This document shows positions 1 through 64,000 of a DNA stretch of 64,000 bases, piece after piece. The position numbers and the translations under genes are program-made. Source of the DNA: Amycolatopsis coloradensis (GTDB lineage: Bacteria > Actinomycetota > Actinomycetes > Mycobacteriales > Pseudonocardiaceae); assembly GCF_037997115.1 (NCBI RefSeq), contig NZ_CP150484.1, positions 4,824,842 to 4,888,841 on the forward strand. The letters are read 5' to 3'. The notes under the pieces are model-generated. The model made no database searches, was not told where the DNA came from, and saw nothing but the letters and a program-made list of their open reading frames with translations. The stretch's first letter is position 1. Each line of letters begins with the position of its first letter.

Positions 1-164
1 GTTGCTGGCCGACCGGGTGGGGGAGCGGAACGATCCCACACTGGGGGTGACCGGCGCCCGCCCATTTCGCTTTCTCCCCGGCGTCCCGAGCCTGCCCCTT
101 TCGCGACGCGTAGTACTTTGTCCGGTGCGGTAAGCGACATCGGGCTTCGGGGAGGGAGCTGGGG
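1..164. other. Leader region before the DeoR-type gene
   Basis: I see no convincing gene here. A GGAGGGAG ribosome-binding site sits at 151-158, seven bases before the ATG at 165. The rest is probably the promoter and leader of that gene; I could not pick out a clear -35/-10 pair. Short open frames cross the left edge but match no family I recognise. Confidence 0.5.
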
Positions 165-950
165 ATGAATCGGCATGAACGACTCACGGCATTATTGGAC
201 ATGGTGGGCGAGCGGGAAAAAGTCGACGTCGAGGTTTCGGCGGGCGAACTCGGTGTCTCCCCCGCGACGATCCGCCGGGACCTCGATCACCTGGCCGGGC
301 GCAATCTCGTGGTCCGCACCCGCGGCGGCGCCGTGGCGAGCAACGTCGCCTACGACCTTCCGTTGCGGCACAAGGCGGCGCGCAACGCGCCCGAACAGCA
401 ACGGATTTCCGCCGCCGCGGCCAGAATGGTCGACCCCGGCATGGTGGTCGGCCTCAACGGCGGCACCTCGAGCACCGAAGTGGGCCGCGCGCTCGCGACC
501 CGGCCGGACATGGGCGAGCCGACCGGCGGGCCGTCGCTCACCGTGGTGACGAACGCGCTCAACATCGCCCACGAACTCGCCGTGCGGCCCAATATCAAGA
601 TCGTGGTGACCGGCGGGGTCGCACGGCAGCAGTCGTTCGACCTGTCCGGGCCGCTGTCGCACCTGTTCCTCGACCAGATCTCGCTCGATCTGGTGTTCCT
701 CGGGGTGGACGCCTTCGACCCGGTGCACGGCGCGCAGGCGCATCACGAGGGCGACGCGAGCACGAACCGGCTGATGGCGGCCCGTGCCCGGCAGGTCGTC
801 GTGCTCGCCGACAGCGGGAAACTCGGCGGTCACGCGTTCGCGAAGATCTGCGCGACCACCGACGTCGACGTTCTCGTCACCGATGGCCGCGCGGATCCGG
901 AGCGGGTGCACGCCTTCGAGGAGCAAGGCGTGCGGGTGGTCAAGGCTTGA
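165..950 (+). CDS. DeoR-family transcriptional regulator
   Basis: This 261-residue protein has the full DeoR/GlpR layout. A winged helix-turn-helix spans about residues 5-58 (the recognition helix includes SPATIRRDL, followed by the wing RTRGGAV). A DeoRC sugar-phosphate-sensing domain runs from about 75 to 255, with the VVGLNGGTSSTEV and VTNALNIA signatures. Length is normal for the family. The ATG start has a strong GGAGGGAG site. The gene faces a ROK sugar kinase across a 120-base gap holding nested palindromes, so a role in controlling uptake or catabolism of a sugar or amino sugar is plausible, with a phosphosugar as inducer. The ligand cannot be read from the sequence, and the kinase need not be its target. 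Confidence 0.9.
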   Translation: MNRHERLTALLDMVGEREKVDVEVSAGELGVSPATIRRDLDHLAGRNLVVRTRGGAVASNVAYDLPLRHKAARNAPEQQRISAAAARMVDPGMVVGLNGGTSSTEVGRALATRPDMGEPTGGPSLTVVTNALNIAHELAVRPNIKIVVTGGVARQQSFDLSGPLSHLFLDQISLDLVFLGVDAFDPVHGAQAHHEGDASTNRLMAARARQVVVLADSGKLGGHAFAKICATTDVDVLVTDGRADPERVHAFEEQGVRVVKA

Positions 951-974
951 GCCCGATTGGCGAAGCTGAGAAGG

Positions 975-1064
975 ACCCGCTATCGCGGTGGCAGGACGCC
1001 TTGCTCGCCATCGTGAGATGGCTGACCAGGCAGCGTCCTGCCGACGTCGATCGCGGACGCGGGT
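975..1064. terminator. Triple nested palindrome between convergent genes
   Basis: Three inverted repeats sit inside one another: ACCCGC (975-980) with GCGGGT (1059-1064), GGCAGGACGC (990-999) with GCGTCCTGCC (1033-1042), and GCCATC (1007-1012) with GATGGC (1017-1022). All lie in the gap between two genes that converge, so a bidirectional terminator is the simplest reading. The nesting resembles the composite repeats at 12.4 and 60.6 kb. Confidence 0.6.
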
Positions 1065-1070
1065 TCACCA

Positions 1071-1976
1071 TCAGACACTGAGCCGGTCCAGCGCCAGCAG
1101 CGCCGCGCCGAGCCTGCCCGCCTCGTCGCCGAGCTGCGCGATCCGCAGTTCGGGCATCCGCTGAAATTGCAGGTTCGCCGCCAGCCACGCGCCTACGGGT
1201 TCGAGGACGTAGTCGCCCGCGGTGAACAGTCCGCCGCCGAGGACGACCACTTCGGGCGCCAACAGCGTGACCAAGGTCTTGATGCCGTGGCCGAGCCCTT
1301 CGAGCGCGTCGTTGACCACGGAGATCGCGGCCTCGTCGCCGTGCCGGGCGGCGTCGACCACCTGCTCGGCGCCGTCGGCGGGACGTCCGGTGTGCTCGCT
1401 GTAGCGGCGGGCGATGGCCGACGCGGAGGAGATCGCCTCGAGACATCCCGTCGCGCCGCACCCGCACGCCAGCCGGTGGCCGACGTCGATATGCCCGATC
1501 TCGCCGCCTTGCCCGCCCGCGGCGTACAGCTTCCCGTCGAGCTGGAGCGCGGCCGCGATCCCGGTGCCGACCGGGATGAAGGCGGCGTCGGTGCAGCCCT
1601 TGCCCGCGCCGACGCGGAACTCCGCGAGCCCGCCCGCGCGGACGTCGTGCCCGAACGCGAACGGCAGCCCCAGCCTGCGGTCGAGCATCTCGCCGAACGG
1701 CACGTTCCGGAAGTCGAGGTTCGCCGAGAACCGGGCCACTCGTGCGACTTCGTCGACGATGCCGGGGATGACCACGCCGACGGCGTCCGGCGTCCCGGTC
1801 CCCGCCTGCTTGCCCAGCGTTTCCACGATCCGCGCGACCTGATCGGCGAGCGCCTCGCCGTCCGCCCCGCGCGCCGTCGGCTCGCGCAGGCTGGCGAGGT
1901 CTTTCAGGTCCGCGTCGTACAAGGCCGCCTTGATGGACGTTCCGCCGACATCGAGTGCCGCCACCGCAGGTGTCAT
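1071..1976 (-). CDS. ROK-family sugar kinase (glucokinase-like)
   Basis: A 301-residue ROK-family protein that probably phosphorylates glucose or an N-acetyl amino sugar with ATP in the cytoplasm. The ATP-binding DVGGTSIKAALYD motif is at residues 8-20, and the ROK zinc signature CGCGATGCLE follows EIGHIDVG, whose Glu-x-Gly-His core is the catalytic/zinc region of the family. Residues such as GGGLFTAGDYV close the C-terminal nucleotide fold. I chose the ATG at 1976 because it places the DVGGT motif at the normal distance from the N terminus; longer upstream in-frame sequence looks like leader. It lies 59 bases after the response regulator gene on the same strand and could be co-transcribed with it, though no functional link is evident. 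Confidence 0.88.
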   Translation of the reverse strand: MTPAVAALDVGGTSIKAALYDADLKDLASLREPTARGADGEALADQVARIVETLGKQAGTGTPDAVGVVIPGIVDEVARVARFSANLDFRNVPFGEMLDRRLGLPFAFGHDVRAGGLAEFRVGAGKGCTDAAFIPVGTGIAAALQLDGKLYAAGGQGGEIGHIDVGHRLACGCGATGCLEAISSASAIARRYSEHTGRPADGAEQVVDAARHGDEAAISVVNDALEGLGHGIKTLVTLLAPEVVVLGGGLFTAGDYVLEPVGAWLAANLQFQRMPELRIAQLGDEAGRLGAALLALDRLSV

Positions 1977-2035
1977 GGCTGGATTTTGGCATGCGCCCCA
2001 CCGCGGACCGCAAGGATTCAGCCGTCGCCGCACCG

Positions 2036-2665
2036 TCAGCCGCGCGGTGTCAGATACCCCTGGGAGAACGCCGTGGCCACAGCGGCCGCCCGGTCGTTGA
2101 CGCCGAGTTTCGCGTACACGTGCAGCAGGTGTGTCTTCACCGTCGCTTCACTGATGAACAGCCTCTTCGCTGCCTCGCGGTTCGTAGTGCCCTGGGCGAT
2201 CAGTTCCAGGACTTCCCGTTCACGGTGTGAGAGCGGGCCTGAGGTCGGCTGCCGCATCTGCCCCATCAACCGGGTCGCGACGGAGGGAGAAAGCATCGCC
2301 TTGCCCTCCGCGGCCGCCTCCACCGCGCGGAACAGTTCGTCCCTCGGCGCGTCCTTCAGCAGGTATCCGGTGGCACCGGCTTGGATGGCAGGCAGCACAT
2401 CGCTGTCCGTGTCGTAGGTGGTGAGCACGAGGATCCGCGAGGTCACCCCGCGTTTCGCCAGCTCCTCGATGGCGGTGACGCCGTCGATCCGGGGCATCCG
2501 CAGATCCATGAGGATCACGTCGGGCCGGAGTTTCACCCCGGCGGTGATGGCCTCCTCGCCGTCCCCGGCCTCACCGAGGACCTCGAAGCGCGGGTCGGCG
2601 CTGAACATGCCCCGCAGCCCGTCCCGTACCACGGGATGGTCGTCGGCGATCAGCAGCGAGATCAC
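2036..2665 (-). CDS. NarL/LuxR-family response regulator
   Basis: A 209-residue two-domain regulator: receiver at residues 1-118 with the acidic pocket DD at 8-9 and the phospho-acceptor Asp54 (ILMDLRMP), and a LuxR helix-turn-helix at about 143-205 (LSHREREVLELIAQGTTNREA, then the recognition helix ISEATVKTHL). Its ATG overlaps the end of the histidine kinase gene by four bases (ATGA), so the two are translationally coupled and form a cognate pair. Together with the ABC exporter genes upstream the arrangement resembles LiaSR- or DesKR-type systems that sense membrane stress and induce the linked transporter. The stimulus is unknown. Confidence 0.93.
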   Translation of the reverse strand: MISLLIADDHPVVRDGLRGMFSADPRFEVLGEAGDGEEAITAGVKLRPDVILMDLRMPRIDGVTAIEELAKRGVTSRILVLTTYDTDSDVLPAIQAGATGYLLKDAPRDELFRAVEAAAEGKAMLSPSVATRLMGQMRQPTSGPLSHREREVLELIAQGTTNREAAKRLFISEATVKTHLLHVYAKLGVNDRAAAVATAFSQGYLTPRG

Positions 2666-3945
2666 CGCTCGGCTCCGGCCGGGATCGCCGGCACGGACGC
2701 CGAGATCGCGGTGCCCCCGCCCGGCTCCGACTCGATGTCGAGGCGGCCGGCGAGGCGCCGCACGCGCTGCCGCATACCGGTCAGCCCGAACCCGCCGTCG
2801 GCAGAACCGTTGGCGCGCTGGGCGGTGGGCTCGAAGCCCACGCCGTCGTCACGCACGTCGAGCGTCACCAGATCCTCCATGTACGACAGGGTCAGGCCGA
2901 CTCGGCCGGCCTTCGCGTGCTTGGCCACGTTGGCCAGTGCTTCTTGCGCGGCCCGGAGCAGCGTCACCTCGACGTCGGCGTGCATCGGCCGGGGGTCGCC
3001 GGTGGTGATCAGCACCGCCTCGATGTGGTTCACCTCCGACCAGCGTCTGGTCACCTCGCCGATCGCGTCCTGGAGCCTGCCCTCGGCGAGCGGCTCCGGC
3101 TGCACCGCGTGCACCGTCCGGCGTGCCTCCGTCAGGCTTTCCCTCGCGAGGTTCAACGCGTTCGTCACGTGCCGGTGCGGCACCGAGGGCTCGTCCAGGG
3201 TCTGCTCGGCGGCCTGGAGCTGGGTGAGGATGCCTGCCAGGCCCTGGGCCAGGGTGTCGTGGATGTCCCTGGCGATCCGCTGCCGCTCGTCGAGCACCCC
3301 GGCTTCCCTGGCCTGGACCAGCAGCTGGGCGTGCAGGCCGGCGTTCTCCTCCAGCGCCGCCTCCAGCCTGGTGTTCGCCTCGTGCAGTTCGGCGAGCGCC
3401 TGCTTCTGTTTGAGGTTGCGCTGGTCCGACTGCTCGGCGATCCGGGAGAAGGCCCCGGACAGCACGGTGATGATCACGCTGAGCGCCACCCAGCCCACCC
3501 ACATGTTCTCGTCCTGGATCCCGGTCAGCCCACCCAGATACGCCACTGCCGAGATCACGGACGTGGCGGCGACCCCGACGTACCGCCAGCGGCCTTTCAG
3601 GTAGTGGAATGCCTGGGGGTAGCCGATGAAGGCGAACAGGCCGTACCACGGCGCGACCGCGACCAGGCAGGCCGTCAGCATCATCAGCCCCGTGTAGTAC
3701 AGGCCCATCAGCGGGCCGTTCCGGTGCCATTCCGGGTGAAGCGTGTGGAACCAGAAAGACCAGGCCAGGATCCCGGCCGAAAGCGCGAGCACGGCCGGCA
3801 GGTGCACCGGCACCCGCCAGATCGGCAGCAGCACCGAGATGAGGACGTCGATCGCCAGCAGGACGTACGGAAGGACCTTGAAGACCGTCGTCTCGACCCG
3901 TTCCCAGTGGTCGGACTCCGCGCGCAGCTCCGCTTCGATGCCCAC
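2662..3945 (-). CDS. Membrane sensor histidine kinase (DesK/LiaS type)
   Basis: A 427-residue sensor kinase. Residues 22-165 hold about five hydrophobic membrane spans with very short loops, an architecture that senses within or at the membrane. A coiled coil follows (about 172-215). The HisKA_3 box has the phospho-acceptor His229 in RQRIARDIHDTLAQG, and the HATPase domain has the N box around NVAKHAKA and the glycine boxes DDGVGF and GGFGLTGM. It lies three bases after the ABC permease gene and overlaps its response regulator, giving the order ATPase-permease-kinase-regulator in one operon. It most probably reports membrane or antibiotic stress, or loading of the linked exporter. Confidence 0.92.
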   Translation of the reverse strand: MGIEAELRAESDHWERVETTVFKVLPYVLLAIDVLISVLLPIWRVPVHLPAVLALSAGILAWSFWFHTLHPEWHRNGPLMGLYYTGLMMLTACLVAVAPWYGLFAFIGYPQAFHYLKGRWRYVGVAATSVISAVAYLGGLTGIQDENMWVGWVALSVIITVLSGAFSRIAEQSDQRNLKQKQALAELHEANTRLEAALEENAGLHAQLLVQAREAGVLDERQRIARDIHDTLAQGLAGILTQLQAAEQTLDEPSVPHRHVTNALNLARESLTEARRTVHAVQPEPLAEGRLQDAIGEVTRRWSEVNHIEAVLITTGDPRPMHADVEVTLLRAAQEALANVAKHAKAGRVGLTLSYMEDLVTLDVRDDGVGFEPTAQRANGSADGGFGLTGMRQRVRRLAGRLDIESEPGGGTAISASVPAIPAGAER

Positions 3946-3948
3946 GAC

Positions 3949-4689
3949 TCACTCCCAGCGGAAGTACCGGGCGGCCAGCCCGCCTGCCGCGATCGTCCAC
4001 CCCAGCAAGACCGCCACCTGCAGTGGTTGCGGCCAGTGACCGGCGGCGGCGTCCTGCAATGATTGCACGCCCGCGCCCAGCGGGGTGAAGTCGCTGATCT
4101 TCCGCAGGACGTCGTTCATCTCGGCGCGCGGCACCCAGAGACCGGCGAAGAACAGGATCGGGAAGAACAGCAGGGTCCCGATCGCGCCCGCGCTCTTGCC
4201 GGTCGGCGCGACGGAGGCGACCAGCAGGCCGATCGCGAACATCGCGAGCGCCGTCAGCAGGTAGGCGATCAGGTACGCGGGCAGCTGCCGGGGCAGGCCC
4301 ACGTCGTACATCACCCTGCCGATGGCCAGCAGGACCAGCATCGTCGCCACGGACATGATCGTGGACATCAGCAGCTGCGCGCCGAGCATGACGTGCGGTT
4401 TGACCGGGGTGGTCCGCATGCGCCGCAGCACACCCTTCTCCCGGTAGGTGGCGAGCAGCTGGGACACGCTGTTGAGCGCGAACATGGCGAGCCCCATCGT
4501 GACGATGATCGGCAGGTACAGGGTGATCGCCCTGGCGCCGCCGAGGTCCGTGCTGGGTTCTCGCAACGCGGGGAACGCGCCGAGGACGACGAGCAGGAGC
4601 GGCGGGAACGCGAGCACGAAGAACACGAGCATCGGCTCGCGGAAGAAGAGTCTGGTCTCGGCGACGGTGAGCCGGGCGAGGGCGGACAT
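3949..4689 (-). CDS. ABC-2 type exporter permease
   Basis: A 246-residue integral membrane protein with six predicted spans and the ABC-2 permease pattern: an N-terminal amphipathic stretch, a first span (MLVFFVLAFPPLLLVVLGAF region), a long extracytoplasmic-facing segment, and the conserved loop YREKGVLRRMRTTPV between the spans, which contacts the ATPase. The gene starts ten bases after the ATPase gene ends, on the same strand. Such pairs export drugs, peptides or lipids, often for self-resistance. The substrate cannot be assigned from sequence. Length is normal for a half-transporter that works as a dimer. Confidence 0.9.
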   Translation of the reverse strand: MSALARLTVAETRLFFREPMLVFFVLAFPPLLLVVLGAFPALREPSTDLGGARAITLYLPIIVTMGLAMFALNSVSQLLATYREKGVLRRMRTTPVKPHVMLGAQLLMSTIMSVATMLVLLAIGRVMYDVGLPRQLPAYLIAYLLTALAMFAIGLLVASVAPTGKSAGAIGTLLFFPILFFAGLWVPRAEMNDVLRKISDFTPLGAGVQSLQDAAAGHWPQPLQVAVLLGWTIAAGGLAARYFRWE

Positions 4690-4699
4690 GGTGTTCTCC

Positions 4700-5608
4700 T
4701 CAGGAGTCGATGGTGCGGCCGGTGAGCGCGACGAACGCGTCGTCCAGCGACGCCTGCTCGACCCGCAGGCCGGCCGCGGTGACCTGGTTGCGGGCGAGCA
4801 CGGTGGTGACGGCGAGTAGCAGGTTGCCCGTGCCGATCACGACGAGCTGGTCGCCCGCGCGGTCGACCGAGGTGACCTCGGGCAGCGCGGCCAGCACGGA
4901 GTGGTCCAGCGGGGCGGACGGACGGAACCGGATGCGTTGCCGGTCGTCGACGCCGGCGACCAGCCCGGCCGGGGTGTCGAGCGCGACGACGCGGCCGGAG
5001 TCGATCACCGCGAGCCGGTCGCACAGTCGTTCCGCTTCCTCCATGAAATGCGTGACCAGCAGGATCGTGACGCCGCGGTCGCGGACGCGCTCGATCAGGC
5101 CCCACGCGTCACGGCGCGCCTGCGGGTCCAGGCCGGTGGTGAGCTCGTCGAGCACCGCCACCCTCGGGTTGCCGATCAGCGCGAGCGCGATCGACAGCCG
5201 TTGCTTCTGCCCGCCGGACAACCTGCGGAACTGGGTGTCGATCTTGTCGGTCAGGTCGAGGATGCCGAGAAGTTCCCGCCAGTCGGCCGGTTCACGGTAG
5301 AAGGAGCCGTACAGCTCCATCGCCTCGCCGACCTTCAGCTTGTCCGGCAACTCGCTTTCCTGCAGCTGCGCGCCGAGCAGCTGCCGCAGCTCGCCGGTTT
5401 CGCTTCGCGGGTCGATCCCGCAGACCCGGATGGTGCCGCCGTCCGGGACGCGCAGCCCCTCGACGCACTCGACCGTCGTGGTCTTGCCTGCCCCGTTGGG
5501 GCCCAGAATGCCGAAGATCTCGCCCCGCTCGACGGCGAACCCGACCCCGTTCACCGCGGTGTGGTCGCCGTAGCGCTTGACGAGGTCTTCCACCTCGATG
5601 ATTGCCAT
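4700..5608 (-). CDS. ABC exporter ATP-binding subunit (DrrA-like)
   Basis: A 302-residue ABC ATPase. Walker A is GPNGAGKTT, the signature is LSGGQKQRL, and Walker B is VAVLDELTTGLD followed by the switch histidine in LLVTHFMEEAE. The C-terminal extension of about 80 residues is typical of DrrA/NodI-type drug exporters. I chose the ATG at 5608 (protein begins MAIIEVEDLVKRYG) because this is the canonical N terminus; the frame stays open upstream but that sequence shows no domain. It heads a four-gene minus-strand operon with permease, kinase and regulator, and shares a roughly 310-base divergent gap with the cobalamin riboswitch and cbtB. Confidence 0.93.
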   Translation of the reverse strand: MAIIEVEDLVKRYGDHTAVNGVGFAVERGEIFGILGPNGAGKTTTVECVEGLRVPDGGTIRVCGIDPRSETGELRQLLGAQLQESELPDKLKVGEAMELYGSFYREPADWRELLGILDLTDKIDTQFRRLSGGQKQRLSIALALIGNPRVAVLDELTTGLDPQARRDAWGLIERVRDRGVTILLVTHFMEEAERLCDRLAVIDSGRVVALDTPAGLVAGVDDRQRIRFRPSAPLDHSVLAALPEVTSVDRAGDQLVVIGTGNLLLAVTTVLARNQVTAAGLRVEQASLDDAFVALTGRTIDS

Positions 5609-5749
5609 ACGAAGACCATGCCGCGCGGCTGGGGTCCGCCGAATCAACCGCGTGGCCACGGCTGAGGCGGGCGACGGTGGAGCCCCCATCAACCGATCGG
5701 TGGATGCCCGTGATGTCACGAGCCTGCGCCGATCGGGTTCCGTCACATT
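5609..5749. promoter_or_regulatory. Divergent promoter gap, exporter operon versus riboswitch
   Basis: This non-coding stretch separates the ABC exporter operon (minus) from the cobalamin riboswitch (plus) and must hold promoters for both. I could not assign promoter hexamers with confidence. Confidence 0.4.
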
Positions 5750-5885
5750 GACCGGACGCTTCGTGGCGACCTACGCTCGACCGGCCAGACGACGGCACCC
5801 GGAACGCGGTGAGAATCCGCGCGGTCGCGCCACTGTGACCCCGAGCCATCGGGGAAGCCAGACCCGGAGCCGTCGTGACACCCCT
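5750..5885 (+). ncRNA. Cobalamin (B12) riboswitch
   Basis: The conserved core of the adenosylcobalamin aptamer can be read in order: a GGAA followed by the stem GCGG-TGAGAAT-CCGC (5801-5820), the B12-box-like run with GCCACTGTGA (5829-5838), a CCCCGA/TCGGGG hairpin (5839-5854) and the AGCCAGACC element (5856-5864). It lies directly upstream of cbtB-cbtA, which fits B12-repressed cobalt uptake. The 5' boundary is approximate because the outer P1 strands are weakly defined. The ribosome-binding site of cbtB (GAGGAGG at about 5905-5911) lies just downstream and is the likely target of control by occlusion. Confidence 0.88.
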
Positions 5886-5921
5886 GAAGAGGCCGCGCTA
5901 GCCCGAGGAGGTCCCACCGCC

Positions 5922-6128
5922 ATGTCCGAAGCGGTAGCCGCAGTACCCGTCCCCGTCCGGATCCCCGTCCGCGAGATCCTGCCCTGGGCGGTGCTCGTCA
6001 TCCTCCTTTCGCTGATCACGCTGTACTTCGTCAGCGCCGAGCAGGGCGCGGTGTCGGTGTTCGCGAACTCGTACGTCCACGAGTTCGTCCACGACGGCCG
6101 GCACCTGCTGGCCTTCCCCTGTCACTAG
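5922..6128 (+). CDS. cbtB: CbtB, small subunit of cobalt transporter
   Basis: A 68-residue protein with one membrane span (about residues 17-38, beginning ILPWAVLVILLSLI) and the hallmark histidine-rich C terminus VHEFVHDGRHLLAFPCH, which is the expected metal-contacting tail of CbtB. It starts at an ATG behind a GAGGAGG site right after the cobalamin riboswitch and is followed 15 bases later by cbtA. CbtAB is a predicted cobalt importer found next to B12 genes. Small size is normal for the family. Confidence 0.92.
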   Translation: MSEAVAAVPVPVRIPVREILPWAVLVILLSLITLYFVSAEQGAVSVFANSYVHEFVHDGRHLLAFPCH

Positions 6129-6143
6129 GGCGGCAAGCGCCCC

Positions 6144-6905
6144 ATGATGAGGACCTTGCTGGTCCGCGGCATGCTCGCGGGCCTGGTCGCTGGTGTCTTG
6201 GCGACCCTTTTCGCGTACTTCTTCGGTGAGCCTTCCGTCGATACCGCCATCGGTCTCGAAGGCACCGCCGCTCATTCGCACAATGCTCCGGGTGCCCACG
6301 AACACGCCCCGGCCGAGGGCGAGGCAGCGGAGGAAGAGCTCGTCACGCGTGGCGTGCAGAGCACCGTCGGCCTGTTGACCGGCGTCGGCCTGTACGGCGT
6401 CGCCGTCGGCGGGCTGTTCTCGCTCGCGTTCGCCTTCACCTACGGCCGTCTCGGCACGCTGCGACCGCGGGTGACCGCGGCTCTGCTCGCGGGCGGTGCC
6501 TTCGTGGTCGTGTTCCTGGTGCCATTCTTGAAGTACCCGGGGAATCCGCCTGCGGTCGGCCAGGCGGGCACGATCGGGAGCCGGACTTCGCTGTACTTCG
6601 GTTTCGTCGCGCTGTCGCTGCTGATCGGCATCCTCGCCGCGGCGTTCGGGCGGAAGCTGGCCGACCAGCTCGGCGCTTGGCGCGGTGGCCTGCTCGCCGC
6701 AGGCGGGTACGTCGTGCTGATCTCGGTGGCGGCGGCGCTGCTGCCGTCGATCGACGAGGTCCCCGACGGGTTCCCCGGTTCCACGCTGTGGACCTTCCGG
6801 ATCGCTTCGGTCGGCACGCAGGTGGTGCTCTGGACCGCGCTCGGCCTGGCCTTCGGCGCTTTGGCCGAGAAGGCTTTGAAGAGCAGGGACGCCGTTCGGG
6901 CCTAG
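6144..6905 (+). CDS. cbtA: CbtA, cobalt transporter membrane subunit
   Basis: A 253-residue membrane protein with about five or six spans. After the first span comes a loop rich in histidine and acid residues ([17 protein letters not shown], about residues 44-60), a probable metal-collecting segment typical of CbtA. A central motif [14 protein letters not shown] also marks the family. It follows cbtB in the riboswitch-controlled unit and should bring cobalt into the cell for corrin ring insertion. It converges on cobQ with the stop codons overlapping by four bases (6902-6905). Confidence 0.92.
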
Positions 6906-8359
6906 ACCCCGGGCGGCACGAAAGGCAGAGAGCCGTCGGCACCGTCCTCGATCAGGCGCAGAAGCCTGGCGGTGTCGACGTGCTCTTCGACGGCGTCGGC
7001 GAGCCTGTCGAGCATGGACTCCCGCAGCGCGCCGAAGCCCGGTGCCCCGGCGGCCGGTGACCAGTCCGCCACCTCGCCCAGCCAGGCGCGCCGGAATCCG
7101 TCGTTCTCGAAGGCTCCGTGCCACATCGTGCCCCACACCGCGCCCCGCCGGTGTCCGTCCAAAAAGGACTCGGCGGGGCCGGTGGCGGTCACGGTGCCGT
7201 GGTGGATTTCGTACGCCTCCACGGGTTGCCCGCGCCAGGAGCCCGTCGGGCGGGCCAGCACCTTGTCCGGGCTGAACGAGACGCGGGTCGGCAGCAGACC
7301 GAGACCGGGAACCGTTCCCGCGCCGGATTCGACGTCGTCCTCGATTTCGGCGGCCAGCATCTGGTACCCGCCGCAGATGCCCAGTACCGGACGCCCTGCC
7401 CCGGCCCGGGCGCGGACGGCGTCCGCCAGGCCGCGCGCACGCAGCCACGCCAGGTCGTCCACGGTCGCGCGGGAACCCGGCAGGATCACCACGTCGGCGG
7501 AAAGGACCGTGTCCGGGTCTGCGGTCAGCGCGACCGAGACCCCGGGCTCGGCGGCGAGCGCGTCGACGTCGGTCGCGTTGGAGGCACGCGGAAAACGCAC
7601 GACGGCGACCCGGAGCGACCCACCCGAAGCGCCCCAGCCAGCGGCGGCGAGCGCGTCCTCCGAGTCGATCCACACCTGATCGAGCCAGGGCAGCACGCCG
7701 AAGACCTCGCGGCCGGTGAGCTTTTCCAGCGTCTCCAGTCCCGGCCGCAGCAGGCCGACGTCACCGCGGAACTTGTTGACCAGCCAGCCCGAAACCAGCG
7801 CCTGGTCTTCGGCGGAAAGCAGGGCGAGGGTGCCGAACATCGCGGCCATGACGCCCCCGCGGTCGATGTCGCCGACGACGACCACAGGCAGGCCGAAGCG
7901 CCGCGCCAGCCCCATGTTGACGTAGTCGCCTTCGCGCAGGTTGATCTCAGCCGGGCTGCCCGCGCCTTCGCACAGCACGACGTCGAAACGCTTTCGCAGT
8001 GCGGCGAAGGTGTCGAAGGCGATCTCGGCGAGCCCGGCCCGTCCAGTGGCGTACTCGCCCGCTTCCAGCGTGCCGAACGGTTTCCCGAGCGCGACGACAT
8101 GGCTGCGGCGATCGCTCCCGGGTTTCAGCAGCACCGGGTTCATCGCGGCTTCGGGTTCGACGCGGGCCGCCCGCGCCTGGAGCCATTGCGCGCGGCCGAT
8201 CTCGGCGCCGTCCGCGCACACCATCGAGTTGTTCGACATGTTCTGGGACTTGAACGGCGCGACCCGCACGCCCTGGCGCGCGAGCCAGCGGCACAAGGCG
8301 GCGGTGACCAGGCTCTTGCCCGCGTCCGACGTCGTCCCCGCGACGAGCAGGCCGCTCAC
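6902..8359 (-). CDS. cobQ: Cobyric acid synthase CobQ
   Basis: A 485-residue glutamine-dependent amidotransferase that amidates four side chains of adenosylcobyrinic a,c-diamide to give adenosylcobyric acid. The N-terminal ATP site is GTTSDAGKS (residues 8-16), followed by the family motif [10 protein letters not shown]. The C-terminal GATase domain shows the nucleophile Cys in [10 protein letters not shown] and the catalytic His in EIHHG. The start is a GTG at 8359 that overlaps the stop of cbiB in a GTGA arrangement. Length is normal. Confidence 0.95.
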
Positions 8360-9288
8360 CGCGTGACCGCCACCGCGACGGCGAGCGCGGCGAGACCGAC
8401 CGCCCTCGACAACCGGACCGCGCGGCGCACGTCCACCGGTTCCGGCTCGCGGCCGTCGCCGAGGACGCCGCGGCGTTCGGTGCGTCCTCCGTAGCTGTTC
8501 GTCCCGCCCAGCCTGATCCCGAGCGCACCGGCGAAGGCGGCCTCGACCTGGCCCGCGTTGGGGCTCGGATGGTGCTTCCCGTCGCGCCGCCAGATCCGGA
8601 AGGCGGGTTTGGCGAAACCGCCGGCCAGTGGCGCCGACGCCACGGTGAGCGCCGCGCCGGCCCGGGACGGCACCAGGTTCGCCAGATCGTCGGCCCTCGC
8701 CGACGCCCAGCCGAAATTGGCGTACTTCGGGGACCGGTAGCCCACCATCGCGTCGAGGGTGTTCAGCGCGCGGTAACCCAGCAGGCCGGGGATCCCGGCG
8801 ACCGCGCCCCACAGCAGCGGCGCGATGACCGCGTCCGAGGTGTTCTCGGCGATGGACTCGGTGGTCGCCCGCGCGAGTTGTTCGGTGTCGAGCCCGGTGG
8901 CGTCGCGGGCGCACAGATGCGAGAGCCGCTGCCGCGCGGCAGGCAGGTCGCCGTCGTCGAGCAACCGGGCCATGCGGGTGCCCTCGGCCGCGAGCCCCTT
9001 GCCGCCCAGAACCACCCAAGTGGACGCCGCGGTGAGCGCGAAGCGCGCGAACGGACGCTTCCGGGTCAAGTACTGGGCCGCGACCCCCAATCCGGTGACG
9101 GTGCCCGCGCAGACGGCGGTGTACGCCGCGCCCCGCACCTTCGAATCGGCGTAAACCCGCTGTTCGAGGGCTTGCGCGACCCGGCCGAAGCCCGCGACCG
9201 GATGCCTCCTCCGTGGATCTCCGAACACGGCGTCGGCGACGTAACCGGTCACGAGTCCGGCTGCGGTGGCGGCTTGTCGGAGTGGCAC
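8356..9288 (-). CDS. cbiB: Adenosylcobinamide-phosphate synthase CbiB/CobD
   Basis: A 310-residue membrane protein of the CbiB/CobD family, which joins aminopropanol phosphate to adenosylcobyric acid. Family signatures are [14 protein letters not shown] near the N terminus, [14 protein letters not shown] in the middle and the [15 protein letters not shown] motif. Several hydrophobic segments are present. I place the start at GTG 9288, which gives the usual N terminus ([11 protein letters not shown]...); an ATG at 9342 would overlap the divergent cobU leader and its start. It is coupled to cobQ by a four-base overlap. Confidence 0.94.
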
Positions 9289-9324
9289 GTGGCGAACCGT
9301 AGCGCGTGCACGAGAATGCGGGGT

Positions 9325-9930
9325 ATGACCAAGCTGACGCATCGCCTCGCGAAGGTCCTGGAGACCCTCGCGCGGGCACTTCGCCGCTATTCGCGCGACG
9401 ACGGCAAGGTGCTGATACTGGGCGGCGTCCGCTCTGGGAAGTCACACCACGCCGAGCGGCTCGCGTCCCGCCACCCGCACCTGACCTACATCGCGCCCGG
9501 GCTGCCGCCGAGCGCCGAAGATCCCGAATGGGCCGCCCGGGTGGCCGCGCACCGCGCACGGCGGCCGGGCCACTGGAAGACGGTGGAGACCACCGACCTG
9601 GCCACGGTGCTGCGCACGGCCACGCATCCTCTGCTCATCGACTGTCTCGGCACGTGGATCAGCCGGGTGCTCGACGAGGTCGGCGCCTGGGAGCAGCGCA
9701 AGGGCTGGGAACAGCGGCTCGACGACCGGCTGGAGGACTTCCTGGCGGCGTGGGAGCAGGCCGACGTGCCGGTGATCGCGGTCAGCAACGAGGTCGGCAG
9801 CGGTGTGGTGCCCGCGACGGTGTCCGGACGCGTGTTCCGTGATGTGCTGGGCGCGGTGAACAACCGGGTGTCCGCCGTATCCGACCGGACCGTGCTGGTC
9901 GTCGCCGGACGGATGCTCGACCTGCCTTAG
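9325..9930 (+). CDS. cobU: Adenosylcobinamide kinase/guanylyltransferase CobU
   Basis: A 201-residue bifunctional enzyme that phosphorylates adenosylcobinamide and transfers GMP to it, activating the nucleotide loop acceptor. The P-loop GGVRSGKS is at residues 33-40; RPGHWKTVE and the IDCLGTWIS and [10 protein letters not shown] motifs are all diagnostic. The ATG at 9325 yields about 28 extra residues before the core (a basic amphipathic stretch [19 protein letters not shown]), which most CobU proteins lack. The gene is divergent from cbiB with a 36-base gap, and cobT starts eight bases after its stop. Confidence 0.93.
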
Positions 9931-9938
9931 GAGCTGCC

Positions 9939-10952
9939 ATGCGTATCGCCATCCCGGACGCCGCCGCCGAAGCCGCGGCGCGCACCAGACTGGACGGCCT
10001 GGTCAAGCCGCTGGGTTCGCTCGGACGGCTCGAAGACCTGGCCGCCTGGCTGAGCGCCGCGCACGGCGTCGTCCCGCCACGGCCGCTCGACGACGTCCGC
10101 GTGGTCGTGTTCGCCGGGGACCACGGGGTTTCCGCGATGTCGGCGTATCCGCGCGAGGTCACCGCGGCGATGGTGCGGGTGTTCCTGGCCGGGAAGAGCG
10201 GCGTCGGCGTGCTGGCCAAGCTGTCCGGGGCGACGGTGCGGGTGTGCGACATCGCGGTGGATTGGGACGGCGCGGACGTGCCGGCCGAGGTCACCGCGCA
10301 CAAGGTCCGGCGGGGGTCCGGTGCGATCGACGTCGAGGACGCGCTCGCCGAGGGTGAGGCGCGGACGGCGTTCGAACACGGGCTGGCGATCGCGGACGAG
10401 GAGATCGACGGCGGCGCGGATCTGCTCATTCCCGGTGACATGGGGATCGGCAACACGACGATCTGCGCGGCCGTGGTCGCTTCGGTGCTCGGCCTGGCGG
10501 CGGAAGAGGTCGTCGGCACGGGGACCGGGATCGACGAGGACGGTCGCGCGCGGAAGGTCGCGGTCGTCGAGGCCGCGCTGGCGCGGGCCGGAGCGCTGAA
10601 GGATCCCTTCTCGGTGCTGACCGCGCTCGGCAGCGCTTGTCTCGCCGCGACGGCGGGCTTTCTCGTGCAGGCCGCGGTCCGCGGGGTTCCGGTGCTGCTC
10701 GACGGCGTTTTCTCCGGGGCCGCGGCGCTCGTCGCCCGCGAGATCGCGCCGGGTGCCGAGCAGTGGTGGCTGGCCGGGCACCGGTCGACCGAACCGTCGC
10801 AGGCGTTCGCGTTGAAGGCGCTCGGGCTGGAGCCGATCCTCGACCTCGGGCTGCGGCTCGGCGAGGGCAGCGGTGCCGTGCAGGCGGTGCCGACGCTGAG
10901 GGCGGCGCGGGCGATCCTCGCGGACATGGGCCTGCTGGCGGATCTGGCTTGA
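9939..10952 (+). CDS. cobT: Nicotinate-nucleotide:DMB phosphoribosyltransferase CobT
   Basis: A 337-residue enzyme that makes alpha-ribazole 5'-phosphate from nicotinate mononucleotide and 5,6-dimethylbenzimidazole for the lower ligand of B12. Family motifs are KPLGSLGRLEDLA near residue 25, VVFAGDHGVSA, GDMGIGNTT and the C-terminal GHRSTEPSQ, where the active-site glutamate region lies just upstream (EIAPGAEQWW). The ATG follows an AGGAGCT site. Length is typical. The stop overlaps the TTG start of cobS by three bases. Confidence 0.95.
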   Translation: MRIAIPDAAAEAAARTRLDGLVKPLGSLGRLEDLAAWLSAAHGVVPPRPLDDVRVVVFAGDHGVSAMSAYPREVTAAMVRVFLAGKSGVGVLAKLSGATVRVCDIAVDWDGADVPAEVTAHKVRRGSGAIDVEDALAEGEARTAFEHGLAIADEEIDGGADLLIPGDMGIGNTTICAAVVASVLGLAAEEVVGTGTGIDEDGRARKVAVVEAALARAGALKDPFSVLTALGSACLAATAGFLVQAAVRGVPVLLDGVFSGAAALVAREIAPGAEQWWLAGHRSTEPSQAFALKALGLEPILDLGLRLGEGSGAVQAVPTLRAARAILADMGLLADLA

Positions 10953-11695
10953 TCGCCGACGCGCTGAAGATGGCCGTCGGCACCCTGACCACCGTCCGGG
11001 TGCCGGCGCCGGGGGTGATCGACCGGCGGGTGGCGGGCGGCGCGATGGTGCTCGCCCCGCTGGCCGTCGTGCCGCTCGCGGCCGTCGCCTCGGTGCTCGT
11101 TTTCCTGGGCGAGTTGGTCGGTCTGCCCGTGTTCGCGTCGGCGGCACTCGCGTTGGGCGCGGTGGCGCTGGGCAGCCGCGGCCTTCATCTGGACGGGCTC
11201 GCCGACACGGCGGACGGGCTCGGTGCTTCGTACGACCGCGCGCGGGCGCTGGACGTCATGCGGCGCGGCGATTCCGGGCCCACCGGGATCGCGACCCTGG
11301 TGCTGACGCTGCTCGTGCAGACCGGCGCGCTGGCCGGGGCGATCTCGGCCGGGCACGGCATCCCGGCGGTCGCGGCGGCGGTCATAGCCGGACGCGGGGT
11401 GCTCTCGCTGTGCTGCGCGCGCGGCGTCCCCTCGGCCCGGCCGGAAGGACTGGGCGCGACCGTCTCCGGTTCGGTGCCGGTGTGGGCGGCGGCGGTGGTG
11501 TTCGCCGTGCTCGCGGGCGCGGCCGCGCTGGTACTCCCGTGGTGGCAAGGGCTCGCCGCGGTGGCGTTGGGGTACCTGGCCGCGGCGGCGTTGCTGGCGC
11601 GGTGCGTTCAGCGGCTGGGCGGGATCACCGGGGACGTGCTCGGGGGTTGCGTCGAGGTCGCCGTCGCGGGGGTCTTGCTGGCTTCGTCGTTCTGA
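10949..11695 (+). CDS. cobS: Cobalamin synthase CobS
   Basis: A 248-residue polytopic membrane enzyme that joins adenosylcobinamide-GDP and alpha-ribazole (phosphate) to complete B12. Diagnostic motifs are the substrate/metal site HLDGLADTADGLGA (about residues 75-88), then MRRGDSGPTG, and the C-terminal GGITGDVLGG. The probable start is a TTG at 10949 that overlaps the cobT stop; the first ATG lies only eight codons later and would shorten the N-terminal helix. The last 88 bases overlap the 3' end of the convergent membrane-protein gene. Confidence 0.93.
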   Translation: MIADALKMAVGTLTTVRVPAPGVIDRRVAGGAMVLAPLAVVPLAAVASVLVFLGELVGLPVFASAALALGAVALGSRGLHLDGLADTADGLGASYDRARALDVMRRGDSGPTGIATLVLTLLVQTGALAGAISAGHGIPAVAAAVIAGRGVLSLCCARGVPSARPEGLGATVSGSVPVWAAAVVFAVLAGAAALVLPWWQGLAAVALGYLAAAALLARCVQRLGGITGDVLGGCVEVAVAGVLLASSF

Positions 11696-12303
11696 GGAGC
11701 CGCCAGTTTCTCGTCGATGTCCGGCAACCAGAAGCACAGCTCGAAGGTCTTCATCCCGGCCCAGAGACCGAATTTCCGTCCCTGCGTGACCAAGGTGAGC
11801 GACGCGAACACGAGCAGCACCGCGATCCCGGCGGCGATGAACGGACGTTTGCCGGCGAAGATCTCGACGATCGCGGCGACCGCGCCGAACAGCAACGGCG
11901 GCGCGCAGTTGCGCACCATGAGACCGGACGCGCGCACCCGCGAGACGTCGGCCGCGACCTCCTTGTCCTGCAGTTGCAGCGCGCACAGCAGGAGATGCGG
12001 GTTCTCCTTCAGGAACGGGCGGTCCTTCGCCGCAGGCATCCGGCGGACGAACTCCTTTGCCGCGTCCCGGCTCCGCCGTCGCGGCACGATCCGCTCCAGC
12101 GCCTCACCCAGCGGATAGGCCAAATAGCCCAGCAGGAAGCTCAGCAGCACGATCACGACGACCAGCACCACGGTGGGTACGCCACCGATGCTCGCCGCGG
12201 TCAGGATGTGGAGTTTCGTCCCGAGATAGCCGAAGAACGCGACGTACAGCGCGCCGGGGATGGTGTAGGCGAAGAGATCGAAGACGCCGATCGCGAAGTT
12301 CAC
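11608..12303 (-). CDS. Uncharacterised four-span membrane protein
   Basis: I do not recognise this 231-residue protein. It has about four hydrophobic spans in two pairs (roughly residues 5-27, 40-66, 135-158 and 160-178), separated by a charged cytoplasmic segment, and a Ser/Thr/Pro-rich C-terminal tail. The GTG at 12303 gives a sensible N terminus (VNFAIGVFDLFAYTIPG); an ATG at 12378 would lie inside a repeat element and add charged, poorly structured residues. Its 3' end overlaps cobS by 88 bases on the opposite strand, and its tail may be an accidental extension. It interrupts the cob genes without an obvious B12 role. Confidence 0.6.
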   Translation of the reverse strand: MNFAIGVFDLFAYTIPGALYVAFFGYLGTKLHILTAASIGGVPTVVLVVVIVLLSFLLGYLAYPLGEALERIVPRRRSRDAAKEFVRRMPAAKDRPFLKENPHLLLCALQLQDKEVAADVSRVRASGLMVRNCAPPLLFGAVAAIVEIFAGKRPFIAAGIAVLLVFASLTLVTQGRKFGLWAGMKTFELCFWLPDIDEKLAAPQNDEASKTPATATSTQPPSTSPVIPPSR

Positions 12304-12328
12304 TCGCCCATCCAACCATTCCGGGCGC

Positions 12329-12595
12329 GGGTCGTGAGTGGCGTTTCGGGTTACTGAGGGGTAAGGCAAACGTGGCACTGCGGCGGGCGGCCCGCTCGTG
12401 GCCCCGTCGGCGATCGTGTCGCGAAAGCCACATTCGGGACATCACACGTCGCGACCAGGGCACGTCGGAGGCGTAGCGAAGGCCTCCTTCCCTACCGTCA
12501 GGGTAGGGAAGGAGGCCTTCACCACCTGGGCCGACCACGTGAGCCGCCACGTTTGCCTTACCCCTCAATAGAACCCGAAACGCCACTCACGACCC
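12329..12595. repeat. Composite inverted-repeat element with inner hairpin
   Basis: Two arms of 48 and 50 bases face each other: 12329-12376 and 12546-12595. Each contains a 24-base block (12329-12352 / 12572-12595) and a 22-base block (12355-12376 / 12546-12567) that are exact reverse complements, separated by 2 and 4 unmatched bases. Between the arms is a perfect 19-base-pair hairpin (12478-12496 with 12502-12520, loop GTCAG). Parts recur at 26.7 kb. The right arm supplies the last codons and stop of cobC. It could be a MITE-like non-autonomous element or a REP-type extragenic palindrome; there is no transposase nearby. Confidence 0.85.
12478..12520. terminator. Perfect 19-bp hairpin after cobC
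   Basis: GAAGGCCTCC...CTACC (12478-12496) pairs with its exact reverse complement at 12502-12520 around a five-base loop. It lies 38-80 bases beyond the cobC stop on the minus strand and could end transcription of the chelatase-cobO-cobB-cobC operon. There is no following U-tract, as is common in actinobacteria. Confidence 0.55.
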
Positions 12596-13589
12596 GCCAC
12601 GCACCCAAGAACGCGTCCACCGTCTCCCGGTCCCGCACCGCGATCCGCAGGTACCGCGCGTCCAGCCCCGGGAAGGTGTCCCCCCGACGGACGGCGAAAC
12701 CGTTCTCCCTCAACCGTTCCCGGACACCGCCGGCGCCAGGGAGCCGCACGAGCACGAAAGGCCCCCGAGGTTCTCCCAGCACCTCGACGCCCAGCGCGGT
12801 CAGGCCCGAGACCAGGTACTCCCGGTCCGCTTCCGCCGCCACCGCCAGCTTTTCGGCTTCCTCCAACGCCGCCGGACGGCAGCACGCCACCACGGCGACG
12901 GCGGCGAGCGACGACACCGACCACGGAGGCTGGACCGCGCGCAGACTGTCCACAACGGACTCATCCGCCAGGACGTAGCCCGCACGCAGCCCGGCGATCC
13001 CCCACGTCTTCGTCAGGCTGCGGAGGACGACGAAACCCGGTTGCCCCGCAACGCTTTCGGTCTCGCCGGGGACGGCGTCGAGGAAGGCCTCGTCGACGAC
13101 GACCAGGCGGCCAGGGCGGCCCAGCCCGAGCAGATCCGCGGCCGGGTGCAACACGGACGTCGGGTTCGTGGGGTTCCCGACGAAGACCAGGTCCGCCTCC
13201 TCCGGGACGCCATCGAGCCGGAAGCCGTCGTCGGGCGACAGCACCACCCGGTGCACGGGATGACCGGCCGCGCGCAGAGCGGCCTCGGGTTCAGTGAACT
13301 GCGGGTGCACGACGACGGCGTGAGCGGGCCGCAACGCCGTGGCCAGCAACGTGAAGGCCTCGGCCGCACCGGAGGTCACCAACACCTGGGACTCGGGCAA
13401 CGAGTGCCGGGCGGCCACCGCGGCCGTGGCGGCGGTGACGTCCGGATAGGCGGCCAGATCGTCCAGTGCCGCCGCCAGTTCGGCACGCAGCCAAGCGGGT
13501 GGCGCCGGGAGACGGACGTTGACCGCCAGATCGACGAGACCTTCACCGACCTCGCGATCGCCGTGGTGCCAGAGGTCGTAGTCAGCCAT
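12558..13589 (-). CDS. cobC: CobC-type PLP aminotransferase-fold enzyme
   Basis: A 343-residue fold-type I PLP enzyme related to histidinol-phosphate aminotransferase. In this position it is the CobC/CobD-like enzyme expected to provide the aminopropanol (phosphate) arm by decarboxylating threonine phosphate. The PLP lysine is in SLTKTWGIAGLRAGY, the aspartate in VVVDEAFLDA, and the phosphate-site residues in VTSGAAEAF and NPTNPTSVL. It overlaps cobB by eight bases. The last nine residues (SGVSGSIEG) and the stop are encoded by the arm of the inverted repeat at 12546-12595, so the native C terminus has been rewritten by the repeat. Confidence 0.87.
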   Translation of the reverse strand: MADYDLWHHGDREVGEGLVDLAVNVRLPAPPAWLRAELAAALDDLAAYPDVTAATAAVAARHSLPESQVLVTSGAAEAFTLLATALRPAHAVVVHPQFTEPEAALRAAGHPVHRVVLSPDDGFRLDGVPEEADLVFVGNPTNPTSVLHPAADLLGLGRPGRLVVVDEAFLDAVPGETESVAGQPGFVVLRSLTKTWGIAGLRAGYVLADESVVDSLRAVQPPWSVSSLAAVAVVACCRPAALEEAEKLAVAAEADREYLVSGLTALGVEVLGEPRGPFVLVRLPGAGGVRERLRENGFAVRRGDTFPGLDARYLRIAVRDRETVDAFLGAWRVVSGVSGSIEG

Positions 13590-14916
13590 GGGCGCGCACC
13601 GCGGTGGCGAACCGTTCGGCGAGTTCGGGGTAGCCCGCCCAATGGACGTGCAGGTACGACGCGTGCAGTGACGCCGACGCGAAACCGTCGGGGGTGCGAT
13701 CCCAGCCCCAGGCCGGTGTCGGGCCGCTGCCGGGTTCGATGATCGTGCGGTGGAATTCGTGCCCGGTGACGCGTTGCCCCGCGACGGCGAGCACGCTGTC
13801 CGCGGGCGAGAAAGCCTTGCGGTAGCCGAGTTTTCCGCGTTTCGTCATGGTGGCCGAGGCGTCCAGGACGCCGGTCATCGGTGTCCCGTCGATGTCCTGG
13901 CACAGGTACAGCAGTCCGGCGCACTCCGCCACGACGGGCATTCCGTCACCGACCGCCCGCGCGACCGCGGCCCGCAGCGGGACATTCGCCGACAGTTCTT
14001 CGGCGTGGACCTCGGGGAAGCCACCGCCGAAGTACAACCCGGCGCAGCCTTCGGGAAGTTCCTTGTCCTGCAACGGATCCACGTCGACGACATCGACACC
14101 GGCGGCGGCGAGCAGTTCGACGGCCTCGGTGTAGCGGAAGGTGAACGCGGGACCGGCCGCCGCGGCGACCACCGTACGGCGCCCGTCATACGCGAACGGA
14201 GGCCGCCAAGGCTCCCCCGACAGCCGCGAAGCCGACCGGGCGACCTGCACGACCGCGCCGAGGTCCACGCCCTCGCTGATCCATGCCGCCAGCTCCGGCA
14301 GCAGCCGTTCCGACTCGCTCGCCCGCTCCGCCGCCGGGACCAGGCCGAGGTGACGGCTCGGCGCGTGGATCTCTTCGTTGCGGTACAGCGTTCCCAGCAG
14401 CGGGACGCCGGTCGCTTCCAGCGCGGTGACGATCTCGTCCGCGTGCCGTTGCGAGCCCAGTTTGTTCAGGATGACGCCGGCGAGCCGGACGCGCGTGTCG
14501 TACTGCGCGAACCCGAGCACGGTCGCGGCGACACTGCGCGACGCGGCCGAGGCGTCCACGACGAGCACCACCGGCGCGTCCAGCAGCCGCGCCACATGCG
14601 CCGTCGACGCGTATCCCTCGGTGCCGAGCGCCCCGTCGAACAGGCCCATCACACCTTCGATGACCGCGATGTCGGCACCGGCGGAACCGTGCCGCAGCAA
14701 CGGGATCAGCCGATCCTCGCCCTGGAGGAACGGGTCGAGGTTGCGCGGGGGCCGTCCGGTGGCGAGGGCGTGGTAGCTCGGGTCGATGAAGTCGGGGCCG
14801 ACCTTGTGCCCGGAGACCTTCAGCCCCCGCGCCCGCAGCGCCGCCATCAGGCCCGCGGCGATCGTGGTCTTGCCGTGCCCGGATCCGGGCGCGGCGATGA
14901 CCACGCGATTCACCAT
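13582..14916 (-). CDS. cobB: Cobyrinic acid a,c-diamide synthase CobB
   Basis: A 444-residue glutamine-dependent amidotransferase; in the aerobic pathway it amidates hydrogenobyrinic acid at positions a and c. The N-terminal P-loop is APGSGHGKTT with the downstream KVGPDFIDP and EGVMGLFDG motifs. The C-terminal GATase domain has YFGGGFPE, the nucleophile in VAECAGLLYL and the catalytic His in VTGHEFH. The ATG at 14916 overlaps the end of cobO by seven bases; a GTG follows it directly, but the ATG is preferred. Length is normal. Confidence 0.95.
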   Translation of the reverse strand: MVNRVVIAAPGSGHGKTTIAAGLMAALRARGLKVSGHKVGPDFIDPSYHALATGRPPRNLDPFLQGEDRLIPLLRHGSAGADIAVIEGVMGLFDGALGTEGYASTAHVARLLDAPVVLVVDASAASRSVAATVLGFAQYDTRVRLAGVILNKLGSQRHADEIVTALEATGVPLLGTLYRNEEIHAPSRHLGLVPAAERASESERLLPELAAWISEGVDLGAVVQVARSASRLSGEPWRPPFAYDGRRTVVAAAAGPAFTFRYTEAVELLAAAGVDVVDVDPLQDKELPEGCAGLYFGGGFPEVHAEELSANVPLRAAVARAVGDGMPVVAECAGLLYLCQDIDGTPMTGVLDASATMTKRGKLGYRKAFSPADSVLAVAGQRVTGHEFHRTIIEPGSGPTPAWGWDRTPDGFASASLHASYLHVHWAGYPELAERFATAVRAHG

Positions 14917-15524
14917 TCGATGCCTCGCTGGCCCTTTTGCCCCGCGTCCATCGGATGCTTCACCTTCGTCATCTCGGTGACCAGGTCCGCCGCCTCGATC
15001 AGCTCGGGCGGCGCGTACCGGCCGGTGATCACCACGTGCTGGTGCCCGGGGCGTCCGGTCAGCGTCGAGACGACGTCGTCCACTTCGAGCCAGCCCCATT
15101 TGAGCAGGTAGCTGAATTCGTCGAGGACGTAGAAGTCGTGGGTTTCGGCGCCGAGCCGGCGTTTGATCTCGGCCCAGCCCTCGCGGGCGTTGGCGGCGTG
15201 GTCCTCTTCGGAACCGGACTTGCGCGCCCAGCTCCAGCCTTCGCCCATCTTGTGCCACTCGACCGCGCCGCCCTGTCCGGTGTCGTCGTGCAGCTTGCCG
15301 AGCGCGCGGAACGCGGCTTCCTCGCCGACGCGCCACTTCGCCGATTTGACGAACTGGAACACGCCGATCGACCAGCCCTGGTTCCACGCCCGCAGCGCCA
15401 TCCCGAACGCGGCCGTGGACTTGCCCTTCATCTCGCCGGTGTGCACGGCGAGCAGCGGGCGATTGCGGCGCTGACGGGTGGTGAGCCCGTCGTTCGGCAC
15501 CGTTTCCGGTTTGCCCTGTGGCAT
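14910..15524 (-). CDS. cobO: Cob(I)yrinic acid a,c-diamide adenosyltransferase CobO
   Basis: A 204-residue ATP:corrinoid adenosyltransferase of the CobA/CobO type, which attaches the 5'-deoxyadenosyl ligand to reduced corrinoid. The modified P-loop HTGEMKGKSTAAFGMALRA begins near residue 28, and FQFVKSAKW, VLDEFSYLLKWGW and the GRYAPPELIEAADLVTEM segment are all family signatures. Its ATG shares one base with the stop of the chelatase gene (TAATG), a tight coupling. It sits in the order chelatase-cobO-cobB-cobC. Confidence 0.95.
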   Translation of the reverse strand: MPQGKPETVPNDGLTTRQRRNRPLLAVHTGEMKGKSTAAFGMALRAWNQGWSIGVFQFVKSAKWRVGEEAAFRALGKLHDDTGQGGAVEWHKMGEGWSWARKSGSEEDHAANAREGWAEIKRRLGAETHDFYVLDEFSYLLKWGWLEVDDVVSTLTGRPGHQHVVITGRYAPPELIEAADLVTEMTKVKHPMDAGQKGQRGIEW

Positions 15525-17482
15525 TACGCCGCCCTTCCCGAGAGATGAGTACGGACGGCGCCCGCGAGGGTGTCCGCGGCGACCTCGGCGACCGGGACAT
15601 GTTCCGCGCCAAGGTGTTCCGCCAGTTCGGCGGCGAGCCCGAGCCGCATTTTCCCGCTCTCGCAGTCCATCACGATCGAGGTCACGTTCCCGGCCAGCAA
15701 CCCGGCTGCCTGACGGGCGCGCTGGACGGCGTCGGCGCCGCTGGTCGCACGGCCGTCGGTGACGACGACGAGCAGCGGACGCCGCAACGGATCACGGACC
15801 GCTTCGATACGCAGAACCCTTGCCGCTTCGAGAAGTCCCTCGGCCAGCGGTGTCCGTCCGCCGGTCGCGAGACCGTCCAAACGGGACGCGGCGGCATCGA
15901 CGCTGATGGTCGGCGGGAGCGCGAGTTCGGCGCCGGAAGCGCGGAAGGTCACCAGGCCCACCTTGTCGCGACGCTGGTAGGCGTCGAGCAGCAGCGACAG
16001 CACGGCGGTCTTGACCTCGCGCATCCGCTGCCGCGCGCCCATCGAGCCGGACGCGTCGACGCAGAACAGCACCAGGTTGCCCTCGCGCCCTTCCCGCCGC
16101 GCGAACCGGAGATCCTGGGGCCGCACCACGAGCCCGGCGCCACTGCGGCCGCGGGACCGCTGGTGCGGCGCGGCCGCGCGCACGGTCGCGAGCAGATGCG
16201 GACGCCCGTCCTTGGTCCCGGCGGGCTGGACGCCGATGGTCCGGCCGTTGTCGGTGATCGCCCTCGACCGCCGTCCGGCGGCGCCTTCACCGGTGCCCTT
16301 CACCTCGAAACGCCTGGCACGAAAGGCTTCCCCGGCGCCGACCGGCTTCTGGTCGCCGCCGTTCTTGCCGCCGCCCGACGGTTCCTGGCCGCCGCTCTCC
16401 GACTGCGGAGCCTCGCCGCCCTCAGGAGGGCCACCGGAACCGGGGCCGTCGTCGTCGGGACCGGGGCCTTCCGGTTCGGCGTCCTGGAGCGCCTGTTCCA
16501 GCTGCTCCTCGGAGATCCCGGGCGCGTCGAAGGGATTGCGGCGACGACGATGCGGCAACGCGAGCCGGGCCGCGACCCGGACGTCGTCGGTGGTCACCTC
16601 GGTGCGCCCGGCCCAGGCGGCGTGCGCGACCGCGGTCCGCGCGGTCACGATATCCGCGCGCATCCCGTCGACCTCGAAGGACGCGCAGACCTCCGCGATC
16701 TGCCGCAGCGCGTCGTCCGGCAGTTTGACCGACGGCAGAAGCCGTTGTGCCGCTTCGATGTCCGCGGCGAGTTCGGCGTCGGCCGCGGCGTACTGGCCGG
16801 CGAATCCGTCGGGATCCGCCTCGTAGGCGAGCCGCCGCCGGACGACCTCGACCCGCAGTTCGGGATCCCGGCTGGACGCGACCTCGACGGTGAGCCCGAA
16901 GCGGTCCAGCAGCTGCGGCCGCAGTTCGCCTTCCTCGGGGTTCATCGTGCCGATGAGGACGAACCGGGCCGCGTGCGACACCGAGACACCCTCACGCTCG
17001 ACGGTCGCGCGCCCCATGGCGGCGGCGTCGAGCAGCGTGTCGACCAGGTGGTCGTGCAGGAGGTTGACCTCGTCCACGTACAGCAGCCCGCGATGCGCGG
17101 CCGCGAGCAGCCCGGGCTGGAAATCGGTGACACCGTCCGCGAGCGCGCGTTCCAGGTTCAGCGAACCGATCACACGGTCTTCCGCCGCGCCGACCGGCAG
17201 CTCCACGAGCCGCGCGGGACGGCGGTGCGCGGGCGAACCTTCGGTGTGCGGACCATCGGGGCAGGCCGGATCGGGCTCGACGGGGTCGCAGGAGAACCGG
17301 CACGCGTCCACCACGTCGACACCGGGCAGCAGACCGGCCAGCGCGCGCACCATCGTCGACTTCGCCGTGCCCTTCTCCCCGCGCACCAGGACCCCGCCGA
17401 CCGCGGGCGAGATCGAGGAAAGCACCAGCGCCAGGCGCAGATCCGGCATCCCCACAACGGCGGTGAACGGGTACGGCTTCAC
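15524..17482 (-). CDS. Magnesium/cobalt chelatase, fused ChlI-ChlD type
   Basis: A 652-residue fusion. An AAA+ ChlI-like module fills roughly residues 1-315, with Walker [11 protein letters not shown], Walker [12 protein letters not shown] and the Cys-containing insert [15 protein letters not shown]. An acidic Gly/Pro/Asp linker follows (about 340-400). The C-terminal ChlD-like von Willebrand A domain carries the MIDAS motif [12 protein letters not shown]. In this operon it should act as the ATPase part that works with a CobN-type subunit (encoded elsewhere) to insert cobalt. I start at GTG 17482, which has an AGGAGAG site; an upstream ATG at 17536 would run into the divergent cobL leader. 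Confidence 0.9.
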
Positions 17483-17541
17483 AGCTCTCCTGTCGTCGAC
17501 GACCTCTGGCCGATCATCGCATAGGAAATCCGTCATCTACC

Positions 17542-18681
17542 GTGACCGAGGTGCGCGAAAAATCACCCCTGACGGTCGTCGGGATCGGGGCCGACGGCTG
17601 GCCCGGCCTGTCCGAGCGGGCCAAGGAAGCACTGCTCGGCGCCGACGTGGTCGTGGGCTCGCCGCGTCAGCTCGCGTACCTGCCCGCCGGGATGAAAAGC
17701 GAACCCTGGCCCAGCCCGCTCCTTCCCGGCCTGGACGCCTTCCTCGCCGAGCGGGAAGGCCGTGTCTGCGTGCTGGCCAGCGGCGATCCCCTGCTGTCCG
17801 GCATCGGCACGACGCTGATCCAGCGCGGCTACGACGTCGAGGTCCTGCCCGCGCTCTCCTCGGTCACGCTCGCCCGCGCGAAACTCGGCTGGCCGGCGGA
17901 GGAGACCGAAGTGGTCACCGTCGTCGGCCGCGCGATCGGCAGGGTGAACCGCGTACTCACGCCCGGCCGGAAGATCCTCGTCCTCGGCGCGAACGCCGAA
18001 GACCTCCTTGACCTGCTCAAAGCCCGCGGTTACGGCAAAAGCCGCGTCACCGCGCTCTCCGACCTCGGCGGCCCGGACGAGCGTGTGGGCCCCGGCACGC
18101 TGACCGTGTTCGCCATCGAGGCCGACGGAACCGCGCTGCCGCTGACCGGCCTCCCTGACGACGCCTTCGAGCACGACGGGCAGCTCACCAAACGCGACCT
18201 CCGCGCGTCCGCGCTGGCCAGGCTCGCGCCGACACCCGGCGAACTGCTGTGGGACGTCGGCGCGGGTGCGGGCAGCGTCGGTATCGAGTGGTCCCGTGTG
18301 CATCCGCTGAACCGGGCGATCGCGATCGAACGGTCGCCCGAGCGAGCCGCCAGGATCACCCGGAACGCGCACGCTCTCGGCGTCCCGGAACTCGACGTGG
18401 TGATCGGAGCGGCACCGGAAGCCCTCGAAGGGCTGAGCAGGCCGCATGCCATCTTCCTCGGTGGCGGGCTGACCGTGCCCGGTGTGCTGGACGCCTGCCT
18501 GGCGACCGGCGCGCGGATCGTCGCGCACGGCGTGACCCTCGAATCCGAACAGCTGCTGGCCCGCGCGTACGGCGAGCACGGCGGGGAGCTGGTCCGCGTC
18601 GCCGTCGAACAGGCGGCGCCGCTGGGCGGATTCACCGGCTGGACCCCGGCGCGAGCCGTGACCCAATGGAGCAAACCGTGA
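17542..18681 (+). CDS. cobL: Precorrin-6Y C5,15-methyltransferase CobL
   Basis: A 379-residue two-domain enzyme that methylates precorrin-6B at C5 and C15 and removes the C12 acetate carboxyl. The N-terminal tetrapyrrole methylase domain shows TVVGIGADGW, ASGDPLLSGIG and LPALSSVTLARAKLGWP. The C-terminal CbiT-like decarboxylating methyltransferase has the SAM-binding motif WDVGAGAGSVGIEW. The start is GTG 17542, divergent from the chelatase with a 59-base gap. It leads a rightward set in which each gene overlaps the next by four bases. Confidence 0.95.
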   Translation: MTEVREKSPLTVVGIGADGWPGLSERAKEALLGADVVVGSPRQLAYLPAGMKSEPWPSPLLPGLDAFLAEREGRVCVLASGDPLLSGIGTTLIQRGYDVEVLPALSSVTLARAKLGWPAEETEVVTVVGRAIGRVNRVLTPGRKILVLGANAEDLLDLLKARGYGKSRVTALSDLGGPDERVGPGTLTVFAIEADGTALPLTGLPDDAFEHDGQLTKRDLRASALARLAPTPGELLWDVGAGAGSVGIEWSRVHPLNRAIAIERSPERAARITRNAHALGVPELDVVIGAAPEALEGLSRPHAIFLGGGLTVPGVLDACLATGARIVAHGVTLESEQLLARAYGEHGGELVRVAVEQAAPLGGFTGWTPARAVTQWSKP

Positions 18682-19439
18682 CAGTGCACTTCATCGGCGC
18701 GGGTCCCGGCGCGGCCGACCTCATCACCGTGCGGGGCCGTGACCTGCTCGGCCGCTGCGAAACCTGCCTGTACCCCGGGAGCATGACACCGACAGCGCTC
18801 TTGGAGTACTGCCCGGACGACGCGGTGCTCGTCGACACCGCGAACCTCGACCTGCCCGCGATCGTCGAGCGCATGGTCGAGGCCCACGAGAAGGGCCACG
18901 AGATCGCGCGGCTCTGTTCCGGCGACCCGTCGATCTACAGCGCCGTCGCCGAGCAGATGCGCCGCCTCGACGCGGCAGGAGTTCCCTACGACGTCACGCC
19001 GGGGGTGCCCGCGTTCGCCGCCGCGGCCGCGCTGCTCAAGCGTGAACTGACCGTGCCCGAGGTCGGCCAGAGCCTGGTCGTCACGCGGGCACAGGCCCGG
19101 TCGACCGCCATGCCACCGGGGGAAACGCTGGCGAACTTCGCGCGCACCGGCACCACCCTCGCGCTGCATCTGGCGATCAACCGCGTCGAGCAGGTAGTCG
19201 ACGAATTGCGGCCGTTCTACACCGACGACTGCCCGGCGGCGGTGGTGGCGCTGGCGAGTCAGCCCGGTGAGCAGGTGCTGCGCGGCACCCTCGGCACCAT
19301 CGCCGCCCAGTCCCGTGCGGCCGGGATCAGCCGCGCGGCGATGATCTTCGTCGGACAAGTCCTTGCCGCCGAAGGGTTTCCCGACAGTTTCCTGTACTCG
19401 GCCACCCGAGATCGCGCCAACCAACCGGAGTCGCTGTGA
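18678..19439 (+). CDS. cobM: Precorrin-4 C11-methyltransferase CobM
   Basis: A 253-residue class III tetrapyrrole methylase that adds the C11 methyl group to precorrin-4. Motifs are the N-terminal VHFIGAGPGAADLITVRG, CLYPGSMTP, CSGDPSIYSAVAEQM and VTPGVPAFAAAAA. I use GTG 18678, which overlaps the cobL stop as GTGA and has a GGAGC site six bases upstream; an ATG four codons earlier (18666) is possible. Length is normal. The stop overlaps the start of the oxidoreductase gene. Confidence 0.94.
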   Translation: MTVHFIGAGPGAADLITVRGRDLLGRCETCLYPGSMTPTALLEYCPDDAVLVDTANLDLPAIVERMVEAHEKGHEIARLCSGDPSIYSAVAEQMRRLDAAGVPYDVTPGVPAFAAAAALLKRELTVPEVGQSLVVTRAQARSTAMPPGETLANFARTGTTLALHLAINRVEQVVDELRPFYTDDCPAAVVALASQPGEQVLRGTLGTIAAQSRAAGISRAAMIFVGQVLAAEGFPDSFLYSATRDRANQPESL

Positions 19440-20431
19440 AGAACCTGCGCTGGGGCCTGCTGGCCGCCGGGACCATCGCCGCCGAGTTCGCGGCGGGCGT
19501 CGATGAGAGCGAACACGGTGTCCTCGAAGCCGTCGCCGCGCGATCCGGTGACCGGGCGGCCGAGTTCGCGAGCCGCTTCGAGATCCCGAAATGCTATGGC
19601 GCGTACGAAGACCTGCTCGCCGATCCGGACGTCGACGCGATCTACATCTCGACGCCGCATCCGCTGCACGGCGAATGGGCGATCCGCGCGGCCGAAGCGG
19701 GCAAGCACATCCTGTGCGAGAAGCCGCTGACGATGTCCGTCGCCGAGGCGGAGAAGGTCATCGAGGCCGCCCGCGCCAACGACGTCTTCCTCATGGAGGC
19801 GTTCATGTACCGGCTGCATCCGCAGATCCGGCGGCTGGCCGAGCTGATCTCATGCGGCGCCATCGGCGAGGTCCGCGCCGTGGACGTCACCTTCAGCTAC
19901 CACTTCGCCGTACCCCGGCTCATCGATCCCGCGCTGGGTGGTGGCGGGATCTTCGACGTCGGCTGTTACTGCACGTCACTCGCGCGGCTGGTCTCGCAGG
20001 CGGCGACCGGGCAGGACGTCGTCGAGCCCGAAGAGGTGCTCGGGATGGCGAGGCTCGACGAGAACGGCGTCGACGAGGTCGCGTTCGGGCTGCTGCGGCT
20101 GCCGGGCGGGATCCTCGCGCAGCTGGCCTGCGGCTTCCAGCTGACGCAGGACGACCACATCCGCGTGTACGGCTCGGAAGGGCAGCTGTACGTGCCGAAA
20201 CCCGCGTGGATCCACGAAATGCGCAAGCCCAAGACGTCGCAGATCATCCTCACGCCGGAAGGTGGCGAACCTGAGGCGATCGAAGTCGAAGCGACTCAAG
20301 GCCTCTTCGCTCGCGAAGCCGACCACGTCGCCACGCACCTCGAAGACCGCCAGGCGCCCGAACTCACCTGGGCGGAGACGCTCGCGAATCTGCGCACGCT
20401 GGAACGGTGGCGCGAGGCTGTGGCCCGATGA
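19436..20431 (+). CDS. Gfo/Idh/MocA-family oxidoreductase inside the cob operon
   Basis: A 331-residue NAD(P)-dependent oxidoreductase of the Gfo/Idh/MocA superfamily. The Rossmann start is WGLLAAGTIAAEFAAGV, the cofactor-side lysine is in the classic CEKPLTM motif (about residues 99-105), and EAFMYRLHPQ and the GGGGIFDVGCYC segment match the dihydrodiol/trans-1,2-dihydrobenzene dehydrogenase and glucose-fructose oxidoreductase branch. It starts with GTG 19436, overlapping cobM by four bases, and its stop overlaps cobK by four bases. It is therefore locked in the middle of the cobalamin operon, though no B12 step is known to need this family. Substrate unknown. Confidence 0.9.
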   Translation: MKNLRWGLLAAGTIAAEFAAGVDESEHGVLEAVAARSGDRAAEFASRFEIPKCYGAYEDLLADPDVDAIYISTPHPLHGEWAIRAAEAGKHILCEKPLTMSVAEAEKVIEAARANDVFLMEAFMYRLHPQIRRLAELISCGAIGEVRAVDVTFSYHFAVPRLIDPALGGGGIFDVGCYCTSLARLVSQAATGQDVVEPEEVLGMARLDENGVDEVAFGLLRLPGGILAQLACGFQLTQDDHIRVYGSEGQLYVPKPAWIHEMRKPKTSQIILTPEGGEPEAIEVEATQGLFAREADHVATHLEDRQAPELTWAETLANLRTLERWREAVAR

Positions 20432-21171
20432 AGCTGCTGATCCTGGGCGGCACCGGCGAAGCACGCGAGCTCGCGAAGGCCCTCGTGGCGCGCGGCGAGC
20501 ACGTCGTGTCCTCACTCGCGGGCCGCGTCGCGCGCCCGAAGCTGCCCGACGGCGAGACCCGCGTCGGCGGCTTCGGCGGCCCGGCGGGTCTCGCGCGCTG
20601 GCTGACCGAGAACGACGTCGACGCGGTGATCGACGCCACGCATCCCTTCGCCGAACGCATCGGCTCGAACGCGGCCATCGCGGCGGGGGAAACGGGTACA
20701 CCGCTGCTCAGGCTCGCCAGGCCCGGCTGGACCGAACAGCCCGGCGACACCTGGCACTGGGCCGACGACCTCGACCACGCCGCGCGGCTGCTCCCGGCGC
20801 TCGGCGAACGCGTGTTCCTCACCAGTGGACGCCAAGGGCTCGCCGCCTTCGCCGGGCTGGACCTCTGGTTCCTGATCCGCTGCGTCGACCCGCCCGAGGT
20901 GCCGCTCCCCCGCCGTCACGAAATCCTGCTGGACCGCGGGCCGTACACGGTGGAGAAGGAACGCGCGCTCATGGAACGGCACGGCGTCGAGGTCCTCGTC
21001 ACCAAGGACAGCGGCGGCGAGATGACCGCGGCGAAGCTCACGGCGGCCCGCGGGCTCGGCCTCCCGGTGGTCGTCGTCCAGCGGCCGCGGCGACCGGAAA
21101 CGGCCAGCGTAACGACAGTTCAGGGCGCCATAACCTGGTTGAGCGGCACGGTGAAGGGCAGCCCTGCGTAA
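20428..21171 (+). CDS. cobK: Precorrin-6A reductase CobK
   Basis: A 247-residue NADPH-dependent reductase converting precorrin-6A to precorrin-6B. The nucleotide site is ILGGTGEAREL at the N terminus; AVIDATHPFAERI, LTSGRQGLAAF, LIRCVDPPEVPLP and VTKDSGG match the CobK/CbiJ family. The ATG at 20428 overlaps the stop of the oxidoreductase (ATGA). It closes the rightward cobL-cobM-oxidoreductase-cobK set; the arabinosyltransferase gene begins 33 bases later. Confidence 0.94.
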   Translation: MKLLILGGTGEARELAKALVARGEHVVSSLAGRVARPKLPDGETRVGGFGGPAGLARWLTENDVDAVIDATHPFAERIGSNAAIAAGETGTPLLRLARPGWTEQPGDTWHWADDLDHAARLLPALGERVFLTSGRQGLAAFAGLDLWFLIRCVDPPEVPLPRRHEILLDRGPYTVEKERALMERHGVEVLVTKDSGGEMTAAKLTAARGLGLPVVVVQRPRRPETASVTTVQGAITWLSGTVKGSPA

Positions 21172-21204
21172 GCCGTTCGGACCAGACCCGTTAGCGTTGC
21201 GCCG

Positions 21205-24200
21205 ATGCGTCTGATCGCTGTCACGCTGGGGTTGCTGTCCGCCTTGTGCGCGTTGGCTTTCCCCTTCCTGCCGGTGGTGCAGGACACAGCGGAGGTCGTC
21301 TGGCCAACGGGCGGCGACACCCGCTCCGTCAACGCGCCCTTGACCGGGTACTGGGCGCAGGATCTGCGCGTCGACCTGCCGTGCACGACCGTCCGGTCGC
21401 TGGACGCGCGTTCGCAGGGCCAGGCGCTGTTGTTCTCCACCGTGCCCGACGGCCGCACCGACCCGCGCGCGGGCAAGGGCGTCGGCCTGCAACTGCGGAT
21501 CGACAACGGCGTGCTGCTCGCCTCCAGCCAGGGTCAGCAGATCGTGCAGCAGCCCCTCCCGGAGAAGAACTGCGACGTCAAGCTCCGTGCGGACGCGAAC
21601 CAGATGACGGTGACCGTCGCCGAGACCGTGGTGTTCCACGCCGAGGGCGACGTCCGGCCGCGGCTGGTCGGGATCTACTCCTCGATCAACGCGGCCAAGG
21701 ACCCGATCGCCGGCCTGCACGTCTCGGTCGTCCCGGACACCCGCTACCAGACTTCGCCGACCGTGTGGAAGTGGATCATCGGCGTCATCGCGGCGCTGTC
21801 GTTCATCGGCTGCCTGATCGCGGTGTGGCGGATGGACTCCGGCTTCGCCCGCCGCGCGCCGCGCTGGGCGCCGGTCGGCTGGTGGCGGCTGACCGCCCGC
21901 GACGCGACGGTGATCATCGCGCTCGGCGCGTGGGTCTTCATCGGCCCGGTCACCTCGGACGACGGCTACATCCTCACGATGTCGAGAGTGGCCGAAGAGA
22001 CCGGCTACCTGACGAACTACCACCGCTGGTTCGGGGTCGCCGAGGCGCCGTTCGGCTGGTTCTACCACGTGTACCAGCTGATGGCGCACGTCAGCACGGT
22101 GCCGCCGTGGATCCGGCTCCCGTCGTTCCTGCTCGGCGTGCTGAGCTGGCTGCTGATCAGCCGCGAGGTCATGCCGCGCCTGGGCACGCAGGTCCGCACG
22201 AGCCGCGCCGCGGGCTGGGCCGCCGCCGCGGTCTTCCTGGTCTGGTGGATGCCGTTCAACAACGGTGTCCGGCCCGAACCGGTCGCCGCGCTGGGCTCGC
22301 TGCTGGCGATCTGCGCCGTCGAACGCGCGCTGGTGACCCGCCGTCTGCTGCCGTTGTGCCTCGGGCTGACCGCCGCCGGGTTCACCCTGGCCGCGACGCC
22401 GACCGGGCTGATCGCGGTCGCGCCGTTCCTGGTCGCCGCGCGCCCGCTGTACAAACTGGTCCGCCAGCGCGCCGAGAACGGCTGGCTGCCGGTGCTCGCG
22501 CCGGTGCTGGCCGCCGGGCTGCTGGTGCTGGTCGTGGTGTTCGCCGACCAGACCTTCGCCACCGTGCAGGAGGCGACCCGGATCCGCACCCTGGTCGGCC
22601 CGAACCTGTCGTGGTTCCAGGAACTCGCGCGCTACCAGCTGCTGTTCGAAAGCCTGCCGGACGGCTCCGTGCCACGCCGGTTCCCCGTGCTGCTGGTGCT
22701 GCTGTGCACCGGGACCTGCCTGGTGGTGCTGCTGCGCCGCGGCCGGATCCCCGGCGCCGCGCTCGGCCCCAGCCGCCGCCTGATCGGCACGGTCGCGCTG
22801 TTCTTCCTGCTGCTGGCGCTGACCCCGACCAAATGGACGCACCACTTCGGCGCGTTCGCCGCGGTCGGCGCGGCCATGGCGGCGTTGACCGCGCTGGCGA
22901 CCAGCTCGACGGTGCTGCGGTCACGGCGTAACCGGGCGGCGTTCCTCGCCGGGCTGCTCGTGGTCGGCGCGCTGGCCGCGACCGGGCCCAACTCGTACTG
23001 GTTCGTCTCGAAACTCGGCGTGCAGTGGACGGCGGTGGCGCCGTCGATCGGCGGGATCCCGCTGTCGACGATCCTGCTGATCGCGGCCGCGATCTCCGGG
23101 GTGTACGCGTTCGTGGAGAACGTCCGCGCGCACCGGCCAGGTCTTCAGGCGGGACCGCAGGAGGGGCGGAGCCGGTCGCTGCGGCTCGGTTCGCTCTCGC
23201 TGGTGGTCGTCTGCGGTCTGATGGCCACGGGCGAATTCGTCAGCATGGCGTGGGCGATCCACAACCAGCAGGGTTCCTACAGCCTCGGCGCCGCGAACTT
23301 CGGGCACCTGTTCGGCAAGAGCTGCAACCTCTCCGACCACGTGATGGTGGAACGCGACGCCGCGACCAGCATCCTGCGGGCCCAGTCCGAACAGCGGACG
23401 GTGCCGGTGAAGAAGGAGGAGCCGCCCGCCGGGCAGACCCCGCCGCCGCTGCCCGATCCCGAGCAGGACAACGGCCGGGTGCAGACCGGGTTCCACACCC
23501 GCGCGATCGACGACAAGGATCCGCTGGCCGAGCCGCCGCACGGCTTCAAACCCGACGAAGTCCCGATGTGGAGCAGCTTCCTCGACCCCGAGACGCGGGC
23601 CGGGCGGCTGCGCAGCGACTGGTACGCCCTCTCCGAAAAGCCGGCCGACGGCCAGATCGTGGTCGCCACCGCGGGCGCGGCCCGGCGCCCGACGTCGGTC
23701 AGCCTCGACTACGGCGTGAACACCAGCGAAGGCGTGAAGGTCGTCCGCAGCCAGTTCGTGCTGCCGCCCGGCGCCGGGACCAACGGCTGGAACGACACCC
23801 GGATCAACCTGCGCGACCTCCCGGCCGAGACGACGTCCGTGCGGATCAACATCGTCGACAACGACCTCACCGAGGACGGCTGGATCGCCGCGTCCGCGCC
23901 GCGCGTGCCGACGTTCACCACGCTGACCGAAAAGATCGCGGGCAAGCAGGTGTACATCGACTGGCCCGCGTCGTTCGTCTACCCGTGCGTGCAGCCGGTG
24001 ACCTCGCACGACGGCATCTCGAAGGTGCCGGACTACCGGATCACCCCCGGCGCCGTCGCCGACGAGGCGAACTGGGCGTCCAGCACCAACGGCGGCCCGA
24101 TCGGCTGGCTCGAAGAGGTCGCGGCCGAACCCGAGGTGCCCAGCTACCTGATCGGCCAGCCGAGCCAGTCCTGGGGCCAGCTGCTGCAGGTGGAACCCTT

Positions 24201-24309
24201 CACCGAGGGGATCGCGCCGACCATCGTCCACGGCGAGAAGGTCGTCCCCGGCTGGTGGTCGCCGGGTCCGGGACCGCGGCAGCCGAACGGCAAGGACCCG
24301 ACCCGCTAG
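21205..24309 (+). CDS. EmbC-family arabinosyltransferase
   Basis: A 1034-residue integral membrane glycosyltransferase of the EmbA/B/C family that polymerises arabinofuranose from decaprenyl-phosphoarabinose into wall arabinan. It starts with a membrane span, has an N-terminal carbohydrate-binding ectodomain (about 30-190), then many membrane spans. The catalytic extracytoplasmic loop carries the GT-C acidic motif TSDDGYI near residue 250. A C-terminal ectodomain (about 680-1030) has the carbohydrate-binding module typical of the family. A perfect hairpin terminator follows. Being a single Emb-like protein next to B12 genes, its place in wall assembly (arabinogalactan or lipoarabinan) cannot be fixed from sequence. 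Confidence 0.93.
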   Translation: MRLIAVTLGLLSALCALAFPFLPVVQDTAEVVWPTGGDTRSVNAPLTGYWAQDLRVDLPCTTVRSLDARSQGQALLFSTVPDGRTDPRAGKGVGLQLRIDNGVLLASSQGQQIVQQPLPEKNCDVKLRADANQMTVTVAETVVFHAEGDVRPRLVGIYSSINAAKDPIAGLHVSVVPDTRYQTSPTVWKWIIGVIAALSFIGCLIAVWRMDSGFARRAPRWAPVGWWRLTARDATVIIALGAWVFIGPVTSDDGYILTMSRVAEETGYLTNYHRWFGVAEAPFGWFYHVYQLMAHVSTVPPWIRLPSFLLGVLSWLLISREVMPRLGTQVRTSRAAGWAAAAVFLVWWMPFNNGVRPEPVAALGSLLAICAVERALVTRRLLPLCLGLTAAGFTLAATPTGLIAVAPFLVAARPLYKLVRQRAENGWLPVLAPVLAAGLLVLVVVFADQTFATVQEATRIRTLVGPNLSWFQELARYQLLFESLPDGSVPRRFPVLLVLLCTGTCLVVLLRRGRIPGAALGPSRRLIGTVALFFLLLALTPTKWTHHFGAFAAVGAAMAALTALATSSTVLRSRRNRAAFLAGLLVVGALAATGPNSYWFVSKLGVQWTAVAPSIGGIPLSTILLIAAAISGVYAFVENVRAHRPGLQAGPQEGRSRSLRLGSLSLVVVCGLMATGEFVSMAWAIHNQQGSYSLGAANFGHLFGKSCNLSDHVMVERDAATSILRAQSEQRTVPVKKEEPPAGQTPPPLPDPEQDNGRVQTGFHTRAIDDKDPLAEPPHGFKPDEVPMWSSFLDPETRAGRLRSDWYALSEKPADGQIVVATAGAARRPTSVSLDYGVNTSEGVKVVRSQFVLPPGAGTNGWNDTRINLRDLPAETTSVRINIVDNDLTEDGWIAASAPRVPTFTTLTEKIAGKQVYIDWPASFVYPCVQPVTSHDGISKVPDYRITPGAVADEANWASSTNGGPIGWLEEVAAEPEVPSYLIGQPSQSWGQLLQVEPFTEGIAPTIVHGEKVVPGWWSPGPGPRQPNGKDPTR

Positions 24310-24315
24310 TGGGCT

Positions 24316-24358
24316 GAAAGCGTCCTTCACCGCATCAGACGCGGTGAAGGACGCTTTC
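24316..24358. terminator. Perfect 18-bp hairpin between convergent genes
   Basis: GAAAGCGTCCTTCACCGC (24316-24333) pairs exactly with 24341-24358 around the loop ATCAGAC. It sits seven bases after the arabinosyltransferase stop and eight bases before the HelR stop on the other strand, so it can serve both genes. A third copy of its arm (GAAAGCGTCCTTCA, 24376-24389) lies inside the HelR coding end. Confidence 0.8.
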
Positions 24359-24366
24359 GTCACGTC

Positions 24367-26544
24367 TCATGCGGGGAAAGCGTCCTTCAGCGCCTCCGGC
24401 AGCTCCCCTTCGTACAGGACGCCGAGCCGCTGCGTAGCGCGCGTGAGCGCGACGTACAGCTCAGCGGCACCGCGCGGGCCGTCGGCGAGGATCCGCTCCG
24501 GGTCCACGACGAGGACGGCGTCGAACTCGAGCCCCTTCGTCTCCGAGGCGGGCACTGTGCCCGGCACCCCGGGCGGGCCGATCACGACGCTGGTGCCTTC
24601 ACGCCCGGCTTCGTCCTTGACGAACTCCTCGATGGCGCCCGCCAGCGAATCCGCGTCGACCTGCCGTGCCCACGGACGGACCCCGTTGGACCGGACCGAC
24701 TCCGGTGCCCGGACCTCGGGCGCGAACTCGGCGAGCACCGACGCGGCGACGGCCATGATCTCCGCCGGGGTGCGGTAGTTCACCGTCAGCGACCGGTAGA
24801 CCCAGCGGCCCGGCACGTACGGCCTCAGCATCGCGTCCCACGATCGCGCCCCGGCCTCGGACCGGCGCTGCGCCAGATCGCCGACGACGGTGAACGACCG
24901 GTTGGGACAGCGCCGCATCAGCACCCGCCAGTCCATTTCGGACAGTTCCTGCGCCTCGTCGACCACGACGTGCCGGTACGTCCAGTCCCGATCGGCGGAG
25001 GCGCGTTCGACGAGGCTGCGCGTGTCGTGCTCCACGAACCGGTCGGCGAGTTCGTCGGCGAAGAGCAGGTTCTCCGCCGACAGCATGACGTCCTCGTCCA
25101 TCTCCTCGCGGTCGAGCTTCATCGTGTCGAGCACACCTTCGGCGTACTCGGCCTCGGCCTTCTTCTCCCGAGCCAGCGCCTTCTCCGCCGCCTCGTCCGC
25201 CGCCTTGTCGCGGCCGAGCAGGTCGACGAGTTCGTCGAGCAGCGGCATGTCCGACACCGTCCAGGCTTCCCCGTCGGCGCGCAGCAACGCCTGGTCGGCC
25301 CCCGCCGCGCGAAGCCGTTCCGAGGACGAGAGAAGCGAGCCCAGCAGGCTTTCGGGCGTCAGGATCGGCCAGAGCTCGTCGAGCGCGGTGGTGAACGTCT
25401 CGCTCTCCGCCAGTTCCTTCAGCAAATCCTTCCGCAGCCGCTCCCATTCGTCGCGGTCGTCCCGGCTGAGCCAGCCGCGGCCGATCCGCGCGATCGCCCG
25501 CTCCGTCAGGACGTACGTGACGATGTCGGTGAACGTCCCCCGCGCCTCGTTGTGCGGCAGACCGCTCTTGCGCGCCTCGTCCCTGGCCCATTCCGCGGTC
25601 TCGGCGTCGATCCGCACGGTGACGTCGGCGAGGTCGATCAGCACCGGCTCCTCCGGCAGCCGCTGGCGATCGGCGACGGCGGCCTTGAGGACGTCCAGCA
25701 TCTTCAGCGAACCCTTGAGCCGGGTGGCTTCCGGCCCGTCCTCGGCGGTGACGTGCTTGCCGGGGACGAAATCGCCGGTGGTCATGAACACCACATCGGT
25801 CTCGCCCAAGGACGGCAGGACCCGGCCGATATGGTGCAGGAACGCCGGATTCGGCCCGACCACGAGCACGCCGTGGCGTTCCATCCGCTCGCGCTGGGTG
25901 TAGAGCAGGTACGCGACGCGGTGCAGCGCCACCACGGTCTTCCCGGTACCCGGCCCACCTTCGATCACCAGCACCCCGGGGTGCTCGTGCCGGATGATCT
26001 CGTCCTGTTCGGCCTGGATCGTCGCGACGATGTCACGCATCCCCTCGCCGCGCGGCGCGTTGACGGCCGCGAGCAGCGCCGCGTCACCCTCCGCGTCGCC
26101 GCCGGGACGGCCGAACATCTCGTCGGTGAACCCGAGCAGCTCACGTCCGTGCGTGTGGAACTGGCGGCGACGGCGCATCTTCTCCGGCGTCGCCGCGGTC
26201 GCGGTGTAGAACGGGCGGGCGGCGGGTGCCCGCCAGTCGAGCAGCACCGGCTCGTAGTCGTTCTCCTCGTCGAAGAGCCCGATACGGCCGATGTACGAGG
26301 TCTCCCCCGCGAGACTGTCCAGCCTGCCGAAGCACAGCCCGTTGTCGACGACGTCCAGCCGCCGCGACTCCCTGGCCAGCGCCCGCACCTCGACGTCGCG
26401 TTCCATGGCCGTCCCGCCGGTTCCGCCCAGCGCCGCCTGGAACTCCCCCTTCACCCGCGCGCGTTCGGCGTCCAGGCGCGTGTAGAGCCCGGCGACGTAT
26501 TCGCGTTCGGACCGCAACTCTTCTTCATGACCCTGAGTTGACAC
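24367..26544 (-). CDS. helR: HelR/HelD-type RNA polymerase-associated ATPase
   Basis: A 725-residue UvrD-like superfamily 1 ATPase of the HelD family. An N-terminal charged coiled coil (about 5-45, HEEELRSEREYVAGL) is the arm that enters the RNA polymerase secondary channel. Walker A is GGPGTGKTVVALHR, with the conserved family segment LVVGPNPAFLHHIGRVLPSLG, then DEAQELSEMDWRVLMRRCP (motif II), GDLAQRR and the C-terminal TKGLEFDAVLVVDP and YVALTRATQRL motifs. Actinobacterial HelD/HelR recycles stalled polymerase, and HelR dislodges rifamycins. The GTG at 26544 has a GGGAG site. A palindrome resembling the rifamycin-associated element lies 54-75 bases upstream, which is why I prefer HelR. The last codons fall inside a repeat arm. 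Confidence 0.85.
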   Translation of the reverse strand: MSTQGHEEELRSEREYVAGLYTRLDAERARVKGEFQAALGGTGGTAMERDVEVRALARESRRLDVVDNGLCFGRLDSLAGETSYIGRIGLFDEENDYEPVLLDWRAPAARPFYTATAATPEKMRRRRQFHTHGRELLGFTDEMFGRPGGDAEGDAALLAAVNAPRGEGMRDIVATIQAEQDEIIRHEHPGVLVIEGGPGTGKTVVALHRVAYLLYTQRERMERHGVLVVGPNPAFLHHIGRVLPSLGETDVVFMTTGDFVPGKHVTAEDGPEATRLKGSLKMLDVLKAAVADRQRLPEEPVLIDLADVTVRIDAETAEWARDEARKSGLPHNEARGTFTDIVTYVLTERAIARIGRGWLSRDDRDEWERLRKDLLKELAESETFTTALDELWPILTPESLLGSLLSSSERLRAAGADQALLRADGEAWTVSDMPLLDELVDLLGRDKAADEAAEKALAREKKAEAEYAEGVLDTMKLDREEMDEDVMLSAENLLFADELADRFVEHDTRSLVERASADRDWTYRHVVVDEAQELSEMDWRVLMRRCPNRSFTVVGDLAQRRSEAGARSWDAMLRPYVPGRWVYRSLTVNYRTPAEIMAVAASVLAEFAPEVRAPESVRSNGVRPWARQVDADSLAGAIEEFVKDEAGREGTSVVIGPPGVPGTVPASETKGLEFDAVLVVDPERILADGPRGAAELYVALTRATQRLGVLYEGELPEALKDAFPA

Positions 26545-26597
26545 AGACTCCCATTTCACCAGGTTTCGGCTACGGCGAGTGAGTTTGAGGCATGACC

Positions 26598-26619
26598 GGG
26601 GTCTTGTGGCAAGTCCCCC
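26598..26619 (-). promoter_or_regulatory. Probable rifamycin-associated element (RAE)
   Basis: A 21-22 base interrupted palindrome: arms GGGGTCTTG and CAAGTCCCC around TGG (plus-strand reading), with one mismatched pair. Read toward helR it contains GGGGACTTG, then CAAGACCCC. As I remember it, the RAE is a roughly 19-base inverted repeat built on GGGGCTTG...CAAGGCCCC, found before rifamycin-inactivating genes and helR in actinomycetes. Its position 54-75 bases before the helR start fits. The consensus is from memory and was not searched. Confidence 0.6.
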
Positions 26620-26707
26620 CATGCGCTATATGTTTATTACGGAGGGAGTTGCCTTCGTTCACTTCTCGGCCCGTCGGGCCCTTTGTCCACCGCATTTTCA
26701 TGCCCAG

Positions 26708-26849
26708 GGTCGTTGGCGTTCTATCGAGCCGTAAGGCAAAAGGTGGCGGGTTGCGAAAGCCACTTTCGCACGTCAGCGGAGGCGTGGAGCGCGAGCCGCC
26801 AGCCCAGGCGGTAGCGAAGGCCTCCTTCCCTACTCTGACGGTAGGGAAG
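26708..26849. repeat. Second, diverged copy of the 12.4-kb repeat family
   Basis: This stretch carries in the same order blocks seen at 12.33-12.50 kb: a GGTCGT...TGGCGTT segment, GTAAGGCAAA followed by GTGGC, GCGAAAGCCAC then TTCG, and TAGCGAAGGCCTCCTTCCCTAC. It ends in a weaker hairpin, CTTCCCTAC (26825-26833) with GTAGGGAAG (26841-26849). The hairpin forms the last codons and stop of the transglycosylase gene. Confidence 0.7.
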
Positions 26850-27750
26850 CGCCACGCCGCATCGGCCGCGGCGTGCCGGCGGCGACGTCCGGAGAGTCGG
26901 GAGCGCCGACGGGCACCTGGCTGTCCGGCGTGGTCGCGACGCCGCCGCGGTAGGCGACCGCCCACCGGATCACGGTGTCCACATAGGACAGTGAGTGGTT
27001 GTAGCGATACACGGCCACGCGCTGGGTCTGCTCCGACGTCAGGTCGACACCGCCGGAGCAGAGGTACCGGCCCGAGGCCAGCGTCGCGTCGTAGATGTTG
27101 TTCGGGTTCGACTCGCCGTCGCCGTTGCCGTCCGAGGCGTAGCCCTTCCACGTCGACGGGATGAACTGCGTCGGGCCGACCGCGCGGTCCCACACCGTGT
27201 CACCGTCGTACTTGCCGCCGTCGGTGTCGGAGATCGCGGCGAACGGCCCGGCGCCGTTGAGTTGCGGGCCGAGGATCGGTTCGAGGGTGTTGCCCTTGGC
27301 GTCGACGTAGCCGCCGCGTGCGTGGTTGGACTCGATCCGGCCGATGCTGGCGATCAAAGCCCAGTCGATGTGGCAGCCGGGCAGTTCCTTCGCGAGGATG
27401 TCGGCCGCGTTCTTGTACGCCTTCATCATGCTGGCGGGGATGCCGAGCGCGCCCGACGGCGCGAACGCGCCGCCGACGTTGCCGCTGTGACCGGGGACGG
27501 TCAGCGGGTCCGGCGTCGGCGGCTGGGGGAGGCTGCCGTCGACGGCGATCTCCGGGACCGTGCCCGCCGGCGGTTGCCAGGCCGCGGCCTGGTTCTGCGG
27601 TGCGGCCGGTTTCGGCGCGGCGACCGGGGCGTCCGGTCCTGCCGACGCGGTGACCGCGGGCAGGACGGCGAGCGCCCCACCGGCGAGCGCGAAGGCCGTC
27701 CGGTGCCGGGCGGACAACTTGTCCGTCTGTCGAGGACGGTGCTTCGGCAT
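26830..27750 (-). CDS. Secreted lytic transglycosylase
   Basis: A 306-residue exported protein. A signal peptide covers about residues 1-37 (basic MPKHRPRQT, then a hydrophobic AFALAGGALAVLPAV stretch and an alanine-rich cleavage region). A Pro/Ala-rich linker follows, and a MltB/SLT-like transglycosylase domain spans about 115-290. The catalytic Glu is in IGRIESNHARGG, with AVGPTQFIPSTWKGY and the YNHSLSYVDTV motif downstream. It should cleave peptidoglycan with 1,6-anhydro product formation during wall growth. The ATG at 27750 has a GGGAGAG site. The final residues (ASLPSE) and stop come from a repeat hairpin. Confidence 0.88.
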   Translation of the reverse strand: MPKHRPRQTDKLSARHRTAFALAGGALAVLPAVTASAGPDAPVAAPKPAAPQNQAAAWQPPAGTVPEIAVDGSLPQPPTPDPLTVPGHSGNVGGAFAPSGALGIPASMMKAYKNAADILAKELPGCHIDWALIASIGRIESNHARGGYVDAKGNTLEPILGPQLNGAGPFAAISDTDGGKYDGDTVWDRAVGPTQFIPSTWKGYASDGNGDGESNPNNIYDATLASGRYLCSGGVDLTSEQTQRVAVYRYNHSLSYVDTVIRWAVAYRGGVATTPDSQVPVGAPDSPDVAAGTPRPMRRGASLPSE

Positions 27751-27949
27751 GTTCTCTCCCGCAAGGTCGACTCCGGGCAAAACTATCCGATATCACCGAA
27801 TTTCGGGGGCGGCACAACGAAAAACCCGCGATCCTGTCGAGTTTTCGTCCGCCCGGCACAAGACCTTCGTAGTGAAGTTGTCAATTTCACGCTGAGTTCA
27901 CCGAATCGTCAGCAGAATCCCCGCTCCCCTCCGGGGTGGTCCGAACCGC

Positions 27950-27983
27950 GTGCAAAGAGACCTTTGCACAATCTCCTTTGCAT
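27950..27983 (+). promoter_or_regulatory. Candidate operator of the ArsR-type gene
   Basis: GTGCAAAG-AGA-CCTTTGCAC (27950-27969, allowing one extra base in the spacer) forms an inverted repeat, and a third half-site CCTTTGCAT follows at 27975-27983, ending 16 bases before the ATG at 27999. An autoregulatory site for the downstream winged-helix regulator is the likely reading. Confidence 0.55.
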
Positions 27984-27998
27984 GGCTACCTTGGTGTC

Positions 27999-28577
27999 AT
28001 GACCGGTCCGCCGCCACCCGAAGAGATCGCCGACGCCGCCGTGCTGAAGGCGGTGATGCACCCGCTGCGCCGCCGGATCATGGAGGCGCTGGGCCGCGGA
28101 CCCGCGACGGCGACGAAGCTGGCCAAGGAACTGGGGGAGAGCTCGGGCGCGACCAGCTACCACCTGCGGGAACTGGCGAAGTACGACTTCGTCGACGAGG
28201 CACCGGAACTCGCGCACGGCAAGGAGCGCTGGTGGCGTGCCCGGCCGCGCGACATCCGCTGGCCTCGGCACAGCGAGCAGAACGACGAGATGCGCGCCGT
28301 GTTCGACGAGGCGCAGCGCGCCGCGTTCACCGAAGACCTCGAACAGCTGGCGCGTTTCCTCGAGCGCCGCGGTGAGCTGGGCGAATGGGGTGACGCGCTG
28401 GTGTTCTCACGCGGCTCGGTCTACCTGAACCTCGAAGAGCTCAAGGAGTTCTTCGACGAGTACCTGGACCTGCTGCGCCGCTATTGGCGGCCGGAACCCG
28501 GCCCGGACGCGCGGAAGGTGCTCGTGCGCTGGACGGCGTTCCCGGATGCCGACGGGGAGGTGGGCGAAGGGAAGTGA
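27999..28577 (+). CDS. ArsR-family (HTH_20) transcriptional regulator
   Basis: A 192-residue regulator with an N-terminal winged helix-turn-helix at about residues 12-85 (LKAVMHPLRRRIMEALGRG, then TATKLAKELGESSGATSYHLRELAKYDFVDE, then a wing KERWWRA). A helical C-terminal domain (about 100-190) matches MarR/ArsR-like HTH_20 proteins of actinobacteria. No metal-binding cysteines are present, so it is not a metal sensor. The ATG at 27999 follows three TTTGCA half-sites that may be its operator. It lies just before the acylase-hydrolase pair and could regulate them, but the intervening repeat makes co-transcription uncertain. Confidence 0.85.
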   Translation: MTGPPPPEEIADAAVLKAVMHPLRRRIMEALGRGPATATKLAKELGESSGATSYHLRELAKYDFVDEAPELAHGKERWWRARPRDIRWPRHSEQNDEMRAVFDEAQRAAFTEDLEQLARFLERRGELGEWGDALVFSRGSVYLNLEELKEFFDEYLDLLRRYWRPEPGPDARKVLVRWTAFPDADGEVGEGK

Positions 28578-28613
28578 AAACCGGTGGGAGAGCGGCCACT
28601 CGACCACCGGGAT

Positions 28614-28649
28614 CGCGTCACCACGCCGGACGGCGTGTCTTCACGAACG
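28614..28649. repeat. 36-base hairpin repeat, copy 1
   Basis: This 36-base unit begins CGCGTCACCACGCC and ends GGCGTGTCTTCACGAACG, with a hairpin formed by CACGCC and GGCGTG. A second copy at 32367-32402 differs at only two positions, and the two changes compensate (G-C pair to C-G pair). It lies between the ArsR-type gene and the acylase gene. Confidence 0.75.
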
Positions 28650-28673
28650 ACTCCACAGACAAGGGGGAGCAGC

Positions 28674-30995
28674 ATGCTGCTCTGGAAGAGAATCGCGGCC
28701 GCCTGCGTCGCGGCGAGTCTGCTCGCGGCGGGGACCGCGGCGGCCGCGCAACCGCCGGACGGGGCAACCCGGGCGGACGCCACCATCCGCTACACCGAAT
28801 ACGGCATCCCGCATATCGTCGCCAACGACTGGGTGAACCTGGGCTTCGGGCAGGGGTTCGCCGCGGCCAGGGACAACATCTGCGCGATCGCGGACGTCGC
28901 GGTCACGACGCGGGCCGAGCGTTCCCGCTGGCTCGGGCCGGACGCGCCGCCGACGAGCGGGGTGAGCCAGGCGAGCACGAACCTCGCGAGCGACCTGTAC
29001 TTCCAAGGTCTGAACGAAAGCGGCGTGATCGAGCGGCTCCTTTCGGCGCCCGCGCCGCGCGGGCCGTACCGAGAGGTCCGCGAACTGGTCCGCGGCTACG
29101 TCGAGGGGGTCAACAAGTACCTCCGCAGCGGTGAGATCACCGACCCGGCTTGCCGGGGCGCCGGCTGGCTGAAGCCGATCACCGAACTCGACGTCTACCG
29201 GCACAGCCACGCGGTCGGCATGATCTTCGGACAGGGCGGCGTCGCGGACTCGATCACCGCGTCGCTCCCGGGTGCGCCGCCCGCGGGCGGCGGTGCCGGA
29301 CAGATGCTCGGGGAGACCGGGATCGGCAGCAACGCGATCGCGATCGGCTCGGCCGCGTCGGCGAACGGACGTGGTGTCTCGCTGGCCAACCCGCACCTGC
29401 CGTGGCAGCTGAGTGGGACCAGGCTGTGGCAGTCGCAGGTGACGCTGCCCGGCAAGCTCAACGTCAGCGGAGCCGGTATCCCCGGTATTCCGCTCATGTG
29501 GCTGGGACACAACGAAACCGCCGCCTGGAGTGGAACCGCCACCGACACGACGCGGACGTACACGCTGTTCGAGCTGAAGCTCGCGCCCGGCTCGCCGACG
29601 ACGTATCTGGTCGACGGGAAGCCCGAGCGGATGCGCCGCCACGACGTGAGTGTCCTGTCGCGCAAGGCGGACGGCACTCTGGAGCGGGTCGTACGTCCAC
29701 AGTGGACGACGCGGTACGGCCCGGTGACGACCCGGCTCGGGCAGCGGGAACTGCCGTGGACGGCGTCGAGCGCGTTCGCCATCGCGGACGCCAACGCCAC
29801 GAACCTCGGGATGACGAACTCGATGTTCGCGATCGCCCGCGGCCGGACGGCGGGGGAGATGATCGGCGCGGTCCGCGAGACCCAGGGGCTGCCGTGGATG
29901 AACATCCTCGCCACCGACGACCGCGGCCGGGTGGAGTTCAGCCAGATCCACGGGGTCCCGCACGTCACCGACGAGAAGGCGGCGCGCTGCAACACGCCAC
30001 TGGGCAAGGAGCTGTTCGACGCTGACGGCGTCGCGGTGCTCGACGGTGCCAAGACGGCCTGCGCGTGGGGCCGGGATCGCGACGCGCTACGGCCTGGCGT
30101 CTTCGGCCCGTCCAGCCTGCCGAGCCTGAGCCGGTCCGACTACGTGGCGAACTCGAACGACAGCTACTGGCTGCCCAACCCCTCGGCCGCGACGACCGGT
30201 TTCCCCAGGATCGTGGGCCCGGTCCGCTACGAACAGAACATGAGGACCCGTGGCGGCTTCGTCGAGATCGCCGATCAGCTGAAGAAGGGCGGCTTCACGG
30301 GGCAGGCGATGCGGGACCTGATGTTCTCGCACCGGGACCACGCCGCCGAACTCGTGCGGGCCCACGTCGTCGCGATGTGCCGCACGATGCCGGGAATGGA
30401 GGCCGCGTGCGCCGCGCTGGCGGGCTGGGACGGCCGTTCGGACGCGGAGAGCAGGGGCGCTCTGCTGTTCGACCGGTTCTGGTCGGCCGTGGATCGCGTG
30501 GGGCCATCGATCTGGAAGGTTCCGTTCGACGCCAAGGACCCGGTCCGCACGCCGAACACCCTCGACACGGGCAACGCGGCGGTCCGCAAGGCGCTTTCCG
30601 ATGCCGTCGCGGAATTGCGAGCGGCGAAGATCCCGCTCGACGCGCCGTACGGCGACAACCACCATGTCGTCCGTGACGGCCGGAAGATCCCGTTGGGCGG
30701 CGGAACCGCGGGCCGTGGGGTCTACAACACCCTGGGCGGGCCTTGGGATCCGGCACGCGGCTACACCGAGTTCACGCATGGCGGGACGTACCTGCACGTC
30801 GTGGCGTTCGACGGTACGGGCTGCCCGGATACGACGACGCTGCTGACCTACTCGCAGTCCGCGAACCCGGAGTCCGCACACCACAGCGACCAGACGGAGT
30901 TGTACTCGCGCAAGCAGTGGGTCACCGAACGGTACTGCGAGAAGGACATCCTCGCGTCACCGTCGCTGGAGGTCGTCCGGGTGAGCAGGCGATGA
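28674..30995 (+). CDS. Exported penicillin-acylase-family Ntn hydrolase (aculeacin-acylase-like)
   Basis: A 773-residue precursor of the Ntn-hydrolase penicillin acylase family. A signal peptide covers residues 1-25. The alpha chain carries RYTEYGIPHIVANDW and FAAARDNIC. Autocatalytic cleavage should occur before Ser219 in ETGIGSNAIAIG, which becomes the N-terminal nucleophile of the beta chain; LANPHLPWQ, LGHNETAAWSGT and VANSNDSYWLPNP are downstream family motifs. The motif set is closest to what I remember of aculeacin A acylase from Actinoplanes and to PvdQ-type long-chain acylases, so removal of a fatty acyl chain from a lipopeptide or acyl-homoserine lactone is likely. ATG behind GGGGGAG; its stop overlaps the next gene as ATGA. 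Confidence 0.9.
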   Translation: MLLWKRIAAACVAASLLAAGTAAAAQPPDGATRADATIRYTEYGIPHIVANDWVNLGFGQGFAAARDNICAIADVAVTTRAERSRWLGPDAPPTSGVSQASTNLASDLYFQGLNESGVIERLLSAPAPRGPYREVRELVRGYVEGVNKYLRSGEITDPACRGAGWLKPITELDVYRHSHAVGMIFGQGGVADSITASLPGAPPAGGGAGQMLGETGIGSNAIAIGSAASANGRGVSLANPHLPWQLSGTRLWQSQVTLPGKLNVSGAGIPGIPLMWLGHNETAAWSGTATDTTRTYTLFELKLAPGSPTTYLVDGKPERMRRHDVSVLSRKADGTLERVVRPQWTTRYGPVTTRLGQRELPWTASSAFAIADANATNLGMTNSMFAIARGRTAGEMIGAVRETQGLPWMNILATDDRGRVEFSQIHGVPHVTDEKAARCNTPLGKELFDADGVAVLDGAKTACAWGRDRDALRPGVFGPSSLPSLSRSDYVANSNDSYWLPNPSAATTGFPRIVGPVRYEQNMRTRGGFVEIADQLKKGGFTGQAMRDLMFSHRDHAAELVRAHVVAMCRTMPGMEAACAALAGWDGRSDAESRGALLFDRFWSAVDRVGPSIWKVPFDAKDPVRTPNTLDTGNAAVRKALSDAVAELRAAKIPLDAPYGDNHHVVRDGRKIPLGGGTAGRGVYNTLGGPWDPARGYTEFTHGGTYLHVVAFDGTGCPDTTTLLTYSQSANPESAHHSDQTELYSRKQWVTERYCEKDILASPSLEVVRVSRR

Positions 30996-32317
30996 TCGCC
31001 GCGCTGCTCGCGGCCGTCGTGGCGGTCTCGTCACCGGTGCCCGCCGCGGCTCCGGACGGCGAAGTCTCGTTCACCAGCCACGGGGTCACCTTGCGGGGAA
31101 CGGTGGTCGCGCCGGAGGGCGGCGGTCCGGCGCCGGGCATCGTCATGGTGCACGGATCCGGCGAACACGACAGGGACGACTATCGCGCCGAGGCGGAATC
31201 CTTCGCCAAGGCGGGGATCGCGACCCTGATCTACGACAAACGGACCGAGGGCTATTCGCTGTTCGAACGGGACTACTCGGTCCTGGCCGACGACGCTCTC
31301 GCCGCTGTCCAGGCGCTGCGTTCGCGTCCGGGGGTGGATCCGGCCCGCGTCGGCGTGTGGGGACTGAGCGAGGGAGGCTGGGTCGCGCCGCTGGCGGCGT
31401 CGAAGTCGAAGGACGTCGCCTTCGTGGTCACCGTCGGTGCCAACGGCGTTTCGCCCGACCGCCAGCAGTCGTGGGCCTTCGAGACCTATCTGCGCCGCGG
31501 CGGTGTCACCGGTTCGATGGTGGACATGGTGTCGTCGACGAACATGCGCACCCTCGCGGGTGCGGGCGTGTTCCCCGAGGCCGGATACGACCCTGTTCCG
31601 GTGCTGGAGAAGGTGCGGCAGCCGGTGCTCGGCCTGTGGGGCGAGCTGGATCGGCTCACCCCGCCCGGCGAGGCCGTCCGGATCTTCCGGGAAACGCTGG
31701 ACAGGGCCGGGAACCGGCAGTACACGCTGAAGGTGTTCCCGCAAGCGCAGCACGGGCTCCGGCGGACCACCGATGGTTTCGACAAGCTCGACGGGTTCGC
31801 TCCCGGCTACCTCGACCTCGTCTCGGACTGGGTGAACGGAGCGAAGGGCGGGCCGTCGGCAGACCCGCCTCCGGACCAGGAGAGCCAAAGTGCCGCGCCG
31901 GCACCGCTCGCCTGGTACGAGGCGCCGTGGGTGCAGATCGGGGTCTGGGCGCTGGCTTTGCTGGCGTTCGCGGCCTACCCGGTGACAGCGTTGTTCCGCC
32001 GTCGTAAGGAGGTTCCGCTCGGCAGGCCCGCGCGGTGGCTGGCGTCGGCCGGCCTGCTCGGCACGGTGGGATTCCTCGTCTACTACGTCGTGCTGACGAC
32101 GGGGGCGGCGATGGCGCCGGGCCCGGTCCTTTTCGGACGGACCTTGCCGTGGCTCGCGTTGCAGCTGATCGCGGTCGGGGTCGTCGTCGCCGGGGCGGTG
32201 ACCGCGGTTTCGTGGTGGCGGAAGAAGGAAGGCGCGGGTGTGCGCGTCGGCCTGCTGCTGGCCGGGACCGTATTGTTCGTCCCCTGGGCCGTCCACTGGG
32301 GACTTTTGGTGCCGTGA
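30992..32317 (+). CDS. Membrane-anchored alpha/beta hydrolase
   Basis: A 441-residue protein with an N-terminal signal peptide (about 1-23), an alpha/beta-hydrolase domain (about 28-285) and a C-terminal membrane region with four spans (about 310-440). The nucleophile Ser is in WGLSEGGWVAP, the oxyanion region in MVHGSGEHDRDD, the acid in LWGELDRLTPP and the His in FPQAQHGLRR. It resembles dienelactone-hydrolase/BAAT-like esterases. Its ATG overlaps the acylase stop by four bases, so the two exported enzymes are made together and may act in sequence outside the membrane, for example deacylation and then ester or amide cleavage. Substrate unknown. Confidence 0.85.
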   Translation: MIAALLAAVVAVSSPVPAAAPDGEVSFTSHGVTLRGTVVAPEGGGPAPGIVMVHGSGEHDRDDYRAEAESFAKAGIATLIYDKRTEGYSLFERDYSVLADDALAAVQALRSRPGVDPARVGVWGLSEGGWVAPLAASKSKDVAFVVTVGANGVSPDRQQSWAFETYLRRGGVTGSMVDMVSSTNMRTLAGAGVFPEAGYDPVPVLEKVRQPVLGLWGELDRLTPPGEAVRIFRETLDRAGNRQYTLKVFPQAQHGLRRTTDGFDKLDGFAPGYLDLVSDWVNGAKGGPSADPPPDQESQSAAPAPLAWYEAPWVQIGVWALALLAFAAYPVTALFRRRKEVPLGRPARWLASAGLLGTVGFLVYYVVLTTGAAMAPGPVLFGRTLPWLALQLIAVGVVVAGAVTAVSWWRKKEGAGVRVGLLLAGTVLFVPWAVHWGLLVP

Positions 32318-32366
32318 AATGAGCCTGGGTGCCGGGCGGCCACCCGGCACCCAGGCGAACGGAAGC

Positions 32367-32402
32367 CGCGTCACCACGCCCGAGGGCGTGTCTTCACGAA
32401 CG
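32367..32402. repeat. 36-base hairpin repeat, copy 2
   Basis: Matches the unit at 28614-28649 except for two compensating bases in the stem: CACGCCC pairs with GGGCGTG around GA. It lies between the hydrolase gene and the convergent nitrilase gene, where it may also end transcription. The two copies bracket the acylase-hydrolase pair in direct orientation. Confidence 0.75.
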
Positions 32403-32424
32403 GGACCTCCGGGTCAGAAGATAC

Positions 32425-33225
32425 TCAGGACTTCGGGGTGACGGCGAACCGGCGCAGTTCCAGCGCCGGGTTCTTGGCGCGTACCTCGGAGATCCGCTCG
32501 GCGGAGACCTCGCCGGTCGCGGTCCCCGTGCGCTCGCCGAGCGAGGCGACGACGACGCCCATCGGGTCGACGATCATGCTGTGTCCCGAACCCGCGGGCG
32601 CGGCCTGCCCCGCCGCGACGAGGTAGATCGTGTTCTCGATCGCCCTGGCCCGGACCAGGGTGGTCCAGTGGTCCTCCTTGAGCGGGCCGGGCATCCACTC
32701 CGCGGGCAGCAGCACCGCGTCCGCGCCCGCGTCGACCAGGCGGCGGGTGACCTCCGGGAACCTCAGGTCGTAGCAGGTCTGTAGACCGAAGGTGATGCCG
32801 TCGACCTCGAACGTCTCCGGGGCCTCGATGTCTCCGGGCCGGACCAGTTCCGATTCGCGGAAACCGAAGGCGTCGTACAGGTGCAGCTTGCGGTAGAGCG
32901 CGGCGATCGCGCCGTCGGGGCCGGCCGCCACCAGCGTGTTCGAGATCCGCTCGCCGCCGGGGAGTGCTTCGTTGATGCCCGCGACGACGGTGATTTGCCG
33001 GTCCTTCGCGAGGCCGCGCAGCTCGGTGACGAAGGGCCCGTCGAGTTCTTCGGCCGAGGTCACGAATTCCCGGCTCATCGTCGGTACGGTGAACAACGAG
33101 TACTCGGGCAGCGCGACCACCCGCGCACCGCGGTCGGCCGCTTCGCCGACGAGGGAGGCGACTCGGGCGAGGTTGGCCTGTTTGTCGTTGCCGGGCGCGA
33201 ACTGCGCCACCGCGACGTGCACCAT
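32425..33225 (-). CDS. Carbon-nitrogen hydrolase (nitrilase superfamily)
   Basis: A 266-residue nitrilase-superfamily amidohydrolase with the complete catalytic triad: Glu41 (LPEYSLF), Lys113 (YRKLHLYDAF) and Cys151 (QTCYDLRFPE). The sequence around the lysine and cysteine matches the omega-amidase/NIT2-like and deaminated-glutathione amidase branch. It would hydrolyse a small amide in the cytoplasm. The ATG at 33225 has a GGAAGGGG site; the upstream in-frame ATG at 33261 would overlap the regulator's operator. It is divergent from a GntR regulator with a 103-base gap, so that regulator probably controls it. Confidence 0.9.
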   Translation of the reverse strand: MVHVAVAQFAPGNDKQANLARVASLVGEAADRGARVVALPEYSLFTVPTMSREFVTSAEELDGPFVTELRGLAKDRQITVVAGINEALPGGERISNTLVAAGPDGAIAALYRKLHLYDAFGFRESELVRPGDIEAPETFEVDGITFGLQTCYDLRFPEVTRRLVDAGADAVLLPAEWMPGPLKEDHWTTLVRARAIENTIYLVAAGQAAPAGSGHSMIVDPMGVVVASLGERTGTATGEVSAERISEVRAKNPALELRRFAVTPKS

Positions 33226-33251
33226 GGGACCCCTTCCAATCAGTGGAACTC

Positions 33252-33272
33252 TTGTATACATGATGGATACTT
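33252..33272. promoter_or_regulatory. Candidate GntR operator in divergent gap
   Basis: The palindrome TGTATACA (33253-33260) is followed six bases later by GATAC, giving GTATAC-N6-GATAC half-sites. FadR/VanR-type GntR proteins bind short AT-containing palindromes like this, and it stands out against GC-rich surroundings. It lies between the nitrilase and GntR genes. Confidence 0.45.
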
Positions 33273-33328
33273 GGGTGGTCCAGGTGTAGGCTCTGTCGCG
33301 AAAAGTAAGGGAACAGAGGGGGAACGAG

Positions 33329-33988
33329 ATGACTGTGACCGCCGAAGGGGGCGGCCCGGCGCGCGAGCGGGTCTACACGTGGCTGCGCGACGGAATCATC
33401 TCGGGCGAGCTGGAGGGCGGCCGCTTCCTCGACGAAATGTGGGTTTCCGGCGTCGTCGGCGTCTCCAGGACCCCGGTACGCGAGGCGTTCCACCGCCTGG
33501 CCGCCGAGCGGTTCATCAGCCTCCTGCCCCGCAAGGGCGCCCAGGTGCGCACGGTCACCGCCAGGGAACTGGAAGAGGTCTACCAGAGCAGGCGGCTGAT
33601 CGAAGGGCACGCCATCGCGGCGCTCTGCGCGAACCGGGCGGGGGCCCCCGCCGAACTGCCGGAACTCATCGAAGCGATGGCGAGCTCCGGCGCCGAACGT
33701 GACTGGTTCGCCGTTTCGGGTTTCGACCGCCGGTTCCACCGCGCCATCGTGAACGCCGCGGGGAACACCGTCCTGACCGAGCTGTACGACACGCTCCGTT
33801 CACGGCAGCAGCGGGTCACGGTCCGCGCGCTGGAGGCACGCCCGGAACGGCTGACGGTGATCAACGAGGAGCACCGGGCCCTGGTCGCTGCCCTGAACGC
33901 CCATGACGTCAAAGAGGCGTCGCGGCTGCTGGAGGAACATCTGCGCCCGGTGTCCGAAGTGATGTCGGCGCTGCCACAGGAAGGCTGA
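33329..33988 (+). CDS. GntR-family regulator (FCD/FadR type)
   Basis: A 219-residue regulator with an N-terminal winged helix (about residues 8-75: RERVYTWLRDGIISGEL, then the recognition region VSRTPVREAFHRLA) and an all-helical FCD ligand domain (about 85-210). The FCD metal-site pattern is present as DRRFHRAIVNAAGN and the late EEHRALVAALNAHD. It starts at an ATG behind GAGGGGGA. Divergence from the nitrilase-family amidase and the palindrome between them suggest it represses that gene and itself, with an amide or carboxylate as effector. Confidence 0.9.
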   Translation: MTVTAEGGGPARERVYTWLRDGIISGELEGGRFLDEMWVSGVVGVSRTPVREAFHRLAAERFISLLPRKGAQVRTVTARELEEVYQSRRLIEGHAIAALCANRAGAPAELPELIEAMASSGAERDWFAVSGFDRRFHRAIVNAAGNTVLTELYDTLRSRQQRVTVRALEARPERLTVINEEHRALVAALNAHDVKEASRLLEEHLRPVSEVMSALPQEG

Positions 33989-33993
33989 CCTCG

Positions 33994-34329
33994 ATGGGAC
34001 TCGAAAAGGTCGTCGGCGTCATGCGCGACAACCTCACCGTCCGGCGTGTCTACGGCGAGCCCGTCGAGAAGGACGGCGTCGTGGTCATCCCGGCCGCGAG
34101 GGTGATCGGCGGCGGAGGCGGCGGGCACGGCGCCGAACAGGACAAGGAAGGCGAGGGCGGCGGTTTCCTCCTCGCCGCGCGGCCCGTCGGCGCGTACGTC
34201 CTCAAAGGCGGCGAGGTGCGCTGGGTCCCGGCGGTGGACGTGACCCTCCTCGGTGCGGTGTTCGCGGTCATGGTCGCCGCGATCCACCGGCGCCGGCCAT
34301 ACCGGCGAGGATCAGATCGATCCCGATGA
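33994..34329 (+). CDS. GerW/YtfJ-like protein
   Basis: A 111-residue protein matching the GerW (YtfJ) family, first described for spore germination in Bacillus but common in actinobacteria. The central block is VYGEPVEKDGVVVIPAARV, a Gly-rich segment, GGGFLLAARPVGAYVLKGGEVRWVP, then a C-terminal hydrophobic stretch (DVTLLGAVFAVMVAAI). No catalytic role is known. It starts five bases after the GntR stop, so the two may be co-transcribed. Its last 62 bases overlap the damaged TetR gene on the opposite strand. Confidence 0.8.
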   Translation: MGLEKVVGVMRDNLTVRRVYGEPVEKDGVVVIPAARVIGGGGGGHGAEQDKEGEGGGFLLAARPVGAYVLKGGEVRWVPAVDVTLLGAVFAVMVAAIHRRRPYRRGSDRSR

Positions 34330-34956
34330 GGAACTGTATCCGGTCGTCGTGATCGCGGGCCTCGGCGGCGACTGTCCGGAGGAAGGGGAATTCGCCCGGA
34401 TCGAGTTCTTCCCACACGTCCGCCGCGGCGTGGAGGAATTCGGCACGGTCCACCCGGGCCCGAGCACCCGGGCGTTCGCGGCGTTCTGGCCCGCGGCGCC
34501 GAAGATGTAGAGCACCAGCGCCGAGGTCGCCGTGAACCAGGTGGTTTCGGGGGCGCCGAGCGCACTGACCCGCTGTCCGATGGTTTCGAAGATCCGCGGC
34601 GTCACGGAGCCCCGAGGGCTACGGGAAAGCTGGAGAGCGAGCTGCGGGGAAAGCCACGGGTGCCGCTCGATCGCTTCGAACAGACCGAGCCCGATGGCCC
34701 GTATCTCGTCCTGCGGTGAGCCCTCGGCCACGACTCGCAGCGCGGCGACGATGACGGACGCGGTCGCGGCGTCGAGCAGCGCGCCCTTGTTCGGCACGTG
34801 CCAGTAGATCGCGCCGGGGCCGGTGGCGAGGCGTTCGGTCAGCGTCCGGAAGGTCAGCCCGCGCTCGCCCGCCGCGTCGAGGAGTTCGACGGCGGCCTCG
34901 ACGATGCGCTCGCGGGACAGTGCCTCCGCGCGTGTCCGTGGTGCCATGTCGTTCAT
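34268..34956 (-). pseudogene. TetR-family regulator split by a frameshift
   Basis: The N-terminal part (from ATG 34956) is a normal TetR helix-turn-helix (SRERIVEAAVELLDAAGERG, then FRTLTERLATGPGAIYWHVPNKGALLD) followed by most of the ligand domain to about SALVLYIFGAAGQNAANARVL. Past about 34475 this frame turns into Ser/Thr/Pro-rich nonsense and stops at 34312. The missing family C terminus (DRAEFLHAAADVWEELDPGEFPF, then DDRIQFLIGIDLILAG) continues in another frame and ends at 34268. A one-base change within the GC run at about 34451-34475 would rejoin them. It may be a true pseudogene, a strain-specific frameshift or a sequencing error. Confidence 0.8.
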
Positions 34957-35000
34957 CCCGGCAGAGCGCGGATAGGCGGCTTTCGGGTTAGTTTCCCTGT

Positions 35001-35939
35001 ATGGCGAAAAGCTCGGCGGTGGAGATCGAGGTCGGCGACCGTACGGTGCGTGTCTCGAATCCGGATCGTGTCTACTTCCCGGCACGCGGCGAGACCAAGC
35101 TCGACCTCGTCCGGTACTACCTCGCCGTCGGCGACGGGATCGTGCGGGCACTGCGGGAACGGCCGTGCATGCTGCATCGGTTCCCGTCCGGCGTTTCGGG
35201 GGAGAAGGTCCATCAGAAGCGGGTGCCGAACGGTGCTCCCGACTGGTTGCAGACCGTCCGCGTCGACTTCCCCTCCGGCAGGCACGCCTACGAACTGTGC
35301 GTCACCCATCCCGCGGACGTGATCTGGGCGGTGCAGATGTCGACCGTCGAGTTCCACCCGTGGAACTCGCGCCGCGCCGACACCGAACGCCCCGACGAAT
35401 GGCGGATCGACCTCGACCCGATGCCCGGCTGCCCGTTCTCCACCGTGCGGAAGGTCGCCCACACGGTCCGCGAGATCCTGGACGAGCTCGGGATCACCGG
35501 CTGGCCGAAGACCTCCGGCGGGCACGGCCTGCACGTCTACGTCCGGATCGAACCACGCTGGGGTTTCCAGGAGGTCCGCCGGGCGGCGCTCGCGTTCGCG
35601 CACGAGGTCGAGCGGCGGATGCCCGACGAGGTCACCACCACCTGGTGGCGCAAGGACCGCGACCCGTCGAAGCTGTTCGTGGACTACAACCAGAACGCGC
35701 GCGACCACACCATCGCGAGCGCGTATTCGGTTCGTGGCGTGCCCGAAGCCGTCATCTCGACCCCGATCCGGTGGGACGAGATCGACGACGTCGAACCGCG
35801 TGAGTTCACCATCGCAACCGTGCCCGCGCGCTTCGCCGAACTCGGCGACCTGCACGCGGGCATCGACGACACGGCGTACTCGCTCGAGACCCTGCTCGAG
35901 TGGGCGGACCGGGAAGGCCTCGACACGGAAGGCGAGTGA
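35001..35939 (+). CDS. LigD-type primase-polymerase
   Basis: A 312-residue stand-alone archaeo-eukaryotic primase domain of the LigD polymerase family. The catalytic metal-binding acids are Asp137 and Asp139 in RIDLDPMPG and the third Asp in LFVDYNQNARDHT; the histidine of TSGGHGLHVYV contacts the incoming nucleotide, and LHRFPSGVSGEKVHQKR is the 5'-phosphate-binding region. Such enzymes fill gaps with ribonucleotides in non-homologous end joining or act as PolD/Prim-type repair polymerases. No Ku or ligase gene is adjacent. It converges with the UvrA-like gene across a hairpin. Confidence 0.9.
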   Translation: MAKSSAVEIEVGDRTVRVSNPDRVYFPARGETKLDLVRYYLAVGDGIVRALRERPCMLHRFPSGVSGEKVHQKRVPNGAPDWLQTVRVDFPSGRHAYELCVTHPADVIWAVQMSTVEFHPWNSRRADTERPDEWRIDLDPMPGCPFSTVRKVAHTVREILDELGITGWPKTSGGHGLHVYVRIEPRWGFQEVRRAALAFAHEVERRMPDEVTTTWWRKDRDPSKLFVDYNQNARDHTIASAYSVRGVPEAVISTPIRWDEIDDVEPREFTIATVPARFAELGDLHAGIDDTAYSLETLLEWADREGLDTEGE

Positions 35940-35942
35940 ACC

Positions 35943-35970
35943 GCCCGCATTTAGAGGACTAAATGCGGGC
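35943..35970. terminator. 12-bp hairpin between convergent genes
   Basis: GCCCGCATTTAG (35943-35954) pairs exactly with CTAAATGCGGGC (35959-35970) around AGGA. It fills the gap between the polymerase gene (stop 35939) and the UvrA-like gene (stop 35977), so it can terminate both. The AT-rich inner stem is unusual for this DNA. Confidence 0.8.
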
Positions 35971-35976
35971 AGAGGG

Positions 35977-38361
<2,385 letters not shown>

Positions 38362-38459
38362 CTTCTCTCCATCCTCATGTGGGCCGCGTGTACGTTCCGT
38401 CAGCCTCACCGGGCTCGATCTAACCAGCTTCGAGCTGTTCGTCCTCGATGATGGTCACG

Positions 38460-38684
38460 CTAGGTGAGTCCGGGGGCCAAGTGCTTCTCGATTCCTGATC
38501 CGTCTTCCCGAAGCAGGGTCGCGAGCAGCTTCTCGCCCTCGGGCCACGGCCCGTGCGCTCCGGTGAGATGCCCGACGAGACCGATGTCGGCGAACTCGGC
38601 ACCCCAGCTTCCGGCGAAGGACCGCGCGCGGGCCGGGGTCATCCAGCGGTCGTCCGCGAACAGAAGTGCCATGGACGTCAGCAT
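38460..38684 (-). pseudogene. C-terminal remnant of an RBBP9/YdeN-type hydrolase
   Basis: This 74-codon frame encodes only the end of an alpha/beta hydrolase of the RBBP9/YdeN kind: LLFADDRWMTPARARSFAGSWG (acid region), then EFADIGLVGHLTG with the catalytic His, and GPWPEGEKLLATLLRE. The nucleophile Ser half is absent upstream, where the Lrp gene lies. Its ATG follows the Lrp stop directly (TGAATG), so the fragment could still be translated. It is most likely a truncated leftover. Confidence 0.6.
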
Positions 38685-39188
38685 TCAGACGCTCCAGCCC
38701 TCGCTCTTCGTCGCCTTCAGGTAGTCCTCGACCGGTGGGCCGACCGGCCTGCCCTCGTACTGGGTCGACAGCACCACCGACGACCGGATCTCGCCGTGTT
38801 TGCCCAGCCGTTCGAAGAGGCCTTCGAGGTGTTCGAGCGACACGGCCCGCACCTTCAGCATGGTGCAGCGGTCGCCGCTGAGCCGGTGCAGCTCGACCAC
38901 CTCGGGGTAGTCCTCGGACTTGCTGGTGCGCAGGAGGCAGCTGCCGAGCGAGCAGCGCATCTCGACGAACGCCTGGAGGCCGTACCCGGCGCGGCGGGCG
39001 TCGACCTGGGCGCGGTACCCGGTGATGACGCCCGCCTCCTCCAGCCGCCGGACCCGTTCGGCGACGGCCGGGGCAGAGAGGTTCACGCGGCGGCCGAGTT
39101 CCTTGAACGAGAGCCGCCCGTCGCTCTGGAGCGTTTCGAGGAGCCGCCAGTCGAGATCGTCCAGCGCCCTTTCCGATCGTAAGGTCAT
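38685..39188 (-). CDS. Lrp/AsnC-family regulator
   Basis: A 167-residue feast/famine regulator. The helix-turn-helix is at about residues 8-60 (LDDLDWRLLETLQSDGRLSF, then LGRRVNLSAPAVAERVRRLEEAGVI) and the RAM/AsnC effector domain at about 70-150. It is divergent from the MFS transporter gene with a 93-base gap, which suggests it controls amino-acid or drug export by that protein. The ATG at 39188 is the conventional start. A hydrolase remnant follows immediately. Confidence 0.9.
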   Translation of the reverse strand: MTLRSERALDDLDWRLLETLQSDGRLSFKELGRRVNLSAPAVAERVRRLEEAGVITGYRAQVDARRAGYGLQAFVEMRCSLGSCLLRTSKSEDYPEVVELHRLSGDRCTMLKVRAVSLEHLEGLFERLGKHGEIRSSVVLSTQYEGRPVGPPVEDYLKATKSEGWSV

Positions 39189-39281
39189 CGCGCCCGGATT
39201 CCTTCCATGATGCGCCTCGCACCCCCGCGAGGCCTTCGTCAGCCTATTCGCCGGAGCACCCGGAATCCCTAGGTTTGAATC

Positions 39282-40466
39282 ATGAAACCGATGTTCGCGC
39301 TCTTCATGGGCGTCGCCTGTCTCAGTACCGCGGTCGTCGGTCTGTCCACCACGGCGGCCCTGATCGTGGTCGAGCACGCCGGCGCAGCGTGGAGCGGGCT
39401 GCCGAACGCCGTGCTGGTACTCGGTTCCGCGGCGGGTTCGCTGTGGTCGGGGGCACTGGCCGCCCGCTACGGCAGGCGGCTCGTCCTGGTGCTGATGTAC
39501 GGCGCCGCGGTGGCGGGCGCGCTGATCTCGTTCGCCGGCGTGCTCGGCGGATCCGTGCTCGCGCTGGTGGCGGGGATGCCCTTGATCGGCTTCGGCAACA
39601 GCGGCGCGCAGCTGTCCCGGTACACGGCCGCCGACCTGTCGCCCGAGCACCGCAAGGGGTTCGCACTGTCCACAATGGTCTGGGCGGGGACCGTCGGCGC
39701 GGTCGCGGGGCCCGCCCTGATCGCACCGGCCGCGGCGAGGGCGGAAGCCGCCGACCTGCCCGCCCTGTCCGGCCCGATCGCGGCGGGGGCGATCGTCGTG
39801 GCCATCGCCGTGGTCGCCGTCGCCACCCTGCCGCGTGGCCTCGCCGCCCCGGCGGAGGGGGTGGCGAGGACGGAGCGGATGTCCGTGCGGAACCCGGTGA
39901 TCCTCGGGCCGCTCGTGGCGATGGTCGGCGCGCAACTGGCCATGGTGGCGGTGATGACGATGACGCCGGTCCAATTGCACCAGCACGGTCAGGGACTGGA
40001 CGTCGTCGGCTGGGTGCTGAGCGCCCATCTGGTCGGGATGTTCGCGCTGGCACCGCTGTCCGGCTGGATCACCGACCGCTGGGGCGGCCGCGCGGCGATC
40101 TTCGGCGGGATCGGCACGCTCACCGTCGCGGCGGTCACCGCGATCGGCGCCCCGGATTCGCATCACGTGGGAATCCCGGTCGCGATGTTCCTGCTGGGCT
40201 ACGGCTGGAACCTGGTGTTCGTCGGCGGCAGCAGCATGCTCAGCCGCGATCTCCCGCCCGCTCAGCGGACGAGGGCCCAAGGCACCGTCGACGCCTTCGT
40301 CTGGGGGACCTCGGCCGCGGCGAGCCTGCTCGCCGGGCAGCTGTTCGGCCTGGGCGGATACGTTCTGGTCGCCGTCGCGGGCGGACTGTGCGCTCTCGTC
40401 CCGCTCGCGGTGATCGGCCGACGGGCGGCCGAGCCGGAATCCGTTGAAAAAGCCGGGCTCCGCTGA
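39282..40466 (+). CDS. MFS transporter
   Basis: A 394-residue major facilitator with about 12 spans. The loop 2-3 signature region is SLWSGALAARYGRRLVLVLM, and the second half repeats it around PLSGWITDRWGGRAAIFGG. Arrangement and length fit a drug/H+ antiporter or metabolite exporter. It is divergent from the Lrp-type regulator, which probably controls it. Substrate not assignable. A second ATG three codons in is an alternative start. Confidence 0.88.
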   Translation: MKPMFALFMGVACLSTAVVGLSTTAALIVVEHAGAAWSGLPNAVLVLGSAAGSLWSGALAARYGRRLVLVLMYGAAVAGALISFAGVLGGSVLALVAGMPLIGFGNSGAQLSRYTAADLSPEHRKGFALSTMVWAGTVGAVAGPALIAPAAARAEAADLPALSGPIAAGAIVVAIAVVAVATLPRGLAAPAEGVARTERMSVRNPVILGPLVAMVGAQLAMVAVMTMTPVQLHQHGQGLDVVGWVLSAHLVGMFALAPLSGWITDRWGGRAAIFGGIGTLTVAAVTAIGAPDSHHVGIPVAMFLLGYGWNLVFVGGSSMLSRDLPPAQRTRAQGTVDAFVWGTSAAASLLAGQLFGLGGYVLVAVAGGLCALVPLAVIGRRAAEPESVEKAGLR

Positions 40467-40520
40467 TCTGCGAAACCCGGGGCCTGCCGTCATACTGCTT
40501 CACTCCGACACGAACGAACC

Positions 40521-40539
40521 CGTGATGACGCAGATCACG
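40521..40539. promoter_or_regulatory. Possible operator before the 62-residue gene
   Basis: CGTGAT (40521-40526) and ATCACG (40534-40539) form a 6-base inverted repeat with a 7-base spacer, 66 bases before the small gene's ATG. The half-site spacing does not fit a CRP site. The binding protein is unknown. Confidence 0.3.
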
Positions 40540-40604
40540 TGGGTGACCGATTCGGAGGGTCCTAGGGTGAAAGCAGACAAGGTGCGGGAGATCGGGGGTG
40601 CACG

Positions 40605-40793
40605 ATGAGCGAGTTCGCGGTGAATCTGCGGGACCGGGTACGGCAGGCGAGGGAGGACGTCCAGATCGCCAAGCAGGCCTCGGACGAGGACAGGGCTTCG
40701 GCCGTCGGCGCCGATCTGGCCAACCTGGAGCGACTGGCCGCCGAGCACGGCGTGGAGCTGCCGGAGCAGTCTTCGGGTGACGTCCGGGCGTGA
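40605..40793 (+). CDS. Small conserved-looking charged helical protein
   Basis: A 62-residue acidic protein that I do not recognise by function. It is probably mostly helical (NLRDRVRQAREDVQIAKQASDED, split here by a likely heptad pattern) with no membrane span, cysteine or signal peptide. The ATG has a GGGGGTG site. It stands alone between the MFS gene and the polyamine operon, 44 bases before the decarboxylase start, and could belong to that transcript. Codon use is normal for this DNA, supporting a real gene. Confidence 0.65.
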   Translation: MSEFAVNLRDRVRQAREDVQIAKQASDEDRASAVGADLANLERLAAEHGVELPEQSSGDVRA

Positions 40794-40837
40794 CCCGGGT
40801 TCGGAGCCGATGATCGGGCTTTGACACCCTGGGGCGT

Positions 40838-41980
40838 GTGACCGCAAGCCTGAACCGGATCCGCGCCTTCCTGGCGGACCGCGAGCCGCCGACACCGTGT
40901 CTGGTCGTCGACACCGACCTGGTCGCGGAGAGTGCGGCCGCGGTCTCGGCGGCTTTCCCGGACGCGCTGATCCGCTACGCGGTCAAGGCGAATCCGGCTC
41001 CCGAGGTACTCGACGCCGTGGCGTCGACCGGCGCGGGCTTCGACGTGGCGGGCACGGCGGAGATCGAGCTGTGCCTGTCCCGGGGCGCGCGGGCGGCGGA
41101 CCTGGCCTACGGCAACACGATCAAGAAACCGGCGGACATCGCCTTCGCTCACGAGCGCGGGGTCCGTGAATTCACCACGGATTCCGCCGGTGATCTGGCG
41201 AACCTTGCCGAGCACGCGCCCGGTTCGCTGGTCTCGGTCCGCCTGCTGACCGGCGGTCCGGACTCGGTCACGCCGTTCGGCCACAAGTTCGGCTGCGAGC
41301 CCGCGGTGGCCGCGACCCTGCTGCGCCAGGCCGCGGAAGCCGGGCTGCGGCCGGGAATCGCGTTCCACGTCGGCTCGCAGCAGCCGGATCCGGCCGCCTG
41401 GGAGATCGGGATCGCGACCGCGGCCAAGGTCGCCGCCGACGCGGGCGTCGTACTGGAGCGGCTCAACATCGGCGGAGGGTTCGCCACCGAGCATCGGGAA
41501 CCCGTGCCGTCGCTGACGGACTACGCCGCGGTGATCCACGCCGCCCGCCGGGAGCATCTGCCGGAGCCGGAGTTGCTGCTGGAACCCGGTCGCGTGATCG
41601 TCGGCGACGCCGGGCTCATCAGGACCGAGGTCGTCCTGGTGACGACTCGCGCCGCCGCGGACGAACGCCGCTGGGTCTACCTCGACGTCGGCAGGTACAA
41701 CGGAATGGCGGAGTGCGAGAACGAAGCCGTCGCGTATCGGCTGGAGGCCGTCGGCGTCAAGGGGCCGCAAGGACCGGTGGTCCTCGCCGGGCCGACCTGC
41801 GATGGTGACGACGTGCTCTACCAGCGGACGCCATGCGCCCTGCCGATGTCGTTGAAGGCCGGCGACCGGCTGGACATCCCGGGCACCGGGGCGTACACCG
41901 CCAGCTATTCGTCCGTCGCGTTCAACGGAATCGAGCCGTTGCGTACCTATTGTGTGGGGAGGTTCGCCGATGCCGGGTGA
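40838..41980 (+). CDS. Type III PLP-dependent (ornithine/lysine-type) decarboxylase
   Basis: A 380-residue alanine-racemase-fold decarboxylase of the eukaryotic ornithine decarboxylase type. The PLP lysine is Lys50 in RYAVKANP; the phosphate-binding Gly loop is LNIGGGFA; LLEPGRVIVGDAG and the C-terminal active-site Cys in GPTCDGDD are all conserved. The partner genes speH and speE follow with overlaps, so ornithine to putrescine is the likely reaction, although lysine or both cannot be excluded. The start is GTG 40838. It supplies the diamine for the operon. Confidence 0.88.
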   Translation: MTASLNRIRAFLADREPPTPCLVVDTDLVAESAAAVSAAFPDALIRYAVKANPAPEVLDAVASTGAGFDVAGTAEIELCLSRGARAADLAYGNTIKKPADIAFAHERGVREFTTDSAGDLANLAEHAPGSLVSVRLLTGGPDSVTPFGHKFGCEPAVAATLLRQAAEAGLRPGIAFHVGSQQPDPAAWEIGIATAAKVAADAGVVLERLNIGGGFATEHREPVPSLTDYAAVIHAARREHLPEPELLLEPGRVIVGDAGLIRTEVVLVTTRAAADERRWVYLDVGRYNGMAECENEAVAYRLEAVGVKGPQGPVVLAGPTCDGDDVLYQRTPCALPMSLKAGDRLDIPGTGAYTASYSSVAFNGIEPLRTYCVGRFADAG

Positions 41981-42341
41981 AGTACCACTCGTCGGCCGGT
42001 TCGCCGGCCGCCACGTACTCGCGGAGTTCGAGGGGATCGAGCCGTCGTTGCTCGACGATGCCGTGCTGCTCAAGAAGACGCTCGCCGAAGCGGTGACCGA
42101 GGCGGGCGCGACGGTCTGCGAAGTCGTGTCGCATTCCTTCGCCCCGCAAGGGGTCACCGTGCTCGCGCTGCTGGCGGAATCGCACGCGTCGGTGCACACC
42201 TATCCGGAGATCGGCTCGGTGTTCGTGGACGTGTTCACCTGCGGGGACCGGGCGGATCCGGAACGCGCGGTCACACTGCTGGCGAAGATGCTGGGCGCCG
42301 GTACCGTCCGGATGTCCACCGTGGAACGAGGAGAGAACTGA
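41970..42341 (+). CDS. speH: S-adenosylmethionine decarboxylase proenzyme SpeH
   Basis: A 123-residue pyruvoyl-dependent enzyme that makes decarboxylated SAM, the aminopropyl donor. The self-cleavage site is Glu70-Ser71 in LLAESHASVHTYPE; Ser71 becomes the pyruvoyl group. The late segment VFVDVFTCGD supplies the catalytic Cys region. The ATG at 41970 follows GGGGAGG and overlaps the decarboxylase stop by 11 bases. Length is normal for the prokaryotic class 1B enzyme. Confidence 0.93.
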   Translation: MPGEVPLVGRFAGRHVLAEFEGIEPSLLDDAVLLKKTLAEAVTEAGATVCEVVSHSFAPQGVTVLALLAESHASVHTYPEIGSVFVDVFTCGDRADPERAVTLLAKMLGAGTVRMSTVERGEN

Positions 42342-43201
42342 TGGTGCAGCGAGTGATCGTCGAGCCGATGGGCGCGGGGCTCACCCGGAACTGGGACGTC
42401 GAGGAGGTCCTGTTCGAGGGCCGCACCGCGTTCCAGAACGTCCTCATCGGACGGACCGCGCAAGGGATCTCGTTGTTCTGCGACGACGAACGGCAGAGCA
42501 CCGAACTGAGTCAGCTCGTATACCACGAGGCGCTGATGATCCCCGCGCTGCTGCTCGCAGAACGCGTCGAGCGGGTACTGATCATCGGCTCCAGCGAAGG
42601 GGTCGCCTCCGAACTCGCGGTCGCCGCGGGCGCAGAGGTGGTCGATCACGTCGACATCGACGCCGAAGCGGTGCGGGCCTGCGCCGAGCATCTTCCCTAC
42701 GGCTACACGCTCGACGATCTGGCCCGTGCCGAGCGCGGGGAGGGGAAGATCCGGATCCACTACCGCGACGGCTGGGAGTTCCTCGCCGACGCGCGTGAGC
42801 GCGGGGATTCCTACGACGTGGTCGTGATCGACCTGCCGGACGAGAACGACGATCCGGAGGCGCAGCACAACCGGTTGTACGGTGCCGATTTCCTCGCCCG
42901 GTGCACGGCGTTGCTCACCGACGGCGGAGTGGTCGGGTGTCAGGCGGGTTGCCCGACATTGTGGCGCAACCAGACGTTGACCACGTCGTGGCGCCGGTTC
43001 GGCGAGTCTTTCGGGACCGTTCTCTACTACGGTTCGGACGAGCACGAGTGGGCGTTCCTGAGCGGCAGGGCCGACGCGCTCGAAGAGCCCGGCGCGCTCG
43101 TCGCGGAAAAGCTCGGCAAGGCGGGCATCGGGGAGTCCACTTTAGACGAAGAGGCGTTGAGGGCGAATACGATGCCGCCGTTTTCCCTGCGGCGGCACTG
43201 A
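42341..43201 (+). CDS. speE: Spermidine synthase (aminopropyltransferase) SpeE
   Basis: A 286-residue aminopropyltransferase that moves the aminopropyl group from decarboxylated SAM to putrescine or another amine. The diamine/dcSAM site is seen in CDDERQSTELSQLVYHEALM, IIGSSEGVASELAV (a variant of the usual GGGDG loop), VDHVDIDAEAV and VVIDLPDENDDP. The variant nucleotide loop (GSSEG instead of GGGDG) may affect substrate choice. The ATG overlaps the speH stop by one base (TGATG) with a GGAGAG site. Confidence 0.88.
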   Translation: MVQRVIVEPMGAGLTRNWDVEEVLFEGRTAFQNVLIGRTAQGISLFCDDERQSTELSQLVYHEALMIPALLLAERVERVLIIGSSEGVASELAVAAGAEVVDHVDIDAEAVRACAEHLPYGYTLDDLARAERGEGKIRIHYRDGWEFLADARERGDSYDVVVIDLPDENDDPEAQHNRLYGADFLARCTALLTDGGVVGCQAGCPTLWRNQTLTTSWRRFGESFGTVLYYGSDEHEWAFLSGRADALEEPGALVAEKLGKAGIGESTLDEEALRANTMPPFSLRRH

Positions 43202-43320
43202 GAACCCCGCCCGTCGTTATCCATCCGAGATCAACGGTCGTCGCCGTGTGTGACGTCGTCGGAACAGGATCCTCCATCTGGTCGTTGCCGGTGATCGCGG
43301 TGAAGGCCAGAATCGCTCGG

Positions 43321-44019
43321 GTGAACAGCTGGCGAACGGACCGGGAGCCCGCAGTCTGTGCCGCCTTCGCGAGTTTGACCGCGAGTGTCACGGAAGACCT
43401 CGGGCCGGGCCGGGTGGTGGACACCTTGTCCAGCGAATGCACGCGACTGCTGCCGATCGATTCCACCGAGGTCTTCCTGCCGGGTCTCGAACTCGAACGC
43501 CATCCCTCGGCGGTGGCGGAAGGGCCCGCGCGAGAGTCGTTCGAAACCGGGAACGACATCGCCGTCCGTGACCTTTCCGCGGAGGCTTCGCGCTGGCCGG
43601 GTTACGCCGCCAGAATGGCGGGGAAGGGTTATGCCGCGGTTTCCGCGCTGCCATTGCGGACGGCGGACGAAACCGTCGGCGCGATCGCCTTCCTCAGTGC
43701 CGAAACCGCGGTCCTGAGTGCTGAAGACCGCCGTCTTGGCCGGGCGCTCGCCGACGTCGCGACGTTGTGCCTTCTGCGCCAGCGGGAATTGCGTCATTAC
43801 CGGACGCTTTCGGAGCAGTTGCAGACCGCGCTCGAAAGCCGGGTCGTCATCGAACAGGCGAAAGGCATGCTCGCCGAACGCGCCGGTGTCGATGTCGGCA
43901 CCGCCTTCCGTCGTTTGCGTTCCCTCGCCCGCGGTACGAACAGGAAGCTGGCGGAAGTCGCGCGCGGCGTCGTCGAAGGCACACTGGACGCCCGCGAACT
44001 CCGGTCGCGAGGCCGGTGA
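43321..44019 (+). CDS. GAF and ANTAR domain regulator
   Basis: A 232-residue predicted transcription antiterminator. A GAF-like sensor domain occupies about residues 10-165, and the C-terminal ANTAR RNA-binding domain about 170-230 (RVVIEQAKGMLAERAGVDVGT, then FRRLRSLARGTNRKLAEVAR). ANTAR proteins bind dual-hairpin RNA and prevent termination. The start is uncertain: GTG 43321 gives a complete GAF domain, and GTG 43291 ten codons upstream is an alternative. It is not coupled to speE (120-base gap). Confidence 0.8.
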   Translation: MNSWRTDREPAVCAAFASLTASVTEDLGPGRVVDTLSSECTRLLPIDSTEVFLPGLELERHPSAVAEGPARESFETGNDIAVRDLSAEASRWPGYAARMAGKGYAAVSALPLRTADETVGAIAFLSAETAVLSAEDRRLGRALADVATLCLLRQRELRHYRTLSEQLQTALESRVVIEQAKGMLAERAGVDVGTAFRRLRSLARGTNRKLAEVARGVVEGTLDARELRSRGR

Positions 44020-44168
44020 CGGCTGCCGGGAAACGGCAAGCGTGGGCTGATAGGGCCGTTGGTCACCGGAACCGGGGACTTGTCCCGGACAGCGCGCGAC
44101 CGTGCGGCCCTAGGGCGCGAGGTCGTCATCGGAAAGGCTTCACCGCACCAGAAGGGTGCGGTGAGGTC
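44020..44168. other. Non-coding gap before PspAB-like gene
   Basis: About 150 bases separate the ANTAR gene from the PspAB-like gene. A short inverted pair, TTCACCGCACC/GGTGCGGTGA (44138-44164), may be a terminator or part of the leader. I see no further gene. Confidence 0.4.
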
Positions 44169-44726
44169 ATGGCGTTGCTGGGAGGTCTGCGCGGGAGGGG
44201 CCGGTCGGTGCGGCCGAGCATGCTTCCGTTGCTGGAGTTGAGGTCCGCGGCATTGACCCTGCGGTCCGGGTACGGGCTGGCGTCCACCGGATCAGGGACG
44301 GTCTGCTTCGTCGCGGAGGGCCGTCCGGGCCAGGGGACGGAGGCGGAGATCGTCGCCGGGCTCGCCGGGGACTCTATCCGTCGTAACGTGGTCAATCACG
44401 ACGCGCTCGGGCGGACGATCGTGCGCTGCTGGCGGGAGAACGGCGACCTGGGCTGGTTGCTCGACGACCTCGCCGACGTCAACGAGCGGTTGACTCAGGC
44501 CGGGTTCGCGTCCTGGCTGCTGCACACGACGGTCGACTTCGCCGAGCTGCGGGACATGCGCCATCCCAAGCTGACCATGGTCTATCGCCGGGAGCGCGGC
44601 ACTTTCTACCCGTACGCGCCTCGTGGGACCCAGGGCCGGGACAGGGCTATGGAACTGAGGATCCGCTCGTCGCTGAGCCGGATCGTGCCGATGGAGTCCG
44701 ACATCGGCCGGTGGCGCCCGGTGTGA
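44169..44726 (+). CDS. PspAB-like (PspA-associated) protein
   Basis: A 185-residue protein that resembles the actinobacterial PspA-associated protein PspAB. Shared features are an N-terminal MALLGGLRG..VRPSMLPLLELRSAALTL segment, a middle DLADVNERLTQAGF..LL, and the C-terminal hallmark RGTFYPYAP, then LRIRSSLS, then ESDIGRWRPV; the usual end is GRWFPVWGAPGL, which is shortened here. PspAB normally accompanies PspA and an M48 protease in membrane-stress response, but neither is adjacent. The ATG at 44169 is the best start. Confidence 0.7.
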   Translation: MALLGGLRGRGRSVRPSMLPLLELRSAALTLRSGYGLASTGSGTVCFVAEGRPGQGTEAEIVAGLAGDSIRRNVVNHDALGRTIVRCWRENGDLGWLLDDLADVNERLTQAGFASWLLHTTVDFAELRDMRHPKLTMVYRRERGTFYPYAPRGTQGRDRAMELRIRSSLSRIVPMESDIGRWRPV

Positions 44727-44741
44727 CGGGCGCCGGCCCGG

Positions 44742-45011
44742 TCAGCCGAGCGCGCCGCTGAGCCAGCCGCGCAGCCGCTGGACGCGCCGGTCTCCCGGGG
44801 TCCACGCCGGGAGACGGCGCCGCGACCGCGTGGCCAGGGCCGCGCCGTCGAGATGCCGGATGGCGGTGAGCACGTCGTCGAGCAGCGAAGCATGCGTTTC
44901 GGGTTCGGTCACGACCCTCGGCAGCCGCTCGAATTCGGCCGCGACCCGCGCCCGGCGGGCGACCGCGTGCGTGCCGGGACGGCGGCGGGTCTCGCAGATC
45001 CTCGTGGTCAC
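44742..45011 (-). CDS. Small basic hypothetical protein
   Basis: An 89-residue Arg/Ala-rich protein with no motif I recognise and no membrane span. The GTG at 45011 gives the N terminus VTTRICETRRRPGTHA; a purine-rich GAAGGG lies about 10 bases upstream, somewhat distant. A helical core is seen in VAAEFERLPRVV and TEPETHASLLDDVLTAIRHLDG. It converges with the PspAB-like gene (15-base gap) and is divergent from the next regulator. Its reality rests mainly on codon pattern and position. Confidence 0.45.
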   Translation of the reverse strand: MTTRICETRRRPGTHAVARRARVAAEFERLPRVVTEPETHASLLDDVLTAIRHLDGAALATRSRRRLPAWTPGDRRVQRLRGWLSGALG

Positions 45012-45386
45012 GTCCCGGTCACCCTTCCCGTGCTCTCGGTCCGGCAGTCGTCGCGTACGACGATGAGCCACCGAGGCCGTTCCGGTGAGCGCCGAAGGTT
45101 GTGCCATCGAGGGCACAAAGACCTCACTCGGTCGCAAGACGGGTACAACGGGTCACGGGTTGGCCTCGAAAACGACGGTGGGACCGGAGGCAGTGGGAAA
45201 ATGCGCCGGTCTCCAGCCGGATCTCGCGTGCTTGAAGCCGGAAGACACCGCGCGATCCGGTTTCGGGTGTGTTCCGTCTTCGGACACGCGAGTTCGCACC
45301 AGGGTGAATGCGGCCGTGGCGGGGTTGATTTCCGGGAATCTGCCGGACAATGGTCAGGGCGAGAACACGATCGACGGAGAAGGTGC
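45012..45386. promoter_or_regulatory. 375-base divergent non-coding region
   Basis: Long non-coding region between the small minus-strand gene and the plus-strand response regulator. It has lower coding periodicity than its neighbours and holds one clean inverted repeat, TTGTGCC-ATCGAG-GGCACAA (45099-45118), a possible operator. I could not identify a gene in it; a roughly 150-codon open frame through it runs out of frame into the regulator gene and looks spurious. Confidence 0.5.
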
Positions 45387-46070
45387 ATGCCGAACCCGAC
45401 CTCCCCGCAGCCCGTGCCCCCGGAGGCGGCCCCGATCCGGGTGCTGCTCGTCGAGGACCACAAGATGGTGGCCGAAGCGCTGGGCGCGGCCTTCGAGGAA
45501 TTCCCGGAGATCGACCTGGTGGCGTCGGTGGAGTCCTTGGCGCACGGGATGATCGCGGCGGAAGAGCACCTGCCCGACATCGTGCTGCTCGATCGGCGGC
45601 TGCCGGACGGCGACGGGATCGAGGCGATCGCAGGGTTCCGCGCGATCTCGCCGTCGAGCAGGGTGCTGGTGCTCACCGGTGACGCGAACAGCGCCATCGT
45701 CGCCAGGATCCTGGAGGTCGGCGGGGCCGGGCTGCTGCTGAAATCCGGTCTCCTCGACGAACTGGTCACGGCGATCCGGACCATCGCGGCGGGCGACATG
45801 GTCATCGACCCCGACCTGCTCAGCGGCGCGCTGGCGATGCTGGGGGCGGGCAGTCCCGGCGGGCTCGGGCCGGTACTCACCCTGAGAGAACGTCAGGTGC
45901 TCGGGCTGATCGCCGATGGAGTGGGAACCGACCGGATCGCCGAAGAGCTGCGGCTGGCGCGGAATACCGTGCGGAATCACGTGCAGCGGATCCTGGTGAA
46001 GACCGGGACCCATTCGAAACTCGAAGCCGTGGCGCACGCGCGTAAGAATGGCCTCCTCGAACGGCCGTAG
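45387..46070 (+). CDS. NarL/LuxR-family response regulator
   Basis: A 227-residue regulator. The receiver domain (about 16-135) has acidic residues ED at 23-24 and the acceptor Asp69 (IVLLDRRLPDGDG). The LuxR helix-turn-helix covers about 162-222 (LTLRERQVLGLIADGVGTDRI, then LARNTVRNHVQRIL). The ATG follows GGAGAAGG. The PAS kinase gene starts 17 bases after its stop, and the HAMP-array kinase follows, so it is the probable output of one or both. Confidence 0.92.
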   Translation: MPNPTSPQPVPPEAAPIRVLLVEDHKMVAEALGAAFEEFPEIDLVASVESLAHGMIAAEEHLPDIVLLDRRLPDGDGIEAIAGFRAISPSSRVLVLTGDANSAIVARILEVGGAGLLLKSGLLDELVTAIRTIAAGDMVIDPDLLSGALAMLGAGSPGGLGPVLTLRERQVLGLIADGVGTDRIAEELRLARNTVRNHVQRILVKTGTHSKLEAVAHARKNGLLERP

Positions 46071-46087
46071 CGGGGAGACGTATCCGA

Positions 46088-47173
46088 GTGCCAAGCTGCA
46101 CTATGGCCATGCTGCCATCGGAACAGACGCCTGATCACCGCAGCGCTGTGCTCTTCGAGTTGTTCATGCACAGCGTCGTCGACTACGCCATTTACCTGCT
46201 GGACGTCGAGGGTCGCGTGATCAGCTGGAATCCGGGGGCGGAGCGGATCAAGGGCTATTCCGAGGACGAGATCCTCGGCCGTCATTTCTCCGTTTTCTAC
46301 ACCGAGAACGACGTCGCCGACGGCAAACCCGCCTCGGAGCTGCTGGTCGCCGCCGAGATGGGGAGTCACGAGAACGAGGGCTGGCGCGTCCGGCGCGGCG
46401 GCGAACGGTTCTGGGCCAACACCGTGATCACCGCCTTGCGGGACGAACAAGGCGGCCTCGCCGGTTTCGGCAAAGTCACCCGTGATCTCACCGAACACCG
46501 GAAAACACTGGAGGAAAGGACCGAACGCCGCCAGGCCTTCGCACATTTGGTCCGGGCGCAGGAAACCGAACGTCGCCGTATCGCGTGGGATGTTCACGAC
46601 GATTCCATTCAGTCGATGATAGCCGTCAGCATGCGGTTGCAGATGCTCGCCGCGCAACGGCGGGATCCCGCTTTGAAGCAACTCGACGAAGCGATTCAAG
46701 GGGCGATCCGACGATTGCGGATCCTCGTCGCCCAATTGCGGCCGCCCGCGTTGAACGACGAGGACCTGATCGCGTCCGTCCGCGACTACCTCGACGAGGT
46801 CGTGGCGGGCTGGGGGCTCGAATGCACACTGCGGCACGATCTCGCTGTCAAGCCGCCGCCCCACCTCGTCGTCACCGCCTTCCGGATCCTGCAGGAGGCG
46901 TTGGTGAACGTGCGTAAACACGCGAACGCCACTTCCGTCGCGGTCTCGCTGACCGGCCAGGACGGCGGTCTGCTGGTGACGGTCGCCGACGACGGCGATG
47001 GGATGAAACCGGACGGCGAGAACGCGCATGAATCGTTGTCGGGCGAGCACATCGGCATGGCGTCGATGCGTGAACGTGCCGAAGCGGCGCAAGGCTGGTT
47101 TCGGATCTCCAGCAGACCCGGCGAAGGTACGTCGGTGACCTTCTGGATTCCGTTGGGTCCTCCCCGCGGGTAG
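46088..47173 (+). CDS. PAS-domain sensor histidine kinase
   Basis: A 361-residue soluble kinase. A PAS domain fills about residues 22-140 (VDYAIYLLDVEGRVISWNPG, GYSEDEILGRHFSVFY, FGKVTRDLTEH). The HisKA_3 region has His170 in RRRIAWDVHDDSIQSM and the HATPase domain has EALVNVRKHANA, DDGDGM and GMASMRERAEA. There are no membrane spans, so it senses a cytoplasmic cue such as redox state, light or a small ligand. GTG 46088 has a GGGGAG site 12 bases upstream; ATG 46103 or 46109 are alternatives. It pairs naturally with the regulator just upstream. Confidence 0.9.
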   Translation: MPSCTMAMLPSEQTPDHRSAVLFELFMHSVVDYAIYLLDVEGRVISWNPGAERIKGYSEDEILGRHFSVFYTENDVADGKPASELLVAAEMGSHENEGWRVRRGGERFWANTVITALRDEQGGLAGFGKVTRDLTEHRKTLEERTERRQAFAHLVRAQETERRRIAWDVHDDSIQSMIAVSMRLQMLAAQRRDPALKQLDEAIQGAIRRLRILVAQLRPPALNDEDLIASVRDYLDEVVAGWGLECTLRHDLAVKPPPHLVVTAFRILQEALVNVRKHANATSVAVSLTGQDGGLLVTVADDGDGMKPDGENAHESLSGEHIGMASMRERAEAAQGWFRISSRPGEGTSVTFWIPLGPPRG

Positions 47174-47194
47174 TCAGGACAAGGAGCCATTTCG

Positions 47195-50100
47195 ATGCCG
47201 GAACCGGGAAGCAAGCGCGGATCACGAGAGACGGTCCGGGTGGGCGGGGCGATCGACGACCAAGGCTTGCAGCGGCTGCTGGAGGGCCTGAAAGCCGTTC
47301 GCGACGGTGATTTCAGCACCCGGCTGCCCCAGGTGGACGACGTCCTGATGGACGAGATGGCGCTCGTCTTCAACGGGATGGTCGATCAGCTGGCGTTGTT
47401 CACCTCCGAGGTCACCCGGGTCGCGCGTGAGGTGGGGACCGACGGAAAGCTCGGCGGCCAGGCGGCGGTGCCCTCGGTTTCGGGGACCTGGAAGGACCTC
47501 ACCGATTCGGTGAACGCGATGGCGGGCAACCTCACCGGCCAGGTCCGCGACATCGCCGAGGTCGCGACGGCGGTGGCGAAGGGTGATCTGTCGCAGAAGA
47601 TCACCGTCGACGTCAAGGGCGAGATGCTCGAGTTGAAGAACACGATCAACACGATGGTGGATCAGTTGTCGTCGTTCGCGGACGAGGTCACGCGGGTCGC
47701 GCGGGAAGTCGGCAGCGAAGGCCGGCTGGGTGGGCAGGCGGAAGTCCCTGGGGTGGCGGGGACCTGGCGGGATCTGACGACGTCGGTGAACTTCATGGCA
47801 GGCAACCTGACCGATCAGGTGCGGTCGATCGCCGAGGTCACCACGGCGGTGGCGAAGGGTGATCTGTCGCAGAAGATCACGGTCGACGCGCGGGGCGAGA
47901 TCCTGGAGTTGAAGAACACGATCAACACGATGGTGGATCAGTTGTCGTCGTTCGCGGACGAGGTCACTCGGGTGGCGCGCGAGGTCGGCACGGAGGGGCG
48001 GTTGGGTGGTCAGGCGGACGTCAAGGGGGTGTCGGGCACGTGGAAGGGTTTGACCGAGTCGGTCAATGTCATGGCCGACAACTTGACCGATCAGGTGCGG
48101 TCGATCGCCGAGGTCACCACGGCGGTGGCGAAAGGCGATCTGTCGCAGAAGATCCGCGTCGACGCCCGCGGCGAGATCCTGGAACTCAAGGACACCATCA
48201 ACACGATGGTCGGTCAGTTGTCGTCGTTCGCGGACGAGGTCACTCGGGTGGCGCGCGAGGTCGGCACGGAGGGGCGGTTGGGTGGTCAGGCGGACGTCAA
48301 GGGGGTGTCGGGCACGTGGAAGGGTTTGACCGAGTCGGTCAATGTCATGGCCGACAACCTGACCGATCAGGTGCGGTCGATCGCCCAGGTCGCGACCGCG
48401 GTCGCCAGGGGTGATCTGTCGCAGAAGATCACCGTCGAGGCCAAGGGCGAGGTCGCCGCGCTCGCGCAGACGATCAACACGATGGTCGACACGCTGTCGG
48501 CCTTCGCGGACGAGGTCACGCGCGTGGCGCGCGAGGTCGGCACCGAGGGCATCCTCGGCGGGCAGGCCAGGGTGCCGAACGTCGCCGGGACCTGGAAGGA
48601 CCTCACCGACAACGTCAACTCGATGGCGAACAACCTCACCGGCCAGGTCCGCAACATCGCCCAGGTGACCACCGCGGTCGCGCAGGGCGACCTGTCCCGC
48701 AAGATCGACGTCGACGCCCGCGGCGAGATCCTGGAGCTCAAGACCACCATCAACACGATGGTCGACCAGCTCTCCGCGTTCGCCGCGGAGGTCACCCGCG
48801 TCGCGCGCGAGGTCGGCAGCGAGGGGCGGCTCGGCGGCCAGGCCGAGGTCGAAGGCGTTTCGGGCACCTGGAAGCGGCTGACGGAGAACGTCAACGAGCT
48901 GGCGGGCAACCTGACCCGCCAGGTCAGGGCGATCGCCGAGGTCACCAGCGCGGTGGCCACCGGCGACCTCACCCGGTCGATCTCCGTCGAGGCGCAGGGC
49001 GAGGTCGCGGAGCTGAAGGACAACATCAACGCGATGGTCCAGTCGCTGCGCGAGACCACGCGGGCGAACGAGGAACAGGACTGGCTCAACAGCAACCTGG
49101 CGCGGATCTCCGGCCTGATGCAGGGGCACCGGGATCTGCGGGTGGTGGCCACGCTCATCATGAACGAGCTGACCCCGCTGGTCGGCGCCCAGCACGGGAC
49201 GCTGTTCCTCACCGAATCCGGTGAACACGGCACCCGGCTGAGGCTCATCACCAGCTACGGGCACAGCGAGGACCCGGACACGCCCTCGGAGTTCGCGATG
49301 GGGCAGTCGTTGATCGGCCAGGCCGCGCAGACCAAGAAACCGATCGTGGTCGACCGGACGCCACCGGGTTTCGTGAAGATCTCGTCGAGCCTCGGTTCCG
49401 CCCCGCCGGTCACCCTGATCGTGCTGCCGATCGTCTTCGAGGACCAGGTGCTCGGCGTCATCGAACTGGCCACGTTCGGCCAATTCACCGCCGTCCGCAA
49501 GGATTTCCTCGAACAACTGATGGAGACCATCGGGGTCAACGTCAACACGATCATCGCCAACGCGCGGACCGACTCGTTGCTGGAGGAGTCCCAGCGGCTC
49601 GCCGAGGAGCTCCAGGCCCGCTCGGAGGAACTCCAAGCGCAGCAGGCGAAGCTCCAGGTCTCCAACGCGGAACTGGAGGAGAAGGCCGAACTCCTCGCGC
49701 GGCAGAACCGCGACATCGAGGTGAAGAACTTCGAAATCGAGCAGGCGCGCCAGGAGATCGAGGAACGCGCGCAGCAGCTCGCGCTCGCTTCCAAGTACAA
49801 GTCGGAGTTCCTGGCGAACATGTCGCACGAGCTCCGTACGCCGTTGACCAGCCTGCTGATCCTCGCCGGGGTCCTCTCGCAGAACACGACCCAGAACCTG
49901 ACGCCCAAACAGGTCGAGTTCGCCAAGGTGATCCAGTCCGCGGGCACCGACCTGCTACAGCTGATCAACGACATCCTCGACCTGTCGAAGGTCGAAGCGG
50001 GCAAGATGGACATCCACCACGAGCCGTTCCCGCTGCGCCAGCTGCTCGACTACGTCGGCACGACCTTCCGTCCGCTGACCGCGGAGAAGGGGCTCGACTT

Positions 50101-51424
50101 CCAGGTCACCGTCGAACCCAACGTGCCCGAACTGCTCTTCACCGACGAGCAACGGCTGCGGCAGGTGCTGCGGAACCTGCTGTCGAACGCGGTCAAGTTC
50201 ACCGAAGACGGCAGCGTCGAACTGCGGGTCAAACTGGTCGACACCGTCGTTTCGCCGTCGGGGGCGCTCCCGCACGAATCACTGGTGGCCTTCAGCGTCA
50301 TCGACACCGGGATCGGGATCGCCGAGGAGAACCTCGAATCGATCTTCGGGGCCTTCCAGCAGGCCGACGGCACCACAAGCCGCAAGTACGGCGGCACTGG
50401 GCTCGGCCTGTCGATCAGCCGTGAGGTCGCGTACCTGCTCGGCGGTGAGATCCGGGCGGACAGTGCGCTGGGGACGGGCAGCACGTTCACGCTCTACCTG
50501 CCGGTGGCCAGGTTCGCCGCGTCCGCGAGCCACGATGAGTCCACTGTGGACAACGTCGGCGCGGAGCGGCGGGTCCTGGTCGTGGAGGGCGAGCGGAACA
50601 GCCTGCTGACCTTGCTCGCCCGCGGCGTCGCGGCCGACGTCGCGGACAGCCACGGCTCGGTCCAGGTCCGGGCGGTGGCCGATCCGGCGGAAGCGTTCGA
50701 GGAAGTGAAGCGGGAGAGCTACCGCTGCGTCGTCCTCGACACCAGCATGCCCGGAACGAGCGCGTTGAGCTTCCTCAAACGGCTCGCCGAGGGGCCGGAC
50801 CCCGTCGAGGTCCCGGTGCTGGCGTACGCGACCCGCAAGCTCAGCGCGGCGCAGGAGCGCTTGCTGCACGGGCACGCGAAGGTGCATCCGGTCGAGCTGT
50901 TGCCGTCGCTGGACATGCTGCGGGAACGCATCATGCTGCACATCTCGGCCAGCGAACTCGAAGGCATCCTGCCACTGATGCAGCAGCCGGAGGTGACGGT
51001 GCCGTCGCCGGACGACCAGCCGCCCGGCCTGCCTGCCGGCTCGCCGCGGTTGCAGGGGCGCAAGGTCCTGCTCGTCGACGACGACCCCCGCAACGTGTAC
51101 GCGATCTCGGGGATGCTCGAACTGCACGGACTGTCGGTCGTGCACGCGCCCAACGGCCGCAAGGGCATCGAGGAACTGCTGTCCGACGACGGCATCGACC
51201 TGATCCTGATGGACGTGATGATGCCGGAGATGGACGGCCACGCGACGACCGTGGCGATCCGCGAGATGCCGAAGTTCGCCGGTCTGCCGATCATCACGGT
51301 GACCGCGAAAGCGATGGAAGGGGACCGGGAGAAGAGCCTCGCCGCCGGGGCGAGCGATTACGTCACCAAACCCGTGAACGCCGAGGAACTGCTGGCGTGC
51401 ATGGAACGCTGGCTCGCGGACTGA
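47195..51424 (+). CDS. Soluble HAMP-array hybrid histidine kinase
   Basis: A 1409-residue hybrid kinase with no membrane span. Residues about 20-625 are a poly-HAMP array: seven units with the GDLSQKI..GE...INTMV pattern alternating with six REVG.EG.LGGQA..GTWK.LT..VN units, repeating every 92 residues. A GAF domain follows (about 640-790), then a coiled coil (about 795-870), HisKA with His878 ([13 protein letters not shown]), HATPase (ending about 1105), a degenerate receiver (about 1125-1250, Asp1182) and a canonical receiver (about 1285-1405, Asp1340 in [14 protein letters not shown]). The layout parallels fungal group III Nik1/Os-1 osmosensor kinases. Output must pass through a further phosphotransfer or receiver protein. 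Confidence 0.93.
47938..48385 (+). repeat. Near-identical tandem DNA repeats within the HAMP array
   Basis: The segment 47938-48109 (172 bases) recurs at 48214-48385 with a period of 276 bases and only one difference (T at 48083, C at 48359). Neighbouring units are clearly more diverged. Synonymous positions are identical too, so this reflects recent duplication or gene conversion rather than selection on protein alone. Confidence 0.9.
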
Positions 51425-51432
51425 ACGGCGGG

Positions 51433-51837
51433 CTACTCGGTCCCGTTGGCGCTGCTCGCGCAGACGCGGCGGATGGCCGCGACGATCTCCGTGTTGGGGC
51501 TGCCCTTTACGAGGTATTCGGTGACGCCCGCGGACGCCATCTGGGCGATGGACCGGGTGTCGCTGTGCGCGGAGAACGCCATCAGCCGCGTATGGGGCAC
51601 CCGGCGCCGGATCTCCCGCGCCATCCACGCGCCACCTCCGCCGGGGATCCGTACGTCCAGCAGGGCGACCTCCGGGACCAGCAACTCCGCGAGCGCGACC
51701 GCTTCACCGGCGTCGAGCGCGACGCCGACCACCTCGATGTCAGGTTCGGATTCCAAGAGGGCGCGCAGGGCGTCGCCGATGACCGGGTTGTCGTCCGCGA
51801 CGAGCACCCGGAGTCTGGGGGGCGGCGTTCGGTTCAT
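51433..51837 (-). CDS. Single-domain receiver protein
   Basis: A 134-residue protein made of one receiver domain: acidic pair at residues 15-16 (VADDNPVIGDAL), acceptor Asp61 (VALLDVRIPG), Thr/Ser switch region (MAFSAHSD) and conserved Lys in YLVKGSP. There is no DNA-binding domain, so it probably works as a shuttle or phosphate sink, plausibly for the HAMP-array kinase with which it converges (8-base gap). The ATG at 51837 gives a compact N terminus; upstream sequence in frame is unlikely to be coding. Confidence 0.85.
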   Translation of the reverse strand: MNRTPPPRLRVLVADDNPVIGDALRALLESEPDIEVVGVALDAGEAVALAELLVPEVALLDVRIPGGGGAWMAREIRRRVPHTRLMAFSAHSDTRSIAQMASAGVTEYLVKGSPNTEIVAAIRRVCASSANGTE

Positions 51838-51908
51838 CACCCGATCCGAGCCCGCGCGGTCTGCGGCTCCGGTGGTGGTCGCGGGCCCCCCGCCGAACTG
51901 GGCGTGAC

Positions 51909-52214
51909 TCAGCAAGAGATCCGGCGGTCACCTTCGCTGGGCTGCTCGATGAGCGTCCTGGCGACGTCGTGGATCTTCATGTTGTTGTTACGGCAGAACG
52001 AGCGCAGCAGTTCGAACGCCGCGTCGATGTCGATCTGGTAACGCTCGGCGAGGATTCCCTTCGCCTGCTCGATGGGAAGCCGGTGGTCGAGCGCGTACTG
52101 GAGTTGCTCGGCGCGGGCCCGGTAGAAGCGGATGTGGTCGCGCATGGCCACGAGGTCGTCGGCCGGGTCGGGAGACCCGGCCGCGGGGGCCGGCGAAGAC
52201 GTGGTCTCGGACAT
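51909..52214 (-). CDS. ANTAR-domain protein
   Basis: A 101-residue protein consisting of a short leader, a likely coiled coil (MRDHIRFYRARAEQLQYAL) and an ANTAR RNA-binding domain (HRLPIEQAKGILAERYQIDID, then AFELLRSFCRNNNMKIHDVAR). It lacks its own sensor domain, so partner binding through the coiled coil probably controls it. It lies on the same strand as the single-domain receiver (72-base gap), a plausible partner, and is divergent from the DevR-like gene. Confidence 0.88.
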   Translation of the reverse strand: MSETTSSPAPAAGSPDPADDLVAMRDHIRFYRARAEQLQYALDHRLPIEQAKGILAERYQIDIDAAFELLRSFCRNNNMKIHDVARTLIEQPSEGDRRISC

Positions 52215-52326
52215 GAGGTGATCGTCGCAGCGGCCGGACTGCTCCGGAAGAACAGAACGTCCTGACTCGAATGATGCAAATGAATCTGGTCCGGTCGGCG
52301 GCAGCCACTCGAACGAGCGCCGAACT

Positions 52327-52339
52327 GGGCCCTTTGGCC
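52327..52339. promoter_or_regulatory. DevR-box-like site before the DevR-like gene
   Basis: GGGCCCTTTGGCC matches 9 of 13 positions of the mycobacterial DevR core GGGACTWWAGTCC as I remember it. It lies about 65 bases upstream of the regulator's start, in a suitable place for autoregulation, and within the divergent gap shared with the ANTAR gene. Confidence 0.4.
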
Positions 52340-52402
52340 TGTCGCAGTGACCGGCCGTGCGCCGTACGCTCTCATCCGAGGAGGGAAACCGTGGAGGTCG
52401 GA

Positions 52403-53035
52403 ATGCTCCGGGTGTTTCTGGTCGACGATCACGAGGTGGTCCGTCGAGGGGTCGCGGACATGCTCGAGGAGGACGCCGACCTGTGCGTCGTCGGGCAGGC
52501 CGCCACGTTTTCCCAAGCGCTGGCGAGGATTCCGGCTCTGCGGCCGGATGTCGCCGTGCTCGACGTGCGGCTGCCGGACGGTAACGGCGTCGAACTCGCC
52601 AGGGAACTGCGCTCCAAGATGCCCGAGCTGAAATGCCTGATGCTCACGTCCTACACCGACGAACAGGCGATGCTGGACGCGATCATGGCGGGCGCGCGCG
52701 GGTACGTCATCAAGGACATCCGGGGGATGGACCTGGTGGCGGCGGTCAAGGAGGTCGGCCTCGGCCGGTCGTTGCTGGACACGCGGGCCGCCGCGACACT
52801 GATGGCGAAGTTCCGCGACGACGCCGCCAAGAAGGGGCCGCTCGCCGGGCTTTCCGACCAGGAACGCACCCTGCTGGAACTGATCGGCGAGGGACTGACC
52901 AACCGGCAGATCGCCGAGCGGATGTTCCTCGCGGAGAAGACCGTGAAGAACTACGTGTCCCGGCTGCTGACGAAACTCGGGATGCAGCGGCGGACTCAGG
53001 CGGCCGTGCTGGCCACGGAACTGCGGCGGCAGTGA
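52403..53035 (+). CDS. devR: DevR/DosR-like response regulator
   Basis: A 210-residue regulator very close to mycobacterial DevR (DosR). The receiver has [12 protein letters not shown] at the N terminus, Asp54 in [13 protein letters not shown] and the conserved Lys in YVIKDI. The C-terminal helix-turn-helix contains [20 protein letters not shown], in which the DevR DNA-contacting Lys, Lys and Asn (EKTVKN) are all kept, so it probably reads DevR-type boxes. ATG 52403 has GGAGG five bases upstream; GTG 52391 with GAGGAGGG is a good alternative. The DevS-like kinase is 1.1 kb downstream with a nitroreductase gene between. Confidence 0.88.
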
Positions 53036-53050
53036 AGGCTCCGTCCTGGC

Positions 53051-54028
53051 TCAAGCGGAAATGAGCGTGTCGAGCAGCATGTCCTCCAGCGGGCGCCGGG
53101 GCGTCCACGGCAGCGGCGATCCGTAGCCGACCCGCAGCAGCACCTGCGGCCACACGCCGCAGCCGAGGAGACGCCGGAGTTCGGCGTGGGCCCCGCGGAC
53201 CACGATCGGCGGTGAGATGAACGACGCGTCCAGGCCCGCGCAGGTCGCGGCCAGCAGGACCCGTTGCAGTGCCTGGCCGGCTTGCAGCCGGTCGAGCCGT
53301 TCGTCGGTCAGGGACCCGATCACCACCACGAGCGGAAGAGGCAGCGTGGTGCTGTGGTCTTCGCCGAATTCGCCGAGGAGCCAGCTTTCGTCGGCCGGGG
53401 AGCCCTCCATCGCGTAGGACGGCACCCCGTCGCGAGTGCTCGCGCCCAGGCCGGTCCAGCGGTCGAGTTCCGCGAGGAACGCGGGGTCGGCGAGTTGCTC
53501 GCGGCGGGCACGGGCGGTGAGGTCTCGCAGCAGCCGGCACTGTTCGACATCGAGGCTCGACATCCACGCGTGCTCGAGTTCGGTCGCGTGACGGAGCGCG
53601 GTGAGCGTGGTTTTCGGGACGACGTTGGACACGAACGGCCGCCGGTTGGTCCGCCGTCGAGGGATCGCGCCGGCCAACCGGACGACCTTCGGATCCGGGG
53701 TGCGCTCGGCGAGCGGCCGGACGACGGCCAGCAGATCGGGATCGGTGCGGCTCGGCATCAGGATCGTCGCCGGATGGAAGCCCAGTGCGTGAATCGCCGT
53801 CCGGAGGGTGAACAGGGCGGCACCGCACGAGAGAACGATTTCCCGGCCGTCCGGATCCGTGGCAGGCAGGATCCGGCGCGGATCGGCGTGGACTTCGATC
53901 CCGGTGCCGGTGCACCGGAAGAGCCACGGCTGGGTGTTGTGCGTCGACGGAGCCAGCGTCGCCGACCGGAGCACGGAATTCACCTGTTCGGAGTTCAAAC
54001 GCCCGACCCTGGTGACTTGTATGGTCAT
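53051..54028 (-). CDS. Acg-type nitroreductase-family protein (first)
   Basis: A 325-residue protein of the Acg/Rv3131-like nitroreductase family, which keeps the FMN-reductase fold but often lacks clear enzyme activity; in mycobacteria these genes belong to the DevR dormancy regulon. Motifs are RSATLAPSTHNTQPWLFRC near the N terminus, RRRTNRRPF in the middle, LQAGQALQRVLLAATCAGLDASF and the C-terminal LLRVGYGSPLPWTPRRPLEDML. The ATG at 54028 follows GGGGGAAA. It is divergent from the DevS-like kinase gene, whose gap contains partial DevR-type half-sites (54094-54118), and converges with devR (15-base gap). Confidence 0.9.
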   Translation of the reverse strand: MTIQVTRVGRLNSEQVNSVLRSATLAPSTHNTQPWLFRCTGTGIEVHADPRRILPATDPDGREIVLSCGAALFTLRTAIHALGFHPATILMPSRTDPDLLAVVRPLAERTPDPKVVRLAGAIPRRRTNRRPFVSNVVPKTTLTALRHATELEHAWMSSLDVEQCRLLRDLTARARREQLADPAFLAELDRWTGLGASTRDGVPSYAMEGSPADESWLLGEFGEDHSTTLPLPLVVVIGSLTDERLDRLQAGQALQRVLLAATCAGLDASFISPPIVVRGAHAELRRLLGCGVWPQVLLRVGYGSPLPWTPRRPLEDMLLDTLISA

Positions 54029-54073
54029 GGTTTCCCCCGCCGCCGCGCCACGGGCAATAAGGTTGTCTCGTGA

Positions 54074-55900
<1,827 letters not shown>

Positions 55901-55906
55901 CCGCGG

Positions 55907-56203
55907 TCAGTTCGTCGACTGCGTGGCGAGGACCCCGTCGACTTCGACCGAGCGGGCGACGTCGGAGGCGACGGTCTCCAGCAGTTCCGCGGTGAGGTCC
56001 GAAAGCGCCCGTGTCACCGCGAGATAGGAGCCGATCTGGGAGGCCGAACCGTTTCTCAGCCCGGCCTCCGCGATTCCGACACCGACGAACTCGCCGCCGT
56101 CCTCGAGCCGGAGCAACGCTTCCGCGCGCACCCGGTACGGCTCGTGCTGCAGGGAAACGTCGATCGTCCACTTGTCCGTCATCGTCGGCTCCGTTCCGGT
56201 CAT
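55907..56203 (-). CDS. DUF1876 (Rv1738/Rv2632c-like) protein
   Basis: A 98-residue protein of the DUF1876 family. It contains KWTIDVSLQHEPYRVRAEALL, GVGIAEAGLRNGS and SYLAVTRALSDLTAELLE, which match Rv1738 and Rv2632c, small DevR-regulon proteins whose fold resembles ribosome hibernation factors. A role in quieting translation under hypoxia is possible. ATG 56203 has a GGGAG site; other in-frame ATGs at 56215, 56233 and 56182 fit less well. It is divergent from the second nitroreductase, with a good DevR-box-like sequence in the gap. Confidence 0.88.
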   Translation of the reverse strand: MTGTEPTMTDKWTIDVSLQHEPYRVRAEALLRLEDGGEFVGVGIAEAGLRNGSASQIGSYLAVTRALSDLTAELLETVASDVARSVEVDGVLATQSTN

Positions 56204-56234
56204 CGAGACTCCCATCACCGCCGTTCGTGGCACA

Positions 56235-56247
56235 GGGTCCTAAGTCC
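56235..56247. promoter_or_regulatory. Best DevR-box-like site, between DUF1876 and nitroreductase
   Basis: GGGTCCTAAGTCC matches 11 of 13 positions of GGGACTWWAGTCC. A second, weaker site, GAGGCGAAAGTCC (56264-56276, 10 of 13), follows about 29 bases on. Paired boxes in a divergent gap between two DevR-regulon-type genes are what the mycobacterial model predicts. The consensus is recalled, not searched. Confidence 0.6.
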
Positions 56248-56360
56248 TCGCTCCCGGGAATCGGGAGGCGAAAGTCCTCGGAATTCGTGACCGGCGGCCG
56301 CTGCGGTCGCCGGGTACCCCGGCCGAAGATGGACCAACCCTCGTCTTCGGAGAGACCACG

Positions 56361-57317
56361 ATGAAGATCCCGTTGCCGACTCATGTCGACCAGGCGGTGG
56401 CGGCCGCCGTCCGCGCGCCGTCCCCGCTCAACACCCAGCCGTGGCGGTTCGTCGTCGACGGGGACCGGATCGAGGTGTGGCTCGACCGCGCCAGGGTGCT
56501 CCGGATCGCCGACCCGGACGCCCGCGAGGCGCGGCTGTCGTGCGGTGCGGCGATGTTCAACCTGATGATTTCGTTGCGGTCCAACGGCAAGACCCTTTCG
56601 GTGCGGGTGGTGCCGAAGCCGGACGAGCCTGATCTGCTCGCCGAACTCGAGATCGATGGCGACCGGTTCTCCTCGTCGGAGGAGCGGAGGCTGGCCGAAG
56701 TCGTCTTCCGGCGCCACACGAACCGTCGTCCGTTCCTGGACCGGCCGGTGCCCGTGTGGGCGCGGACGACGTTGCGGGCGGCCGCGCTCGTGGAGGGTGG
56801 GCTGCTGGAGCTGTTCGGTCGTGGTGACCGGGCGAACGCGGTCGCGCGCGTGCTGCACCGGGCCGAGGCCGCGCAGGCACACAACGGTGCATTCCAGGCG
56901 GAGGTCGCGTTGTGGACCAGGCGGACGGCGAACGCGCCGGACGGTGTCCTGGCGCTGACCAGACCGCCGTCGGCTCACCGCATTCCCTCGCAGGAGTCCT
57001 TCTTCACCGCGGAGCCCGAAGGCGGTGAGCCGGTGCTCGGCGCGGTGCTGACCGCGGGCACCGGGCCCGCCGCGGATCTTCGGGCGGGCATGGTGCTGCA
57101 GCGGGTACTGCTGACGGCGACGGCCGCCGGCCTCGCGGCGTCGTTCGTCGGCAGGCCGTTCGAAACCCCGGAGACCCGGGCCGGGATGGACCGGATCTTC
57201 GCCGACATCGGCCGGCCGCACACGGTGTTGCGCTTCGGGTACGGCCGTCCGGTGCCGATGACGGCCCGCCGTCAGGTCGGCGAAGTGCTGCTCCGGCGGT
57301 CCGAGGCGAGTCTCTGA
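56361..57317 (+). CDS. Acg-type nitroreductase-family protein (second)
   Basis: A 318-residue paralogue of the 53-54 kb protein: AVRAPSPLNTQPWRFVVDGD, RRHTNRRPFLDRPVP, a long middle helix, LRAGMVLQRVLLTATAAGLAASF and the C-terminal LRFGYGRPVPMTARRQVGEVL. It belongs to the same Acg/Rv3131 group linked to DevR. It starts at ATG 56361 with an AGAGA-type site, behind two DevR-box-like sequences. Two paralogues in one small regulon suggest distinct partners or a heterodimer. Confidence 0.9.
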   Translation: MKIPLPTHVDQAVAAAVRAPSPLNTQPWRFVVDGDRIEVWLDRARVLRIADPDAREARLSCGAAMFNLMISLRSNGKTLSVRVVPKPDEPDLLAELEIDGDRFSSSEERRLAEVVFRRHTNRRPFLDRPVPVWARTTLRAAALVEGGLLELFGRGDRANAVARVLHRAEAAQAHNGAFQAEVALWTRRTANAPDGVLALTRPPSAHRIPSQESFFTAEPEGGEPVLGAVLTAGTGPAADLRAGMVLQRVLLTATAAGLAASFVGRPFETPETRAGMDRIFADIGRPHTVLRFGYGRPVPMTARRQVGEVLLRRSEASL

Positions 57318-57394
57318 TCCGGGGTCATCTCGTCGACATCCACGTTTCGGGCCGCCGCCACCCGCCCGTCACCCGGGGCGGGTTCGGTCTCCCT

Positions 57395-58354
57395 ATGAAG
57401 ATCATGCGGAAATCCTTGGCGGCGCTGGCCGTCGTGGGCCTTTCGGTCGCGGCATCCGCGCCGGCGGTGGCGGACGCGGGCGCCCGCGATCGCGGTTCGA
57501 TCGTCATCACCGAGCAGGCGTCCAAGCGGATCCTGGTCCTGCCCGCGGACCGGGCGTCCTGGCATGGCCGGAAGGTGGGCTGGGCGTGGGCGCCGAACGC
57601 CGCGAACGGGCTGGCGGACCTGGCGGGTTCGTGGAGCAACCCGAGCGACGCGAAGCTCGCCGAGCGAGGTGGCGAGAAGTACCTGCTGACGTCGGCGTCG
57701 GGCGGTTTCACCGCCGTCGTGCCGTATCCGGCGGGCGACCGGGCGTACTGGGCGGCGAACGTCGGCGGGCCCGCCAACCCGCACAGCATCGAACTCCTGC
57801 CGGACGGGAACGTCGCGGTGGCGGCGAGCACCGGCGGCTGGGTACGGATCTACACCGCTTCGCAGGGGCAGCGTTCGACGACCTACACGGAGTACCGGCT
57901 GGTGGGCGCACATGGGGTGGTGTGGGACGCCGGGAGGAACGTGTTGTGGGCTCTGGGCACCGACGCGCTCGTCGCGTTGAACGTCGGCGGCACGCCCGCC
58001 GCGCCTGTGCTCACCGAGCAGCGCTCCGTTCCGGTGCCGAGCAAGGGCGGGCACGACCTCCAGCCGGTCCCGGGTCGGCCGGATCTGCTGTGGGTGACCA
58101 CGGAAGCGGGGGTGTACCAGTTCTCGAAGACGAGTGGCGGGTTCTCCCAGCGCTACGCGGGCGTGCGGGAGATCGACCGGCCGCACGTGAAGAGTGTGTC
58201 GACGAACCCGCGGACCGGGCAGATCCTGACCGCCTCGGTGCAGGACGGTCACCTGTGCACGTGGTGCACGGACACTGTCCGGCTGGCCTTTCCACGCGCC
58301 GAGCTGGCGCTGCACGGCGCGTGGATCTACAAGGCCCGCTGGTGGATCGGTTGA
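57395..58354 (+). CDS. Secreted DUF6528-type protein, probable beta-propeller
   Basis: A 319-residue exported protein. The signal peptide is residues 1-27 (KIMRKSLAALAVVGLSVAAS, cleavage after APAVADA). The mature part shows repeated beta-rich units (SIVITEQASKRILVLP, HSIELLPDGNVAVAAS, LVGAHGVVWDAGRNVLWALG, LQPVPGRPDLLWVTT, KSVSTNPRTGQILTASVQDG), which suggests a beta-propeller. I assign it to the DUF6528 group with moderate confidence. Two Cys in LCTWCTD may form a disulphide or metal site. It ends 13 bases before a strong hairpin. Function unknown. Confidence 0.75.
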   Translation: MKIMRKSLAALAVVGLSVAASAPAVADAGARDRGSIVITEQASKRILVLPADRASWHGRKVGWAWAPNAANGLADLAGSWSNPSDAKLAERGGEKYLLTSASGGFTAVVPYPAGDRAYWAANVGGPANPHSIELLPDGNVAVAASTGGWVRIYTASQGQRSTTYTEYRLVGAHGVVWDAGRNVLWALGTDALVALNVGGTPAAPVLTEQRSVPVPSKGGHDLQPVPGRPDLLWVTTEAGVYQFSKTSGGFSQRYAGVREIDRPHVKSVSTNPRTGQILTASVQDGHLCTWCTDTVRLAFPRAELALHGAWIYKARWWIG

Positions 58355-58366
58355 GCTGAACTTCCA

Positions 58367-58410
58367 TGTCGGTACCGGCCGTTCGGGGGGCTGCCCGGCC
58401 GGTACCGACA
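58367..58410. terminator. Perfect 14-bp hairpin after the secreted protein gene
   Basis: TGTCGGTACCGGCC (58367-58380) pairs exactly with GGCCGGTACCGACA (58397-58410) around a 16-base loop. It lies just after the 58354 stop, and the convergent hydrolase gene ends at 58523, so it probably terminates rightward transcription. Confidence 0.75.
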
Positions 58411-58522
58411 CACCAGAGAAGAGGGGACCCTGTCGGGAGAATGACGCGTGGCCGCGTCTTTCACCTGACCGAGTGAATCGGTCCATTCAGCGGGCGGCGT
58501 CGACTCATTCGGGGTACAAGCC

Positions 58523-59512
58523 TCACCCGAGGAAGGTCCGTAGCTCGTCGATGACCGTCCGCGGCTGTTCCTCCGCGACGAAGTGCCCGGAACCGGAGAC
58601 CTTCCGCACCCGGACGTCGACCGCCTTCGACGGCAGGACCGCGGCGAGGTAGTCGTAATTGAACTCCGAGCCCAGCCCCAGCATCGGTGCGGTGATCTTC
58701 GCGTAGGCCTTCTGATCCTCGATGTCCGTGCCGAACGCCTGGTACCAGCCGTTGCCCGCGCGGATCGCGTCCGGGCGGTCGTACGCGGCGGCGTAGATCG
58801 CCCGGTCCCTGGCCCCGATCGAGGCCGGATCGGCCGCGAGATGGTCGAACATCCAGTCGACGAGAAAGCGTGACCGGCCGGTCAGCAGCTGTTCGGGCAG
58901 GGTCGCGACCTGGTTGAAGGCGAACCACCAGACGTTCACCGGTTGCCCGGGCGGAGCCAGCATGGGGAGCTGGTACAGGCTTTCGTCCGGGTGTGAGACG
59001 TCCATGAGCGTGACGGTCTTCGTCGCCTCGGGGTGGTTGGCGGCGAAGGCGAACGCGACCATGGCGCCGATGTCGTGCCCGGCGATATGCGCCTGCCGGA
59101 GGCCCAGCGTGCGCAGGAGTTCGAAGATGTCGCGGGCCATCGTCTTCTTGTCGTACCCGCCTGCGGGTTTGCCCGAGCCGCCCATGCCCCGCAGGTCGAC
59201 GGCGATGACGCGGTACCGTTTCGCCAGCTCCGGCATGACCTTGCGGTACTGCCACCACGTCTCGGGCCAGCCCGGCAGCAGGATCAGCGGTTCGCCGCGG
59301 CCGCCGGCGACGTAGTGCAGCCGGACCCCGTTGACGTGGGCGTATTCGCTGCGGAAACCGCCGGCGAGGGAGCGGGCGAGTGCCGCGTCGTCGGGAGCGC
59401 CGGACTGGCCGGCCTCGGCGATGCCACCCGAGGCCACCAGCGCGGCCGCGGCCCCCGCGCCGAGGGCGAGCATGGACCGGCGGTTGAGGAAGGAACGGCT
59501 GTCTTCGGTCAT
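58523..59512 (-). CDS. Tat-exported epoxide-hydrolase-like alpha/beta hydrolase
   Basis: A 329-residue protein. The N terminus has a twin-arginine signal (FLNRRSMLALGAGAAAALVA), implying export in folded form. The hydrolase domain has the oxyanion motif LPGWPETWWQYRKVMP, the Asp nucleophile in AGHDIGAMVAF (as in epoxide hydrolases and haloalkane dehalogenases), the acid region near GLGSEFNYDYLAAVL and the late His in SGSGHFVAEEQP. It may open an epoxide or cleave an ester. The gene lies 64 bases after the GlxA-type regulator on the same strand and is probably regulated by it. Confidence 0.87.
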   Translation of the reverse strand: MTEDSRSFLNRRSMLALGAGAAAALVASGGIAEAGQSGAPDDAALARSLAGGFRSEYAHVNGVRLHYVAGGRGEPLILLPGWPETWWQYRKVMPELAKRYRVIAVDLRGMGGSGKPAGGYDKKTMARDIFELLRTLGLRQAHIAGHDIGAMVAFAFAANHPEATKTVTLMDVSHPDESLYQLPMLAPPGQPVNVWWFAFNQVATLPEQLLTGRSRFLVDWMFDHLAADPASIGARDRAIYAAAYDRPDAIRAGNGWYQAFGTDIEDQKAYAKITAPMLGLGSEFNYDYLAAVLPSKAVDVRVRKVSGSGHFVAEEQPRTVIDELRTFLG

Positions 59513-59576
59513 GTCCCGATCGTGGCCGGACCGGGGTGCCGACCGTGAGCGGTGTTTTCGCCAAACGAGGTTCGTT

Positions 59577-60554
59577 TCAGGACAGGATGGGCTCGGGCAC
59601 GCCCAGCCTGGTCCCGAACGTCTCCCGATAGGACACCGGCGTGACCCCGACCTGCCGCCGGAAATGCGGGCGGAGCGCGGCGGACGAGGAGAACCCGCAA
59701 TACCTGGCGATCTCGTCGACCGGGAGATCGGTGGATTCGAGCAGCTGCTGCGCGCGGATGACGCGCTGGTGGGTAAGCCACGTGCCGGGCGCGGCACCGG
59801 TGATCTCGCGGAACCGGCGATCGTAGTTGCGCCTGCTCATATGTGCCCGCCTGGCGAGTTCGTCGACCGGGAGCGCCGTGTCCAGCCGGGTCAGCGCCCA
59901 GGCCATCGTCTCCGATACCGGGTCGCCGTCGTCGAGTTCCGGCATCGGCGACTCGATGTACTGAGCCTGTCCGCCGGGCCGGTGCGGCGGGACGACCATG
60001 CCCTTCGCCAGCCGGTTCGCCACCTCCGCGCCGCACCACGAGCGGATCAGGTGCAGACCGAGATCCATGCCCGCCGCGCCGCCGCCCGCGGTCAGGATGT
60101 CGCCGTCGTCGATGTAGAGCACCGATTCGTCGAGGAGGACCGCCGGGAACCTGGCCGCGAGCAGCGGGGCCATCGCCCAGTGCGTGGTCGCGGGGCGTCC
60201 GTCGAGCAGCCCGGCCGCGGCCAGGACGAAAGTGCCGCTGCACAGTCCGGCCACCCGGGCTCCCCGGTCGTGTGCCGCGCGGAGCGCCTCCAGGGCGGCT
60301 TTTGGTGGATCCTCCATCGGTGACCGCCAGTTCGGGACCAGCACCAGATCGGCGTCCCGGACCGCGCCGAGGTCTTCGGGGACCGGCACGGTCAGCCCGC
60401 CGCCTCGCAGCGCGGTCCCCGGTTCGCCACCGACCACCTTGAGTTCGAGGTCGGGCAGCTCCCCGAAGGCGGAAGCCATTTCGAACACGCCGAACGCGAA
60501 GGACATCGCGCCGAGCGACGCCCCGTTGAAGACCACCACGGCCAGCCGTCTCAT
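59577..60554 (-). CDS. GlxA-type AraC-family regulator with DJ-1/PfpI domain
   Basis: A 325-residue regulator: an N-terminal DJ-1/PfpI (class I GATase-like) domain at about 1-180, including VAGLCSGTFVLAAAGLLDGR with the nucleophile-elbow Cys, and a C-terminal AraC double helix-turn-helix at about 215-320 (LARRAHMSRRNYDRRFREITG, DEIARYCGFSSSAALRPHF). The ATG at 60554 gives the standard N terminus MRRLAVVVFNG. It precedes the exported hydrolase on the same strand and probably activates it. A nested palindrome lies in its upstream region. Confidence 0.9.
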   Translation of the reverse strand: MRRLAVVVFNGASLGAMSFAFGVFEMASAFGELPDLELKVVGGEPGTALRGGGLTVPVPEDLGAVRDADLVLVPNWRSPMEDPPKAALEALRAAHDRGARVAGLCSGTFVLAAAGLLDGRPATTHWAMAPLLAARFPAVLLDESVLYIDDGDILTAGGGAAGMDLGLHLIRSWCGAEVANRLAKGMVVPPHRPGGQAQYIESPMPELDDGDPVSETMAWALTRLDTALPVDELARRAHMSRRNYDRRFREITGAAPGTWLTHQRVIRAQQLLESTDLPVDEIARYCGFSSSAALRPHFRRQVGVTPVSYRETFGTRLGVPEPILS

Positions 60555-60570
60555 GGGGCGGATTGTAGAG

Positions 60571-60675
60571 ATTCGCGAGTGGTGATGGACGTGTTCATGA
60601 AGGATTCGGGACGGTGAATGCCCCGAATCCTTCATGGACATCCCTGCGCCGCCGTCCTCACCACTCACGAGTCCC
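60571..60675. repeat. Nested palindrome in a divergent promoter gap
   Basis: The inner hairpin is CATGAAGGATTCGGG (60596-60610) with CCCGAATCCTTCATG (60622-60636). Outer arms around CGAGTGGTGA (60576-60585) and TCACCACTC with CACGA (60658-60670) also pair. The outer arm shares TCGTGAGTGG with the composite element at 12.3 kb. The genes on both sides start here, so it is not a terminator for either. Confidence 0.7.
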
Positions 60676-60749
60676 GAGCCGCATCACGACTGTCCGAAGG
60701 GGACGGTAGATTTCTCTCGCACAGGTTGTCCGGGGGAAGGGAAGCATCG

Positions 60750-61349
60750 ATGTCGTACCCACAGGGACCGCAAGGGCCGCAGTGGCAGCAGGGCTATCCC
60801 CAGCAACAACATCCCCAGCAGCAGTACCCGCACCAGGGCTACCCGCCGCCGGGCTACGGCGGGCCGCAGTACCCGGGACAACAGCCGCCGAAGAAGGGCA
60901 ACGGCCTGCTGATCGGGCTGATCGCCGGCGGTGGGGCACTCCTGGTGGTCGTCTTCGTGATCCTCGCCTTCGTGGCACCCGGATTCCTGCTGAGCGACAG
61001 CAAGTCCTCGAAGTCGGCCAGTGCGTCGCAGACGCCGCTGAGTCTCGACTGGGGTCCGGTGCTGGCGGGCAAGTTCATGCTCGCGGTGTTCGGCGACGAG
61101 CCCGCCAAAGCCGCCGAGTCGGCCTGCGCGGACGCAAAGGACAAGGTCCGCCAGGCGGCGAAGGAGTATGGCGACCGCAACGCGTCGCTCACCGCGCAAG
61201 AACCGCGTGCCGCGGGCCCGGACCTGATCGTGGTGACGATGTCCGGCACCCTGAACTACAGCGAGAGCTTCACCGGGACTATGGAGGTGCGGCGAGAGGC
61301 AGGCGACAAGTACTGCATCTCGTCGGTCTCGCCCGTACCCGCGGGCTGA
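60750..61349 (+). CDS. Membrane-anchored protein with Gln/Pro/Tyr-rich tail
   Basis: A 199-residue protein. Residues 1-48 are a low-complexity cytoplasmic tail rich in Gln, Pro, Gly and Tyr (SYPQGPQGPQWQQGYPQQQ and similar). One membrane span follows at about 52-79 (LLIGLIAGGGALLVVVFVIL), then an extracytoplasmic domain of about 120 residues. The domain resembles DUF4878-type folds (AGKFMLAVFGDEPAKAAES, VVTMSGTLNYSESFTG, YCISSVSPVP). The ATG follows GGGGGAAGG. Actinobacteria carry many such proteins; function unknown. Confidence 0.8.
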   Translation: MSYPQGPQGPQWQQGYPQQQHPQQQYPHQGYPPPGYGGPQYPGQQPPKKGNGLLIGLIAGGGALLVVVFVILAFVAPGFLLSDSKSSKSASASQTPLSLDWGPVLAGKFMLAVFGDEPAKAAESACADAKDKVRQAAKEYGDRNASLTAQEPRAAGPDLIVVTMSGTLNYSESFTGTMEVRREAGDKYCISSVSPVPAG

Positions 61350-61350
61350 A

Positions 61351-62166
61351 TCAGGGGAGCAGGCCGATCCGTCGCGCGTGCGTGACGGCCTGCAGCCGGG
61401 AGGTCGCGTCGAGCTTGCGCATCGCCTCCCGCAGGTAGCTCTTGACCGTCTCCGCCGTCAGCCCCAGCCGGTGCGCGATCTCGGCGTTCGTCAGGCCGAG
61501 CGCGACGAGCGCGACGGTGTCCAGTTCCCTCGGCGCCAAGCGCGCCACGGGGGAAGCGGCGCCGGTCAGGCTGTCGCACATCGCGTCGAGGCGGTCACGG
61601 AGAACGCCGTCGGCGATCTGGCCGGAGAGCGCCCGGAGCTCACCGTAGACCTCGCGCAGCCGTTCGCGCGGAGCGGCCTCCTCGCGATGCTCCGCCAGCG
61701 GCCGTGCCTCCGCCAGCCGCTTCTCGATCTCGTCCTCGACGGCCAACGTCTGTTCGAGATCGCGCGCGGCGTGCAGGGCGGCGGTGATCGTCCGGTCGGA
61801 GAGGGGGGCCTCGTCGCGCAGACCGCCGTAGAGGACGGCGCGGACCCGGCGGCGCACGACGACGGGGATCGCGACCACCGAGTGAATGCCCTCGTCGCGG
61901 ACCGGCTCGTCGTAGTCGTGACTGATCGTGGTGGCGCTGTGGTAGCCGTTGGCGACCACCGGCCGGATCAGCGCGAGCGCCTTGCCGCCGAGGCCGCGGC
62001 CCGCGCGGACGGACAGGCCGTTCAGCGCGGTGCCGCGGTTGCCGAGGAACGCGGTCAGCCGCATTCGCGGTGAGGCGACGGCGACCCCGGCGAAGCCGAC
62101 CGGCAGGCCGGTGTCCCGGCGCAGGTCCGAGACAGCGCCGAGAAGCTGGGCGTCGTCGACCGGCAT
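61351..62166 (-). CDS. GAF-LuxR transcriptional regulator
   Basis: A 271-residue regulator with an N-terminal GAF domain (about 10-140; LRRDTGLPVGFAGVAV, GLGGKALALIRPVVANGYHS, VVAIPVVVRRRVRAVLYGG), a short helical linker and a C-terminal LuxR helix-turn-helix (about 205-265; LAPRELDTVALVALGLTNAE, then LTAETVKSYLREAMRKL). The ATG has a GGAGGG site. It is divergent from the acyl-CoA synthetase gene with a 108-base gap holding a CCCCC/GGGGG palindrome (62188-62203), and probably controls that gene in response to an aromatic or fatty acid ligand. Confidence 0.9.
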   Translation of the reverse strand: MPVDDAQLLGAVSDLRRDTGLPVGFAGVAVASPRMRLTAFLGNRGTALNGLSVRAGRGLGGKALALIRPVVANGYHSATTISHDYDEPVRDEGIHSVVAIPVVVRRRVRAVLYGGLRDEAPLSDRTITAALHAARDLEQTLAVEDEIEKRLAEARPLAEHREEAAPRERLREVYGELRALSGQIADGVLRDRLDAMCDSLTGAASPVARLAPRELDTVALVALGLTNAEIAHRLGLTAETVKSYLREAMRKLDATSRLQAVTHARRIGLLP

Positions 62167-62187
62167 CGGCTCACCCTCCTCGGTGAT

Positions 62188-62203
62188 CCCCCTCGATCGG
62201 GGG
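62188..62203. promoter_or_regulatory. Candidate operator between LuxR gene and ligase gene
   Basis: CCCCC (62188-62192) and GGGGG (62199-62203) flank TCGATC, giving a 16-base near-palindrome in the divergent gap. It may bind the GAF-LuxR regulator. Confidence 0.35.
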
Positions 62204-62274
62204 TGGTGGACGGATCGGGCCCGCCCGCACGATTTCCGGAACTGTACGCCTTCGCCAACGTCCCGGGAGAAACG

Positions 62275-63900
62275 ATGACCGAAGCTCACGTCCGGCGGTT
62301 GCTCGAGGTCTACGACGACGAGCGGGCCTGTGCGGCGACGCTGTTGTGCGACCGGCATCCGGCGGAGGCGGTCGCGTTCACCGTGGTCGAAGCGGGTCTG
62401 ACCAGCCACGATCTCACCTACGGCGAGCTGCGCGAGCAGTCGGAACGCTTCGCCGGGGCACTGCTCGGCCTCGGGGTCGGGCCGGGGGACCGGGTCGCGA
62501 CGCTGATGGGCAAGTCGGCGGAGCTGGTCGTGGCGCTGCTGGCGATCTGGCGGCTGGGCGCGGTGCACGTCCCGCTGTTCACGGCGTTCGCGCCGCCCGC
62601 CATCGCGCTGCGCGTCACCGGCAACGACACGAAGGTCGTCATCGCCGACGCCGGTCAGCGTTCGAAGCTGACGCCGTCCGCCGATCTGCCGGACGACCCT
62701 TCGCGGCGGATCGTGGTCGTCGGTGACGGCGAGGCGGGCGATCTGTCGTTCCGGGAGATGCTGGCCGACGCCGCGCCCTTGCCGGGAGCCGCGGTGACCG
62801 GTGGGGCCGGGGTCCTGGTCGAGCTGTTCACCTCCGGGACCACGGGAACGCCCAAGGCCGTCCCGATTCCTCTCCGTGCGCTCGCGGGTTTCCAGGCGTA
62901 CCAAGACTTCGCGCTCGACGTCCGCGCCGACGACGTCTTCTGGAACGCCGCGGACCCCGGCTGGGCCTACGGTCTGTACTGCGCGATCATGACGCCGATG
63001 GCGACCGGCAGGCGGAGTCTGTTGCTGCACGCGGGTTTCTCCGCCGAACTGACGTGGGCGGTATTGGAGCGGTTCGGTGTCACCAACTTCGCCGCCGCCC
63101 CGACGGTGTATCGCGCGCTACGGAACTCGGCCGCCCCGGTGCCGGACGGTCTCCGCCTGCGGCACTGCTCATCGGCGGGGGAACCGTTGACGCCGGACGT
63201 CCTGGACTGGGCGTCGTCGAAGCTCGGTGTCGGCGTTCACGACCATTATGGACAGACGGAACTCGGCATGGTCGTGGGCAACGCGTGGCATCCGGACCTC
63301 CGCTCGGAGGTCAAACCCGGCTCGATGGGACGTGTCCTGCCGGGCTTCGCGGTCGAGGTCCTCCGTGAGGACGCCGACGTGGTGGCCGAGCCGGGAGAAC
63401 GCGGCCGTGTCGCCGTGGACCTCCCGGCGAGCCCGCTGGTGTGGTTCCGGGGCTACCGCGACGCACCCGAGCGCACCGCCGCCCGCTTCAGCCCCGACGG
63501 CCGTTGGTACTACACCGGCGACGTGGCCGCCAAGGACACCGATGGGTACTTGACCTTCGCCTCGCGGGACGATGACATCATTCTGATGGCGGGCTACCGT
63601 ATCGGCCCGTTCGACGTGGAAAGCGTTCTGCAGCAGCATTCCGCCGTGGCCGAATGCGCCGTCGTCGGTGTCCCGGACGCGCTGCGCGGCGAGGTGGTCG
63701 TCGCGTACGTGGTCGCACGGGACGGCGCCTCCGCCGACACCGCGTTGGTGGCCGAGTTACAGCAGCTGGTGAAGACGCGATTCGCCGCGCACGCCTACCC
63801 GCGTGAGGTGCACTTCGTGCCGGAGCTGCCCAAGACACCCAGCGGGAAGATCCAGCGGTTTCTCCTGCGGGTGCGGCATCCGAGCGCGGAACACGCGTGA
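62275..63900 (+). CDS. Acyl-CoA synthetase (AMP-forming)
   Basis: A 541-residue ANL-superfamily ligase that adenylates a carboxylic acid and transfers it to CoA. Motifs are A3 ELFTSGTTGTPKAV, A5 DHYGQTELGMVVG, A7 YYTGDVAAKD, A8 RDDDIILMAGYRIGPFDVE and the C-terminal catalytic Lys in KTPSGKIQRFLLR. The pattern is close to the medium-chain and acetate/benzoate-like group; the acid is not assignable. I prefer ATG 62275 (GGGAGA site); GTG 62203 would add 24 residues and overlap the palindrome. Confidence 0.9.
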   Translation: MTEAHVRRLLEVYDDERACAATLLCDRHPAEAVAFTVVEAGLTSHDLTYGELREQSERFAGALLGLGVGPGDRVATLMGKSAELVVALLAIWRLGAVHVPLFTAFAPPAIALRVTGNDTKVVIADAGQRSKLTPSADLPDDPSRRIVVVGDGEAGDLSFREMLADAAPLPGAAVTGGAGVLVELFTSGTTGTPKAVPIPLRALAGFQAYQDFALDVRADDVFWNAADPGWAYGLYCAIMTPMATGRRSLLLHAGFSAELTWAVLERFGVTNFAAAPTVYRALRNSAAPVPDGLRLRHCSSAGEPLTPDVLDWASSKLGVGVHDHYGQTELGMVVGNAWHPDLRSEVKPGSMGRVLPGFAVEVLREDADVVAEPGERGRVAVDLPASPLVWFRGYRDAPERTAARFSPDGRWYYTGDVAAKDTDGYLTFASRDDDIILMAGYRIGPFDVESVLQQHSAVAECAVVGVPDALRGEVVVAYVVARDGASADTALVAELQQLVKTRFAAHAYPREVHFVPELPKTPSGKIQRFLLRVRHPSAEHA

Positions 63901-63903
63901 TTG

Positions 63904-63933
63904 GGGACCGAACACGCACGTGTGTTCCGTCCC
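63904..63933. terminator. Hairpin between convergent ligase genes
   Basis: GGGAC-GAACACGC and its near reverse complement form a stem (63904-63933, one mismatch and one G-T pair) between the acyl-CoA synthetase stop (63900) and the stop of the next minus-strand gene (63947). Confidence 0.6.
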
Positions 63934-63944
63934 GGCACACGGGC

Positions 63945-64000
63945 TCATTGGTCGATCGGCCACGTTTCGTCTCGCAGCAGCCGCTTGAGCACCTTTCCGG
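63945..64000 (-). CDS. Partial acyl-CoA ligase, C-terminal codons only
   Basis: Only the last 17 codons and stop lie in the window: GKVLKRLLRDETWPIDQ. The GKVLKRLLRDE sequence is the A10 end motif of ANL-superfamily ligases, with the catalytic Lys. The rest runs beyond the right edge on the minus strand. It converges with the complete acyl-CoA synthetase, so two ligases are adjacent. Confidence 0.75.
   Translation of the reverse strand, partial: GKVLKRLLRDETWPIDQ

Follow-up and report, generated by a model that had tools for sequence, protein, structure and literature searches.

What is the interrupted palindrome that lies in front of helR in Amycolatopsis coloradensis, and how might such an element turn the presence of a rifamycin into a change in transcription? 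The question arises from a stretch of 64,000 nucleotides of the A. coloradensis genome (the window), and it has a wider setting, in that a 2026 paper still calls both the mechanism and the regulator of the rifamycin-response element (RAE) unknown (PMC12802891). The helR gene occupies positions 24367–26544 on the minus strand, begins with a GTG codon at 26544–26542 that is preceded by a putative ribosome-binding sequence, GGGAG (26548–26552, minus strand), and belongs by its family scores to the class II HelD/HelR RNA polymerase recycling ATPases. Its product scores 1357 bits against the NCBIfam model motor_HelR_2 (NF041258), above the cut-off of 1100, which bears out the initial annotation of the gene as encoding a HelR-type RNA polymerase protector; it also matches the solved Mycobacterium smegmatis HelD (6YXU) over its whole length with 1162 bits, and in the alignment it carries a PCh loop with a Glu-Asp tip, EMDEDVML lying opposite MDDEDHLL of 6YXU. 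The closest relatives, in Amycolatopsis decaplanina and A. roodepoortensis, are 97% identical, and the genus Amycolatopsis includes rifamycin producers.

The palindrome reads GGGGTCTTG-TGG-CAAGTCCCC on the plus strand at 26598–26618 and, because the GTG is at 26544–26542 of the minus strand, it starts 54 bp upstream of helR, just as it had been described. Its arms pair save for a T/T at the fifth position, and the 64-kb window has a single occurrence of the 21-bp pattern, GGGGnCTTGnnnCAAGnCCCC, while 100 shuffled versions have none. Inside it, at 26599–26617, is a 19-bp core (GGGACTTGCCACAAGACCC on the gene strand, which is the minus strand) that fits the RAE pattern, GGGnCTTGnnnCAAGnCCC, with zero mismatches. 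The initial annotation had seen a variant element with an extra base in each arm, and this detail was wrong: the 19-bp element fits without any insertion (GGGTCTTGTGGCAAGTCCC), and the inserted-base variant is an artefact of register, with position 4/16 variable in every lineage and the outermost G/C part of the flanks. Among the 146 aligned sites described below, position 4 is a G in 77%, and position 16 is an A in 47% and a G in 40%. The kind of element was nonetheless recognised correctly, and the site is a member of the known RAE kind; sequence, position, the genome-wide regulon and conservation before helR homologues all agree, and the palindrome is almost certainly a rifamycin-response element.

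The genome of A. coloradensis (9.06 Mb, in a single contig) contains only four RAE matches with at most one mismatch, that of helR included. The second leads a rifampin monooxygenase gene, rox (NF033145, 877 bits, cut-off 800), the third an FAD monooxygenase that is rox-like (its best equivalog is rif_monoox, with a score below the cut-off), and the fourth an Rgt-like glycosyltransferase (closest to Rgt with 375 bits, below the cut-off of 800). There is a single rpoB, with a core of the usual sensitive type, and the strain therefore has a target worth protecting. An RAE lies within 400 bp upstream of 46 of 80 helR homologues (scoring at least 13/16, against no more than 12 in shuffles), and RAEs are present in 64 of 80 genomes of the genus, with reversed-pattern controls near zero. 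A second A. coloradensis protein above the HelR cut-off, encoded at 1800609–1802753 of the genome, lacks an RAE in the part of its upstream region that was read; there we observe a TTGACAAGnGGTGGACAATAAAAAAT-like promoter that is common to paralogues in other Pseudonocardiaceae (four loci). We also note that in several genera (nine loci) helR apparently comes immediately after an rgt-like or rox-like gene, seemingly in one RAE-led operon, and that two Nocardia brasiliensis loci (L051 at about 4681 and L084 at about 4679) have, beyond helR, an RAE-like module with both of the -10-type hexamers described below before an alpha/beta-hydrolase-like gene, which may represent another class of resistance gene under RAE control. 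No recognisable regulator gene of the kind that autoregulation would call for is led by any of 169 distinct RAE sites, and no RAE modules were found in viral contigs.

Alignment of RAE sites provides clues to how the element is built. Sites were drawn from helR homologues, the 80 congeneric genomes, 396 from the phylum, and mycobacteria, and were oriented, after which 146 were kept as non-redundant (identity below 85% across 139 bp). As a check on orientation, helR, rox or rgt lies downstream of 146 of the 169 distinct sites; of the others, the majority precede rph, arr or a Streptomyces-type helR. Conservation in the 146 aligned sites extends well beyond the 19-bp core; within the core it is partly there by construction, because the sites were selected by the core, and the flanks are unselected, though they were used when each site was first oriented. 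On the gene side, positions +12, +13, +15, +16 and +17 are C, A, A, A and T in 99, 100, 99, 91 and 99% of the sites respectively, and on the far side an A, a T and an A occupy positions -17, -13 and -12 in 99, 99 and 98%, with position -14 random and positions -15 and -16 loosely conserved. These flanks form two hexamers, CAnAAT on the gene strand and TAnnnT on the reverse strand; both begin 12 bp beyond the edge of the RAE, with 19 bp between each of them and a TTG half of the element. At offset 12, TAnnnT is found on the reverse strand in 98% of the 146 sites and nAnnnT on the gene strand in 99%, the former never exceeding 10% at any other offset. The TTG hexamers that they face overlap each other and, in elements with the common centre, read TTGCGG on the gene strand and TTGCCG on the reverse.

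Positions 1, 2 and 6 of the hexamer are the most important for -10 recognition by sigma factors of the sigma-70 family, and in distant actinobacterial families these are the only positions of the reverse hexamer that are kept; families outside the class have, for example, TAAATT, TAGATT, TATACT, TAAAGT, TAAGGT, TAATGT and TACAAT. The gene-directed hexamer, by comparison, has a T at its first position in none of the 146 sites. Both hexamers accompany the RAE whatever gene it leads: helR (66/69 and 68/69 sites for the two hexamers), rox (30/30), rgt (24/24), rph (10/10), arr (5/5) and Streptomyces-type helR (3/3). In 247 Streptomyces genomes, nearly all of them new to the analysis, both flanking signatures are present at 379 of 395 RAEs, with 0.04 expected from base composition (sums from hand-copied counts). 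Related sequences are not independent, and we place weight on the pattern across genes, genera and hexamer positions beyond the counts themselves. A further feature, seen at many loci in several genera (with four loci as examples), is an inverted repeat, CCGTCC-n5-GGACGg, upstream of the RAE module at about -70 to -55.

The corresponding parts can be placed at the helR site in the window. The candidate -35 of the gene-directed promoter, TTGCCA, lies inside the RAE at 26607–26612 (minus strand), 19 bp from a candidate -10, CAAACT (family CAnAAT), at 26582–26587 (minus strand), whose positions 1, 2 and 6 (C, A and T) are those found in 99–100% of the 146 sites; from the -10 spacing the helR transcript is predicted to start at 26573–26575 (minus strand). 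This hexamer is at a distance that fits the overlap of the RAE with the gene-directed -35; the 19-bp spacer is long for a promoter, and a generic consensus promoter scan called no promoter at the helR upstream site. The outward counterpart consists of a candidate -35, TTGTGG, at 26604–26609 (plus strand), which overlaps the sense -35, and a candidate -10, TATGTT (family TAnnnT), at 26629–26634 (plus strand), at the exact offset found in 98% of the sites. The centre of this RAE copy is CCA on the gene strand, about two thirds of the sites having CGG, and CCA is paired with a -10 of CAnACT in 18 of the 21 CCA sites, probably as one inherited event. Among close Amycolatopsis relatives the CCA centre (sense -35 TTGCCA) together with the poorer -10, CAnACT (window 26582–26617), looks like a compensated change within one clade.

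Judging from the reverse hexamer, an RNA made from the outward promoter would be expected to start at -24/-25, 24–25 bp outside the RAE, where a G on the reverse strand is conserved at both positions in 90% of the sites; in the window this predicted start is the GG at 26641–26642 (plus strand). In 54% of the sites the expected start opens a hairpin whose stem is 8 or longer, compared with a mean of 9% elsewhere, and T-rich DNA often follows it. A strong claim for this hairpin was toned down, as arms swapped between sites pair nearly as well; compensatory change is modest evidence, because swapping the 3′ arms lowers the fraction of stems of at least 9 only from 52% to 38%. In the window the tendency is weak: possible early hairpins lie at 26641–26656 and 26668–26680 (plus strand), the fold is no better than that of shuffled sequences (z = -0.06), and no terminator was called there by a scan. 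We note a GC hairpin at 26668–26686 (plus strand), GGCCC-GTC-GGGCC followed by CTTTGT, between helR and the upstream lytic-transglycosylase-like gene, which could end the divergent RNA.

Taken as a whole, the best explanation is that the RAE is the promoter module of helR, which we consider quite probable. Published work on mycobacteria is in keeping with this: rifampicin no longer induces helR of M. abscessus once half of the RAE has been deleted, and the -35 of the sense promoter P2 has been placed within the element, which overlaps it (PMC10719064); in M. smegmatis, few genes are induced by rifampin as strongly as helD, arr and rox (PMC6529629). By analogy with these and other actinomycetes (PMC10719064, PMC6529629), helR of A. 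coloradensis would be induced by rifamycin. From the arrangement of the hexamers, it seems likely that the RAE serves as the shared -35 core of two divergent, overlapping promoters of the sigma-A type. In the presence of rifamycin, helR would be transcribed from the gene-directed promoter, with its -35 in the RAE and its -10 kept weak by the C at position 1, and HelR would then remove both the drug and the polymerase that it has stalled. For the outward promoter the -35 would be supplied by the opposite half of the RAE, and polymerase would thus be held to one direction at a time. With overlapping promoters an arrested polymerase should block both directions, so that simple occlusion predicts the wrong sign, and for this reason we favor a dimeric regulator that sets the direction; most likely it would sit on the palindrome and favor the gene direction upon rifamycin or polymerase stalling. 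That the direction is chosen by a palindrome-binding regulator is nearly an even call. Somewhat more tentatively still, we propose the general form of this model: that throughout Actinomycetota, and at all known RAE gene classes, the RAE may serve, instead of as a simple operator, as the -35 core that two divergent and mutually exclusive promoters have in common, one permanently weak and gene-directed, the other outward and yielding a very short RNA, and that the sensing of rifamycin may be a switch in the direction of polymerase loading.

The alternative that survives best, though we regard it as unlikely, is that the RAE is only an operator for a single gene-directed promoter, with the TATA-containing box on its far side acting as an upstream sense promoter or as an extra protein contact, and no divergent promoter at all. 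The palindrome does exceed the length needed for a -35, and two sense promoters have been described, and an unknown factor suggested, at M. smegmatis helD (PMC10719064), where the published P1, a sense promoter, has its start some 20 bp before the RAE; we found no conservation of such an upstream sense promoter among the aligned RAE sites. Read in the sense direction, however, the box is TATAGC, with a C at position 6 in 95%, whereas in reverse the positions that sigma needs (1, 2 and 6) are kept in 98–99% while the inner bases vary, and its offset mirrors that of the sense -10 to the base.

Less probable again is an alarm with no regulator, in which the outward promoter is a polymerase-based sensor of rifamycin that is relieved once drug-bound polymerase arrests there. 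There is a precedent in Bacillus subtilis, in which helD is kept silent by a stronger antisense promoter, one that has a 19-bp spacer and gives a short terminated RNA, until rifampicin arrests it (PMC12802891), and it is the outward -10 that has the consensus T at position 1, in contrast to the gene-directed -10. However, the proposed promoters at the RAE are divergent and overlapping, so a polymerase arrested there should shut off both; shortening the spacing in B. subtilis, such that polymerases clash, abolished induction; and the conservation of the GGG/CCC arms is left unexplained.

It is very improbable that the palindrome acts as RNA, as a hairpin in a structured leader: some copies have the potential for a perfect stem, and there are conserved flanks and an upstream inverted repeat, but the bases at position 4/16 do not pair in most copies (G/A, G/G or A/A) and the predicted helR start is downstream of the RAE; an Rfam search returned no matching families, and on this and the mostly unpaired position 4/16 an RNA leader or riboswitch was rejected. 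Inverted repeats are common in a GC-rich genome, but a chance palindrome or an unrelated operator is scarcely credible in view of the shuffled controls and of the retention of the element in orthologues and at other rifamycin-resistance genes.

With these alternatives weighed, the model of two back-to-back promoters around the RAE offers a concrete shape against which to test its mechanism. It predicts, to the base, an outward promoter at every RAE, which can be checked against existing transcription-start maps and which, if true, would change the target of any search for the regulator. Besides target protection, the same RAE module governs drug inactivation of four kinds. The mirror-image promoter architecture, derived from the alignment of the 146 sites, appears to be the new part; we found no description of an outward mirror-image -10 in the RAE literature searched, the primary RAE (2014) and HelR (2022) papers lying outside that search.

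Comparison with known systems places these observations in context. The A. coloradensis protein matches the class II HelD proteins M. smegmatis MSMEG_2174, M. abscessus MAB_3189c and Streptomyces venezuelae SVEN_6029 over the full length and scores above the HelR cut-off, with no notable difference from them; the genome does have a second HelR-scoring paralogue that lacks an RAE. The element resembles the RAEs of helR, rox, rgt, arr and rph in being a 19-bp palindrome, in its position upstream of helR, in the presence of rox and rgt RAEs in the same genome and in overlapping what is here a candidate -35 of the sense promoter, but departs from them in having an A at positions 4 and 16 and a CCA rather than a CGG centre. 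The dual-promoter rifampicin alarm of B. subtilis helD is similar in its opposed pair of promoters at helD, its 19-bp spacer and a tendency to a short, hairpin-ended antisense RNA. Its promoters, however, are convergent and non-overlapping, and no RAE is present, whereas at the helR RAE site the hexamers point outward and the two candidate promoters are divergent, sharing the RAE as their -35 region.
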